DNA of 64,000 nucleotides, taken from the NCBI RefSeq assembly GCF_022605165.1, contig NC_063072.1:2666001-2730000 (forward strand). The letters run 5' to 3'. Of this stretch, positions 1-64,000 are shown piece by piece. Under the pieces are notes generated by a model. That model made no database searches, was not told where the DNA came from, and saw nothing but the letters and a program-made list of their open reading frames with translations. The stretch comes from Purpureocillium takamizusanense. Its lineage: Eukaryota > Ascomycota > Sordariomycetes > Hypocreales > Ophiocordycipitaceae. The first letter of the stretch is position 1; the number at the start of each line of letters is the position of its first letter. The position numbers and the translations under genes are program-made.

Positions 1-1022
1 GCTTTCTAGGCTGGAGATGCGTCGGTTTCAAGCAACAGGCGAGCTGATTAATGGAACACCGGCACTGCTGATTGATATGATTGATGTAAAGTGCGTTGCA
101 ACCCTCGGCCTCTTCCTCCCGGGTTATAGCGGCCCGTCCACTATACCGACACGCTTCGCGACGTGGTCCGTTTTGCCCTGCCCAACGTGTCGTGTTTGTC
201 CGATGCTTGTTTGTAACGGCTTGTCCCTGGTGGGGGAGGGGCCCTTTCGCCCCTCCCCCCCTCCCCTGTGTTGTTGGCACTACACTGACAATGGCTTTTT
301 TGCCCGTTTACCCATTCTCTCTCTCTGTCCCTTACACACACCCTTTCTTTGGCTGGTCCCGCTTCCGCTTTCCGCTCCCGCGGGCCGCCCGCCCGCGTCC
401 TACCTATCATCGTCCTGTGGGCGAAAAGGGATGCTGCAGTATAGCAGATTCGGGGAGGGACTGGGGCTAGCTTTTTTTTCTCTTCCTTTCTTGTTTGCCA
501 GCACAGAACGCGGGCCCCTGGCGCAGCCCGGGGAGCCGCCGCCCGGGGTCGGACGGAGGAATTACGGGACGGAAGTTGCGACGGCGGCAGCGGCAGCGGC
601 AGCGGCATTGCATCATGGGAGTTGCGCGACGAGCGCGGCGCCACGATGATGCGGGCCCTTCGAGACCGGGCCCTCCTTCCCCCGTCCCGCCCGCCCGCCC
701 GCTGTCCGTCCGCCGTCCGAACCCCGGGACGAAGGGCCCGCAAGGAAACACTAGGTGAATCCATGGAGGGCGCTGAAATTTTTTGAGGATTGTGGCCCGT
801 AGGTAGGGTACATATACTAACTGCACTGCACCGCACCGCACTGTATTCGTATATACATCAGGGATTGCAAAGCGAACAGATCCTTGGAGTGGGAGACGGG
901 CGTGGGGGGGGAGGAATGCGACAATTAGGGCGAGCTAACGAAAAGGAAATATCCTAGGCCTGGCGCGGCGCGCGAGAGAGAGTGACATGATGAAAGAGAG
1001 GTCGACGGCCCGCACGTCACTT

Positions 1023-1050
1023 GCAGCAGCAGCAGCAGCAGCAGCAGCAG
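1023..1050. repeat. (GCA)n trinucleotide microsatellite
   Basis: About nine perfect GCA units in non-coding DNA. It would read as poly-Ala, poly-Gln or poly-Ser depending on frame, which explains some of the spurious open frames here. Confidence 0.9.
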
Positions 1051-2837
1051 AACGAAGCAGCGCACCCGCCCGCCCGCCTCGTCCGGCGGCCGGACGGGCC
1101 CCGCGTTCATCGGGTCGGCGTTGGGACCGGGATTTGCCTGCCTGCCTAGGTCGAGGCTACTTGCGCAGTCGGCCGTCGCACCGCATTGATCTCGCCGCTC
1201 TGCCCGCTCTCTGTCTACCTTCCTTACCTACCTATCCCCAACCCGGCCCGCCGCCGTCCGCCGTCCGCTTGCATCACTCACCCCGCGAGCGAGGCGGCCC
1301 AAAAAGCACAGCAGCACAACAAGGTCGCATGATGGTACACTGCATTGCATGTGCGTAGAGTGAGCGAGTGAGCGAGTTGATGAGTGGCCGCTCAGCGTCA
1401 AGGCCCGTAAATCAATTTACTAGACCAAGGTGAGCATGGTGCGAAGCAAGCACCGCCCGCCAGGATCGGGATTTGCGCTGTCAAACCATAACATGCCAAG
1501 GTCTGGGTGGAGGCTCTGCTGGAGACCGGGCGGCACATCACCCGCTCCGTCCTGCCGTCCAGCCGGGTGCGTTAGCAGGCAGGCCGCGTGTGTCAACAAG
1601 TGTAGCGCAGTCAGCGCCGACCTAACGCAACAACAACAAAAAACCCCCATTGGGCACTGCAAACCGCGCGCGCACGCATGTACGAAGTACGTGCTTCACG
1701 AATGCGAATTACTCCGTGACCCATGCTATGCCATGCGAGCCGGTACGCATTGTGCGCGGCATCCATCCTTCCCCCTCCCCCCCCTCCTCCGAGATTCCCC
1801 GTTGTTTGGGTCAAAGGGCTCGAAATAGAAAGGAAACACTAGGCACATAATGAAATGCCGAACCACAAGAACTGGCGGCTTGGTACGCGACCGCAGGTTG
1901 CATCTGTCATGGATGTAATAAGGCACTGCTAATAAGGACCGCACCCTTAGGTAAGGTGGGGATCAACGCTTGGTAAGGCCGCCCGCCCAAAGTCCGCTGG
2001 GGCTGCGGCTCCGTGGCGGCACCATCACAGTCGTAGCAGTAAGTACGTAGTAGTCATCGTCGTCGTCGTCGCTGCTCGGAGGCACCGTGATGCCGCAGCG
2101 CGCGCCCATCTCTCCTGGGGGTTGCGTGGCGACGCCATGGACGGATTGGGTGCCCTACGCGACCGTGGGTTCGCCTGAAGCGATCGCTCACCTTGGACCA
2201 TGACGGGAGGGAGCCTCCACGCCCTCCTTCCAAACCAGCCCGTGGGAGACCTCGCCCCAGAACGCCAGGATGCCACCCAGGCCAAGTCGACACACCACAC
2301 TTCAACACACTCTCGCACACATACACTCACACACCTCACACCTGAAGCCGGCCCCCCCGCTCCCATGGGCGGCGCCACCACCAACCCGTCCACTGCAGCC
2401 GCCTACAGCGCCCCGCCGTTCCATGCCCGACAGTGGAGCTATTGACACCTGTAACGCCGCTGGCCGCGCCAAACGTCTAGGTACCTTACAGTGCAGCTGC
2501 CCCGGCCGCGCTGGACTGGTTGTCGTCAGTGAGGAAATGGCCCTCGCCTGGCCCGGCGTCGGAAGCCACCTCAGGCCCGCTGAGTCGGATCGCGGCCGAA
2601 CGAACGGGGCCCTACCGGTGGGTGGTGGGCGTCACCTCCCCTCCCGTGAGGTGAGGCCCTCTAGGAGGCTGTCCAGGCGAGGCCCTCGCCGGCCCCGGAC
2701 ATCTCTCATCACCCCGCAGCAGCATCTGCATGGCGAGTCGAGGGGCACCGATAGCGTACTTTCCACCGTCAGTCAGATTGCGCCCCCGTGGCGCGCCCTT
2801 GTCCCGCCTTGCATTGCTGTTGGAGACCGGGACAACA

Positions 2838-2860
2838 ACGACGACGACGACGACGACGAC
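2838..2860. repeat. (ACG)n trinucleotide microsatellite
   Basis: Seven to eight ACG units in the gene-poor left region. A related shorter CGT tract lies near 2057-2072. Confidence 0.85.
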
Positions 2861-5800
2861 TGCAATGACGTTCATGGCAGTGGCCGACGTGCTAACTCAG
2901 TACGTAGGTGGGTAGGCGTGTACAACGATTCCCCGCGCTGGTGCCACACCGACGCAGGTACCAGCCAGGCAAGGCCTCTGCTCCGACGACTCGCGTCCAC
3001 AAGGCCCGCCTCAGATTTGCTTTCCACGGTCCCGTCTGCCATGGTCCTCCAAAGTAAAGACTCCCTCATCAGGGCGACTTCGCCACCGCAGCAACACCTC
3101 TTGCTCGCTAGATGGCCCGGCGTGCCCGTTGCTTTGCTCGAGCGGCTGGTCCCCCACCCGCGATCGAGACGGGGCGCGTTGGGACGCCTTGGCGACGGCG
3201 GCGACCTTTGTGATCCGTTTGACGGGCCCTCTTTGTCGCTCGACCCCAGATCCTGGTCCCAGTATGGCTTCAGTCGGGTTCCCTGGTCCCTGGAGCGAGA
3301 GGCCGCAGACCCCCCCATTGTGCAAGCGGGCGGGCGGGCGGGCGGCCCAGAAGCCTCTTCCCGCCGGTGGTAGGCAGGTGAAGAGAAGGACGACTCAGCG
3401 GCCATGACACAAATGCCACGAGGAAGACGGCGCTCCAGGGGGCCTGCGACACCCATTTCCGCCATCGTCGTCGCGCCCAAGGATGGCGGGGGCCCTGATG
3501 CCCAGCCCAGTGCCTGCGCCTGCCCCCCATTGCCCGTGCTGTGGCGCCCCTCATCCTGTCCGAAAGGAGGAGGTGACTGCCTCTGTCTGTCCGTCCGTGA
3601 AGGCGGGCCCGACAGAAAGAGCATGCTCGAGTCCGTAATGAGCGTCATGTCGAGTGGGTGCTCGCACCGAGCACGCACACATGTGCGTCTGCTTCGTGCC
3701 ACGACAGAGGGGACGGCGCCTCTTCGCAAGTCAGTGGGCCAATCGGCAACCCAAACCCTCCTGGAGAGGCTGCTGGCGTGCCACCACATGTCGACGGTCC
3801 ACGGTCGTCGCCTTCATGGGCAACTTCCGACTAACACGGCCGAGACGGGCGCGCGCGCCATCGCATCGACACGCCAACGCCGGACTCAACCTCCGGAGCT
3901 CTCTTACCTTTGACTGACCTGACCTGACCTGATCTTTGCTGACTGAAGTCGGCGTCTGGTCGGTAACGTAAAGTCAGTGGGAAGGGGTCACGCCAGGCCA
4001 GCGGCGCACTGGATCGGCCTAGGCGGGACTTGGCCAAAGTCTGTCTCGTTGTTTTCCTTTTCCTCGCCGATGCGGTCCTCGATGCCCACACCACCACCCT
4101 CCCCTCCGTCGTGACCCTCCTCCACTGCGCGTCCAATGTCCAAAACCCACCCGCACCACCACGTCCAGCCGTCTGGTAAGTTTAGGTACGTACCGGCATG
4201 GCTCCCCGAAGACTGGCCTGGCTAGCCTGGGCATGAAGTGGTCACGGGTGGTGTGGGATGTTTTTTGGGGGGAGGGGTGGCAGAGGGTGTGGGGGGGCCG
4301 GGGCCGCCTGAGATACCGGGTACCTACCTACGGGAATTGGGGCAGCCTTGCCTGGAGCGAGATGGAACGCCCAGAGCAGCGACCGCGAAAGGTACCTGAC
4401 TGCAATACCTGGCAGCAGGTACCAAGGTACTCACCGGCTTGTACCCAAAGTGCCAAGGGGATCTCGACTGGGCTTAGCGCGCCCCTTCCCCCGTTATGCC
4501 GGGAAGAGCTCCTGGCGGCGCTAACGCAGGCAGGGCAGGGGCGCAGGGGTCCCTTTCCCATGAATCCATGCTCGCTTGGATAAGTGAGGCATGAGGCAAG
4601 AGCGATGGGAGAGCGGGTGGGCGAGATGGCATGGCCGACCTACCTTGCCTTGCCTTGCCTGCCTGCTATGCACACCTCAGAGCAGGGCAGGCGCATGGCG
4701 AGCATAGGTGAAGGCAGGTGCACGGCGGCAGTGAATGGTGAGGTGACTTCCCCCCCCCCCCCGGTCAACAACCCGTCAGTCCATCCAGTTCGGTTCGTTC
4801 GGTCCAGTTTCCTTGCGATGCGGCGTGGTGCACAGCAATGAAGTCTACCTACACGAGTACCTTGCCTTGCGCAACTGCCAGCGGTTGTACATACCTTACG
4901 TACCTTCTCTACTCTTACCTTCCTCCTCGGCATGCACGTAGTACCTCTACTACAGTACTGTACTGTATGTGGTATGAGTATCCACACCCCCTACCCCGGC
5001 CCCCCGAGAGACGGCGGCGCGCGCAGCCAGAAACGTCTCCAGTTTCCTTTGCTCACTGACGCTCTCCCATCCCATCGCGTTGCCTCCCGTCCGCCCATCG
5101 ATTGCGCACTTACACACACCCGTCCTGCCCTGACCTCATCGTGGCCTTTTTGCCAAAGTATCCTAGCCACAAACCATGTGCTTGTCGTTCCCGAAAGCCA
5201 AAGTGTCTGGCGAACGGGCTGCCCGCGACTCGATGCCGACCTGACGAGTCCCCACCTCACGCTCCAGCATTACCCGATTCGGCACCCTCCCAGCTGCTGG
5301 CTCGGCCAAGTCCCATCGCCCGCCACCCCTTCCACTCCATCCACACAAAGTGTGGCATCGTGGCTGCTGCCAGCAGTGCGCGTTGCTTCTTTTCTTTTGG
5401 CCTTGTTTTCTTCTTCACCTTTGAGTCTCCCTGCATTCAGAGGTGTGCCGTCTCTACGCCTCGTGGTGCAAGTATATAGAAGCGCTTCCTTTGCCCTCCA
5501 AGACGTTAGTCACTCTCTGCATGCATTGCCCGTGACGGCCCAGACGCCTCCATCAGAAAGAACGGCAGCAGCAAAGCCCCGTTCTCCCTTGTTGCCCTTC
5601 ACCTTGCTGCGTGTAAGCCACTGGCTCATAGTCGTCGCCCACGCCCCTTTTGCCAGCGTCAGTCGTCAACGCTGCTCCAACCACCGCCAGACGAAACACT
5701 TCACTTTTTGTCGGTCCCTTGTCTCGTGAGACGCCAATATCATATTTCGCCTGCTGGTTCAATCTGACGCGCCTGCCCCCGAGTCATAATCCCCAGGCAG

Positions 5801-7263
5801 ACAGATCCTCAACGGGCCAGGCTGATCTCCGCCCTGTTTCTTTACTCGGCGTCACTGCGCCTCCCCGTCTTTCTTCTTCAGACGAGCGAGTCCCTCGCGA
5901 AACCACGGTGACGGGCCACGACTCGCTGGCGGTAGGCTTCATTGGATCGATACGCAGCGACCTGTGTGACCTTCTCGATCCCGATTTTTTCTGGCCCAGG
6001 CTGAACCAGCACAGCCAGCCGCCCTTGAAAGGAAAGGACCGATATTAACACTCGACGAGCCCAACGAAGAAAGGGCCTTGTTGCGCAGGCACCTTGGAGC
6101 TCAAGACTTGCCCCCTTCACTCACTCACTCGCCTGGACCTGACTCGGCGCGCGAGACACGCCCCTGATAGACGACGACGGTCCTTGCCCGACGCAAGATA
6201 GCACTGCTTCCGACAAACTTATCGCCGTTTCTATCTGCTTGACGACTTCGCCGCACAGTCGTCGAAGCGACCCTCTTCCCACGATCGTCATATCCGCTGC
6301 AACGACAACTGGTCTATGCCCTCTGCTCTAGCCGCTTCTGTAGCAGATCCTGGCTGGACCGTGCCCGAGCGCTCCCACGATTGCCGCACCCACTCCTGGT
6401 CGACAGCCCACGGTCTTCAGGGTCTGTGACCGGCCGAAAATAACAAGAACCTCTGCTGGTCTACCCACTTGACACCACCCCAGGGCTATCATTCTCCTCC
6501 TTGCCCCTGGACCCCCGACCCACCACTTTGATCCAGAGTTCCACCACCCACCCCCCCTGCCTCCCGACCCCGATCATATTCCACTGCCTGTACCTACCTT
6601 TTCGCCGGCAAAGCCTCAGGTGGACTCTGCCGTACACACCACCTCCGTCAGGTACACGCCTACAAGTACATATCGAGCCCTCTGCGATAGCCTTCCACCA
6701 CCTCTCCCGTCCGTTGCCGTACATACATAACCTCCTCCCTCTTCCTCGACCCCTCTCCCCGATCTCCTCCATCACCACTTATATACCCTCCCTCCCATAC
6801 CCTCATTCACTCCCTGCCTTACCACTCGTCCCTTACCGTTGCGTCTCTTCCTCCTCCTCGTCTCAATCACTCGTGTCTCTGTCTCTGTCCCTGTCTCAGA
6901 CACCAGGCTCTTCCTGAATTCGACCGTTTCTCGCTACCCCAGAGACTACGCCGGCGCCATCACAAGCGCAACAGCAAAAAGAAAGCTCGACTCTTTCTTG
7001 TTGCACTTGTCTGACCATTATCGACGCCGTTGCTACTCGATTGCATCAACTCGGCCCGGATACGTCAGCAGTACGGACCGCTCACTACCGGACCATCCGC
7101 GACCATCCGCTTCAGGGTCCTTCAGTCATCCCTGTTTATGACGGTCTAGTCCTCGCCCGTCACCTGGCAATTCCTCATCAACCATCTCATTGCCATAACC
7201 TCCGACAAAACAGACACAGAATACAACGTCTCCCGGCCTGAGTAACAGCCAACGCACACCGCC

Positions 7264-8681
7264 ATGGAACTTCTCGAACTCGTCGAGTACGAACCTACGA
7301 CTCGCCCTTTTCAGTGCGACTGGGAAACATGCAACAAGGCACGTCTTTGCTCTCCACGGCATCGCTGTACAGCGCTCGCTAACCCCGCCCCTCAGAGCTT
7401 CAACCGCAAGTCAGACCTTCAAAGGCACTATAGGATACACACGAATGAGCGTCCTTACATGTGCTCTACCCCTGGTTGTGGAAAGAGCTTCATCCAGAGG
7501 AGTGCTCTTACAGTCCACATCCGAACACACACTGGCGAGAAACCTCACCAGTGCCAGCACATTGGTTGTGGGAAGAGGTTTTCTGATGTACGTGACTCCC
7601 CTGCGGACCCTGTCGACCTCTTGACTCACCCTTTTGCAGTCTTCTAGTTTGGCTCGCCATCGACGCATTCACACCGGAAAGCGCCCTTACAAGTGCGCCC
7701 ACGATGGTTGCCTGAAGAGGTTCGAAACCACCGACCCGCACTCCGCCATCAGTGACACTGACACGTCCTAGCTTCTGCCGAAAGACGACCATGGTCAAGC
7801 ACCAGCGGCGGTCTCACCAGCGCGGGCTACATCCGAATGACTTGTTGGACGACTGCACCTCGGAATCAGACGGATGCGAGTCGCCTCCCACTCCTACACA
7901 GTCCTCTGTGTCCTGGCCAGGTCACGGCCCGTTGGCCTCGCACTCGTCCTTGGCCCAAGCCCACGCCATGCAACGCGCTGCCTCGTTCGCCGACTTTGGC
8001 CACCACATGAACTACAACATGGCCCAGCAGTTACCCCATCGCCACAGCGTCGCCGCCGAAGCGCAAGAGTACCACTCGGCCTCGCCCCATGGCCAGCAAC
8101 AGGGCCTACAGATGGTACAGCGCACGGCCAGCATGCCTCAGCACTATTACGTTATTGAGCAAAGCAACCCTGGCATTGCTACCATGAACACCACAAACGT
8201 CCAACAAGCATACATCCCTCGGCAACACGTCGAGCGGGCCAATATCGAGATTCCCTACTCGGGGGGCAGCGTCACGTCCTTGAGCAGCAGCCCAGGCAGC
8301 TTTTCGCCAGTCTCGGGCAGCAGCCCGACAATCCCTGAAACCATGTACACGCACCAACCTCCGCAGGCACCGGCGTATGCCATGCAAGCAGCTTCACCCG
8401 TCCAGCAGCAATCCTCAATGGTCCAGTACTCTCAGCAGATGCCAGCGAACATGCCCAACCAACCGGCGCAGCAACCGGCGCAAAATGCGCCTGAGCAGTA
8501 CCACCAACCCTCACAGCCCGTAGCCGAGGCCTGGTACCAGTACCAGGCCCCGGTAGAGGTCGCGACCATCGGCCAGCTCCCGCCATTTGGTTCAGGTGTG
8601 TACGACCTGTACGGCGGACCGAAGATCGAATTCGAGGACCCAACGATGCAACTTCCCAGCACTCGCATCGAGACAATGTGA
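7264..8681 (+). CDS. C2H2 zinc-finger transcription factor with four fingers
   Basis: Putative DNA-binding regulator of nuclear genes. The model has four exons: 7264-7338, 7396-7587, 7640-7719 and 7772-8681 (418 codons). The start codon follows a CCGCC context and opens an acidic N-terminus ending in TTRPFQC. Splicing yields four tandem fingers with spacing C-x4-C-x12-H, joined by TNERPY-, TGEKPH- and TGKRPY-type linkers. All three introns fall inside fingers (1, 3 and 4). The first intron begins with GC, not GT: only the GC-AG splice restores the C-x12-H spacing of finger 1. The remaining ~280 residues are rich in Gln, Ser, Pro and Met, like an activation or disordered region. Target genes cannot be inferred. 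It sits alone between two multi-kilobase gene-poor stretches. I do not recognise a named orthologue with certainty. Confidence 0.88.
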
Positions 8682-10301
8682 GAGACTACAGCTGCAAATG
8701 TTCGAGGATTCCTCACCCCCCTGTACAAGACTGGGGCTTCTTAGGGAGCCGCTGTACAACTACGTTTCATCAAAGACTACCTAATCCCGCATTTACAACA
8801 TTTCTAATGTATTGCTCTTATTTCAATGTGGATATACCACCTGGGCGACAGAGAATCACACATACAGGGTGCATTCGTCGCCCCTCCGGCTGCAGGATGC
8901 GCTCGCCCCGGTGCTTCAGCTGGGGCGGTCTGCTGCAAACCCCCCTCCGGCAGCATGAACAACATCATCGACTATCATACTACCATGGCGTTGCGTTATG
9001 ACTGGCTACTGCGAAGCCCCATACCGATAAGTCATATTTGGCGCAAAACGGTCTTTTTTTGCTTTACGATAACCCTGGGCGACTGGCTTGGACGTGTAAA
9101 CGATTTTCTCCACCAAGACGGTCGCGCCTTGCGAACGGTTGTCCTCGTCTGTGGACTGGGACAAGTCTTGATTGCGATTGTCAGGCGTGCCGCCGCAGCC
9201 TGCGATTCCCACAGCAATTTCAACATGGCACCGGTTTAGCCGGGTGTACCTGGTCACGGCGCCGCAGCACCGGGCGATTCAGGGTTGCAACCCCGGGTGG
9301 GCGCTCTGGACAGCCATGGGGATGCTTGTTGTCTCTTGTGGCCTCACGGACGGCGGACGGGACCTGTGGGATGGCGGCCGCTTGGCTGGCATCTGACAGA
9401 CATGGATCGGCGGCATTTGGTGGAGTTGGGGTGCGGGTTGGGTGATTTGGCGGGTGAATTACTCGTACTGGATGGCTAAAGCCGAGATGGCAATTAAAAA
9501 GAGAGGGGGGGGGTCTCTCTTGGGGGGTTTATGGCGCCGACGAATTGGCCTGCTCATGGGAGTTGCTTGGTTGGACTCCTATGCTACTATTCTGTACATG
9601 TACAAGTCACAACAATGTGTGATTGATTGCGACTGGCGTTTGTTGCCTGCTACTTCGTGCAGCCGTCTTGTATAAGTGAAGCAAACATGACTGGGCCAGT
9701 TCGGTTGTTGGACTGATACTACGTAGGCAACATGAGGTCATTACAAGGGTGTGGACCGGCTGGTATTACTTTTGCGGTGTCGAGCAGCAAAAAATCGGCT
9801 TGTCATATGAACAAACGGCTGGGGGCCCAACTGCTTAGATAGATGTGAGATGGGATCGGATCGGCGCGCGAGTCAGGGGTGCAGAAAAGACGTGCCGGGA
9901 CGACGGCCCAACCATGGTGGCCCTTGCCTAGTTACCTGGCGTGCGCAGCAGCAGCAACAGCATCAATTGAGTGAGAGGCGCGCGTGTCTCCACTGCGGAA
10001 CATGCCCAGACTGGCGTCTACTCTTGTTTTTTGTCTGTTATTGCCGACAGAGCACATGTGAGCGCAGGCGGGGACCAGCAGGGGGGGAAGGGCCTTGGTG
10101 GAGGGGCGGGTGGGCGGGCGGGCGTATGGATACATACTGACAATGGTGGATGTCAGTCATGCATTCAGTCAATTTAGGTGTCCATCAGGGCAGCCCGAAA
10201 AGGCGAGAAGGGGGGAAGGTGGGTCCCGGTTGGATCGGCGAACAGACTTGTCAACAAATGCGAACGGAAATTCATTTGGGCGGCGGGCTGGATGCGGAAG
10301 C

Positions 10302-10340
10302 GAGGAGGAGGAGGAGGAGGAGGAGGAGGAGGAGGAGGAG
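10302..10340. repeat. (GAG)13 purine array
   Basis: Thirteen uninterrupted GAG units on the plus strand, in non-coding DNA. It is paired with a second array about 100 bp downstream. Confidence 0.9.
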
Positions 10341-10364
10341 CTTGCTGGGGAGGCGGATGTGACT

Positions 10365-10398
10365 GGTACGAAATATGGTACAACACATACTTCGTACC
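10365..10398. repeat. Imperfect inverted repeat between the two GAG arrays
   Basis: Arms GGTACGAAATATG (10365-10377) and CATACTTCGTACC (10386-10398) pair at 12 of 13 positions around an 8-nt loop. A partial third copy (GGTATGAAGTAC) follows at 10401-10412. Confidence 0.8.
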
Positions 10399-10437
10399 GA
10401 GGTATGAAGTACGACACTGGGTGGTGCCTGCGCGGAT

Positions 10438-10480
10438 GAGGAGGAGGAGGAGGAGGAGGAGGAGGAAGAGGAGGCGGAGG
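10438..10480. repeat. Second GAG purine array
   Basis: About ten GAG units followed by a degenerate purine tail (GAAGAGGAGGCGGAGG). It has the same orientation as the array at 10302-10340. Confidence 0.85.
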
Positions 10481-11215
10481 CACTTGTCTTGCCGGCTGGG
10501 TACACGGGTGGTAGTGGTGGTGGTAGTAGTAGGAGTAGTAATAGAGGTAATAGTGGTCGGGTTTTCCCAGATGTTTGATAGAATACAGACTCGGTATACC
10601 TTGTTGACATATACTACGTTTCTATATAGGGCGCAGCAGTAATGCAGGCAGGGAACCAGGTTCATGTGCGCGAAGGATAAGGTATCTGGCAGTAAACACC
10701 GATGCCACATAATACCACCTCAGCTAGTACTGTACCTTAGGTACGGACTCTGAGCAGTGCCATCCTGGTGCACTACGTACTAATGCAAGGCAGCCATGAA
10801 CACACCCTGGCTTCCTTCCTTCGTACGCACCCAGTATCAAGGCAAGGCCAGACACTTTCACAGGGTTCCATCCGGCCGGGCTGGCCCCGGCAGTTGGGGT
10901 CCGGACCAGAAGGGCCATCTCGTTCGGCCGCAGCGATGTTGTCCATTGCTGGGTGCATCCATCCATCCATCCATCCACTTGGGGGCCGCCGCCGCCGCCG
11001 CCTGCGGCATGTTGCGAGCAATGCGCACATACACTCGTCTAATAGAGTTGCTACTATACATACATACTGTTAGGTGCCTCGGATTGGGAGTACAATGAGC
11101 AAGTAGTATTGCCGACAGACCAGGAAAAGCCCAGCAACCCGAAGGAGGGTGGGAGGGCGGAGGAAGGGGGGCTGAGGTGAGTCAATTATAGGACGGGACG
11201 GGTGTCGCGACGGCA

Positions 11216-11235
11216 GGTACGGTACGGTACGGTAC
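11216..11235. repeat. (GGTAC)4 pentanucleotide tandem
   Basis: Four perfect GGTAC units followed by a decayed GGAAC copy, in the spacer upstream of YME1. It belongs to the GTAC-rich short-repeat style seen across the intergenic DNA of this window. Confidence 0.85.
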
Positions 11236-12068
11236 GGAACGCGGCACGAAGCAATATGTAATTGAATGTAGTACTTGTTTGATGCACCTAGACGGACCGT
11301 TTGAGGGGCGTTGACTGTAACCTCGACCTGACATCAAGCAATAAATCTGTGGGGACACATGCTGGGGTGAGGAAAGAGAGAGGAGAGAGAGATTGAGGTG
11401 AGAGCGCAGTGAGAGAAAAAGAAGGGTGGACGTCCAGTGTAGGGGTTCAACGGTCTGAGGTTGACTGTCAGTGCTGCTGTCTGTCGGCCTCGGCCGAGCG
11501 ATCCAATTCCTGGTGATTCGGTCAGGTGACCTGCGGTGCTGGCCTGCTGGCCTGAGGCTACAGAGAGCCTCCCCCAAGTCGGAGTTCGGTGGGTGTGCCG
11601 TGCCGGCTTAGGGGGAAAAAACGTGACTTGTCTGCTGACTAAGGCTCGGAGAAAACCAACGCATGACGATGTCGGGCGCTGTTGAGACACGGTTGAGTGA
11701 GTGGCAAGTCCCGAACACCCATCACCGCACGCACGCCTCTTCATCACGCTTGCTCTAGTCGGCGTCGCCCTCGCATCGCGCCGACACCATGCGAACGGCG
11801 AGGTAGACGCTCTTGAGACGATCCTTTTCCCCCGCCGCCGCCAACCTCGTCCGGAGACGTTCCCTGCCGCGCGCGACCCTTTCAGACCTCGCGGCCCCTC
11901 GATCGAGCCGCCACCACACCGGGCCGCACAGGGACCACAAACGTCATCGTCACCTGACCGACCGGTGCCTCTCTTTTTAACCCCTGCCCTTTCGACTGCG
12001 ACTCTCCACCTAGTGTGCATCTCCTGGGGCGCCGGAACTGAGTCGTCGGGTAACCTGACGAAGCCGTG

Positions 12069-14672
12069 ATGGCTTTCCAAGGAGCGCTGCTGCCGGTGAG
12101 TCAAGCTCGTGACCACGCTCCCCATCATCTTGCTTGAGGCGGGTCATGCTAAAACGTCCTGTCCTTAGAACATGGCGGCCGCCGCTGCGGACGCCTGGCC
12201 CTCGGTCGCAGGCACCCTCGCTGCCCCATGGAGAAGCGCTGCCCTGTCGTCCCGGCACGCGGACCGAGCTGCGTCGGCGAGACACCAGGCCGTTGAGCAG
12301 CCGCCGAAGCAGGCGACAAGTACCCTTCCCGACTTTCTTCAAGATCCTAGTATACGATCGCAACTCCTACCGAAAGTATCCGGCACCGTAACCTCCACGA
12401 GCGCCCAACATGCCGTGCTGAACTTGACCCGCGTCGGCCTACAGGCAGCGAACCCGATATTGCGACGCCCTCTCTTCCAGCCCCAGATGTCTGCCACGTC
12501 TGCACTTGTACGCCCGTTTATGCGCTCTGGCTTCAGCACAATGGTTACGGCACGGAACATGTCCTCCTCTCGCCTTGGTTTGAACCTGCGGGCTACTGGC
12601 ATGCCACATCGGGGATTTGGTACCTCGAGCGGCATCTCGCGCAACCAGCTGGCAACGGTGGAGGAGTCGGCAAACAGGAATCCCGGCAATGCGAATGTGC
12701 AGAACGCATTCTACCAGTTGCTCCTCCGAGCCAACATGCCCGGCATCTTGGTCGAACGCTATCAGTCCGGACGTTTCGCGACCAACGCTGCGACCGAGGA
12801 GGCGTATAAGAAGGCTATAGCGGCCCTCAACGCCGGTACCAACGCAACGGCAGGCTCGGTCGGCACAGCTTCGTATGCTAGGGGTCCATGGTCCGGCCAA
12901 GACCAGGTCTTCGCTGGCTCTGCAGCCGGTGGAAGCGGCGCGGCCAACTCCATGGGTGCCAAGGGAGAGCCCATCCATGTCGTTGTTCAGGAATCCACCC
13001 GTTCGCTCATCTTTCGCTGGGTCAAGTTCTTCGCCACGTTTGTCGTCGTCACGTATCTCTGCTTCGCGGCCGTCACCATTCTGATCGAAACACTGAGCTC
13101 TTTCCGCCGAGGCCCCGGGGCCAAGAACGAGTCCGAAGTCAAGGCTGAAAAGCAGACAACCCGGTTTAGTGATGTCCACGGTTGCGACGAGGCGAAGGAC
13201 GAACTCCAGGAGGTGGTCGAGTTCCTCCGCAACCCCGAGAAGTTCTCTGACCTGGGGGCCAAGCTGCCCAAGGGCGTTCTACTCGTGGGTCCTCCCGGAA
13301 CGGGCAAGACGCTGCTTGCCCGAGCCGTCGCCGGTGAGGCCGGCGTGCCCTTCTTCTACATGTCCGGAAGCGAGTTTGACGAAATCTTTGTCGGAGTTGG
13401 CGCCAAGCGTGTTCGGGAGCTGTTTGCCGCCGCCAAAGCCAAGTCACCTGCCATCATCTTCATCGACGAACTGGATGCCATCGGTGGCAAGCGAAACCCT
13501 CGGGACCAAGCCCACGCCAAGCAGACGCTCAACCAGCTGCTCACCGAGCTGGATGGCTTCGACCAGGACACCAAAATCATCATCATGGGCGCGACTAACC
13601 TTCCCAAGCTTCTCGATAAGGCGCTCACGCGCCCTGGCCGCTTCGACCGGCACATCAACGTCGACCTGCCGGACGTGCGGGGTCGCCTTGCAATCCTGAA
13701 ACATCACGCGAAGAAGATCAAGTGTGCGCCGGATGTCGACCTTGAGGCGGTCGCTGCCCGGTCACCGGGCCGCTCCGGTGCCGAGCTGGAGAATATGCTC
13801 AACCTGGCTGCTCTTCGAGCGTCTCGTGCTAGGGCGACGATGGTCTCCAAGCAGGACATGGAGTGGGCATATGATCGCGTCACCATGGGCGCCGAGAGGA
13901 AATCGATGGTGGTGACGGAGAAGGAGAAGGAGATGACGGCATATCACGAGGCTGGCCACGCGCTGGTGCAGCTTTTCGACAAGGATAGTTCCAGCCGGCT
14001 CTACAAGGTCACGATTCTTCCCAAGGGCCCTACCTTGGGCCACACGGCGCAAGTCCCTCAGATGGACAAGTACTCACACACTGCTGCCGAGTACATGGCC
14101 AACATCCGCGTGCTGCTCGGTGGCAAGATGGCCGAGGAGATGCGCTACGGCGACGACAAGGTGACGTCGGGCGTGTCGAGTGTGAGTCTACTTTCGATAA
14201 CAAGAATGGCTTGGCCATGTGTGTTAACTATACACAGGACCTAGAACGGGCGACGGACCTCAGCTTCATGATGGTGACGCTTTTCGGCATGTCCGACGTG
14301 CTGGGCCCTGTCGAATATGGCCGCCGTTATGAGAACCTCAGCTCCGAGACGAGGAGTGTGATCGAGGGCGAAGTCCAAAAGGCGATGAAGAAGTCGTACG
14401 AGGACGTTAGGAAGTTGCTGACGGAGAAGCGCAAGGAGCTGGACCTGCTGGCCAAGGCGCTCATCGAGTACGAGACTCTGGACAAGGCCGAGGTCGAGAT
14501 GGTGATTCGCGGGGAGAAGCTGCCTGGACGCACCATTGTGCCCAAGGGACCGCTGGTCCTGCCGATTCCGGACGACACGCCCCAACCGCCCGGGCTGAAC
14601 GGAGTGCCTCACCCGCACCCGCCGGAGTCGCCTGCGCCTCCCGCTCCTGCCAAGTCGTCGGGCGCGGACTGA
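12069..14672 (+). CDS. YME1: Mitochondrial i-AAA protease, Yme1/FtsH family
   Basis: ATP-dependent zinc metalloprotease of the mitochondrial inner membrane facing the intermembrane space. It degrades misfolded or unassembled inner-membrane proteins. The model has exons 12069-12095, 12169-14181 and 14238-14672 (824 aa). The 9-codon first exon is supported by GTGAGT, a branch-like GCTAAAAC and TTAG, and joins in frame; starting at 12172 would lose only ten residues. The Arg/Ser/Ala-rich N-terminus fits a mitochondrial presequence. One membrane span lies near residues 293-318. Then come Walker A GPPGTGKT (~383), Walker B FIDELDAIGG, pore motif FVGVGAKR, the second-region-of-homology motif RPGRFDRH, and the zinc site HEAGH (~602), with a downstream Asp in ERATDLSFMM. 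The C-terminus is Pro-rich. Length is slightly above yeast Yme1. Assignment as i-AAA rather than m-AAA rests on the single membrane span. Confidence 0.95.
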
Positions 14673-15785
14673 GGACTCGAGAGCGGCGAGGCTGGGTGCA
14701 GTTGATTCGCGTGTTGTCTGGGTAGGTGGGTGGGTGGCAGCCCCATTTCTCGGGCCTCTTCGACTCGACGAGTCGTAGTGGAGGACAGAGGTTCGATTGG
14801 CTACGGCTGGTCTGCTGCTTGCAGACGAGTTGCTGCATCATGATAGCCCCCCCGCCCGGAGCAAAGCAGAGGTGGGGACAAGCGAGTGCCTGCGGGAGGA
14901 GTGGTGTAAGTTGCTGGACCACGATTATGCGGACAGCGTTTGGTCGGCGCCAACAGTCATCCACGTGTATAACTGTCAGTCATCTGTGTGACATAAGCTC
15001 GCATCGCAATGCATTATTCCATTGAGTCACGCTCAAATCATCTCATCGGCCATGCGGAGTTGCGACGTGAATGCCAAAGGAACTTGTCTGTGTGTCTTGG
15101 CAAGGGCCAGGCCACCCAGCTGTCTGAGTAGTCAAGTACGTATTATCTTATATTCGTATGAAGCACGTAGCTCGGACTGCTTGACTTGACCCCCGTGGTG
15201 ACCCCCGCGCGGACCCAGTTCTATGTAGCGCCACCGCCAGCCAGACTTGGACGCCGCAGGAGCGGCATCGCGGACATGAGGTAAGGGGGGGCCGCGGCGC
15301 TCTGCCGGCTCCCAGCCCCCCCGCGCCTCCCCTAACATGGCGTAATCGAAGTCAAAGGCCAACAACGTAACTACGTATGGGGGGGAGGGGGAGGGGGAGG
15401 GGGATTCCTGCGGGAGGGCGCGGCGCGCGCCCACGCACGAAGGCGGGGAGCGATCCCGGACGGACGGCGGGGGTTGAAGGTTGATTTCGTGGGCCAGCCA
15501 ACAACGACCGTTTCCTTCATTCATGCTTTCTCTACGGTACTATCCCACCCCTTCCCTCTGTCTTTCATAGTCTTGAAAAATCACCTTTTCGTTGCGCCGG
15601 GATTATTCGCTCTACGACCCTGAGTCCTGACCGATTGGACTGATTGTTTTATTTTATTTTATTTTTTTTGATTGCCTATCTCTCTTTCGTGCATCTGGAG
15701 GGAAGAAGGAGAGAGAGCCCAAGGATCGTCAGCGTCTCAGTTTGGGGTTCTTGACTCTTTTGGATCGGCTGATTTGGCAGCAAAG
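14673..15785. other. Intergenic region with a G-run cluster
   Basis: No gene supported in 1.1 kb. It contains the YME1 3' region, GTAC-type short motifs near 15136-15170, the G-run cluster at 15379-15403, and a T-rich segment around 15640-15670 just before the reductase gene. Confidence 0.6.
15379..15403 (+). repeat. Four consecutive G-runs with single-A loops
   Basis: The plus strand reads G7-A-G5-A-G5-A-G5. This satisfies the intramolecular G-quadruplex rule with minimal 1-nt loops. It lies ~380 bp upstream of the reductase start codon. Formation in vivo is inference. Confidence 0.8.
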
Positions 15786-17383
15786 ATGACGAAGATTTTG
15801 GTCACTGGTGAGTCTGTTTTTTATTTCCTTTTGCTGCTACGCTCTACGGCTTGGAGCGAGCTTACGTTTTAAGCTCGTGGTGTGGTGATAGAAGAGTGAA
15901 TGAACGCTGACGATGAACAGGTGGCTCGGGCTTCATTGCCGGTAATTCCCCTTCCGACCCCCCTCCCCTTTACTCTCCTCCTTCTACGCCTCCAACCACC
16001 GCGCAAGAGCCAACCACCCTCCTCCTCCTCCTCTTCCCCCTTCAATCCCCCAGGGGGAGGGAACATAGATGGGCGGCGGCGGCACGGCAGCAGCAGCAGC
16101 AGCCGGGGGGGGAGGCTTTTCCTAACTTTTCACCTTCCCACGACCGCTCCTTTATTCGGTGGCTAACCACCAAACACTGCCTGCCCCCCAACAGCGCACA
16201 TCGTCGAGCAGCTACTCGCCGCGGGCCACACGGTGGTGACGACGGTGCGCTCCGAGGACAAGGCCGCGCGGCTGCGCGAGGCGCACGCCAGCGACAGGCT
16301 GAGCGTCGCCATCGTGGGCGACATTGCCGTCGAGGGCGCGTTTGACGACGTGGTGGCGAAGACGCCGGGGATCGAGGTAGTGATGCACACGGCGAGTCCG
16401 TTTCACTTTCGGTGGAGTACGTTTCTTTTTCCTCTTTTCTTTCCTTTTTGGGGGGTTCTTACTCTTCTCCTCCTCCTTCGTCTTCCTATTTTGGTGTCGA
16501 CCTTGTTTGTTTACTGTTATGCTCTGTGGCTTTCTATCCATGAATCATCGTGAAAGGGGGAGAGGAGGAGAGGGGAAGAATCAAAAGCCCGACTGACGAA
16601 CCCTACTATGCACCCACAGCCGACGCGCAGACGGAGCTCATCGACCCGGCCCTCGTGGGCACCACGTCCATCCTCCGCGCCGTGCACCGCCTCGCCCCGT
16701 CGGTGCGCCGCGTCGTCGTCACCTCGTCCTTCGCCGCCGTCTTGACCGAGGCGCTGCTCGGCGACCCCGGCACCACCTTTGACGAGTCGTCGTGGAACCC
16801 CTCCACCATCGCCGACGTGCACTCCTCGCCCGCCACCGCCTACCGCGTGTCCAAGACGCTCGCCGAGCGCGCCGCCTGGGACTTTGTCGCCCGCGAGCGC
16901 CCGGCCTTTGACCTCGCCACCGTCTGCCCCCCCATGGTCTACGGGCCCCTTGCCCCAGGAGGCGGCGTCGCGTCCCTCGACGCCGTCAACACGTCCAACG
17001 AGCGCTTCGTGGCCATGTGCCGCGGCGCGTGGGCCGCCGGCGGCGCGCCCGATACGGGGCTCGTCACCATTTGGGTTGATGTTCGCGATGTGGCCCGCGC
17101 CCACGTCCTCGCCATGGAAAAGCCCGACGCCGGCGGCCGGCGGCTCTTCCCCGTGGGCGGGCGCTTCTCCAACCGCCGTCTCGTCGACATTGTGCGCGAG
17201 CGCTTCCCCGAGTACGCGGACCGCCTCCCGGGGCCCGACGTCCCCGGTGGCGGGGCACCCCCGGCCGACAAAAACTTCAAGTACAATAACGACGAGACGG
17301 TCCGCGTCCTTGGCATCCAGTGGACGAGCCTCGAGGACAGCGTCGAGGGAGTTGTGCGATCCCTCAAGACATACGGGCTGTAG
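15786..17383 (+). CDS. Extended SDR: NAD(P)H-dependent aldehyde/ketone reductase, GRE2-like
   Basis: Probably a cytosolic NADPH-dependent reductase of carbonyls (methylglyoxal reductase / dihydroflavonol-4-reductase-like family). The model has exons 15786-15807, 15921-15941, 16195-16416 and 16620-17383 (342 aa). The 21-nt second exon carries most of the nucleotide-binding loop; after splicing the N-terminus reads MTKILVTGGSGFIAAH, the TGxxGFIA Rossmann motif. Catalytic YRVSK is at residues 163-167, preceded by the VVTSSFAA segment that supplies the Ser. The HTASPFHF segment and the GRFSNRRLVD region match the GRE2/DFR group. Introns 2 and 3 are long for this window (253 and 203 nt) and pyrimidine-rich. 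The gene runs convergently into the minus-strand membrane protein, 165 bp away. The substrate cannot be deduced. Confidence 0.9.
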
Positions 17384-17547
17384 GGGTAAGACAAACCAAA
17401 AATTGGTGAGGGAACTTCGGATCCGCAGATGGCATCATCACCAAGTGTCGTTCAATTAAAGAATCAAGTCAGGTATCGCTGCTCATGCCCATTACTATGC
17501 GTGACCGTCATCATCATCGGCACCCTCTCTCCCTTCCTCCTCATTAC

Positions 17548-19280
17548 TCACTTGTACGTACCACCTAGCCGCTCGAGTTCCCCCTCGTCCATGACGGGGC
17601 TATTAAGCTCTCTTGTTCGCGTCGAGGTCACGACAGACGATGGAGCCATGCCGACGCTCCCTGGTCCGCTGCGCCCGCTCCATGTTCCCCAACTGCGGTG
17701 TGCCTCCTGCACTGGCTCCTCCATAAGCTCGAGCAGCAGCTCGCGTGACCCTCCGGGTGTCTGCGACCATGACCCGATGGCCACACCGATGCCCTCCCGC
17801 TGGCGTCTCGTCGACGGACTGACTGACGGGCTCCGCTCCGTCGGTGTCGAAGGCAGCGCCCTTGTCGGTGGCGGACCAGGACTCGCGATGCTGAAAAGGT
17901 CCAATGATGTTTGCTGTCGCGGCGTTCGGGGTGTCTGGGGTGGCGATGCAACGTTGCCATATCGCACCGTGCCTGTTCCAGTCGTCGCAGTGCCTCTGGA
18001 CGTGGCCACTCTGAGAGACCTGGCCCCCGTCTTTAAAGAACTTGGTCGAGCCCTGTGTTTCCTTACTCCTGGCGATGTAGGCATGTCCTCATTACCCGTG
18101 ACGATGCCCTGCGGAAACTCATCCATATCGCTGAGTGGCCAGTTGCTTCCTCTTGCGAGGAACCGGCGGTCTCGCAGTCGCGCAGGTGGCCTCAGCGGCG
18201 AGTCACTCGGATTTGTTAACCTGGGCGCAGCGGACAGTAGGGGCATCGGGGACCCGTGCGCCCCGATTCGGCTATGGTCGTCCTTGCTGCTGCTGTTGCT
18301 GTCGCCATGAAGTCGGGCCCGGCGAGCCTGCCGCCTGAATCGCAGATACCACACGAGGACGAGGCTGGCGAGGATGAAGAGCACCGCGGCGGTCGATAGA
18401 GCAATGGTAATCTTGGCACCGATGGAGAGGCCGGTGTCACGGCTGCCACGGCTCGCGGCGATTATGACAGCAGGTGGATGCAAGCCGGCAGCGAGCGACG
18501 GATCCCTTATGGGACCGCCCGCTATTGCCGAGGATGCAGACGAGGGAGTGGTGATGCTGGCACTCGCAGGCTGCAGCCCGGCCATATCAGGTGAATATCT
18601 GCTCTCGACTTTTGCCAGAAGACGCTTGAGTAGGCTCTGGGAATAGGGCCCATCTGACTTGATGGAGGCTGCAGGCGTTTGTCGGCCGCATGGATGCGGA
18701 CCCTGTTCATTTGCGGGCGTTGATTTCTTGCTGAATATGGCAGGCGGAGGTCCAGGATCTGTCAGGGAATATTGTCCAAGCCTGCGCAGGCCACTTAGGA
18801 AAAATTCGATGAAATGACGTCTGAGGAGCAGGGATACGGTACCTTGAGCAAGTGTCAATGAGCCAGTTGACATTGGCTGGAAACGTGTCGGCATGAAGTG
18901 TCAGCTCCCCCGAACCCGGCGTGACGGCTCTCATTCCGCCCGGGGGCAGGGCACCCACGATCTTGGCCGCGGTCGGTGCGGTTTTGAACGCCGCATAGCT
19001 GATGGTTGCAAACATATGCGGCGCGGAGCGCTTCACTGGCGTTGGCACTGTCTGAAGACAGCGCCTGGCACGATTCTTGAAGCGTTTCGTTGCGCGACGA
19101 CACGGACTGAAGCAGGCGGCGGCGGCAGGCAGCAATACACGAAGGGACGTCTGCTACGCCGACAGTCAGGATGCCCCGGCGGCTTGGGCCACACTTCACG
19201 TCGGGTATAGCGGTGCTGCGCGACATAGCCACGGTAGTGGCAGGTTCCGAGGCTGGGCAGGAGTCGAGATGGAGGGTCAA
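17548..19280 (-). CDS. Single-pass membrane protein with Cys-containing ectodomain
   Basis: Unnamed fungal membrane protein; the function is unknown. The supported coding sequence, in transcript order, is a segment ending at 18959, a 34-nt exon 18876-18843, and the last exon 18781-17548. The introns (82 and 61 nt) have GTGGGT/GTACCG donors and CAG acceptors, and the first has a GCTGAC branch. The spliced ectodomain contains DVPSCIAAC, a second Cys pair (VCNHQLC) and the stretch NVNWLIDTCSRLG, then a Ser/Thr/Pro-rich stalk, one hydrophobic span (IALSTAAVLFILASLVLVWY) with a basic stop-transfer RFRRQARRAR, and a ~230-residue Ser/Pro-rich cytoplasmic tail. This is the layout of fungal CFEM-like or sensor-type surface proteins, though a canonical CFEM cysteine pattern is not seen. 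The 5' end is unresolved. The frame is open to an ATG at 19280 but has no signal peptide there. A possible acceptor at 19154 (GGCGTAG after CCTGAC) suggests an upstream signal-peptide exon I could not place. Confidence 0.6.
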
Positions 19281-22200
19281 ACCTGAGGAGCCTCAGAGTT
19301 GGCCCCGGGAGACCCATCTAGCCGGTTCTGCGACAAGGCGTCAAAGGGAAAAGCGCAACGTCCAAAGGAGCGAGAGCCGTCGTGGAGAGGGAGCAGGCGT
19401 CTGCTTCTATGTTGAAACGAAAGCCCGGCCCGAAGGTGACAGCAGCCGTGGCATGTCTCGATGCCTCGACGGACGGCCCAGGACAAGGGCACCCGGCCAG
19501 TCGGGCGCCACATACGACGGCGACGCACGGGTCCGCGACGGTGACGGACATGGTCGAGAACTCGAGCGTGACGAGGCTGCGGTGCCATGAACCGTTCGGG
19601 CCTGGTCGGGAGAGTCGCGGGTTACACGGCTTGCTGGGCTCCCGAGGAGGGCTCGTCTGTACGTTGATACTTTTGTAGGGAGCTCGTCCGTCTCATGTCA
19701 TCTCGAGCGACCATGGCACTGCAAGTGGTCCCACCCTCCCGCACCAGCAGGTGGCGCCAGATGCTGCTGACAGGACGGGTCCCCAGCATCGAAGCCATGT
19801 GGAATCTGCAGCGCCCGCCTCCCCGGCAGGGGTTCCGGCCCCAGAGACTGCCGTGGTTCGTCGGCGGCGGCCGAGTGCTGTAGCTCCCGTCACAAGGGGG
19901 GATCACTGCTTTAATTATCAGCACTCTGCTTGCCTGCCCCCTAGGTGCTCAGGCAGCGACCCTGCGGCTCTGCCTGCCACGTCAGGCGGCGTGGCACCTC
20001 GACTGGCCATTTGACGAACGGCATTGGGCTATGGCAGGCCCTGGCCAGGGGTGCGGCGACATCGGCAGTGTGCCCCATCAGCCGCCCGGGTTGGGTGATG
20101 AGCGTCGTCCGATAAGGCCGGTGATGTCGGGATGGCGGCCCAAGGACGCAACGGGCACTGCTGTATCGTACAGGCACCGGTGGAGAGCGGCCAATGGTTG
20201 GCTGCGGAGTGATTTACAAGCAAGGGTTGGTTGGTAATGAGGCGAGGTCGCATGTAGTGAAGACGTACAAAGTAGAAGGGAGAAAGAAGTGATGACGCTC
20301 GGATGCGGTGTGACGGTAGCCAAAAAAAAAAAGCCTTTCAGGGCGGGAGGGCAGAACAGAGACTGGTCGGGTCCATGGAGCCCAGGAGTGGAGGGCATGC
20401 AGTGGATACTACTAGTACTGTACCTACAGTACCTACCTGTAGGATGCTTACAGTACTAAGGTAAGATGGGTGGCCCGGCATTCACCCCCCAAGGCTTAGT
20501 AGATTCAGCTGGAGGGCTCTAGGGCTTAGCGGCCTGGGGTCACCTATAGCTGAGGTTACTAGTTACAAGGTATTCGACGACAACAACAAGCGACGACCGC
20601 CGGGTAAGAATTGGGATGGGCTATGAAGTATACTGTATTAGTTGGTAGGCAGTGGAGACTGCCTTGCTCGTGTGGCAGGGGCAGGCAGGCCCAGCTGCTC
20701 GTGCTTGCCTTTTGCGTACGCGCATTGAACGGCAGGCGCGAGTCGTAGGCACCACGCACGCACGCAGATACTCATACGCACATCTACCCTACCTCGTACG
20801 CAGGCAGCCTTTACAAAACACCAACGTAGCTACACCTCACTTTGCACCTGTCGATGCCGTCCAGAAGCGAGACCTCCAATGCAGCGACGCGTGTTTGCTC
20901 ACGTCCAGCTCCCTCCTCCGTCCCTCCAGCCAGCCTCGGCGGTAAAGTAGAAGACGAATTGTCCAATCGTCCGGCCTCAGAACGACTCGATCGGCCGCTC
21001 GTACTCGGCCCGGCCCTCGACGCAGCTCTCCACGGGCAGAGGCCCGTGGGCAATCACCTCTCTCCGGGCCCTGCTGAGCGGGCGTGAGATGACATGGGCA
21101 GCGTCCCCTATACGAAGTACGAAGCACCAGCATGCCGTGCAGGGCACTCGTACTCAATTTTTCAGCGCCACGTGCGCCCATCACCGTCGACCTCAGGGCA
21201 GTCATACCTCAACTTGACTCGGGAGCGAGGCCCACCAAGACGGGCATCCGACGTGCCATGGCGCTTGCGCCCACTCATTGGCCCAGACGGCCAACAATGG
21301 TACGAATGAGGTGTCTCAGTCGCCGACGGCCATGGAGGGCCGGGGCACCGTCCGACCTCGCGGGGACAGCGAGACATTCGCGGCCCGGGGAGGCCAAAGC
21401 TTGTCAGACCAGACGCAACGGCCTGCGGATTCCTCTCTACGGTACCCTTCCCTCTGTTTCTCTGCCCCGTTTGCTGTCCGTCCGTTGATGGCGGCATCGT
21501 CGCGGACGGAATGTTCGCTGCCCGGCGGTGTGACGAGGCGACAAGCTCAACAAAGGCCCGACACGAGCGCCGCGACCGAGACGCAGCCTCCCGTCTTGCA
21601 TGCGCCGTCGTCGCCGTGTCGGAATCGCAAGGCCCCGTTGGCGCCAGGCAGCCAGCCTCTGGCCCTCGACTTAGCAGCAAAGTATCCAAGCGAGGCGGCT
21701 GCACACGCACGCCACATGGTTGCCCGGCACTAGACAGCCTGCCATGGCCGCAGCCCCAATCGCACGACACGGATTTGACTTTAAGGTATGTCAAAACCAT
21801 CGGCTTGGGCAAGTAAATGGGGGTCTTTACTCCCCTCCCTACAAGTAAGGGTTTCCACCGAAGGTCTCTTGCTTGCCATGCCACAAGGCCAGCCGCTTCG
21901 GTGGCGTTAAGCAAAAAGGGCCCATAAAGGTTCACAATGCTGGGCATTGGCAGGACTGCGATGGTCGTGACCCGCTACACTCGCTAGCTATTGATGCGCT
22001 GCTCAACAGCTCTTACAGCTCGTCAAGCTTTCTCGGGCTATGTATGTTCAGCCGCGAACCTTGACACCAGCGGCGGCGTCTGTCCGTTTCGGCCATTGGC
22101 TCCGTGCCATTTGTCGAGACAACGTCTACCACAATCCGTCTCGGTCTAGACCACAGAAAGTGCGGTTGTCCGGCTTCGCTTTCTCCCCTGCCCTGATCCG

Positions 22201-22439
22201 GCAGGAACAGCTGATGCGACGTGGAGAAGTTACGACATTGTTACATCACTCCAGAGAAGTGGTCAGCTCACTCCGAAGCGGATATATGAATGCGCCGTGG
22301 GCACGATGCTCCCAGTCACGATGGTGGATGCGCGACACAGAGTAAAGCACGCACCGTGATACCCAGCAGACAGATCATCTAGCCGAACCTACAGTCGAAA
22401 AAGAATCAGAAGGACAGAAAGACATACAGGCAGGCAGAG
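19281..22439. other. Intergenic region, no supported gene
   Basis: 3.2 kb without a convincing gene. The left part should hold the missing first exon and promoter of the minus-strand membrane protein. A GTAC/CTAC-rich patch lies at 20404-20465, and a TACGAAGTA motif at 21111. The 261-codon minus-strand frame 21162-21947 has no domain, no signal peptide and biased composition. The final 200 bp before 22440 is purine-rich and probably the leader of the MARVEL gene. Confidence 0.55.
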
Positions 22440-23086
22440 ATGGCTCACGGAACTTTGCGAGCGGTGGCAGCGTTCTGCCACTTCATGGTTTTCGCGTCGG
22501 CAGCAATCGTGACGGGTCTCGTATCCGCCTTTCTCGACACTTGGTCCTTTCGGGGCTACCGCGTCGTCTTCCAGGAGGTCATTGTACGTACTACGATGCC
22601 TGAGTCGGAGAGGTGTTGCATGAGCTTACCATGAACTGTCGACAGGCCGTCACAACCTTGGTGGTATACCTGTTTGCCATGTTTGTGCCGATCTTGAAGT
22701 CGTACCGGGGCTTCTTTGCACCGGTCAACTTCATCTTCTCGTACCTATGGCTGGCGTCCTTTATCTTCTCGTCGCAAGACTGGAGCGGACGGCTGTGTGC
22801 GCAGACGTCGCTGAGCAATGGCAGGTGTGCGCAGAAGAGGACAGTGGAAGCCTTCAACTTTATCGGATTGTGAGTATGGTGGTGCGGCTGACGTGACCTG
22901 CTGGGGCCGCATTGCTAACGGTTGAGGCGCAGCTTCTTTTTGATCATCAACGTCATCTTTGAAGGAATTCTCCTGTGGAGGTCGCGCGATGACTCGTATG
23001 TCACGCCTCCGCCGGCGGCCAAGGAGCGCCCTGGGACCGGAGGCACGGATGCGAGCGCGCCATCGGCCGCGCAGAACCCGGCTTGA
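22440..23086 (+). CDS. Small four-span membrane protein, MARVEL-type
   Basis: The model has exons 22440-22583, 22646-22869 and 22933-23086 (173 aa). Introns are 62 and 63 nt with GTACGT/GTGAGT donors and CAG acceptors, and the frame is kept throughout. Four hydrophobic segments are clear: about residues 9-31, 50-68, 74-93 and 122-143. The second loop carries SQDWSG and a Cys pair before a KRTVEAF stretch leading into span 4, as in fungal MARVEL-domain proteins. The cytoplasmic tail is short and Pro/Ala-rich. MARVEL proteins of fungi sit in the plasma membrane or secretory vesicles and are linked to membrane apposition and microdomains; the specific role here is unknown. Confidence 0.82.
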
Positions 23087-24213
23087 TGAGGGCTCAGGGA
23101 GGGGTTGCTGGCCTGGTCCGCTCAGTACAGGGCATGGAGGCAAGGCAACCTGAACTGGGAGTGTGCCTAATGTGGTTGATTGTCGAGTCGCTTTTCGCGC
23201 GGGTGGTGATGGTATAATTTCTAATGGTGAGTTGGTATGGCCATTTTGCAGGCCGAGGGTCGACGACGTAGGTGCAGTTAGTGTATTCAATAATGCTGTG
23301 ATGACGATGGCGATGGTGGTGGTGATGATGAAGGGTGTGTAAGAAGTAAGCACCAGTGGGCAGAATGCATGTTTGCATACTATGCACGCACGGGCGGATG
23401 GGCGGCAGGGGAGACGCGGGCAGTGAGCATCGTCACCTTTTGCAGCCCAGCCAACTTCGTAGGGGCTCTCACCTGGCAGCTCACTTACTCACCATCTCAC
23501 CACCTGAGGTGTAAGTGACGGCAGGCGGGCGGGCGCCGCTCACAGAGCCCCGCGGCCGCCTGGTAATAATAGTGCTAACTGAGCCCACATATCATCCCTA
23601 GTAGTAGAGATGCCCATCCAGCATGGAACCCACCCACCCACCTCGGTCCGTCGGGTGTCAATTCTTCAGTGGACAGCCCCCTCCGCCGCCGCCGGGCGTC
23701 TCTGCCAATGGAAACGTCGGGACTTACCTATGCTAAGCCTCAGCCTCGAACCTCGGCCCCGCGTCCCGCTCGCTTCGATCCGGGGTAATAATAGGATTGA
23801 TTGATTGATTGCTGGACAGAGAGCCAGCCTCGAGCATTCGTTTGCCCACAACGACGGCGACATCTCGTCCATCAACACCACCAGGCGATTCCCCCGTGGC
23901 CCCTTGACTTTTGAAAATCATCCAAGACTCCCTCGTGTCTGTACGTTCGTATCTGCAAGCAAGCGTGCGCCGCCTCCGCCTGGTTCTCGAGGGCCGCCCA
24001 CCACGCACGCGTGTTCCCTCCCCATCTTTGTCAAGTCAGTCCGCTATTTGCATCCCGGTTGTGCGACGGACATCGAGTACCATCTGAAACAGACAGCCCG
24101 CGGCAACAAACAGCGCCGGCTCGTCATCGTCGGGCGCGCCCCTACCCCTCTCAGTCATCATAGTAACAAGGTCGCTCGTCTCAGCAGCAACAGCAACAGT
24201 AACAGCCTCCATC
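23087..24213. other. Intergenic region, no supported gene
   Basis: 1.1 kb. It contains a short GTGGTG/GATGG-rich patch near 23290-23330 in the 3' flank of the MARVEL gene. The region 23805-24213 forms an open plus-strand frame that merges into the next gene but has no homology signal and is best read as promoter and leader. Confidence 0.55.
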
Positions 24214-25421
24214 ATGGCCGACCAGCAGCAAGACCCGGGGCGCCGCATTCAGGCCATCGGCCAGCATCTCCAGCCGCCGTCACCGTCGGGCCTCCCGCCG
24301 ATCCAAAGAGTAGCCGCCGGGTCCAGCACCCCACGCGTCCAGGGCAAGGTGGCCATCATCACGGGTACGTATCAAGTTGCAACCCCCCCCCCCCCCTGTC
24401 CGTCCATCCGTCCGTCCCCCGGGACACACTCACCTGAGGAGAGAGAGGGGGGGCGGGGGCTTTGGGGAGAAGACATCATCGTCATGCTCATCACACACAT
24501 GAACAAACAGGCGCCAACTCGCCCATGGGCATCGGGCGCGCCTCGGCCCACCAGTTCGCCGAGAGCGGCGCGCGGGCGCTGTACCTGTGCGACTACGACG
24601 GCACGCACCTCGAGGCGCACGCGCGCGACATCACCGCCGCCTTCCCGGGCGTCGAGGTCCACGCGCGCCGCTTCGACGCCGCCGACGAGGCCGAGGTCAA
24701 GGCCGTCGTCGACGACGCCGTGCGCCGCTACGGCCGCCTCGACGTCTTCTTTGCCAACGCCGGCGTCACGGGGCCCCTTGTCGGCTTTACCGACGGGAGC
24801 GCCGACGACTTTATGTCTGTCTTCCGGACCAACACGCTCAGGTATGGATGGATGGATGGCTGGCTGTCTTTCTTTCTTGTAGCTGTGCCGTCGTCACACG
24901 GCGTTTGTTTCTTTACGGACTCGGTCCGCCCGCAACAAAAAGGCTGACGGAAATCTTGTCCCAGCGTCTTCCTCGCGGCCAAGCACGCCGCCCCGGCCAT
25001 GGGCAAGACGTCGCCCGACAAGCCCGCGCCGGGGGGCAGCATCATCGGCACGGCGTCGGTGGCGGGCCTGCGCTCCAACGCCGGCTCCGCGCCCTACTCG
25101 GCGTCCAAGGCGGCCGTGGTGTCGCTGGCCCAGACGCTGTCGTACGAGCTGGCCGGCACGGGCGTGCGCGTCAACGCCCTGTGCCCGGGGCTCATCGAGA
25201 CGGGCATGACGGCGTTCGTCTACGACTCCGCCCGCGCGCGCGGCCGCGAGGGCCGCATCGGCCAGCTCAACCCCACCAGGCGCGGCGGCCACGCCGACGA
25301 GATTGCCCGCGTCGCCCTCTTCCTCGCCAGCGACGAGAGCAGCTACGTCAACGGCCAGGCCTGGGCCGTCGACGGCGGCCTGAGCGCCGGCCATCCCTTT
25401 GTGCCCGGCCGCCTGAGCTGA
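24214..25421 (+). CDS. Classical short-chain dehydrogenase/reductase
   Basis: NAD(P)-dependent oxidoreductase. The model has exons 24214-24364, 24511-24841 and 24965-25421 (312 aa). Intron 1 has GTACGT and a long C run; intron 2 has GTATGG and CCCAG. A ~40-residue Gln/Pro-rich leader precedes the Rossmann motif. That motif reads [11 protein letters not shown], one residue longer than the usual TGxxxGIG; from memory this longer form occurs in other fungal SDRs. NAG (FFANAGV), the catalytic Ser in GTASVAG (~192) and YSASK (205-209) are present, as is the [12 protein letters not shown] segment. The C-terminal [13 protein letters not shown] and VDGGLS are typical of FabG-like or sorbitol/levodione-type SDRs. 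The leader carries no obvious targeting signal. Third-position GC is very high. The substrate is not predictable. Confidence 0.9.
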
Positions 25422-26626
25422 AGTCGTCGGTTCTCGGGCCGCGGGGGGGGGGGGGGGATGGAACACTTGAAGCGAGAGTGAGAGAGAGAAGGAGGGCGGG
25501 CGGGGACAGAAACCGATGAAGCATCACGCACTTCGCGCGTAGCATATACTACATACCGTTCCTCAAACCTCGCCATTGCAGATTGTGAGCGAGCACCGAC
25601 ACTACCCGGGCCTGTACCCATCGCGCCACCATATATCCACCACGTGCCGGTGATGCTACGTCACCTACGCCAAACAGCACGCGGACAGTCATGAACTTGA
25701 AAAGCGAGATCGTGCCATATTCTTCGTCCTGCTTATCAAGCGAATATTGAGCGTGACATCCGTGGGGGGAGAGGAAGAGAAAGAGAAAGAACGAGAACTG
25801 CAGGGAAACAATGAGGGGCGCGCCATCTCGTCCGCATATCTGACTTTCCTTCCACTTGGCCCCTGAGCGGCAGCGGCAATACGTACGTACGTACGTAGCA
25901 CCACCACCGCCCTCGCCAGCAAAGCACAATCTTGATTCTTGAACAACACACATCTCTCCCTCTCTCTCCCCTGCCTGCGTGTCTCCCCTGACCAATGACC
26001 TTGGCGCCGTTGCGCATTATCAAGCATGACGCCCGCCCCCCCCCCCCCCGTCCAGTCAGTCCCTGTTGTCATTTTCCCCGCCATCCGCATACCCTCCCTG
26101 TCCAATGTCAGCCAGGGTTCCCCCCCGCGGACCCAGAAAGAGAAAGAGGAAGAGGGAGACGAACCAAAAAAAACTCGCGAACTGCGCTGCAGCAGCACAA
26201 CCACCCCCTTCCCTGGTTGGCGCATCGGATATCCCACACGCGCCGAGTAGTCGCATCCTGATCCTGTATATGTACGGTCATGCATACCTATACCAGTACG
26301 TAGTTAGTTTGGTCAGGTAACTAGTAAGCACATGTATACTAACGTTAGTATGCACCTCGGAGGCTCAAGGCCTGCCCCCCCGTGCCCCTGTCCTGTCTTG
26401 GCTCGCTTGTCTTCTCTTGGCTTGGTTCACGTAGATACGTACTTACAGTCGGGATACGCGAGCCTATTTTCGACCCAACTACCGGGATTGTATCTCTTGT
26501 GTTTCTTCCCTGTCTCTGCCGCCTGCCCACGCCCACATCGCAGACAACGCACCTGATCCCCCCGCCCCTAGTACTAGTTGACTTAGCATCCCCATCAACG
26601 AACCGTCTGTAATGTACCTACATGCA

Positions 26627-26654
26627 ACCTACCTACCTACCTACCTACCTACCT
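26627..26654. repeat. (ACCT)7 tetranucleotide microsatellite
   Basis: Seven perfect ACCT units in intergenic DNA. It resembles the scattered TACCTACC/GGTAGGTA motifs elsewhere in the window. Confidence 0.9.
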
Positions 26655-27666
26655 TACGTCCCCGAGTCGTTTTTGTCTTCCCCAGTTCGTTCGTCCTTTA
26701 TGACAAGAAGAGCGCGCGCGACCAAGAAATCAAACAATCCCACCTGCTCTTTTTGGCTGTCGCTTGGGTTTCATTATGGCTTGTGTTGTTATTCGCCCCC
26801 TCCCCCCAATGGGAGCGGTGATGATGCCCGTCCGGATGTTGGGAACTTTTGGGCGGTCCCGGAGCTGTGAAGAAGACGGATTCTCAGGGACGCTAACTAC
26901 TAAAGTTGGATTGCCCTTGGGGCCTTTTTTTTTTCCTTTGGCTTTTCTACGGCCAGAGGGGTGGCGACATCTACTCGCGATGTTACTGCGGCATATGCAT
27001 ATGCAGGCTTTTACCTCCAGCGTTTACAGTATATTGTGTGTATTTCAGAGGGATGTTTTGCCCTCTGAATCGGGGTATCGAGGAAAGATCCGTCAGGGTA
27101 TACTACGTATGTACCGATTCTACGACAAGAGAGTCCGAGCAAACGATAGTCGTTCTGGGGTCTCCCCTCTCCACCCCGTTCGTCTATGCCAAACGGCCCC
27201 GGAGAGATCGCGGGTGGGACCCGGGCGGAGGATCGCGCCCGCTCGACCGCTCGCCCGCTCGATTTCGCCATCGGGCGGAGGGAGGGGAGGGGGAGGGAAA
27301 CCAATGCGTCGGCCAAGAAAGATCAACCGTGGATGCCCACGCCTTCCTTTTCCGCCCTTTTCGCGCCCGCGCCCGCGCGAACCAGAGAAAGAATAGAGAC
27401 GCAAACAGCGGTCGGGGCTACTAGTTTCTCCTAGATCGCGGCCTCTCCCACAGGCTCCCACTCGAACGTTGCAGTCGACCACAAGTTTTGCGATGTGTGG
27501 CTGCTACTCCGTGGAGAATAACCGGGGGGGGGGCGAGCGCCATGCCATGGCGGTGCGGAGTACCACAGCGGAATATAGCAGCATGCATGGGTTCGTCTAA
27601 GGAGAGAGAGTTGCTTCGTACGACGACGACGATGACGGCGGCGGCGGCGGCGAGGTACGGGATGTG

Positions 27667-27699
27667 GGAGGAGGAGGAAGAGGAGGAGGAGGAGGAGGA
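27667..27699. repeat. GAG-rich purine array upstream of the dioxygenase
   Basis: About ten GAG units with one GAA interruption on the plus strand, ~330 bp upstream of the dioxygenase start codon. A CCT array of opposite strand sense lies 150 bp further on, at 27849-27888. Confidence 0.85.
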
Positions 27700-27725
27700 C
27701 GTGGGCCATTATCGTCGTCAAAAGA

Positions 27726-27733
27726 GTATAAAA
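27726..27733 (+). promoter_or_regulatory. TATA-like element of the intradiol dioxygenase gene
   Basis: A TATAAAAG match lies ~300 bp upstream of the start codon at 28031, between the purine and pyrimidine arrays. If used, it would give a leader of roughly 270 nt. This is motif evidence only. Confidence 0.35.
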
Positions 27734-27848
27734 GAGAGACGATATCCTCGCTTCCCGACCCAGGTAGGCCCCTTAAGCTCACCCAGCCTGCCAAAGACAG
27801 ACGAGGGAATCTTGATTGGGTGCTTCTCGAGAAAAGACGTCCTCTTGT

Positions 27849-27888
27849 TCTTCTTCCTCCTCCTCCTCCTCCTCCTCCTTCTTCTTTC
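27849..27888. repeat. CCT/CTT pyrimidine array
   Basis: Eight to nine CCT units flanked by CTT units on the plus strand, forming the complement-sense partner of the GAG array at 27667-27699. It lies in the probable leader of the dioxygenase gene. Confidence 0.85.
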
Positions 27889-28030
27889 AAAGACCAGAGA
27901 CGAGGACGACGACCCAACTTGTTATTGGAGTACACTCCCATAAGAAACTTACTATTATTACTTGGCATTACCACTTCGGTCCAACTACCACTACTACTAA
28001 CAACACCACCGCAAGCAACCCAACGTACCC

Positions 28031-29382
28031 ATGCGGTCCCTCTCCACGACGCTCGTCGCCCTGCTCGCCTGCGTGGCGGCGACGGGCGTGCTCGGCCACC
28101 CCAGCTCCGAGGAGGACAAGAAGGCCTTCTTCGAGGCCCGGAGCCGCGTCGTCGCGCACACGAGGCGCTCCCTCGAGCGCTGCGCTGACTCGCCCGAGGC
28201 GCGCGCCCTCGAGGAGCGTGCCGTGGCCCGCCGCTTGGCCAAGGCGGAGGAGCTGCGCGCAAAGTACGGCCTGAATAAGGGTGAGTTGACCGAGAAAAAA
28301 ATGTTCCACGTCTTTTCTTGTTGTTGTCCTTTTTCTTCTTCTTCTTCTCCTATTTGTCGTGATCTTCCTCTTCTTCTTTGTCTCTTGATGAACTCGTTGT
28401 TTGATCGTTCTTCTTGTTCTGCTCCTTCTTTCCCCTTTTCTCTTTCCCCCCGGGACATGTCCATCAGTAAAAGTGATGCTGCAGAGGAACGTAGGACGAG
28501 GATGGATGGATGATATTGTGTCGAAGAGAATCTTCTTACTCACACACACAACTTGTCGCCTTTTCTCCAGACAAGCGCGACAGGCAGTGGTTCCAGCACT
28601 ACAACAAGCTCTCGCATGACCTGTCGTACAAGGGCTACAACCTCCAGACGCCGGCCAAGACGCTCTTCTCGTCCAACACGACGTGCGCCCTGGTGCCCGA
28701 GACCATCATCGGGCCCTACTACGTCGAGGGCGAGCTCATCCGCTCCGACATCACCGACGGGCAAAAGGGCGTGCGCGCCCACGTCGACTACCAGTTCATC
28801 AACATCCGCACCTGCAAGCCCGTGCCCGACCTGCTCGTCGACATCTGGCACTGCAACGCCCTCGGCGTCTACTCGGGCGTCTCCGCCCCCGGCCAGGGCG
28901 GCCTCGACACCACCTACGGCCGCGGCGTGCAAAAGACGGACTCGGACGGCGTCGTCCAGTTCGACACCATCTTCCCAGGCCACTACGCAGGCCGCGCCAC
29001 CCACATCCACGTCATGTCCACCGACCACGCCCGCGTCCTGCCCAACGGCACCTTTGAGGGCGGCACCGTCCGCCACATCGGCCAGACCTACTTCGACGAG
29101 TCCGTCATCAAGGCCGTCGAGGCCACCGAGCCCTACAGGCGCAACCCGGCCCGCCGCACCACCAACCTCCAGGACTCTTTCGCCAGCGACCAGGCCACGC
29201 CCCAGTACGACCCCTTCGTCAAGCACGTCTACCTGGGCAGCAAGGCCCAGGACGGGCTGCTCCTCTTCCTCTCCATCGGCATCGACCCCGACGCCGACTA
29301 CAACGAGTGCCGCACGCCCGCAGCCCACTGGCACCCGGGCGGTGGCGAGGACCTGCCCGACCCTCAGTTCTGCAACATTTGA
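28031..29382 (+). CDS. Secreted intradiol ring-cleavage dioxygenase
   Basis: Extracellular non-haem Fe(III) dioxygenase, likely cleaving catechol-type aromatics between the two hydroxyls. The model has exons 28031-28280 and 28571-29382 (353 aa), separated by a 290-nt CTT-rich intron (GTGAGT...CTCCAG). A signal peptide is clear (MRSLSTTLVALLACVAATGV, then LGHP). An ~100-residue charged region follows before the catalytic core. Iron ligands are visible: Tyr in IGPYYVEG (133 or 134), Tyr222 in FPGHYAGR, and His228 and His230 in RATHIHV. DLLVDIWHCNALGVYSGV is the conserved core strand. The C-terminus ends with a DPDADYNECRTPAAHW segment typical of secreted fungal members. This secreted class is distinct from intracellular protocatechuate 3,4-dioxygenases. 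The natural substrate (lignin-derived or host-defence phenolics) is not known. It is convergent with ORC6, 200 bp away. Confidence 0.93.
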
Positions 29383-29582
29383 GCGTGTCAGCCTGTATCT
29401 GTGCCCTTGCCTTCTGTAAATAGCACCTTGAGGCTGGTATTCCGGGGCTGGCTCTGGAAGTAGTGCAACCCGACGGCTCAATAGTCGGGGACCAGCTGAG
29501 GACTCGGGAGCGAAAACGAAAAAATTGATCACGCCCATCGTACATGCAGTCAGTTGTGCACCGTTCGTGTTGGCGTCACCCG

Positions 29583-30802
29583 TCAGGAATCGATGTCCAT
29601 GGCGCCGCCGGCTGTCATGGCCTGTCCAATCCTTGCCAGGATCTGGTCCTTCCACGCGGCGTAGTCGGACAATCGTGACTCGCTCAGGAAGTCGTACTTT
29701 TCCTGCAGCATCGTATCCGCGCGCCGTGCAGGTAGCTGAGCCTCCGAATCGTCATGGTCAACCTCGCCAGCTGTGCCCGTGTCGTCCTCCCGTGTCGAGT
29801 CGACCACATCGACGAGGCCCTTGTACCAGTCGCCGGCGAGCCAATCCGTGTCGTTGACGTGCGCCACCGCGGTATCAAACTCCTTCGACTTGACGGCTCT
29901 CCAACCATCCCATGCCTCGCTCTCGTTTACATCCTTGATGGTGACATGGTGGCGTGCCTGAGCTAGCAAGCCGAGAATCTCTTTGCGCAGTGGGACGTAG
30001 CCCTCGCGGTCGATGGCGTCCCCCGAAGTCATGGCTCGGACACGCATGATGACGAAGAAGTAGATGGCCGCAGCCAAGTCGGCGATGTGCTTGCTCACCC
30101 ACGGGTCGTCTGTCCTCCGTCCAGCGGGCGCGACGATGGACTCGACGCCGGCTAACACGGTCGGGGCCAGCCTTCGATTCTCCATCTCGGCACACATGTA
30201 GCGAATAGTAGGGCGGATCCACGGGTGCAGACCGTCCTTGAGGGCGGCTGCGTCTCCGCGGACGGTCGACTTGGAGGGCGTCACCTGGCCGGCTTGTGAG
30301 GGCTGCCGGAACTGGGCCAGGCTCGACTCTTTACTTGGGGTGCCTCTCGACGGCAGCTGACGGGCGCTGGACGCGGGCGAGGCACCCAGCTCGCGTTTCT
30401 TGGAGCTAGGAGTGCGCAGGCGTGAAGACCGCGGTGTTCCAGACGTGTTGGGCAAGATGTTGTCCAGGTGCGTGTAGAGCCGCTTGTAGATGCGCGGAGG
30501 GATGGGCGGTCGAGGCTCGATGGGGGGGAGGTTGAGGGTTATCTTGAGGCTAGACATACATACAGTATTGGGTCAGCAATCTATGGCGACGCGAGGAGTT
30601 GGGAGCACTGAGAAACGTACCGATCGCACGCAATGTTTGCGCAGGCATAGTGACGACCAACTTCTTCTTCGGCCTTGAGGGTGCTGGCTCTGTTGCGGGA
30701 CTGCGCGAGCAGGGAGCCGGCGAGCTCGACGAGCGACGGGGGAAGCTCTGAGCCGTGCGCGGGCATCAGCGACAGCAGCGCCAGCTCCAGCTGTTTGCTC
30801 AT
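29583..30802 (-). CDS. ORC6: Origin recognition complex subunit 6
   Basis: Nuclear replication-licensing factor; part of ORC, which loads Mcm2-7 onto origins. The model has exon 1 at 30802-30621 and exon 2 at 30549-29583 (382 aa). The 71-nt intron has GTACGT and TCTAG and joins IACDR to LKITLNLPPI in frame. The start is MSKQLELALLSLMP; the longer upstream frame is rejected because Orc6 N-terminal cyclin-fold sequence begins here. The N-terminal fold (residues ~1-100, ending in PPRIYKRLYTHLDNIL) is followed by a Ser/Pro-rich linker with several S/T-P sites (GTPSK, VTPSK, possible CDK sites by family knowledge). A second helical domain (~125-250) contains HPWIRPTIRYMC and KHIADLAAAIYFFVIMRVRA. 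The C-terminus ends in MDIDS. It is divergent from the EF-hand gene across 540 bp. Confidence 0.88.
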
Positions 30803-31342
30803 CTTGGAGATGCTGGGGAGGCGGGCAGGGCGTGTGCGAAGGCGGATCGAACTGGAGGCACAGGTGACGATGGTCGAGGGCAAGATGGACGTTTGTTTAG
30901 TACAGACGCGAACTGGGTACAACTAGCTAAGTTGTGCTGAAGTCCGGTTGACGCGTTGAGCAAATCCATTATTTAGCGACGAGACAGCGGGCCGGTCCCG
31001 CCCCCATAGTGGTGCCGTTCCTCCGGCCCTGCAGGGGCACGGCGCAGTGGGACGGGCCACCCGGCGACTCGTTCGCCCGGGATTCGCTCGGGGCTTCTGA
31101 TCGGCCTGCGGTGGGCATCGCATCGCATCTCAGTGGCAGACTCATCATCATCAACCCCGTTCCATCACTCGAGGAGCGCAACGTCACAGGCCAGGGACCA
31201 ACCTCGTCACAAGAGGCGTGACTATCCTCCTCCATCCCACTCTCACCCACCCGCACCCAGCATTGATTGCCAAAAAAAACTACGCGACGCCAATTGAGTG
31301 CAGCCAAGCCGCCAATCGCCCCAGGACCACGGTTCGCCCACG
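30803..31342. promoter_or_regulatory. Divergent promoter between ORC6 and the EF-hand gene
   Basis: This 540-bp gap separates two oppositely transcribed starts. No gene fits inside. No TATA element is obvious. A short A run precedes the EF-hand leader near 31272. Bidirectional use is inferred from geometry only. Confidence 0.5.
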
Positions 31343-32031
31343 ATGCGCACAGCCGTCCTCTACCCCTTCTTCTGCGCGCTCGCGGGCCTGGCGCTCGCCC
31401 ACGACGCCCGGACAGGCTCCCACTTGCAGAAGCCCATGGTCGACGAGAACGCCGACTGGATGACCAAACACATGGCCGGTATTGTCTCTCCATCTCTCCA
31501 CCCCTCTCACCTTCTTTCGCGTATGTGCTGATGGCCCGACTGCCAGAGGAGCACCACATGTCTAGCTGGGACGCCGACTCCTTCTTCACCCTCCACGACT
31601 ACAACGCCGACGACGTCTGGCAGGCCGACGAGCTGCTGCGCACCTACGGGCTGTTCGACCAGTCCAACAAGGACGTCTCGGGCGACCGCCGCGACCAGAT
31701 TACGCGCGAGCTACTACACATACTCGACACGGACAAGGACGGCGACGTCAGCCGCGCCGAGTGGAAGGCCTTTGCCGCCAAGGGCCACACCCTGCCCGAC
31801 ATGGGCACGGGGCCCGGCCACCACGGCGACGACGAGTACGAGTACGAGATCCATCACTGGGAAAAGTACCACGACGAGAATACGAAGCTCGAGGACCTGA
31901 CGCACCCCGAGGACATTGAGCACTTCAAGCACCACGAGGAGATGGAGCGCGCGCAAGAGGAGCAGGAGGCCATGGACAAGAAGGCCATCGTTGAGGAGAA
32001 TATCCCCCTCAAGTTCCGCAGGCAACACTAG
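31343..32031 (+). CDS. Secretory-pathway EF-hand protein, Ssp120/nucleobindin-like
   Basis: Calcium-binding protein that probably acts in the ER/Golgi or is secreted. The model has exons 31343-31478 and 31547-32031 (206 aa) with a 68-nt intron joining HMA to EEHHM. The signal peptide is MRTAVLYPFFCALAGLALAH. EF-hand 1 has the loop DYNADDVWQADE (63-74) following SFFTLH. EF-hand 2 is canonical, DTDKDGDVSRAE (106-117). The spacing and the FFTLHDxN signature match nucleobindin and yeast Ssp120. A His/Asp/Glu-rich C-terminal half follows (HHGDDEYEYEIHHWEKYHDE), partly helical and coiled-coil-like, ending KFRRQH with no HDEL-type retention signal. It is convergent with the TYW2 gene, whose stop lies ~140 bp downstream. 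Confidence 0.87.
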
Positions 32032-32174
32032 ATGGGGCATCAGCAAAGAAATGGGTACAGACAGATGGGTCGTCATTGGCGTTGCAGGACTGGCGCAGGA
32101 CGGCATGTGTTGGGGGGGCGCGAGGCTTGATGCCGTGTACATAGATGCCCCTTGTATCATCGTGGCATGTACGT

Positions 32175-33422
32175 TTAGACCCTGGTTATATGCACATCAA
32201 AGACACAGTGCCATACGCCAGGTGCAAACGTCTTGACCAGCTCCACGTGCTCTACAGCTGCCGACCGGCCACGGCCCTCCTCCGTCTCGCCCCAATCCGT
32301 AAATCGCCGCTGGATCTCGTCCCGCCTCGTTTCCGTGTCGGCGGCTCCAACATTCTCGTGCAGATGAAGCCACGCCTCGCGACTCCAGCGCGCCATCTCC
32401 CATGCCGGTCGCCATGTCGGCTCACTAGACGGCAAGTACCCGCAGTTGACGTGCCATACCATGCGCGCCGCCGCCGCCGCCGCGCCCGTCGCCCCTTGCA
32501 ACTCCGCGACCCTGCTCGCGGCATGCTCGTTGCTCTCCAGGAACACGATGATGTCCTCACGGCCCTCACCGCCACTGCCGTCTGGTTCGCCGCGCCTGGG
32601 CCGCACCCATGACCGCGTCGCGCGCGCCGGGTCCGCCGTGCCGCCCTGCACGACCCTCACGCTCCGTCCGTTGGCCCGCGCGCCGCGCCGCAGACCCTCG
32701 ACGCTCCACGGGTTGATCTCCCAGCATAGGACACGCATGCCCAGCGCCGCATAGCAGAGTACAAAGTAGCCGATGCCCGCGTACAGGTCCAGTGCCCAGA
32801 CGTCGTCGTCGCCATCGCCGCCGCCGCCACCACCCGCCTCACCCGCGACGGCGCGCGGAAACTCGAGCAGCCGGGCCTTCTCCTTGACGTTGCCGCGGCT
32901 GAACATGGTCCACCGCGGCGCCCACGTCTGGTAAATGCCGTTCTGCTTCGTCGAGACCCAGAACGCGGCGTCAAAGTCCGCGGCCGAGGGCGGATCGTGT
33001 GCCGGCTGCGCGGGACCAAAGTCCCCAAACAGCATCTTCAGCCTGCTCGGACTGCGCAGCACATTCTCCGCGTCGCCACCCTCGCTCTGTAGGGGAATTC
33101 CCCCGTTGATCGCGAGGTTCGTCAGCGTGGTTTTAGCGCTCTTAGACAGCTCGTCTAGGATGAGGCGCCACAGACGTTCCCGCGCCTCGACGTCACAGCG
33201 CGCGAGCGCCCCGACCCAGGCCGTGCCGCTGAAGCTTCCGGATGGCAGCAGGACCATAGGCTCGTAGACGGTGAAGCGCTTGGGGGCGCTGTTGATGAGA
33301 GACTCGCGCCATGCTTGGGGCTCGTTCAAGGGACCAGTGTTGAGGGTGGTGGTCCATCGCTCCACCGCCGCGCGGATGGGGTGAACTTGTCGTTGCCGCG
33401 GCTTGGGCATATTTGAAGCCAT
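32175..33422 (-). CDS. TYW2: tRNA wybutosine-synthesising protein 2 (aminocarboxypropyl transferase)
   Basis: S-adenosylmethionine-dependent enzyme transferring the 3-amino-3-carboxypropyl group to the tricyclic base at G37 of tRNA-Phe, a step of wybutosine synthesis (TRM12 in yeast). It is a single exon of 415 aa. The N-terminal half contains LNEPQAWRES, APKRFTVYEPMVLLPSGSF and MLFGDFGPA, characteristic of the family, and then KQNGIYQTWAPRWTMFSRGN. The Rossmann motif I is ALDLYAGIGYFVLCYA (~209), followed by VLCWEINPWSVEGLRRGA, and the late NCGYLPSS motif replaces the NPPY of methyltransferases, as expected for TYW2. A Gly/Asp-rich insert sits just before motif I and an Ala run before the NCG motif. 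It is divergent from HSF1. Confidence 0.92.
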   Translation of the reverse strand: MASNMPKPRQRQVHPIRAAVERWTTTLNTGPLNEPQAWRESLINSAPKRFTVYEPMVLLPSGSFSGTAWVGALARCDVEARERLWRLILDELSKSAKTTLTNLAINGGIPLQSEGGDAENVLRSPSRLKMLFGDFGPAQPAHDPPSAADFDAAFWVSTKQNGIYQTWAPRWTMFSRGNVKEKARLLEFPRAVAGEAGGGGGGDGDDDVWALDLYAGIGYFVLCYAALGMRVLCWEINPWSVEGLRRGARANGRSVRVVQGGTADPARATRSWVRPRRGEPDGSGGEGREDIIVFLESNEHAASRVAELQGATGAAAAAARMVWHVNCGYLPSSEPTWRPAWEMARWSREAWLHLHENVGAADTETRRDEIQRRFTDWGETEEGRGRSAAVEHVELVKTFAPGVWHCVFDVHITRV

Positions 33423-35007
33423 TGGCTAAGCGGGATATTCTTCCGATTCAAGGCATCGTTCGTTGGCGTAGGTAGTTTGCGATGCGACCATCCACTCTCC
33501 AGGTACGAGGTAGTTATTCGTACTTGGTAGTTTTACGTTGTCAATGCTGAAGTGGATCGAAGTGGTGTCAGTCAGGATCAATGGAATGGACCCCACCATG
33601 GATGTGACGGGTAGACACGAAAGTACTACGGTGGAGTTCAAGCGCCCGCCACAGTTGATCAAGGCGCAGGTCGTCGCAGCCTGCAGGCACCAAGCTTGCC
33701 AAGCTACCGCTGACGACGAGAATATCGGTACCTTACAACACTACAAAATTAGTAGTGAAAGGCTCTTTCCCAATGATAACGCAGAGCAACACATGCTCTG
33801 CTGCTATACACTCATGTCGTCTGCGCTGTACATGTTTTAATACTTCGAATATATATACTGTCCCTTATACGCGAGTGCTGTGTAATGTACGACAGCGGCG
33901 GCTGCAAGGAGCTCGGGCCTGTGACGATTGAGCGACAACACCATCACCGGTAAGCCCAAGCCCAGGCCGGCGTCACGTGGCCAGAGGGGCTGTCGCAATG
34001 CAGGGCAGACAGGCAGTGCAGTGCAGTGTAGCGCAGCACAGTGTAGCGCAGCGCCGCAGAAAACGGGCGACACTGCACCCCAACAGCAGCCAGAGGAGCG
34101 GGCCACTGATGAGGTGGGGTCGTGGAGTCCAGCGGCAGGTAGAGGTGGAGCACGTCTGGTAGGCCATTAGCGGCAGCAGCGGGCAAAAGATACGTACCTC
34201 TTACGCTGCAGTGCTTTGCAGTTTGGACCGGTCCGGTGATTTTTAGAACTGCTTGCCCGTACTGCCACCACATGGCGTAAACCCAAGATTAATCCGTCAA
34301 CCGTCGCTTCGTTCGCCCTGTTCCTTGTCCTCACCGGCCCGCCCTCCCGTCCTCCATCACGGAAGAGACGGATCGCTGCGGAGAAGCCTCTACCGGAAGC
34401 CCAGCCCCTGCTGACGGTCGCGGCCATCCCCCGCCATAAACTCTACGCCCGCCAGCTCGCGACGCTTCACCACGAAAGAGCCTGTTCACACAAACTTCTC
34501 GGACGTCCGCGTCCGCCTGGCCATTGTCGATAAGCCTGCAATTGCGCCATCACGTCCTTCGCCCCCAACGTGTCGCTCGGACGAGCCGCCAGCACAGCGC
34601 CGCCACGATTGCTGCACTTCGCTGCGGGGGAGCAGAGCCGCACTCGCGACGCCTTGCCGCCTTGACGGCTTTGCCTTGTACCTACGAGCGTCCTCATCAA
34701 GCTCCGTAGCTTCGTGCGCACGAAGGTTGACAGAAATTGTGTCATCGACGCGCCTGGTATCGATCAGACTACATCTCGCCCGCGGCTTCCTCTGCCTCCG
34801 AGCCCTCGCACGGCCCGACGACGAGGTCACGGCGAAGACTCGACTGTCGAGTGCCTGGGGTCCCACTCTCCTCCTACATTTCTGTTCTCCGATCCTTCCC
34901 ATCGCTTGCACGAAAATCCGAACGCCCTCGCTTTTCTCGCGCCTGGCGCGACCCCAGTCCAACCCCATAGCACCGAGGTCTACGAGCTACCCACGACCGA
35001 CCGCGCC
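33423..35007. other. Divergent intergenic region and long HSF1 leader
   Basis: 1.6 kb between TYW2 and HSF1 with no supported gene. The part nearest TYW2 is its promoter. A direct-repeat patch of GTGCAGTGCAGTGTAGCGCAG type lies at 34015-34050. The last ~500 bp is C/T-rich and likely the HSF1 leader, containing an in-frame upstream ATG at 34714. Confidence 0.55.
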
Positions 35008-37314
35008 ATGTCTGCCCAGAATTCCCGGAAGCGCGCGGCACCCGGCGCGGCGCCCGGTGCGGTGCCCGTGGCAGCGTATCAGCAGCGTATGCAGCAGCCG
35101 TACATGGCGGACAACAACGTGGGAGGAAACGATCCAATGATGCGGTGGAATGGTGCCGCCGACGGTACTGACTTTATCGACCCGACGGCGCACGCAGCAA
35201 ACCAATATGGCCTCGTCCCCACGCAGCCGCAATTTGGGCAACCCGTTCCGACGCCCTCCAACTCTCTCACCCGGCGGCCCATGAACCAGGCGCTCGTGCC
35301 TACCAACCACCGAGCCAACTACGACTCTTCCGTCGAACCATGGGCTGGCTTTGGCGACGACAGCAATGCGCTTCTGCAGCAGAACAATGGCGAAGGCCTG
35401 GTGGAGCAGGACAACGTCGAAGTGCTCGAGGACATGGCCGCCAAAGCCAAGCGTGAAGCGCAGAGCAAGCGCAAGCAAATCCCTCCTTTCGTCCAGAAAC
35501 TTAGCAGGTAACACCCAGAGCCCTAGACTTCATCAAGGTCGCTCCATGTATTAACATCGTCCAGCTTTCTAGAGGAGCGAAAAAACGAAGACTTGATTCG
35601 GTGGTCCGAGAAGGGTGACTCTTTCATTGTTTTGGATGAGGACGAGTTTGCCAAGACCTTGATTCCGGAGTTGTTCAAGCACAACAACTACGCTTCCTTT
35701 GTGCGACAGCTCAACATGTATGGCTTCCACAAGCGCGTGGGCCTCTCGGACAACTCGATGCGGGCCAGCGAGCGCAAGAACAAGAGCCCCAGCGAGTACT
35801 ACAACCCGTTCTTTCGGCGCGGGCATCCAAATCTGCTCTGGCTCATCAACAAGCCCAAGAGCGGGAGCAAGGCTAACAAGAAGGGGGCTAAAAATGCTGA
35901 GGGCGAGGCAGAGAGCGACGAAGATGCAGGACAGGAAGAAAGCCCCAGCCAGGGGCAGGGGGCCTCGGCTGCTCCAGCCGGCCGTTCGCTTCCAGCTGCA
36001 GAAGCGCCGCCTCTGCAGAAGAAGGAGATGGCCGTGATTCGAGAAGAGCTCAACAAGGTCCGCGAGCAGCAGAAGATGATTCTCGGCGCCATCACGCAGC
36101 TGCAACGGAACAACAACGATCTGTACAACCAAGCGATGATGTTTCAAAATCAGCACGACCGTCACCAAAACTCCATCAACGCCATACTGAATTTCCTTGC
36201 CAACGTCTTCCGCAAGACACTCGAAGATGGCAGTCACCAGAACGTTGGTGATATCATCTCGAGTATGATGACGAACCAGGGCAACCAGCCGTCCCATCAG
36301 CAAGGAAGCGTGTTTGATCTCGGCGATTTTGTGCAATCCCAAGTGGACCCCGCGTCCAATATGAGCGGCACTCACAAGCGAGCGCGTGGCTTGCTGCCTC
36401 CTATTCCTAACCAGACTGAAGGCGTGAAAGCAAGCAGATCTCCTTCGGCCGCCAGCACCCCCTACCATGCGGTCGGAGGCCAGAATCCAGAGATGGGAAC
36501 GGTGACGGAGCTGTTGGATTCGGACACGCCGCCGACCCTTCGTCAGGAGTTGGAGACGAATCCGCAGGAGCGCATGATGAAGATCATCAACGACCACAAC
36601 GCTACCAACACGTCAGGAATGGATCTTCCCGAGGCGGCCAAGCTCGTAGCCAACGCGCCCAATACGCTCAACCATGACCAGCAAAGCAAGTTGGTTGACT
36701 TGATGTCGAGACAGACGTCGTCGCCATCCTCTACATCGCCTACACCTACCCCATTGCTCAGCGGAAAGGTTCCCGCTGCCGCACCGGCTCCCTCCGGCGC
36801 ATCTTCTGGTGTGTCGCCGCCGCCGCCGCCGCCGCCTGCGTCTAGTGCGGCTGCGCCGTCCCTCTCGCCAATCTTGCGGTCTCCAACCATGCAGCCCCCG
36901 TCTCTGAATCAGATCAACGCGAACCAAGTCGACTTGGGCCAGCTTCAGAGGCTGCAGAGTGAACAGGATGCCAAGATCCACGAGCTCAGTGAGATGTTGG
37001 GCCCCCTTAGTCCGTCGGGCCACATCCCCGGACTCGGTGACGGAAACGAGGCCTATTTTGATCCGCCAAATGTCGATTTGGATCAGTACTTCGACAGCAA
37101 CGCATTTTTGAACGATGCAAATTTTGGGGGCGACGGCACCGACTTCAATTTTGGACTTGACCATCATGACGCGCAAAATCCGCTTGACAGCGATAAACAG
37201 ACGAACACTGGCAAGGACACGCCTAGCCCTACAGGCACGGAGGAGATACAGCGGGACGACTTTGGAAACGACAGCATTGGCAGTCGCGACAACAAACGGC
37301 AGCGGGTGGGTTAG
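35008..37314 (+). CDS. HSF1: Heat-shock transcription factor
   Basis: Nuclear trimeric activator binding nGAAn elements. It controls chaperone genes and is essential in yeasts. The model has exons 35008-35507 and 35565-37314 (749 aa) with a 57-nt intron inside the DNA-binding domain (QKLS|SFLEE). The start MSAQNSRKRAAPGA was chosen because it matches the fungal HSF N-terminus; an in-frame ATG at 34714 would add 98 residues. The winged-helix DNA-binding domain spans about residues 155-265 with the recognition helix NYASFVRQLNMYGFHKR. The heptad HR-A/B trimerisation region is at ~320-382 (MAVIREELNKVREQQKMILG onward). The C-terminal half is Ser/Pro/Asn-rich with a poly-Pro run encoded by a (CCG)n tract near 36818, and an acidic activation-like end. 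HSF autoregulation is common in the family; I did not find a clear triple GAA element upstream. Confidence 0.95.
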
Positions 37315-38269
37315 AGACATACCCTTTGGGCTGGGGGTGGACAAATTTGGGTTTCTGTAGATACCGCCCGTGGATAAAAAGGGATTACGGACATATGGCA
37401 CTGGCGGTTATGGGCATCGAATCGGCGAGGGAGACCCGCCTTCCATTTGATATTCAGGGGGCGTTTATAACGGGACATTTGGTCACTCGGCAGGGAGTCC
37501 GGGAGACAGTAGGGATTACCACAGCGTCGGGGCATGCCGGTCAAATGGGCACTGCGGGTAGCCGTGCGATCGCACCGGAGGTACTGAAGATTTGGACGAA
37601 TACACCACGGCATCCGAGGATTTGACTACACTTGGGCCAGTCTGGCTGGCAGTCACTGATTGATCCTTGTTAAGAGTCGTATGCTGATGAAAGTGGGAGC
37701 AGGTGAGGCTTCCCCCACCCTAGTCGCTCAAGACGTTCACGTCCAGCCCCCATGTTATTGCATAGAGGCCTTAGGTTGAAAAAGCATTCCATAAAGAGAT
37801 ATGAAGGGAAAGGAATGATTGGTGACGACAGGCAACTTACCTGCCATGGGCCGACTTTCCTGTCGAGGATGAAGTATATAGGGTAGGCCATTCTTGCCTG
37901 GCGGTCTCAGTTTGGGTCGGCGGGCGTGCTGCGCTGCGCTGTCTCGGGTGACGGGACCCATCCCCGGCCGAGCCCCCGCCTCCCCCCTACCCACCCACCT
38001 GAGTTTAGCTTGTACTTTTTGGAGCGGCCCCGTCGCCTCCTAGTAGCTGCAGGCGGGCCGTTCTGTCCCCTCCAAGGTCTAGGCTCTGGACAATGGCCAA
38101 CTTCCATGACGTTGGTTGACGCTGCTCCAGACGTCCACCATCGCGCTCTCAACACCCCCAACGCCTCGCGGAACCGCCGCCACGACGGAGATGAGAAGCC
38201 CGCGACCGCGTGAACGCTCGCCCGTCGCTGTCCCACGCTGAGCGACCTCCTAGCCGCCCGCGTATACCC
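37315..38269. other. Intergenic region between HSF1 and RGP1
   Basis: About 950 bp holding the HSF1 3' UTR and the RGP1 promoter. Small open frames on both strands have no recognisable content. The segment 37800-38269 precedes RGP1 and includes an in-frame ATG at 38210. Confidence 0.55.
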
Positions 38270-38421
38270 ATGCCAATGGCGCCCGACGGCCCCAGCAACA
38301 TCCGTGTCTTCGTGCACTGGGCCGACCAGACCGTCTTTGCCGGAGAGGACGTCAAGTGCACCGTCACCTTCAAGAACGTCGCCCCGGACCAGAGCCAGCA
38401 GCAGCGGCAGCGGCAGCATGC

Positions 38422-38452
<31 letters not shown>

Positions 38453-40797
38453 ACCGACAGGCACAGGAACGGCCGGGCCAAGGCCGCCGCGAGCCTCACT
38501 TCTCCGCCCCCCGCCAGCTCCGGCAGAGGGCACCGCCGGTCAGCGCTCTCGCTGAGCATACCCGGGGCGGCTGCGCACAGTCGGTCGGGCTCGATACAAT
38601 GGCCGCATACGGCGAGCAGCGCCGAGTGGCGGACGGGCCACAACCATAAGCGTTCCCTCTCCATCGTCTCGATTGGATCCGCCAGCACCGTCGACGATCA
38701 TGCCCAGCGGAACGAGAGCCACTCGATGCCTCAGCGCCCGCGCCGGGGACACAACCGTGCTGCCAGTCTGCAGATACTGCCTCGTGGCCAGCCGGTGCCG
38801 TCAGGCCCAAATTCAGGTAGATCTCCTCGGCCCTGCCTAACCTCCCAAGAACAATGGCTGAACTTCTTCGAGCAACGACGAGGCAAAATAGTTCGCCCTT
38901 GTTCAATGCATCATACCCCCCCGATCGTTTCGGCCGACAGACAGGAGCATCGACGGTGCCCACCACACCCCATCCCGGAGGGCTTAGGCGATCGCCGAGA
39001 ACATCCCCGAATCTCATGCCGGAATTCCGATTTCCTGCCACATCACCGTCCGAAGCTGACCCTCAACAAAGCCCGCGGAAGCCCCCTGTTGATGGTCTGT
39101 TGAATCCCAAGAGCGGCGGTGGCGATCACAACAACCTCGCTATGCGACAAAAAGACCTACCCCTAAGTGCTATAGACAGGCCTGCGGCGCGAATCCTGTC
39201 GAGCACGAGCATACCCGGAGGAACACCGCGTAGTAGCGGCGAGTTTTACTCCATGAGCAACAATTCATCAGAGACGCTGGCATCGGAATACGTGGCGCAC
39301 CCGCTCACCAGAGGGCACGGGAGGTCGCCGCAACTCCGGCGCAGCTTCGGTATGATCCAGCAGCAGTCACGAGCGCCGGAGTCGCTCATGATGGGCTATG
39401 CCCAACTTCAAGGCTCCTTCATGCTGGACGGCTCACTTGTCAGCCTGGGACCCTTCGAGCAAGTCAAGAAGAAGGCAGCGGTTGGCGGCAGAGGCGGCGG
39501 CGTGATTGGCGTTGACTCGCAGAGGAGAGAGAGCGGACTGCTGCGTGGTTTTGGCTGGAGCAACATTAGCAGCTCCCTGGGCGATTTTCTGGGTGGTGGG
39601 GAGTTGAGCACTATCAAGGAGATGCGGGGAGTCGCAAACTCAAAGTCCGTGCCGCTCCTGAGCACGCCGCAGTCTATCCTCTTCGTCGACCTCCAACTGG
39701 CTCCAGGCGAGAGCCGGTCTTTTGAGTACACGTTTAAGCTGCCAAAGGGCCTCCCGCCGACGCACAAGGGCAAGGCAGTCAAGATCTCGTATAGCCTTGT
39801 CATTGGCACGCAGAGGGTCGGCGGCGCCAAGGAGCAGCAGGTTCGCTCAGTCGAGGTGCCATTCCGTGTGCTGGGAAGCGTCAACAGCCACGGGGAGATC
39901 TTGGGCCACGACTTGATGAACCCATACGTCTTGTTGCGGGACGAGGCCATCGTAAAGACGCTTGGCAAAGGCAAAAAGTCACACGCTGACCGGGGGCCAT
40001 GCGACTCGCCGGCAACGATGAACGAATTCCTAACGTATGTCGATGAACTCCTTACGCGACCGCGAGACGAAGTTGGCGGCACATTGTTATCTCCGACCGA
40101 GAGCCTTGGTGGTGCAGGACGGCAGTCTTCATTCGAGGATACTACTAGCGCCAAGGAGGCCATCCATCTTGCCATTATGAGGAGCAACCAGGCTGGGGAA
40201 GGACAGCAGAGCCCCAACCGGTTCGAGATTGCGCGAAACGGGCAGCGTGTCGGTGTTGTCATGCTCACGAGACCGGCATACCGGCTGGGCGAAGTGGTCA
40301 CCATGGCCATTGACTTTACCGATGCCGACATACCATGCTACGCAGTCCATGCGACTCTGGAGACGTCGGAGAAAGTGGACCAGTCGCTCGCCCTGCGCTC
40401 CGAGTCGAGCATCCACCGCGTCACAAGGAAGATCTATGTAGCAGCGTCGGAGGCCGCCCTCTACTCACGACGCGTCGTATTCACGCCAACAATCCCGATA
40501 TCCGCAACGCCCGAGTTTGTCACGAGCGGCGTCAGCTTCGAGTGGTCGATACGCGTCGAGTTTGTCGTTCCGTACCAGGGCCCGCAGGGGCCAGACACGG
40601 GCGAGCCGCGGACGGTGCACCCTCTTTTGGAGCAGATCTCGCAAGACGAAAAGGGAGGGCTCGTGCTGGTTGCCATGGAGAACCTGGCGTGCGAGAGCTT
40701 CGACGTATCTGTGCCGCTGCGCGTCTACGGGGCCGTGGGTAGCGGGCTGGAGCGCCTTGAGCGGGATGAGGCCGCCGAGGAAGGGCTGGTAGTGTGA
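38270..40797 (+). CDS. RGP1: Rgp1-family protein, Ypt6 exchange-factor subunit
   Basis: Partner of Ric1 in the Golgi Ric1-Rgp1 complex, which activates the Rab GTPase Ypt6 (Rab6) in retrograde traffic. The model has exons 38270-38816 and 38873-40797 (823 aa). The 56-nt intron has GTAGAT, CTAAC and GCTGAAC branch candidates and an AG ending TTCGAG. It is the only splice I found that keeps both frames. The arrestin-like start SNIRVFVHWADQTVFAGEDV is the family hallmark and is followed by CTVTFKNVAP. A polyQ run (CAG tract near 38426-38449) and a Ser/Arg-rich insert interrupt the first half. The conserved core is in exon 2: LQLAPGESRSFEYTFKLPKG, KISYSLVIGTQRVG, and ending FDVSVPLRVYG. I chose the ATG at 38270; one 20 codons upstream is in frame. 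Confidence 0.88.
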
Positions 40798-43700
40798 AGA
40801 TTACGGGCGGGCGACGGAGTTGGGGGTTTAGCTGGCACATAGATAATTGGATACACGGCGCGGCTCGGATGCCCGCTGAAATACGCGTTCGCACATGTAT
40901 ATGGACCTGAGCGTCCATCGTGAAACACGGCGGCCAAGATGTGGACATGAATTCGAACGCGACAATGGCTTGTTCGACGTGGTACTATGTGCGTACTTGT
41001 AACTCGCCATGCGCCGAGGCGGCGAGGTGAGGCGCAATTGCAATCTTGCCATCTCATGGAAAAGCCGGGAGCGATTCCGGGGAGGGACGGGGGTACGGCA
41101 GGGGGGAGAGCTTGGACGTCTGGGGGCTTAACTTGGGGGAAATGAGCAGCGTTATTACGCGAGGCGACGTCCTGGGCGGCGCCTGCGTATCATCAAACGA
41201 GACAAGATGGAGGCGGGAGGCCTAGGCAGTCAATAGAAGTGCATGTGCATGCGTTATGCGCCTCGGAATGGCACGACAGCACAAGGAGAGTGAAACAGTT
41301 ACGCCTTTTCCTGGTAGAGAGATGTGTTTTAGTGGTGATTTCGGTGGTGGTGGGTGGGAAGCGAGAGTCAGATCAGATCAGGGCAGCAGCAGAGCCAAAA
41401 ACGCGAACAAGGACCCGAAACGAAACGAAGGGGGACCGACCCTGCTGATACCGTACCGTTACGAGATCAGCCCCCGCCGCCCGGTGTCGCGTGGTTCGAA
41501 GGCGCGTCTGTCCCTTTTTCCTCTTCCTTATCACGAGCTCATTTGAATGGCAGGGTCGAATCGAGCCAACTGCAGACAGACAGACAGGTCCGGCGATCCG
41601 GCAATTGGCCGTGGCTGGCCGGGCCTGTCTCCATCGCTTGCCCCAGACCCATGGGGGTCAATTGGAGCTGGTCTGGGCTTTGCCGTCACAGCAGCAGCGT
41701 CAGCACGTTGGCAAAGAATGGAAAAGGATCATCGTCATTTTACTGCGCTCGGCCTGGGCGCCAACGCACAGAGGGATCAACGAGCGAGCTACGTGTACTC
41801 CGTACAGTGTGTACTTGGTAGCCTCCGGGGGCTGCTCACCCTCTCTCGGTGTGGCCTGCTGCTGAAGCCGAATGGCTGCCCAGGCGCTGGGATCCTGGGG
41901 CGATCACCACGACGGTGCGGCGTGTGGGCTGAGGTGACGAGAGTTCTGGGCCTGGGGCTTGCCAGGGCGCGGTGGCCAGACGGGCGCGCTTTCATGGTCC
42001 TTGGCTGCTGCGTGGTCGCCGGTTGCTCTGCTCTGCGATGACATGCTGGCCTGTGGTATCAATCCATTCGTGTGCAACGTGAGGTAGGTACTGTATAAAG
42101 TAGGAAGTAAGTATGTACTTCGTACGTACGATGGATACGGATGGCTGTCCAACGCAAAACGCCTTTTCCATACTGCAAACGCGGTTGGCGTTCCCGTCAA
42201 ACGCGACGTGATGAAGAATACCACGTAAAATGGCAAGTCCCGAGCTCTTCTCCCGTAGAGGCCAGCGCATTGGACGCCCTGGGGAGATTAAAAAAGCACC
42301 TGGTAGGTAGCTGCTGGAGCGCGCAGGGCCTGACTCCTCCCGCCGGCTCGGGATGCCTCCAGTCTGGAACAAACGTCCCAGGTGGTCGCACCGCAGCGTC
42401 CGCCACGACGCCACCCATGCGTGGAGGACTACGGCGTTCAAAATGGCACCTCGTGCACTTCGTATTCTAGCTCAAGGTTTCACTCGCGCTTTCGGATCAG
42501 GCATTGGCCTCGCAGGACCCGGATCAATTGCGCCTGGGCGAAATATGGTGTGATTGCTCGCCTCTCCCGACGTCGTTTGTCTTCCTTGTGCGCCAAAAGG
42601 GCGCTAGCAGAGCTGGGGGGGACGACGCTCAATTGATGGCCCGGCAACAGCGGCCGGGAGGGGCATCAAGGTTGGGGCGCAGCCCAGTGCTGTTATAGTG
42701 GGCCTGGGGAGCTCGAGGTTGGCGCTCGGCACGGGCCATGAGGTTGCCCACAGCGTCCCCCCCGTCACCCCGCCAGCACCAACAGCCCTCCTCCAGAGCT
42801 CCACTACCAGGTACGAAGTACGTACCTGTACTGGCGCACACCAGGCAACCAGGGGGAAGGGGGGGGAGGGCCCTGTGACTTACAGGGCACCTCCAGCCTC
42901 GAGCCCCGGCCTTGGGGCTCCATCGCGCAAGAGCTCCATCCGACTGGACGGGAGCTGCCAATCGTCCCCCGTATGCGAATGAGCTGTGGCCCAGCTTGCT
43001 GTGCTCTGCGTCAAGGCGAGCCGCATCCGGGCGCCATCTGCACCAGGGAAGACGCTCCATCGTCCAGCCCAGCTGCAGCTGCCGAACCAAAACAAATGCT
43101 AGGCGTGGCACCCTCACCTCCTCGCCTCGCCTCACCTCATGCACAGGTGACACCCGACGGGCCTCAACACCACACCCGCACCACCCACTGCCGGTGACCC
43201 GTTTTCTTCGCCTGCAACACGCCGCCTCGACTCCACGGCTGTCCTTTCCGCAGCGTCGCGGCCGAGCCTCTAGACCAATTGGTCGGTTTGCAGATTTTTT
43301 TCCCTCTTCCAAGCCGAATTCCAGTCCTTCCAGTTTCCTTTCCCGCTGCTACTACGACGCATATTCTCTCTCCGCTTAATTCGTCCGCCGTAGGCTGCTG
43401 TGAGTGCTTGCGGAACCTGCTCTTCCTTTTGCGGCACCCGTCCCTGCATCATCATCGCTGACTTCACACCGCGTGCAGTCGTCCCCAGCCTGTCCTCACC
43501 TCACCTTACCGCCTTTGCTGCGACACGCGCCGCTCGACGGCCCCGGCCAGACATTGACTTACATTGGCGGCCCTCTCCTTTGTCACATTTTGCACCCGAC
43601 AATCGCGTCTTCGAGGGTGCTCTGGAGTTGCTTTGTTTCTTTTGACCCCCCGTATTCCTTTTTCTCGTCCTTTGCGGCCTCGTCTTGGAGCCCCCGCTCC

Positions 43701-43830
43701 CGCGGTGCTACTCGCCCACCACCCGCACTCTCGCCTCCTGCTCGCCAGGTTCCTCAAATGATCCCGCGGCATTCCTCGCCTTCTCCGTCAACGGCTCTGA
43801 GGCACCGCTGAGCGAGTCAATGGCGACATC
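40798..43830. other. Intergenic region and long leader of the WD40 gene
   Basis: 3 kb without a supported gene. It contains TACTTCGTA/TACGAAGTA motifs at 42116 and 42812, the latter inside a perfect 8-bp hairpin. From ~43200 to 43830 the plus strand is strongly pyrimidine-rich and is probably the leader of the WD40 gene. The minus-strand frame 42629-43312 (227 codons) has no domain and is rejected. Confidence 0.55.
42808..42828. repeat. Perfect hairpin CAGGTACG-AAGTA-CGTACCTG
   Basis: Eight-base arms at 42808-42815 and 42821-42828 around a 5-nt loop. It contains one copy of the recurrent 9-mer TACGAAGTA. Confidence 0.85.
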
Positions 43831-43861
43831 ATGGCCGCTACGCCATCCAACAACCGCCTGA
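43820..43861 (+). promoter_or_regulatory. Overlapping upstream ORF at the WD40 gene start
   Basis: An ATG at 43820, 11 nt before the main ATG and in another frame, opens a 13-codon ORF that stops at 43861, inside the main coding sequence. Initiation there would prevent initiation at 43831, so leaky scanning would set protein output. The contexts are similar (GTCAATGG versus CATCATGG). Confidence 0.5.
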
Positions 43862-46800
43862 AGCTCACACCGTCCAATTCTCCCTTTCTTCCTCGACCGG
43901 TCAGGACTCCTGCCCGTGGCCGGACCACGCAAGAGTCCCGCCTGTCCCTAAAGAGAGTCGTCGGCACCACGTGTCGCTCTCCGACCGGCTTCGACACCGT
44001 CGACTCCTCCTTTGCCTACATCGCCGGTGGCGCCGTAGTGGTGGTGGACGTCGACGGCCAGCAGTATTCGCAGCGCTTCTACCGAGCCCGCCCGGCCGCG
44101 GTGCCCGTATACTCCGTCACCACAGCCCCGAATGCGCCTTGTACGCCTACGGCAACGACGCCCAAGGCCAACGACAGCCGCAACCGTGTGGCGCCCAGCT
44201 TCCGCGACTCTCAGTGCAGCCCAGGGGACTGGGGAGACTCGCCCGGATTGAAGACGTGGACCAGCAGGGAGCGGATCAAGGCGGCTACATGTCTGGCCCT
44301 GAGTCGGGACGGCAAGTACTTGGCCGTCGGCGAGACGGGTTATGGCCCGCGGGTCTTGATTTTTAGCCTTCAGGACGCTTCATCCGATATCCCTCTGGTG
44401 TCCATTAGCGAACATGCCTTTGGTGTAAGAGCCGTGGCATGGTCCGCAGACTCCAAGTATCTTGCCTCCCTCGGCGCGGCCAACGACGGATTCCTCTACG
44501 TTTGGAAGATTGATCCTCGGACCGGCGCCGCGCGGCTCTTCCAGCAAAATCGGTGCACGTCCTACGTCAGGGACATGGTATGGATGGACAATACCCTCAT
44601 CACCCTTGGCGTCCGCCACGTCAAGGTCTGGAGAATCGAGGGCGGCCAGAGTACCTCGCCTTCAAAGTCCAGATTTGCAAACGACTCGACGTCCACCCCA
44701 CCCACGGCGCAAAAGCCTCTGCCCGGGCGCAACATGCTCCTCGGCGACCTTCTGGACGCGACCTTTAGCTGTGCCGCGGTGGATGGGAAGAGGCTCATTA
44801 TCTGCACGGAAGCAGGAGACGTCTGCGTACTGGATCACGATGACAGGCAAATGAAGCTCGTCAGAGTTTTGAATCTCGGGTTTGCTATCACGACCATCAC
44901 CATACGCGGCGACGTGGCATACGTCGGAGGCAAATACGGACACTTTGCGACGCTCGACGTCCCAGGTGTCATGGATGGCAATGCGGACAGCATCCTGACG
45001 AGTACAGAGGCGTCCGCTGGCATTTTGGCGCTGGGGTTTCTCTCGGACAAGCTAGTCACTATCGACTCAAAGCAGTCGATCGACGTTTGGAATCCTGACT
45101 ACCTGCCTGGTCAAGAGGCTGAGGCTGTCATGCATATTCCGATACCGGGACACGGAGAGCCGATTGCAGGCGTACATACGCTAGGGCGGCCCAACAAAGC
45201 CAACGCCGTTTTTGCGACGTGGTCCTCTAACGGAAACGTTACCTACTGGGACATCGAGGGGGGGATTCGATCGTCGATTGAGGTACCCCTCGATCCTGCC
45301 GAGCCCGACTCCGAGCTTGAGCTGGTGAACCAGCTGTCATGCGCACAAACAAACAAGGATGGGACGCTCCTAGTGACGTCGGACCGATTTGGCATTCTCA
45401 AGATCACAGAAGTCGACACAAAAGCCTGTCTGCTGGACACGAAAGCACATGCATCCGAATGCATCTGCATCAGCATCTTCGAGGACGACTCCAAGTTCAT
45501 CATGGCGTCGTGCGGGCGCGACCGTACAGTGCAGCTGTTCCATCGGCACTCGAGTGGCAGCATCGAGCACTTTCAAACTCTTGAGTTCCACGCCAAGGTT
45601 GCGCACGTGCTGGTCCCCTCCGAAGACAAGGTGATTACGTGCTCCCTAGACAGGACGTTGCAGATTCACGAACTTGTCTCAAAGGAGGGAGAGCCAGACA
45701 CCTTAGCGGCCATCCCCACCAGAGCTATTTCGCTCAAGGCGTCACCGACATCAATGACGCTAGGCTCCGACAATAGAACCATCTTTGTGTCCCTACTTGA
45801 CCGGTCTATTTGCCAGTTTGACCTGACTACCGGGCGGCAGCTCGGCTACTTCAAGTGCCTGGATGAGAGCGGCGCTGAATCGGCCACACTGGAGTCGCTC
45901 TCCATCGGGCAATGGGCGCCAAAGGATATGGACTACCTACTCGGCTCTTCGAATACGGACAAGTCGGTGAGGATTTATGACGCCAACTCGGGCACTTTTC
46001 TTGACCGTGAATGGGGCCACACTGAGGCCATCAATGGCGTCGCCTTGGTGGATGACGATAATGGCACGCAGAAGATTGTGAGCGTCGGATCGGACGGCAC
46101 GATCATGATATGGGCCATCGATTTAAACGATCCTACGCCACGGTCGATGAGTAGGGATCCATCGCCGGTCAAGGAAACGACGTCAGGCCGGCCTACGCTG
46201 AGGAGGATCTTGTCCAAAGCAGAGCTCGCGGAGTTCCAGCGTCCATCGCCTTCGGGCGGCAGGCGCTCGCCGCCACGGACACTCCAGCGCAGGTCTTCAC
46301 GGGTGAACCTGGTGCCGGGCGCCACCAACGCACGAACGCCCACGGCGTCTTTCCAAATGAGCCCTGGCAACAGCACCATTATGGAGGATACGCCGTCGCG
46401 GCGCCGGCCTTCTCACGGCAACCAGGCGGAAAGCCCGCCACCCAGCCCTAAATCGCGAGTCGCCAGGGCGCCATCCTTGCCGTCATTGGGCTTGAATACG
46501 GCTCGGAAAAAGTCTTCCCCTAATCTTCGTGGCTTCGGTTCCCTGAACATGGCCACGGAGCAGGCCTGTCGTACGCTACGGGCGTACAGAAAAAAGCTCT
46601 CGTCTGCGGAGCCCATCACCGCGGATGTGCTAACGGAGCTGGACCACGAGCTCCGGCTGACTGCTGCCGCGCTCGGCGATCGGGCGATACGGAGCAAGGC
46701 GATGAACGAGACGGTGTTGAGTGGGCTGCTGGACCAGTATTCCGAGCGGCTCGTCACCCTACTCGACGAGAAGCTGCGGCTCACGAGCCAAGCAAAGGAA

Positions 46801-46878
46801 CGGGACGACGGAGACTCCAATTCCGGCGAAGAGCGGCGCAGAAGCTCCCCGGACACGTCGAGCACGTCGTCGCCGTGA
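43831..46878 (+). CDS. Large WD40-repeat protein, MAPKBP1/WDR62-like
   Basis: Single exon, 1015 aa. After a Ser/Thr/Pro-rich ~40-residue start, two consecutive beta-propellers can be read from about residue 45 to 765. Clear WD-type strands include CLALSRDGKYLAVGE, VRAVAWSADSKYLASLG, FLYVWKID, HVKVWRIEG, VTYWDIEG, ICISIFEDDSKFIMASCG, INGVALVD and DGTIMIWAIDL. The last 250 residues are Ser/Pro/Arg-rich with a probable helical stretch (ADVLTELDHELRLTAAALGD onward). The N-terminal RVVGTTCRSPTGFDTVDSSFAYIAGGAVVV matches the MAPKBP1/WDR62 type, proteins that in animals act at spindle poles and in JNK scaffolding. The fungal role is not known to me. A 13-codon upstream ORF overlaps the start codon (43820-43861). 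Confidence 0.88.
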   Translation: MAATPSNNRLKLTPSNSPFLPRPVRTPARGRTTQESRLSLKRVVGTTCRSPTGFDTVDSSFAYIAGGAVVVVDVDGQQYSQRFYRARPAAVPVYSVTTAPNAPCTPTATTPKANDSRNRVAPSFRDSQCSPGDWGDSPGLKTWTSRERIKAATCLALSRDGKYLAVGETGYGPRVLIFSLQDASSDIPLVSISEHAFGVRAVAWSADSKYLASLGAANDGFLYVWKIDPRTGAARLFQQNRCTSYVRDMVWMDNTLITLGVRHVKVWRIEGGQSTSPSKSRFANDSTSTPPTAQKPLPGRNMLLGDLLDATFSCAAVDGKRLIICTEAGDVCVLDHDDRQMKLVRVLNLGFAITTITIRGDVAYVGGKYGHFATLDVPGVMDGNADSILTSTEASAGILALGFLSDKLVTIDSKQSIDVWNPDYLPGQEAEAVMHIPIPGHGEPIAGVHTLGRPNKANAVFATWSSNGNVTYWDIEGGIRSSIEVPLDPAEPDSELELVNQLSCAQTNKDGTLLVTSDRFGILKITEVDTKACLLDTKAHASECICISIFEDDSKFIMASCGRDRTVQLFHRHSSGSIEHFQTLEFHAKVAHVLVPSEDKVITCSLDRTLQIHELVSKEGEPDTLAAIPTRAISLKASPTSMTLGSDNRTIFVSLLDRSICQFDLTTGRQLGYFKCLDESGAESATLESLSIGQWAPKDMDYLLGSSNTDKSVRIYDANSGTFLDREWGHTEAINGVALVDDDNGTQKIVSVGSDGTIMIWAIDLNDPTPRSMSRDPSPVKETTSGRPTLRRILSKAELAEFQRPSPSGGRRSPPRTLQRRSSRVNLVPGATNARTPTASFQMSPGNSTIMEDTPSRRRPSHGNQAESPPPSPKSRVARAPSLPSLGLNTARKKSSPNLRGFGSLNMATEQACRTLRAYRKKLSSAEPITADVLTELDHELRLTAAALGDRAIRSKAMNETVLSGLLDQYSERLVTLLDEKLRLTSQAKERDDGDSNSGEERRRSSPDTSSTSSP

Positions 46879-47764
46879 CATTTCTTTTGATTCCATGCTT
46901 TATTCTCCAGCTTTTCGACATTGCTACAAACGCCGCCCTCTGAAGAGGGTTTGGGGCAGGGTTAACGGCGTTGAGGATTGATCAGCCATCTGGAGCAGGC
47001 GGCGAGTGGACGCTTGCCGTGGAGGGAGGTGTGCGCTCATTGAGCTATTCTCGTGATATGATACCATGGGTCAGGAGTTACGGATATCGACTTATACGTC
47101 TGGCTTAGAGTACAGGCCTCAAATACAGCCCGTTCAGAGGGTCGGTACTCATTGATGAAACTGAAACTATGCAAAAGAAATGATCCTACTCCGTGACCCG
47201 ACTGCTTATGTTGCAGCATCGCCGTGCAGCATTGTAGATGTCCCAAAGAGGCACATCGGTTTGCGCCAGGGTGGTTGCTCGAGGGAATCACGTGATAGCA
47301 CCGCAATTCAATGCCCGTCGGTGGACGGTCCGCCGAAATTCTCCCTCTTCCACCTCCCAAAAACCTGCCACCCATCCGCGCAGCCTGCAACTAGCCTACG
47401 ATCACGTGATAAACAGGCAAACGGTTGCGACCTAGAAAAAAAAACATCGCGACAACGGTTCGAATCGTCGCATCGAGGACGAGCCTCAATATCCACGAAT
47501 AGTCGATGAAACAGCCGGGAACGACGTCCTGAGACTCAGAGGCACCGACCGAGGCCGCGTACACGCGTTTGGCGGATCCGGAATGACGTAGTCGATCGCG
47601 AGCGACCTGTCGAAGGGAAGCCTCGAAACGCAAGCGCGGCGACGACACCGACGCGGCGCGCGCGCGCTCACATCACCCGGCCTCCGCAATCAACGCTGGC
47701 GCCGATTCATCTCGCCGCGAAGCGCGAAGGTCCCCTCGGCCGCGGGCGAGGCGGGCCAGGGGGC
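46879..47764. other. Intergenic region between the WD40 and bromodomain genes
   Basis: About 890 bp. No gene is supported. It holds the WD40 3' UTR, two CACGTGAT elements (47289 and 47403, E-box-like CACGTG) and the GC-rich leader of the bromodomain gene. Confidence 0.55.
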
Positions 47765-50611
47765 ATGAATAACCCGGCAGCCTACACGCCCCTCGAGTCG
47801 CTGTTCCTCTTCCAGGCGCTGCTGACGCAGGGCCTCGATGCGACGGCTTTCGTGCGCATCTCTGAGGGGCTCAGGGGCAACTCCCTTATTCGGGATGGTG
47901 CCACGTACGACCCGGCACGCCTGGCGCCCGAGGCGCTGCAGCAGCTCTTCCTGCTGCTGCTGCGCGACGAGGTGAGGAGCGAGGCTGACAGGGCGTCGGA
48001 CGGAGCCCCCGATGCGTCAAGGTCGCCCAACTCGCGGAAGAGGAAGATTGGAAGTCCTCCGCTGCCATCGCTCCAGGACGCTTACAATCACCTCGAGAAG
48101 ATCCCGACGCTGGTGGACCGACTGTACGCGCGGTATCGCGACGGTGTCGTCAAGGAGGTGCGCGAAGACGAGAGGCGGTTTGGTACCGTGCAGAAAGAGA
48201 TCCAGCTTCTGGAAAAGGTCGAGAAGGAAAGGCTCGCCTCCAAGGCTGCCCAGGGAAGCTCACCAGCACCAGCCGCGCGCGACGTCAAGGTCGGCGCCGG
48301 CGCGCACGCAGCGAGCCCATCTCACGTCCCGATCGCACCAAACGCGACCCCGGGCGTCAAGCGCGGCCCGACACCAAATACACCAGTCTACCCGCCGAAG
48401 CCACCCACGGTGACCCCAGTACAGACACCAGTCGTGCCGCCGAGCCACCCACCGGTTGCAGCACCGTCCGCGCGGCCGGTGCCTTCGCCCAAGCCGTCCG
48501 CTGGACCTGGGTCCGTGTTACAGCCTCCGGCCGGCGTGCCGCACACCGGTCCTCGAGTTCCGCAATCCCCGGCGCAGCCTGGCAAGCAAGCTGTCCCTCC
48601 GCGTCCAGACGCGGCGAAGGTTGCCAAAGATGCCGCGCCAGGCACACCACAGCCGGTACCTTCACCTGCCAGCGGTCTGAAGTGGGAGAAGCCATATCAG
48701 CCACCACAAGCCGGACAGGCCACTCCAAGTGGGCAGCAGCAGCAGCAGCAGCAACCACAAATGGCAAACGTACCGCCGACTGCAACGAGTCAGCAGAAGC
48801 CCTTGCAGCCTCAACCGCCGCAGCCCATCCAGCCGGCGCAGCAACAGCAACCCCTGGTGGCTCAACAGCGACAGCAACAACAACAATACCCGGGCTATCC
48901 ACCGGGCCACATCCCAGCGACTGCACAACAAGCACGTCCTGCTGGCAGGCCCGTTTTGGCGTCTCCGCAAGGGACAAGTCAGGTGCCAACGCCGTTACAA
49001 CCCGCACCTCCTCGGCCAGCAGGAGTCGCTTCGCCGCAAGTTCGTCCTCCGTCGACGACACCCGTGCTGCCGCCCGGAAGACCCATCCAACCGCAGCAGC
49101 CTCAGCTGCAACAACACGTTCAGCAAGCTCACCCGCAGCCTCGACCTATTGCGGCTGCATCTCCCACGCCACCAAAAGGCGCTGCTGGCCCTCACGTTGC
49201 ACCTCAGAGATGGCCTCAAGCCCAAACAACCCCTGCCCAGCAAGGACAGCGGCCTTCCCCTTCAGCGTCGCCCGCACCTCTGGCTTCCGCAAAAGAGAAA
49301 CAGTACACGTCTCCCTATACCACGCAACCCCCCCGACCCGCCATCCCAGAGCACATCATCCGCCAAGCTGCTGGAACCCCGGCTGTCAGGCGGCTCAGCC
49401 CTGTGGCCGCGCCCACCACGCCGGGGGCGACAACACCTTCTTCTCTGACTCGCGGCTTCGGCACCAAATGGGCATCGCAGTCGACACCTTCGACGCCAGG
49501 TCCTGTTGTTGCCGAGCCAGAAAGCCCGGCCTACGAACCCGTCAGCCCTCCTCCGCGAGATGCATCCATCGTGTCCGATACGCCGAGGACCGGAATGAGG
49601 AAGGTGATGCCAAAGCCTACGCCGCAAAGCGAGGCGCCTACATCGCGACCCCGGGGTCGCCCGCCGCGCAATGCCCGGGCGAGCGCTACGCCTTCAGTTT
49701 CGAGGAGGAGTCAGTCGGTAGCGTCCCAGGCTGATGAGCTGGCGTTGGACCATCACTCTATGCTCTCTACGACCAAGATCAAGAAGGAGGCAATGACGCC
49801 GCGGGCGCACGACGATGCCGGCGACACCACAGCGGACGAGAGCGTGCACGGCCGGCCACACATGGCCACACCAGGCAGCGTTTCTTCTCGCCTCGCGAAA
49901 AGGAAGCGACAAGAATCACCACATGAGTCGACACCGCCACTGAGCCAGGTGCTTTGGACGCGAGGCTTTACGAAAGTTTCGTCGTCGGCCCTAGATCAGA
50001 TCTCGAGCCATCGCGACGCCAACATGTTCGCAACGGGGGTTCGTGAGAAGGATGCGCCCAACTATCGCCAAATCGTACTACAACCCCAGGACATCACGTC
50101 TATACGGGCAGCGATCAAGCAGGGCAACAAGGCAGCGATCCAGGCGGCCTCCAGCCTCTCAGGAGGAGACCCTGGCACCGCGAGCGTATGGCTGCCTTTC
50201 TCCGAGGACCTCGTCCCGCCCAAGGGCATCGTCAACAGTGCACAGCTCGAGCGAGAGCTGGTGCACATGTTCTGCAACGCCATCATGTACAACCCGGACC
50301 CGGACCGCGGCCCCGGTGCGGCGTTTATGAAGCGCTCTCAGGACGAGGAGGAAGAGGTGGTTGGGTACCACGTTGACGAAAACGGGGTGGTCAAGAATAC
50401 GCGCAGCATGTTCGTCGAGGTGGAGAAGCTGCTGGGCGACCTGCGCAGCGCCGAGAAGGAGCGCGGCGTGCCTCCGCCGCTGTCGGCCACGCGCCAGGCG
50501 AGCGTGGCGACCCCGGCCGACGACACGGCCGAGGACGAGGACGAACTGGCGGGAGACGGCGGCGCGGCAGCCAGCATCGGGAAGAGGCGACGGATAGGGA
50601 CGAGGGGTTGA
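47765..50611 (+). CDS. Bromodomain protein, BRD8/Bdc1-type NuA4 subunit candidate
   Basis: Nuclear chromatin reader. Single exon, 948 aa. The N-terminal ~170 residues are helical (YTPLESLFLFQALLTQGLDA, then a Leu-rich LAPEALQQLFLLLLRDEV, a basic RKRKIG patch and a coiled-coil stretch FGTVQKEIQLLEKVEKERL). A ~500-residue Pro/Gln/Ala-rich disordered middle follows, with CAG-encoded Gln runs and a basic AT-hook-like PRGRPPRN. A bromodomain fills about 720-895: LSQVLWTRGFTKVSSSAL, YRQIVLQPQDITSIRAAIKQ, LERELVHMFCNAIMYNPD, where the acetyl-lysine Asn would be in NAIMYN. The combination of an N-terminal helical part and a C-terminal bromodomain matches fission-yeast Bdc1 and animal BRD8 of the NuA4/TIP60 acetyltransferase. 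The subunit assignment is inference. The C-terminus is acidic then basic (GKRRRIG). Confidence 0.85.
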   Translation: MNNPAAYTPLESLFLFQALLTQGLDATAFVRISEGLRGNSLIRDGATYDPARLAPEALQQLFLLLLRDEVRSEADRASDGAPDASRSPNSRKRKIGSPPLPSLQDAYNHLEKIPTLVDRLYARYRDGVVKEVREDERRFGTVQKEIQLLEKVEKERLASKAAQGSSPAPAARDVKVGAGAHAASPSHVPIAPNATPGVKRGPTPNTPVYPPKPPTVTPVQTPVVPPSHPPVAAPSARPVPSPKPSAGPGSVLQPPAGVPHTGPRVPQSPAQPGKQAVPPRPDAAKVAKDAAPGTPQPVPSPASGLKWEKPYQPPQAGQATPSGQQQQQQQPQMANVPPTATSQQKPLQPQPPQPIQPAQQQQPLVAQQRQQQQQYPGYPPGHIPATAQQARPAGRPVLASPQGTSQVPTPLQPAPPRPAGVASPQVRPPSTTPVLPPGRPIQPQQPQLQQHVQQAHPQPRPIAAASPTPPKGAAGPHVAPQRWPQAQTTPAQQGQRPSPSASPAPLASAKEKQYTSPYTTQPPRPAIPEHIIRQAAGTPAVRRLSPVAAPTTPGATTPSSLTRGFGTKWASQSTPSTPGPVVAEPESPAYEPVSPPPRDASIVSDTPRTGMRKVMPKPTPQSEAPTSRPRGRPPRNARASATPSVSRRSQSVASQADELALDHHSMLSTTKIKKEAMTPRAHDDAGDTTADESVHGRPHMATPGSVSSRLAKRKRQESPHESTPPLSQVLWTRGFTKVSSSALDQISSHRDANMFATGVREKDAPNYRQIVLQPQDITSIRAAIKQGNKAAIQAASSLSGGDPGTASVWLPFSEDLVPPKGIVNSAQLERELVHMFCNAIMYNPDPDRGPGAAFMKRSQDEEEEVVGYHVDENGVVKNTRSMFVEVEKLLGDLRSAEKERGVPPPLSATRQASVATPADDTAEDEDELAGDGGAAASIGKRRRIGTRG

Positions 50612-50932
50612 CGGCTGGGGTCGTGAGGATGGTACATAGCCCAAGGCAGCGTCAACGCTCCGGTGAGAGCGCGCTCCTGAGCGACTGTCAATGTATCGAT
50701 GTGTAGATAGCGTGCAATTTCTACGACCACCAACATCCTCTCAAACGCTGCGTCGGGTATATTAATGTTCTAAGGCTGTCTCTGCTCTGAGGTTGAGCGC
50801 TTGGAGCCAAGGCTTTCTCCCCTTGCCTCGGAGACCTGCATTATCATGCTCCTCCCGAGGCTATTATTACCAGCATACAAAGTCTTTCATTCAATCCGTA
50901 ATTATTATCGTCAGGTCGCTGCTGGGGCTCGT
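50612..50932. other. Convergent 3' intergenic gap
   Basis: 321 bp between the stops of the bromodomain gene (plus) and GPI3 (minus). It holds only the two 3' UTRs; nothing else is seen. Confidence 0.6.
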
Positions 50933-52535
50933 TCAATCCAACTTGGCCGTCGCGCCGTGCGAGCCACTGGACCTGTTGCTCGCGGCGGCGGAGGCGGCGA
51001 CACCGGCCTTCTTGCCGTTGCCACCGGGGTCGAGCGTCTTGCGCGGCCAGTCCGGGCATATGTCAATGTTCTCGCGGGGGAACCACCACTCGAGGAAGAG
51101 GAAGAAGAGGTAGTCGATGACGACGCAGAGGCAGAACAGCTTGCCGGCCCATATGCCGCAGCCGTAGTAGCGCTTGAGGCGGTCTATGAGGGCAAAGTCG
51201 CGGACGCGGCTGCCACTGTAGCCGCTCGTGTCGAAGCCGTAGAAGTCCTCCTCGGAGATGGCGCCCGAGATGCCGTCGTAGACGCGCTCCGTGCGCAGGG
51301 CGACGTTGGCCCACGAGTACATCTTGCGGACCTGGTCGTGGAACCTGTCGGTGCGGACCTTGCCGGCGCGGACGGCGGTGATGGCCTTGCCGGTGGCGAG
51401 GACGAGGTCGTCCTCCTCGGGCTTGGCGAAGGTGGTCATGTGGGAGGGCAGGACCTCGGGAATGCCGCCGACCTGGGTGCAGACGACGTACAGGCCGCAG
51501 CTGGCCGCCTCTACTATGACGGTGCCGAAGGCCTCGGTGAGGGAGGGGTGGAGGTAGATGTGGCCGCGGATCATGACGTCGCGCACGTCCTCGTGGCGGA
51601 TGGGGCCGAGCATCTCGACGCGGTCCTGGAGGACGTTGGTCTCAATCATTTGCTCGAGGTCGATGGCCTTGGGGCCCGAGCCGGCGATGATGAAGCGCGT
51701 GTTGGGGTGGTCCTCGAGGATGCGGGGGATGGCAGCGGTGAGCAGGTCGGTGCCCTTGTTGTAGAAGAGTCGGGAGATGATGACGATGGTGATCATGTCG
51801 TTGGGGCCGAGGCGGTTGGGCGACGTCTCGGGGGCAAAGGTGACGGCGCCGGTGGTGCTGGACATGGGGGAGGGCGGATAGTCGCGCGGACGGAAGCTCT
51901 CCGCGACGATGGCATTGGGGATGACGGAGACCATAAGAGGGTCCAGCGAGGCGCGCAGGACGGTATTCTCTTTACTGCGAAGAGGTGTCAGTCGGATGAG
52001 AAGTCTCGCGCAGCGGGTCATGATGAGAGGGGGGGGGGCAAGGGATTAATTACCACGTGTGGCTCACGCATATGCTGTGGTCCACGTCGCTGAGCGTAAA
52101 CTTGAGCAGCTTGTTGGTCAGAATGCTGGCAGCGTCGGCGAAGCCAAAGAGAGAGTGATCGGTGAAGACGGCGCGCAGGCCCATGGTGCGGGCGTGGAGG
52201 ATGCCTTCGTGGCACAAGCTGCTGAGGCTGCCGTGGCCGTGGACGATCTCGATGCGCTCGCGGATGCAGATGTAGCGCAGCATGGGGAAGAAGGAGAAGA
52301 CGGTGGGGAAGGTGGTGTGGCGGTAGATGACGAGGAAGGGCACGTGGTAGACCTTGACGCCGTTGGTGAGGTAGCGCACGCCCTTGCGGTCGTCGTAGGC
52401 GTGCGTGATGATGATGACCTTGTGCCCGCGGTCGATGAGCTTGCTCGAGAGCTGGTAGATGTGCGACTCGACGCCCCCGGGCTGCGGGAAGAAGAAGTCG
52501 CTGACCATGGCGATGTTGTACGTGCGGCGCGCCAT
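50933..52535 (-). CDS. GPI3: GPI-anchor biosynthesis GlcNAc transferase catalytic subunit (PIG-A/Gpi3)
   Basis: ER enzyme transferring GlcNAc from UDP-GlcNAc to phosphatidylinositol, the first step of GPI-anchor synthesis. It works in the GPI-GnT complex. The model has exon 1 at 52535-52054 and exon 2 at 51974-50933 (507 aa). The 79-nt intron (GTAATT...CGCAG) joins CVSHT to [13 protein letters not shown], a highly conserved family stretch. The start [20 protein letters not shown] was chosen over an ATG 30 codons upstream. GT4-type motifs: [14 protein letters not shown] at the N-lobe, [19 protein letters not shown], and E-x7-E (EAFGTVIVE, ~308-316). One C-terminal membrane span lies at ~434-457 ([18 protein letters not shown]), followed by a short luminal tail, as in yeast Gpi3. 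A 430-codon frame on the opposite strand is a composition shadow. Confidence 0.95.
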
Positions 52536-53133
52536 GGTGAGCCGGGCGGGCGGGCGGGCGGGCAAGCGCGCCGCCGCCGGGGGAGTGAGGGTTGTGGTGA
52601 TGTGATGACGATGGCGCGTGTTCAAGTTGGATGAGAGAGCTGGCGTCGTGTGGAGCGTCGTCGCCGACGAGGCCCGGTTGCTAATGGCCAGTCCTCTGGA
52701 GAGTTTTCCTTCAGCGGGGGCGGATGGCGAGGAACTCAGTTTATCGATGTCGCGTAGCGTGCCAAAGCGTGGACATGAAGGCCGGTCGAGAGTGCAAACG
52801 TGTGATGAGTGTCCGGAATCTGGACGGACGGTGGTTTAGTTACTTCGTAGTGGCTGCAGGTCACTCCGCTCGCGATCTAGGTACCAGAACTCGGTGCCGC
52901 CTGGGCGAGACAGGGGGTGCGGTAGCACGCACGCAAGGCATGTTACTTATACTGGGGCTAGTCGCCGCGATACGACCGGCGGTGGGGTCTGGCAGAACCG
53001 CGATAAGGCCCGCCACCGCCTAAATTTTTGGATGAGCTTCCATCATTGCTCACCTCGCGCAACCTCCAACTTTGCACGCTTCCGCCTCAGCCACGCCTCC
53101 GTCACTCGCAAGGGGCCAATCGGTCTCGCAGCC
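52536..53133. promoter_or_regulatory. Divergent promoter between GPI3 and DBP6
   Basis: 598 bp between two opposite start codons, with no gene inside. It contains one copy of the recurrent 9-mer as TACTTCGTA at 52841. The DBP6 frame is open upstream to an ATG at 52894, but family homology begins at 53134. Confidence 0.5.
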
Positions 53134-55857
53134 ATGTATGCGAGATACATACCTCCGGCAAAGGGCGCGAAGCCCTCCTCGGCCCCCACATCCTCACCCG
53201 TGCAGACTCGACCAGCGGCTGTGCAGGCTTCCCCTGCTGCGGAGCCCCGCGATGTCACGAGTTACGCCCGCTACGTGCCCCCGGCCAAGTCTGCACCAAA
53301 AGAGCCGGAGCCGACTCCGACAGTGCAGTACTTTGACGATGAACCCAGCCCGCCGAAGCCCAAGCGCAAGCGGGACGCAGAGGAACCGACGGGCCCGCAA
53401 GGAACCAAAAAGACAAAGACGGTGGGGGATGCGCCGGCCGCAGTAAAGGCGACCACCAGCCCGACAGAGCCGAGTGGCGATGCCGCGCCCAAGAAGAAGA
53501 AGAATAGGCGGAAGCGCAAGCAACGGACGAAAGCAGCCGAGAGCGACTCGGACGACTCTGATGCTGAGGCACCCCGTCCCGACACCGTGTCCGCCAAGAC
53601 ACCCGATGACGGGGACATACAGGTGGACGTTCCCGCAGCCACAAACAAGGAGCTGAAAAGGGACAAACAGAAAAAGAAGAAGGAGAAGAAGGCAAAACAT
53701 CAAGAACCGGAGCCTATACTTGAAGCCGAAGTCAGTCCGGAGCCGCAGCAGAAGCCCGATGATGCAGCCGCACCGGAGGGAGAAGACGATGTCATAATGG
53801 CGGACGCGGATAACGTTGCCCAAGACACAGAGATGGCTGCACCGGAAGAGCCGGCGCCTTCACAAGAAAAGAAAAGAAGGAAGGAAAAGAAGAAAAAAGC
53901 CGTCGAGATTGATCCCGCCGAGGAACAGCTCCAGCGGGAGCAGGAAGATGCCCGTCACAAGGCCGTCCTCGAGCGCAAGGCCAAGTCCTTGAAGCTGGCA
54001 CAAGAAGTTCGCAGAGAAACAGATGACTCCGACCAGGAGCCCGAGGAACTCCACGGCCTGGAACCCTTGCCGCAGCCCAAGGTTGTCGAGGATGAAGAAG
54101 TCAAGCCTACCTACGACACTCTCCCTGCATGGCTGGCGAACCCTACCCGCGTCTCTCAAGATATGCGCGCTTCCTTCAAGGACCTCGGAATACCCCCCAA
54201 AGCCGTACGTGTTCTAGAGCAAAAGGGGTTCCCTGAAGCATTCGCCGTTCAGACAGCTGCGATTCCCCTTTTGCTACCTACGAGCAAACACCGCCCTGGG
54301 GATGTCTTAGTCTCTGCCGCGACCGGTTCCGGTAAAACGCTCGCATATGCCCTGCCCATTGTGCGAGATATTAGTCAAGGCGTTGTCACGAGGCTGAGAG
54401 CTCTTGTCGTGCTGCCCACGCGAGAGCTCGTCAAGCAAGCACAAGACGTCTTTGAAGTTTGTGCGAAGGCTTTCGACGGCGACGAACGCAAGAGGGTCCG
54501 AATCGGTGTGGCTGTGGGTAGTCAGTCGATCAAAAGCGAGCAAGAGGCGCTTATGAGCAGCGAGTCCCGTTACGATCCAGAGGTCTACCAGGAAATTCTC
54601 AAGCAGTCACAGGAGCAGCGACGTCGGAACGCCACTATCGCCGACATTGACGAGTTTCTTGACCAGGGAACGGAGGAGCGGGATCCTCGGCTTGGCCTCT
54701 GGGACGGTCAAGTCATTGATCATTCGTCCAGCGTGGACGTCTTGATCTGTACCCCGGGTCGCCTCGTGGAGCACATCGAACAGACACCGGGCTTAAGCCT
54801 GGACTATGTACGGTGGCTCGTGGTCGACGAGGCCGATAAGCTCCTGGCACAGAGCTTCCAGGGCTGGCTCGACCTGGTGATGGAGAAGTTCCAGGTCGAC
54901 CGGTTCAGCGCGAGGGACTTTCCGGACATGGCCTACTCGGGCGTGCGCAAAGTGGTACTTAGCGCGACGCTGACGCGCGACCTGAGTCTGCTCAACCAGC
55001 TCGCCCTGCGGCGGCCGCAGCTTATTGTGCTAGAGAGCGACGGCAGCGTTCCAATCGCAGAACACACCTTGCCGGCGCTTCTCCAAGAGTTTGCAATCCG
55101 CGTTCATGAGACGAATCTCAAGCCGCTGTATCTTCTGGACCTTCTGCTTGGCCCGTACATGAAGGCGGGACTTGCCGATACTGAGGTGAAGGACGTTGCA
55201 AATACAAAGGATGTCGCCGAATCAGAGTCGTCGTCAGATTCGAGCTCCGACTCGGACAGTAGCTCAGAGTCGTCAAGCTCCGACTCGGACAGCACTTCCG
55301 ACTCTGACTCGAGCGCCGACGAGCCGGCCAAGCCGCCGGCGAAGTCGCAGCTCCCGCACTGCCTCATCTTCACCAAGTCCAACGAGTCGGCTCTCCGTCT
55401 ATCGCGACTGCTCGCCATCCTAGACGACACGCTATCGGCGCACATCAGCACCCTCACGTCGACGACGCCTACGCACATTCGGCGCAAGACGCTGCGGGCT
55501 TTCTTGACCCCTTCGTCCCCCATCCGCCTCATCGTAGCGTCCGACCTGGTGGCGCGTGGCATCGACATACCCAAGCTAGGACACGTCATCAACTACGACC
55601 TGCCCGCCAGCGCGGCCGGCTACGTCCACCGCGTGGGCCGAACCGCGCGCGCTGGCCGGTCCGGTTGCGCGTGGACGCTGGTCGGCGACGAGGAGAGCGG
55701 CTGGTTCTGGGGCAAGATTGCCAAGGGACAGGGCGTGAGACGGGCGCAAAAGGTCGAGCGGACCAAGATCGATGAGATGAGCGAGGAGCGTGTCCAAGAC
55801 TACGAGAAGGCACTGGCTAAGCTCGGAAAGGAGGCATTGGAGGTCCGAAGAAGATGA
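53134..55857 (+). CDS. DBP6: DEAD-box ATP-dependent RNA helicase, Dbp6/DDX51-like
   Basis: Nucleolar helicase needed for early 60S ribosomal subunit assembly. Single exon, 907 aa from MYARYIPPAKG. An ~330-residue Lys/Glu/Asp-rich N-terminal extension (several KKKK/KRK clusters) precedes the core. Q-motif region: FPEAFAVQTAAIPLLL. Motif I SAATGSGKT (~394), Ia PTRELV, Ib TPGRL, motif II VDEADK (~563; DEAD), motif III SAT (~610). Motifs IV-VI include LIFTKSNESALRLSRLL, ASDLVARGID and HRVGRTARAG (~832). A Ser/Asp-rich tract at about 697-731 (SSSDSSSDSDSS pattern) lies between the RecA lobes, where yeast Dbp6 also has variable sequence. The insertion after motif Ia (RRNATIADIDEFLDQGTEER) and the DDX51-like layout favour Dbp6 over other DEAD-box members. 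Confidence 0.87.
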   Translation: MYARYIPPAKGAKPSSAPTSSPVQTRPAAVQASPAAEPRDVTSYARYVPPAKSAPKEPEPTPTVQYFDDEPSPPKPKRKRDAEEPTGPQGTKKTKTVGDAPAAVKATTSPTEPSGDAAPKKKKNRRKRKQRTKAAESDSDDSDAEAPRPDTVSAKTPDDGDIQVDVPAATNKELKRDKQKKKKEKKAKHQEPEPILEAEVSPEPQQKPDDAAAPEGEDDVIMADADNVAQDTEMAAPEEPAPSQEKKRRKEKKKKAVEIDPAEEQLQREQEDARHKAVLERKAKSLKLAQEVRRETDDSDQEPEELHGLEPLPQPKVVEDEEVKPTYDTLPAWLANPTRVSQDMRASFKDLGIPPKAVRVLEQKGFPEAFAVQTAAIPLLLPTSKHRPGDVLVSAATGSGKTLAYALPIVRDISQGVVTRLRALVVLPTRELVKQAQDVFEVCAKAFDGDERKRVRIGVAVGSQSIKSEQEALMSSESRYDPEVYQEILKQSQEQRRRNATIADIDEFLDQGTEERDPRLGLWDGQVIDHSSSVDVLICTPGRLVEHIEQTPGLSLDYVRWLVVDEADKLLAQSFQGWLDLVMEKFQVDRFSARDFPDMAYSGVRKVVLSATLTRDLSLLNQLALRRPQLIVLESDGSVPIAEHTLPALLQEFAIRVHETNLKPLYLLDLLLGPYMKAGLADTEVKDVANTKDVAESESSSDSSSDSDSSSESSSSDSDSTSDSDSSADEPAKPPAKSQLPHCLIFTKSNESALRLSRLLAILDDTLSAHISTLTSTTPTHIRRKTLRAFLTPSSPIRLIVASDLVARGIDIPKLGHVINYDLPASAAGYVHRVGRTARAGRSGCAWTLVGDEESGWFWGKIAKGQGVRRAQKVERTKIDEMSEERVQDYEKALAKLGKEALEVRRR

Positions 55858-55975
55858 TAAAACAAGTACCACGAAATAAATAACAGAAACTCCAAACGCA
55901 TCGCTACCGTATATCATGCGGCTCATAGTTCCGATACGTGCCCGTGTCCGTGCAAGTCGATGACCCAACCACTGC

Positions 55976-57131
55976 CTAGCGACTTCTGGGCGGATTCCCT
56001 TCCTCGACGGGTCTGACCGTGGGCGTCGGCTGCCTCTCCTGGAGCGCGCCGTAGCCCTGTGCCTGCGGTGGTGGATCGGGGTTTCCATCTGCCTCGTGTT
56101 CCTCGTCGGGAATGAGAAGGGACTGGCTGGCAGTGTCGTCGCAGTACGGCTGCTTCCAATCTTGGGTGCGCAGCGCCGTCCACCACTTAGTGCGCTCGCG
56201 CATCAGGAGGAGGCCGATGATCTGCGCGTGGCGTCAGAGGTCAGTCAGTAGGTGTGTCACTACGAACCAGGAACAGTTTGCGCTCTGAGTGTACGAAGCT
56301 CGTCAATGGAAAAAAACGCTCCGTCTTACCTGCATCAGACCGACGACGAGGACAACGCCAAAGTCGACAGCCGAGGTGATCTGCATGGCGCTCTTCCAGG
56401 GCGCCTCGCACGAGGCGACGCGGCCATAGACGTCTGCGCAGGCGCGCGGGCCGTCGTCAAAGGGATAAGCGCGGTCGTCGACGGCGCGGAGGCCGCAGCA
56501 GCGGTACGTGTCCTGGATGAGGCGGATGCTCTGGGCATCGCGGGCGTCGTAGAGGCGGCCCCACTCGTAGTCGACGAGGTAGTCGAGGGCGGGGGAGGGG
56601 ACGAGGCCCTCGAAGAGGAGGGTGGCGAGGACGCTGGTGACGACGGCCTGGAGGCCCTGGAGGAGGACGGGAGCGAGGCGCTCGAGGGCCGAGTGGTCGC
56701 GGGGGGCGAGGGCGCAGGCGTGCGAGTTGCGCAGCAGGTTGGGGTAGATGTAGGCGTTGAGGAAGGCGGCGATGGGGAGGACGACGGCGAGGACGGTGAT
56801 GGAGGACGAGAGGGGGAGTGAGAGGTGCGCCGTGTGGAAGTGGACGACGCTGTTGTCCCTTGTGGTGTCAGCAGCTGGTCCGCGATGCTAGTGGTGATGG
56901 TGAAGCTGGGGTGGGATTGGGATTGGGGCGGAGGAGGGTGAAGAGGAGGAGCCGGAGGGCAACGTACACGGCGACGGCAAAGAGCACGACGCTGGCCTGT
57001 GTGGTGTTTGCGGTTGTTGCGGTTAGCATCGTCGTGATGAGCTTTCTGGGGCCGCCGCAGATGAGGGACGAGGGTCGTCCGTCAGGCGGCGGGCGACTTA
57101 CAAGCATGTAAAAAACGCCCGGGTTGAACAT
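55976..57131 (-). CDS. Tetraspanin, fungal Tsp3-like
   Basis: Four-span membrane organiser protein. The model has exons 57131-57102, 56996-56968, 56858-56330 and 56221-55976 (277 aa); introns are 105, 109 and 108 nt with GTAAGT, GTACGT and GTAAGA donors. The first two exons encode only 10 and ~9.7 codons, so the gene is easily missed. Spans: VFYMLASVVLFAVAV (~7-21), SSSITVLAVVLPIAAFLNAY (~35-56), a third around LQGLQAVVTSVLATLLF, and FGVVLVVGLMQIIGLLLM near 190-207. The large loop has the tetraspanin CCG signature (TYRCCGLRAV, ~138) plus further Cys (ACADVYG, SCEAPW). The soluble tail has a YGALQER segment and ends in Pro/Arg-rich sequence. The opposite strand carries a spurious Glu/Gly/Ala-rich frame (56252-56821). 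It is convergent with DBP6, 118 bp apart. Fungal tetraspanins include PLS1, needed for appressorium function; this one resembles the Tsp3 class more. Confidence 0.82.
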
Positions 57132-58651
57132 GATGATGGCTTTGCGGCGGCGAGGTTGACGACGACGATGACGACGTCGACGACGGCGGGCAATCAATAT
57201 CGTACCCCCGCAACTGTGACAAAACAAGACCTCGTCAGGTGTGTCTCTGTCTGACACCGACGAGGGCAACGAAAACAGGCCACGGCGGAGGGGGGAGAGG
57301 CGGTGTCGAGGGGGCAGAAAAGGGAGTTTGGCGGGTGTATGTATGTACAAAGTACAAAGTGTCTTGTCTCAGCGATCAGCCCATTGGCCCGCAGGGGGGG
57401 AAGAGTCCCATGGCAGGCCGAATTAAAATTGATGAATTCGATAAATTAATACACATGCGCAGCAAGTAGGTACTGACTGTACTGTGCCTACCTAAGTTAC
57501 CTTATAGAAGGTGACGAGCGAGCCGTTGGCCGCCGTGTGACCAGCTTGTCTTGGACGAGCCCCGCGCGCGCTCTGTCCCTTTACTTTGTTGTTTGGCTGG
57601 CTTGCCCGGGAGGATCATCCGGGTGGCATGGTGGGTGCATGAGTGTATTGTCAGTTGTCGGTTGTCGGGCGTATATATATGTAGGTGGGGGAGTAAATGG
57701 CTGGCGGCGTCGCATCCCGACGTCATATTTGTGTAGTGAGTGGTGCGTGAGGCGCCAACGGCGGCGGCTGCCGCTGCCGCTGCTATGGCGGGGGGGGGGG
57801 GGGGAACACGGGACGTCCAATACGGCCCGCGCACTGTGACCCTATGAGCTGGCTGTGCGGCTGGAGGGACATGCTGGACAAGGTGCGCCTTGTCCAGCGT
57901 TCTCACCTCATGAACCAACAAGGCCAAGAAGAACCAAGGCATTCATACTTTGTATGCACTGTATTTCCAAGTGCTACCATTCTGCTGAAGCGGGCATCCA
58001 GGATTCGATCCAAGTCTTGATGCCGGCACTCGTGACCGTATAGTTCGTACTACATGGGCCGGCATTCTGCCTGCCCGGTTCGGACGAGATTGGTGATAAG
58101 TGATTGATTGCCTTTCGGGGCGCTGGCCCGCAGGTCATCGAGAGCCGAAGCACGCTGGGTTAGATGGGTGGGTGGTAACTAGTTACGCAGCTGTCGTCTC
58201 TGCATCCGATTAGGTAGGTAACCGATGCCATGCGCGGCGCGGCCCATGACGTGTCCAAGTCGGGAGCTGCAAAATGCGTCCCTGCTGCATGTCAACCCTC
58301 TTCCGTCTGCTAGTCGTCGTGAATCGTGATGCATCATCATCCATGGCGGCACTGGTTTCGATCAAGGACCGGACAACACAAGGGCGGAAAACAAACCACC
58401 ACTACGAGCTACTTGTCCACGAGAGCATCACGTGTGAAGCGGCATACACGTAACTTGGCAGGCACGAACAAGGTACTTACCCCAGCCAGAATTTCATGCA
58501 TGTACAGTATATGCATCATCCCCTCTCCTACTTTGACACGACAACCACTTTGACCTTGCCTTCCAGATACCACCATCGAAACCATCAACAGTGCAATGGG
58601 CCCGACAGTCGGCATCCTCGCCTCGCCCCTCCCCGTGCCCATACGCGTGCT
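57132..58651. other. Intergenic region with a long G run
   Basis: 1.5 kb with no supported gene. A run of about 16 G lies at 57789-57804, and GTAC/CTAC motifs at 57345-57360 and 57466-57505. The left end is the tetraspanin promoter; the right end is the subtilase 3' flank. Confidence 0.55.
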
Positions 58652-60053
<1,402 letters not shown>

Positions 60054-61836
60054 TTCGCGGGTAGTAGGTGACCTAGTCGACTCACACCGCTATCTATCAG
60101 GAAGCTCAGGCTTGGTTTCGAGACACCAGGAGTAAATGTGAGTCGTGAAGCTGATGGGCAGAAAGGCTCGGCCTCCTGGCGGCCATGGCCATCTATTTAA
60201 CCTCGTCGCCAACGGAATAGGTACTGCGGCATTGTAATAGGCAGTCATGGAGTCGAACAACCTACCCCAGCGGCGGCATCATCGACACGCCGGGTTGTTG
60301 CTAGTGCGACGCCTCCTTTACGGTTTGGGGAACCTCGACGCGTTTGCAACACCCATTACCAGAAGCAAGCTCCTTTAGGAACCGAAAGCTCAGGTATCAG
60401 GCGACTGGCGTGGTAAGAAGCGAGGCGTTGCCCGCCCTCTCGGCAGTCCTGAGGCACGATACAACCGCAGTGATGGTCATGCCACTTGCATTCCGCGTGG
60501 TTGGCAGGAGCATCTACCAGTCTATACACGTGCCTTCAGTCTTGCACGCCTTGTGCCTGCATACTGCTGGCCGCCACGGACTACCTATGCACGGCTCATT
60601 TCGTCTCAAGCCCTGCAGCCCGAAACTCAAACACGCGATCCCGACGCGGACGCCACTTTTGATACGCGCAGTATTTCCTGCACATGCATGACTGGAAGGA
60701 AGGCGCTGGCGAGAATGATACCTGGACCCGCCGGCTAGCGAAGTCCGGTCAGTCGCTTGTCCGGGCTTACAGAACGACACCAGAGATCAGGTTATCGATG
60801 GCATGGATGCCAGAGATCAGGTTATTGATGACATGGATAAGACGTGATCGCTTATGAATGTTAGATATACGCGAGTGTCTCAAGTTCACGCGCCAGTCAT
60901 AATAACTCAAAAGCCACTGACAGTTGATGGCGTTGCAGTGGTACTGGGGTAGCGTGGGCTCTAACCGTCCCTGACGGAGAGCGGAGCTCGCCGGCAACGA
61001 CACGGTCATTAACCGGTATGCTCACGACGGAACTTGTTTCCGTGGACACTTTTCGAGTCGTCAACCAAACCTCTTACGATCTCGGGAGACGCGTGGGCCT
61101 TGACGAAGCGAATGCCTCGGGATGGTGGAATGAGTTGCCTTGTCGCAAAACCTGGCGACGTGCAGATCACCTTGGGCTCATGATTACGAGATGCATTCGT
61201 GGACATGTGAGTAGCTTCTTCGCGCGACTGTATCGAAACGCGTGCGGAGCTTGGGGCGCGGTGATACGGATCAACGGTCAGGCCGGCATTTGCCTCGGAT
61301 TCTGCACAGGGACAACCCATTCACGCCATGGCCTCTTTGGCTAACGCCTAGTAGGCGACATGCCTAGAAGTCTCGTTGGTCCCTGCTGGGGGTCTGTCAT
61401 TTCTTGGTACGCGTTGTGGCGTCACCGTTCGATAAAGTCTTGCGATTAGGGGAGATGCTTTGACTGTCTACCACCTCGCGAAAACCGCCACCCAAGTATG
61501 TTTGTTTGCTGATGTGTGGTGAAAACCAAAACTCAAGCAGCATGTTTTGCAGCCTATACTACCCTTGATACTATTTCGTCCCGATGCACCACGGCAAAAG
61601 AAGGTGCAGTCTGCATTGGACTTCCACCACAGCCAATATTGTGGCAACCATGTTGACAATTTCCTTACCTCTGGGATAAGCACAAAACAGAAGCCCAGAT
61701 CATGTTCACTCGCTAGCAAGCCAGCTTTGACCAACAACATCTGCATGTTAGCACGAGGCTTGCTAAAGTGACAGAAACAGCAACGGCAGAGAGCAAGAAA
61801 ACACGGAAGAGGCACTTGGGGACGCACCATAAACAC
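60054..61836. other. Intergenic region with a 30-bp tandem duplication
   Basis: 1.8 kb, no supported gene. Base composition appears more even than in neighbouring genes. It contains the subtilase promoter (a TTAAATA-like element on the minus strand near 60190) and the imperfect tandem duplication at 60781-60840. Small frames (60344-60691, 61018-61344, 61468-61836) have no recognisable content. Confidence 0.55.
60781..60840. repeat. Imperfect 30-bp tandem duplication
   Basis: Two adjacent 30-nt units, each starting CAGAGATCAGGTTAT. They match at 26 of 30 positions. Three of the four differences are C/T or G/A transitions. Confidence 0.85.
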
Positions 61837-63678
61837 TCACGCAAGGCCTCCAGAACCGCGAAAGGGCGCGCCGAGGAACCGATGGCGCACGCACAGGGCG
61901 TCTATGCCGCGGCCGTCGACGTCCCTGCCACAGCCGTCGACAACGCAGCGCCGGTGTCGGGCGCACACGGAAACGGAGCCGCATGCCGCTGCGCCGCGGC
62001 CGCGGTGCACCCTGCGCTGGCACCCGTCGCGCTCACACTCATGCCCGCGGCAGTACAGCGACGTCTCGCCGCGCACGGGCCCGTCGCAATTGCGGTCCCG
62101 GCACCGGTGCTGCGTGCAGTAGTCGCAGTCACGCTCGGCACGCCGGCTGCAAATGCGGTCCGGTATGGGCCCGCTTCCGGTCCGGAAATGGCAGGCCCGG
62201 GCCGGGGACCCGCTCCGCTCCGCCGCCCCTGTGTGGGTCCCCGGAGATCGGAGATCAGTCAGCTGGAGTCCTGCTTCATTCACCGCACCGCCGCTGCACG
62301 GAGTTTCCCGCAGCAGTTGTTGCAACTCTGCAGAGTAGCTCACCTCGCACACGGGATCTTGGCCGCCATCTACCATGGCCATCTTCGTCGTCATCGTCGT
62401 CGTCCAAGTCGTACTCATCGTCATCGTAGTCTAGGTCATCAAGCTCCTCGTCGTCGTCGTGGTCGTCGATGGTGTCTTCGAACCGAACGCCGGGTGATCG
62501 TGACCACGATGAGCGCCGCCGCCGCCGCCGCCGCCGCCTGTTCCAATGCGCGTCACACCAGCCGCTGTTGACGGCGCGCTCTCCGCAGTCCATGTGTGCG
62601 CAACCATGCTCGAGGCAAAAGCGCCCGCTGGCGAGCTTCCTGTGCGAGCAGACGCGGCACTTGTGCTCGAAGCAAAAGTTGGCCACTCCTGCAACTATTG
62701 GTCCCAGGCACTCACGTACCTCGCACTCGTGGATATTGCAGTACTGATGCCCCGACAGCGCGCGGTGCTCGCACGCGTCGAAGTCACATGCCCAGCCGCT
62801 GCCGACGCCGCCGCCGACACCGTTGCCGCTGAACAGGCCTTCGTGACGCACGCAGTAGAGGCTCGCGCCGCTAATGACGCCCTCGCGGCAGCCCTCGGAT
62901 CGGCATGTGTGGTTTCGGCAGTAGTCGCTCCGTCCGCGCGCCTCGGTGCAGTTGTGCAAGTGGCACCGGTGCTCGTCGCAGCGCCTCATGTCTCGGCCGC
63001 CGAACCATCGGCGCTGGCTGCGGCACCCGTCCTCGACACAGTTGTCTGTCATACGCCACCTTGGGTCAGACAACATGTATACTGAATGAGCATGGTAGAG
63101 GAGGAAGAGACCACCGACGATATGGCCAGCAGAAACGATAGTCGCCGACCCGGCCCTCCCTCACTTCTTGCATGCACCTGGCCCCTTCGGCTGACCCCTG
63201 ACATCTGATGTCTGTAGTCCCCTCTCGCCAACCCCCGCGCCTCGCCGTCAGCCCCTTCTTCTTTTCATCTTTCTCTCTGTCTTCTCTCTTTACCGTCCCC
63301 CGGTACTGTTTGCCTGACTGCCCATGCCGCATGCTCGCATGCGGAACAGACAAGCCCATGGGCAGGGACAGGCAGCAGGACAGGGAGCCGGAAAAACAAG
63401 CGGACAGGGGGGGGGCGTTCGCCGCGGCGGCGGCGGCGGCGACGGCAAGGCAACAAAAACTCACGCTCTTCACAGTAACTCGGGTGGTTGACACGAGGCA
63501 GGTCACACACCCTCCCCGTCTCGTCAAAGTACAGGCACGTGTGCGGCCCGCAGTACAGGGACAGCTGGTACTTACCCGAGCCGTGGGGCCCCCTGACGGC
63601 GCAGTTGCCGTGCGGGCAGCGGTCGCTGGGATGACTGCAGCGCGCGCGGTTCCGCTTGAGACTCGTCAGGTGAATCAT
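61837..63678 (-). CDS. Cys/His-rich array protein with at least 13 C-x2-H units
   Basis: I do not recognise a named family. The model has exons 63678-63465, 63045-62344 and 62228-61837 (435 aa). Intron 1 (419 nt, GTGAGT...GACAG) creates the motif YCEEHNC; intron 2 (115 nt, GTGAGC, branch GCTGAC, CACACAG) joins RSRVRG to an Ala/Ser/Pro linker. The protein is a chain of ~20-35-residue units with consensus C-x3/4-C-x(8-19)-[YFW]-C-x2-H-x-C. In most units the last Cys opens the next one. C-x2-H motifs start at residues 43, 69, 94, 114, 136, 174, 196, 215 and 235, then four more near the C-terminus. The two blocks are split by nine Arg (a GGC/CGG repeat) and a very acidic ~40-residue Asp/Glu stretch. 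Metal binding (probably zinc) is inferred from the regular Cys/His spacing. There is no signal peptide or membrane span. The start is uncertain: an upstream intron (acceptor CCATCCTAG just before 63678) is possible. Confidence 0.72.
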
Positions 63679-64000
63679 TCCTAGGATGGAAAAAAGGATC
63701 GACTTTGCCGTCCGGTGGAGTGCTTGACTTGATAGCCGAGGTGTACGTCGGTGGGGAAGAGAGAGGTGCCTCTGGAGGGCCTGCTAAAGTCTTTGATATA
63801 AGATGTGATTCTCCTGTGCTCTGCGATCTGGCTGCTGCTGCCACTGGTGTTTCCTAGTCTAGGAACTGAGCGCCCCAGAAAAGGACTCGAACAAAGTCAA
63901 AGGAAGGACGGAGCGGGGGGCAGCAGCACTAGGTATTTATACCAGAGCCCTTGCCGCCTTTTCGGTGACCATCAGTATACAAACCAGTGCTGGTGGCGCG
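63679..64000. other. Promoter-side edge region of the Cys/His array gene
   Basis: 322 bp to the window edge. It holds a minus-strand TATA-like element (63934-63941) and a minus-strand ATG at 63844 opening an 83-codon-plus frame without cysteines. That frame could be a leader exon, but I found no donor with the right phase. Confidence 0.5.
63934..63941 (-). promoter_or_regulatory. TATA-like element for the Cys/His array gene
   Basis: The minus strand reads TATAAATA within a short palindrome (GGTATTTATACC). It lies ~260 bp upstream of the chosen start and ~95 bp upstream of the alternative ATG at 63844. This is motif evidence only. Confidence 0.4.

Follow-up and report, generated by a model that had tools for sequence, protein, structure and literature searches.

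Gene structure

A three-exon gene on the minus strand (63678-61837) encodes a protein of 435 aa in the window analysed here, a stretch of 64,000 nucleotides of contig NC_063072.1 from the insect-pathogenic fungus Purpureocillium takamizusanense. The genome searched comprises 35.57 Mb in 14 contigs; the published P. takamizusanense assembly is described as 14 scaffolds and 35.6 Mb (PMC9302088). The features of the locus, in window coordinates, are:

63934..63941, minus strand: possible TATA box of the array gene, TATAAATA, 263 bases upstream of the ATG, proposed from sequence only
63465..63678, minus strand: exon 1, residues 1-71 and one base of codon 72; unit 1 and most of unit 2
63465..63575, minus strand: part of exon 1 treated as intron by the public model JDV02_006397; carries putative zinc ligands that are conserved in the related ORF P0003
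63046..63464, minus strand: intron 1, 419 nt, GTGAGT...GACAG; splicing completes His72 of unit 2
62344..63045, minus strand: exon 2, the end of unit 2, units 3-9, the nine-Arg run and the acidic hinge; identical in P0001, the public protein
62513..62539, minus strand: nine-Arg run, residues 241-249
62375..62482, minus strand: Asp/Glu-rich hinge, residues about 260-295
62229..62343, minus strand: intron 2, 115 nt, phase 1, GTGAGC...CACAG; the junction is the same in the public model
61837..62228, minus strand: exon 3, units 10-13, C-terminus and stop

The splice between the first two exons restores the sequence YCEEHNC (YCEE-H-NC, with His72 completed at the junction), as claimed in a preliminary description of this DNA. 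The joining of exons to restore the repeat is also supported by P0003, a 217 aa ORF on an 11 kb contig that aligns with exon 1. The further claim that both introns are supported holds for intron 2 and for the acceptor of intron 1, which match the public model exactly, but not for the donor of intron 1, which is placed differently there. Chance, a pseudogene and a wrong-strand artefact were each considered as the source of the repeat, and are ruled out by shuffled sequences, by ligand conservation and by the public model. The array gene is a real chromosomal fungal gene.

The exon 1 donor

JDV02_006397 (P0001), annotated as a hypothetical protein of P. takamizusanense, is the same gene without part of exon 1. 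It is 398 aa long, has exons 2 and 3 as in the 435 aa model, and ends exon 1 at 63576 by way of an earlier GTAAGT donor; splicing and translating the window sequence with this donor yields P0001 without a single difference. At the public junction Gly35-Glu71 is missing and Asp replaces His72, with the loss of two unit 1 ligands and the whole of unit 2.

Comparison with P0003 bears directly on the choice of donor. Across exon 1, 49 of 68 aligned residues are identical, as are all seven ligands, and within the stretch skipped by the public model (residues 35-71) 29 of 37 residues are identical. Local alignment to P0003 scores 271 over the coding part, 57 past the donor of the 435 aa model and 21 before the ATG. 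Exon 1 of the 435 aa model is favored by this identity, by the retention of the ligands, and by the fall in similarity beyond its donor. From these alignments, the public model appears to leave out part of the protein, and its calling of 63465-63575 as intron probably reflects either a mistake in annotation or an alternative splice form.

The public genome annotation drew on RNA-seq and on P. lilacinum proteins (PMC9302088). This use of RNA-seq, together with the GTAAGT donor and the exact reproduction of P0001, speaks for a reading in which splicing uses the public exon 1 donor, alone or alongside the later one. The normal protein would then have 398 aa and 11 intact units (3-13), and the 435 aa form would be minor or absent, a situation compatible with any of the functional readings discussed below. 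Given the conservation of the skipped stretch and its ligands in P0003, the drop in similarity after the later donor, and the damage that the public junction does to units 1 and 2, we regard this reading as unlikely. The 435 aa model is used in the following.

Thirteen-unit Cys/His array

All 13 units contain three Cys and one His in the order Cys-loop1-Cys-loop2-Cys-x2-His, with no ligand missing. This four-ligand (CCCH) make-up is an addition to the preliminary description, whose count of 13 C-x2-H units, nine on the N-terminal side of the hinge and four on the other, is confirmed in the 435 aa protein. The prevailing form of the unit is C-x4-C-x(9-18)-[YFW]-C-x2-H, and most units follow one another through one-residue linkers. 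Loop 1 is four residues long in 10 units, and measures two residues in unit 8, nine in unit 2 and 13 in unit 10, while loop 2 ranges from 9 to 18 residues. Unit 1 reads C-x4-C-x16-C-x2-H, unit 2 C-x9-C-x10-C-x2-H, and unit 10, with its long first loop, C318-x13-C332-x10-C343-x2-H346. An aromatic or other large hydrophobic residue had been reported ahead of C-x2-H in most units, and this residue, immediately before the third Cys, is indeed aromatic in 10 of 13 (Tyr in seven, Phe in two, Trp in one); units 3, 12, and 13 carry Arg, Val, and Leu, respectively. Similarly, the x-C described as following C-x2-H and starting the next unit corresponds to a single-residue linker in nine of the 12 gaps between a His and the next Cys, the remaining linkers comprising 2, 18, and 79 residues, the last of these being the hinge.

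The regularity of the array lies well outside that of shuffled sequences. The 435 aa protein holds 14 C-x2-H motifs, 13 of them unit ends and one overlapping, against a mean of 2.7 and a maximum of 9 in 5000 composition shuffles. C-x2-H-x(1-2)-C couplings occur 10 times (mean 0.48, maximum 4 in 20000 shuffles), and a regular expression recovers 11 non-overlapping units (mean 1.3, maximum 6 in 20000 shuffles of the same composition). The 52 putative ligands account for 39 of the 42 Cys and 13 of the 28 His.

So high a content of Cys and His in 435 residues could also suit a metallothionein-like buffer that stores zinc or copper. The metallothionein pattern consists of C-x-C clusters, whereas the Cys residues here are spaced regularly, in CCCH sets that include long loops and aromatic residues; the Arg9/acidic hinge, moreover, would have no role in a buffer. 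A storage protein of this kind is therefore very improbable. Judged by the ligand pattern, each unit is instead highly likely to bind one Zn2+ via its three Cys and one His.

A profile was built from all 13 units, and a separate unit alignment from 12, without unit 10. Units left out of the profile in turn score between 3.5 and 17.7 bits. For units 1, 3, 7, 8, 9, 12, and 13, these scores are matched by 46-74 of 200 shuffles that keep Cys and His in place, and for the other six by 1-13 of 200. As seven of the 13 are so readily reached by shuffles, resemblance among the units is loose once the ligands and the aromatic residue are set aside.

Relatives and ligand conservation

Among the matches listed, protein searches found P0001, P0002, and P0003 as relatives; as these searches required shared exact words and some scored a capped set of candidates, they do not show wider fungal relatives to be absent, and similar Cys/His arrays probably occur in other filamentous fungi. 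No relative was seen among the viral contigs searched, and the fungus's own genome gave no second copy at E 10 among the best candidates scored.

P0002 (ACCO45_004989), a hypothetical protein of 321 aa from P. lilacinum, is the probable counterpart in the sister species. It starts inside unit 3 and departs from the 435 aa protein over residues 196-219 (from late in unit 7 through unit 8), both of which are probably faults of annotation; the departure looks like the product of a misplaced intron or reading frame. When these residues and the hinge are excluded, all 36 ligands are identical between the two proteins, whereas the other residues agree at 119 of 210 positions (Fisher p 2e-8). Excluding the hinge alone gives 36 of 39 ligands and 119 of 214 others, and excluding nothing gives 36 of 39 and 160 of 279 (p 7e-6). 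The count of 36/36 follows a redefinition of unit 10 with the conserved C318, a choice made post hoc with the data already seen; the first count, 36/37, had used C340, which is Arg in P0002. The tandem putative zinc sites proposed at the outset are upheld by CCCH sets in 13/13 units and by this selective conservation of the ligands.

Hinge, predicted structure, and genomic neighborhood

The hinge comprises 79 residues, among them 18 Arg, 20 Asp and 6 Glu (26 acidic residues in all), and has a net charge of -8, and the blocks on either side are both net basic (+3 and +9). P. lilacinum P0002 shares seven of the nine Arg at aligned positions and has a shorter acidic run at the same place. The hinge is probably flexible, and with this composition it could be self-neutralising.

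AlphaFold2 prediction of units 3-9 gave a pLDDT of 28.5 with an alignment of three sequences. For units 6-7, with three other unit pairs serving as the alignment (four rows), the value was 54.9; both are too low for the models to be of use. The term solenoid, which had been proposed for the array, is unproven.

The downstream ORFs scanned encode WD40, bromodomain, DEAD helicase, and peptidase-inhibitor I9 matches, and those upstream a glycoside hydrolase 72 and a Myb-like match just below cut-off. The latter belongs to a long Gln-rich ORF on the minus strand (L014:1564-4152; 21.2 bits, cut-off 24.4), which we take to resemble fungal telomere-repeat or TBF1-type Myb proteins. A mobile element or special cluster was rejected, as the six neighboring ORFs chosen look like ordinary genes.

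Searches against known families

No Pfam model reached its cut-off on the 435 aa protein, P0001, P0002, the exon frames, the two blocks without the hinge, or single units, of which 12 of 13 were scanned, unit 8 (19 residues with its linker) being too short. NCBIfam models likewise gave nothing on P0001 or P0002. Neither a PDB sequence search nor the unit profile run against PDB returned a relative of solved structure. The matches obtained from Pfam, NCBIfam, and PDB sequences were all sub-threshold: FYDLN_acid, the coronavirus helicase zinc-binding domain, Rieske, GcrA, WRC, EbpS, haemagglutinin chains, and Elongator protein 3. The usual spacing patterns of NF-X1, C2H2, CCHC, MYND, and TTP-type CCCH fingers have no match in the 435 aa protein, and no title among those listed in literature searches names the array protein.

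Proposed function

The failure of any nucleic-acid-binding family to reach its cut-off is one of two observations consistent with a zinc-held scaffold for protein-protein contacts that does not bind nucleic acid; the other is that loop 2 varies in length and sequence around fixed ligands. In such a scaffold the 9-18-residue loops would face partner proteins and the hinge would part two docking blocks. The basic blocks and the Arg run suit nucleic acid at least equally well, and a purely protein-binding role appears rather doubtful.

The alternative that we prefer is a nuclear zinc-knuckle array or scaffold whose targets would be nucleic acid or chromatin partners. It is suggested by the basic character of both blocks, by the position of Arg9 after the first block, and by analogy with the closest known kinds, Zf_WRKY19-type knuckles and the WRC/HRT finger, WRC being described as DNA-interacting and as holding a nuclear localization signal; we would put its chances at about even. 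Against it stand the net acidic charge of the hinge as a whole, the missed Pfam cut-offs, the loose likeness of the units, and the lack of the Gly-rich run of WRKY19-type units. The protein would consist of 13 tandem CCCH knuckles, nine and four, on either side of the Arg9/acidic hinge. The Arg run could act as a nuclear-localization or phosphate-contact segment, and the acidic stretch might compete with nucleic acid for the basic surface of the array. It is tempting to extend this nuclear array to a more elaborate form, in which up to 13 CCCH knuckles, for the most part connected by single residues, make a continuous zinc-pinned rod and an acidic nucleic-acid mimic gates two blocks that act separately, the whole defining an uncharacterised fungal family; we consider this extension improbable.

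An unannotated "hypothetical protein" becomes a defined array of 13 four-ligand sites, and the public gene model receives a correction that can be put to the test.

Comparison with known zinc-finger types

The preliminary description had found no named domain to match the array. This is only partly right: no Pfam cut-off is reached, but the ligand layout is that of Zf_WRKY19, unit 2 has the exact WRC/HRT spacing, and unit 6 matches WRC weakly, below cut-off. The plant, WRC, and C2H2 yardstick sequences used in the comparisons below are illustrative examples rather than database entries, and their scores serve as leads, the missed Pfam cut-offs being the formal result.

Zf_WRKY19 (PF24906, 24 positions) is built on the same tandem unit as the array, C-x4-C-xn-aromatic-C-x2-H. 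Of its layout, C-x4-C is found in 10 of 13 array units and C-x2-H in all 13. The model itself (cut-off 27 bits) finds nothing at E<=10 on the 435 aa protein, P0001, P0002, or the 12 of 13 single units scanned, and in the genome at E 10 it picks out six weak places, none of them at the array locus. The example of a plant WRKY19-type tandem, with two C-x4-C-x10-C-x2-H units and one C-x7-C-x10-C-x2-H unit, matches the Zf_WRKY19 model over three stretches with 58 bits. The 13-unit profile scores one such WRKY19-type unit at 17.2 bits, a value reached by none of 500 Cys/His-keeping shuffles (mean 3.6), and the three-unit tandem at 32.8 bits in full (0/500) and 13.0 bits for its best unit (1/500); a C2H2 consensus scores -2.1. 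The array profile recognizes the plant tandem, then, beyond the positions of Cys and His. There are also differences. WRKY19-type units have a Gly-rich run (HGG) after the ligand His, whereas in the array Gly follows His in one of 13 units (unit 8) and Gly-Gly in none, and an HG pattern allowing a second loop of 7-9 residues has no match in the 435 aa protein. The second loop of the array is also more variable in length than that of Zf_WRKY19.

The likeness to WRC/HRT (PF08879) is confined to fewer units. The spacing C-x9-C-x10-C-x2-H is exact in unit 2, and the other 12 of 13 units differ. This spacing is given as that of WRC and the barley repressor HRT, an atypical C3H zinc finger, and WRC is described as DNA-interacting and as holding a nuclear localization signal and a C3H motif in common with the transcriptional repressor HRT (PMC7380329). 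The stretch of unit 6 that runs from the second Cys to the His matches WRC with 14.9 bits (E 0.022), short of the 28.6-bit cut-off; unit 2 taken singly has no WRC match, and on the full 435 aa protein no match reaches that cut-off. A genome search with WRC at E 10 gives three weak places, none at the array locus. Against the unit profile, the WRC example reaches 11.7 bits over its best stretch (8/500 shuffles) and 8.8 in full (33/500). The QLQ domain, the partner of WRC in GRF proteins, is absent from the Pfam matches of the 435 aa protein at E<=10.

A third family, zf-C3Hc3H (PF13891, "Potential DNA-binding domain"), has by its name C3H units, as the array does. It is weakly matched by the same plant WRKY19-type tandem (E 0.35), and at E 10 its model (cut-off 27 bits) finds nothing on the array protein, nor on P0001 or P0002. 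The genome holds a single zf-C3Hc3H place, away from the array (L006:1501-1653; 23.3 bits, E 0.0027, below 27), possibly within what we presume to be a KANSL2/INO80D-like gene.

From these comparisons of sequence, the array seems to resemble a known but poorly understood type of zinc finger, and the protein is best described as a putative divergent array of the CCCH knuckle kind, without assignment to Zf_WRKY19 or WRC. It provides a naturally occurring case of contiguous CCCH knuckles; a rigid array would make it an unusual zinc-pinned scaffold, and a non-rigid one a divergent relative of known knuckles.
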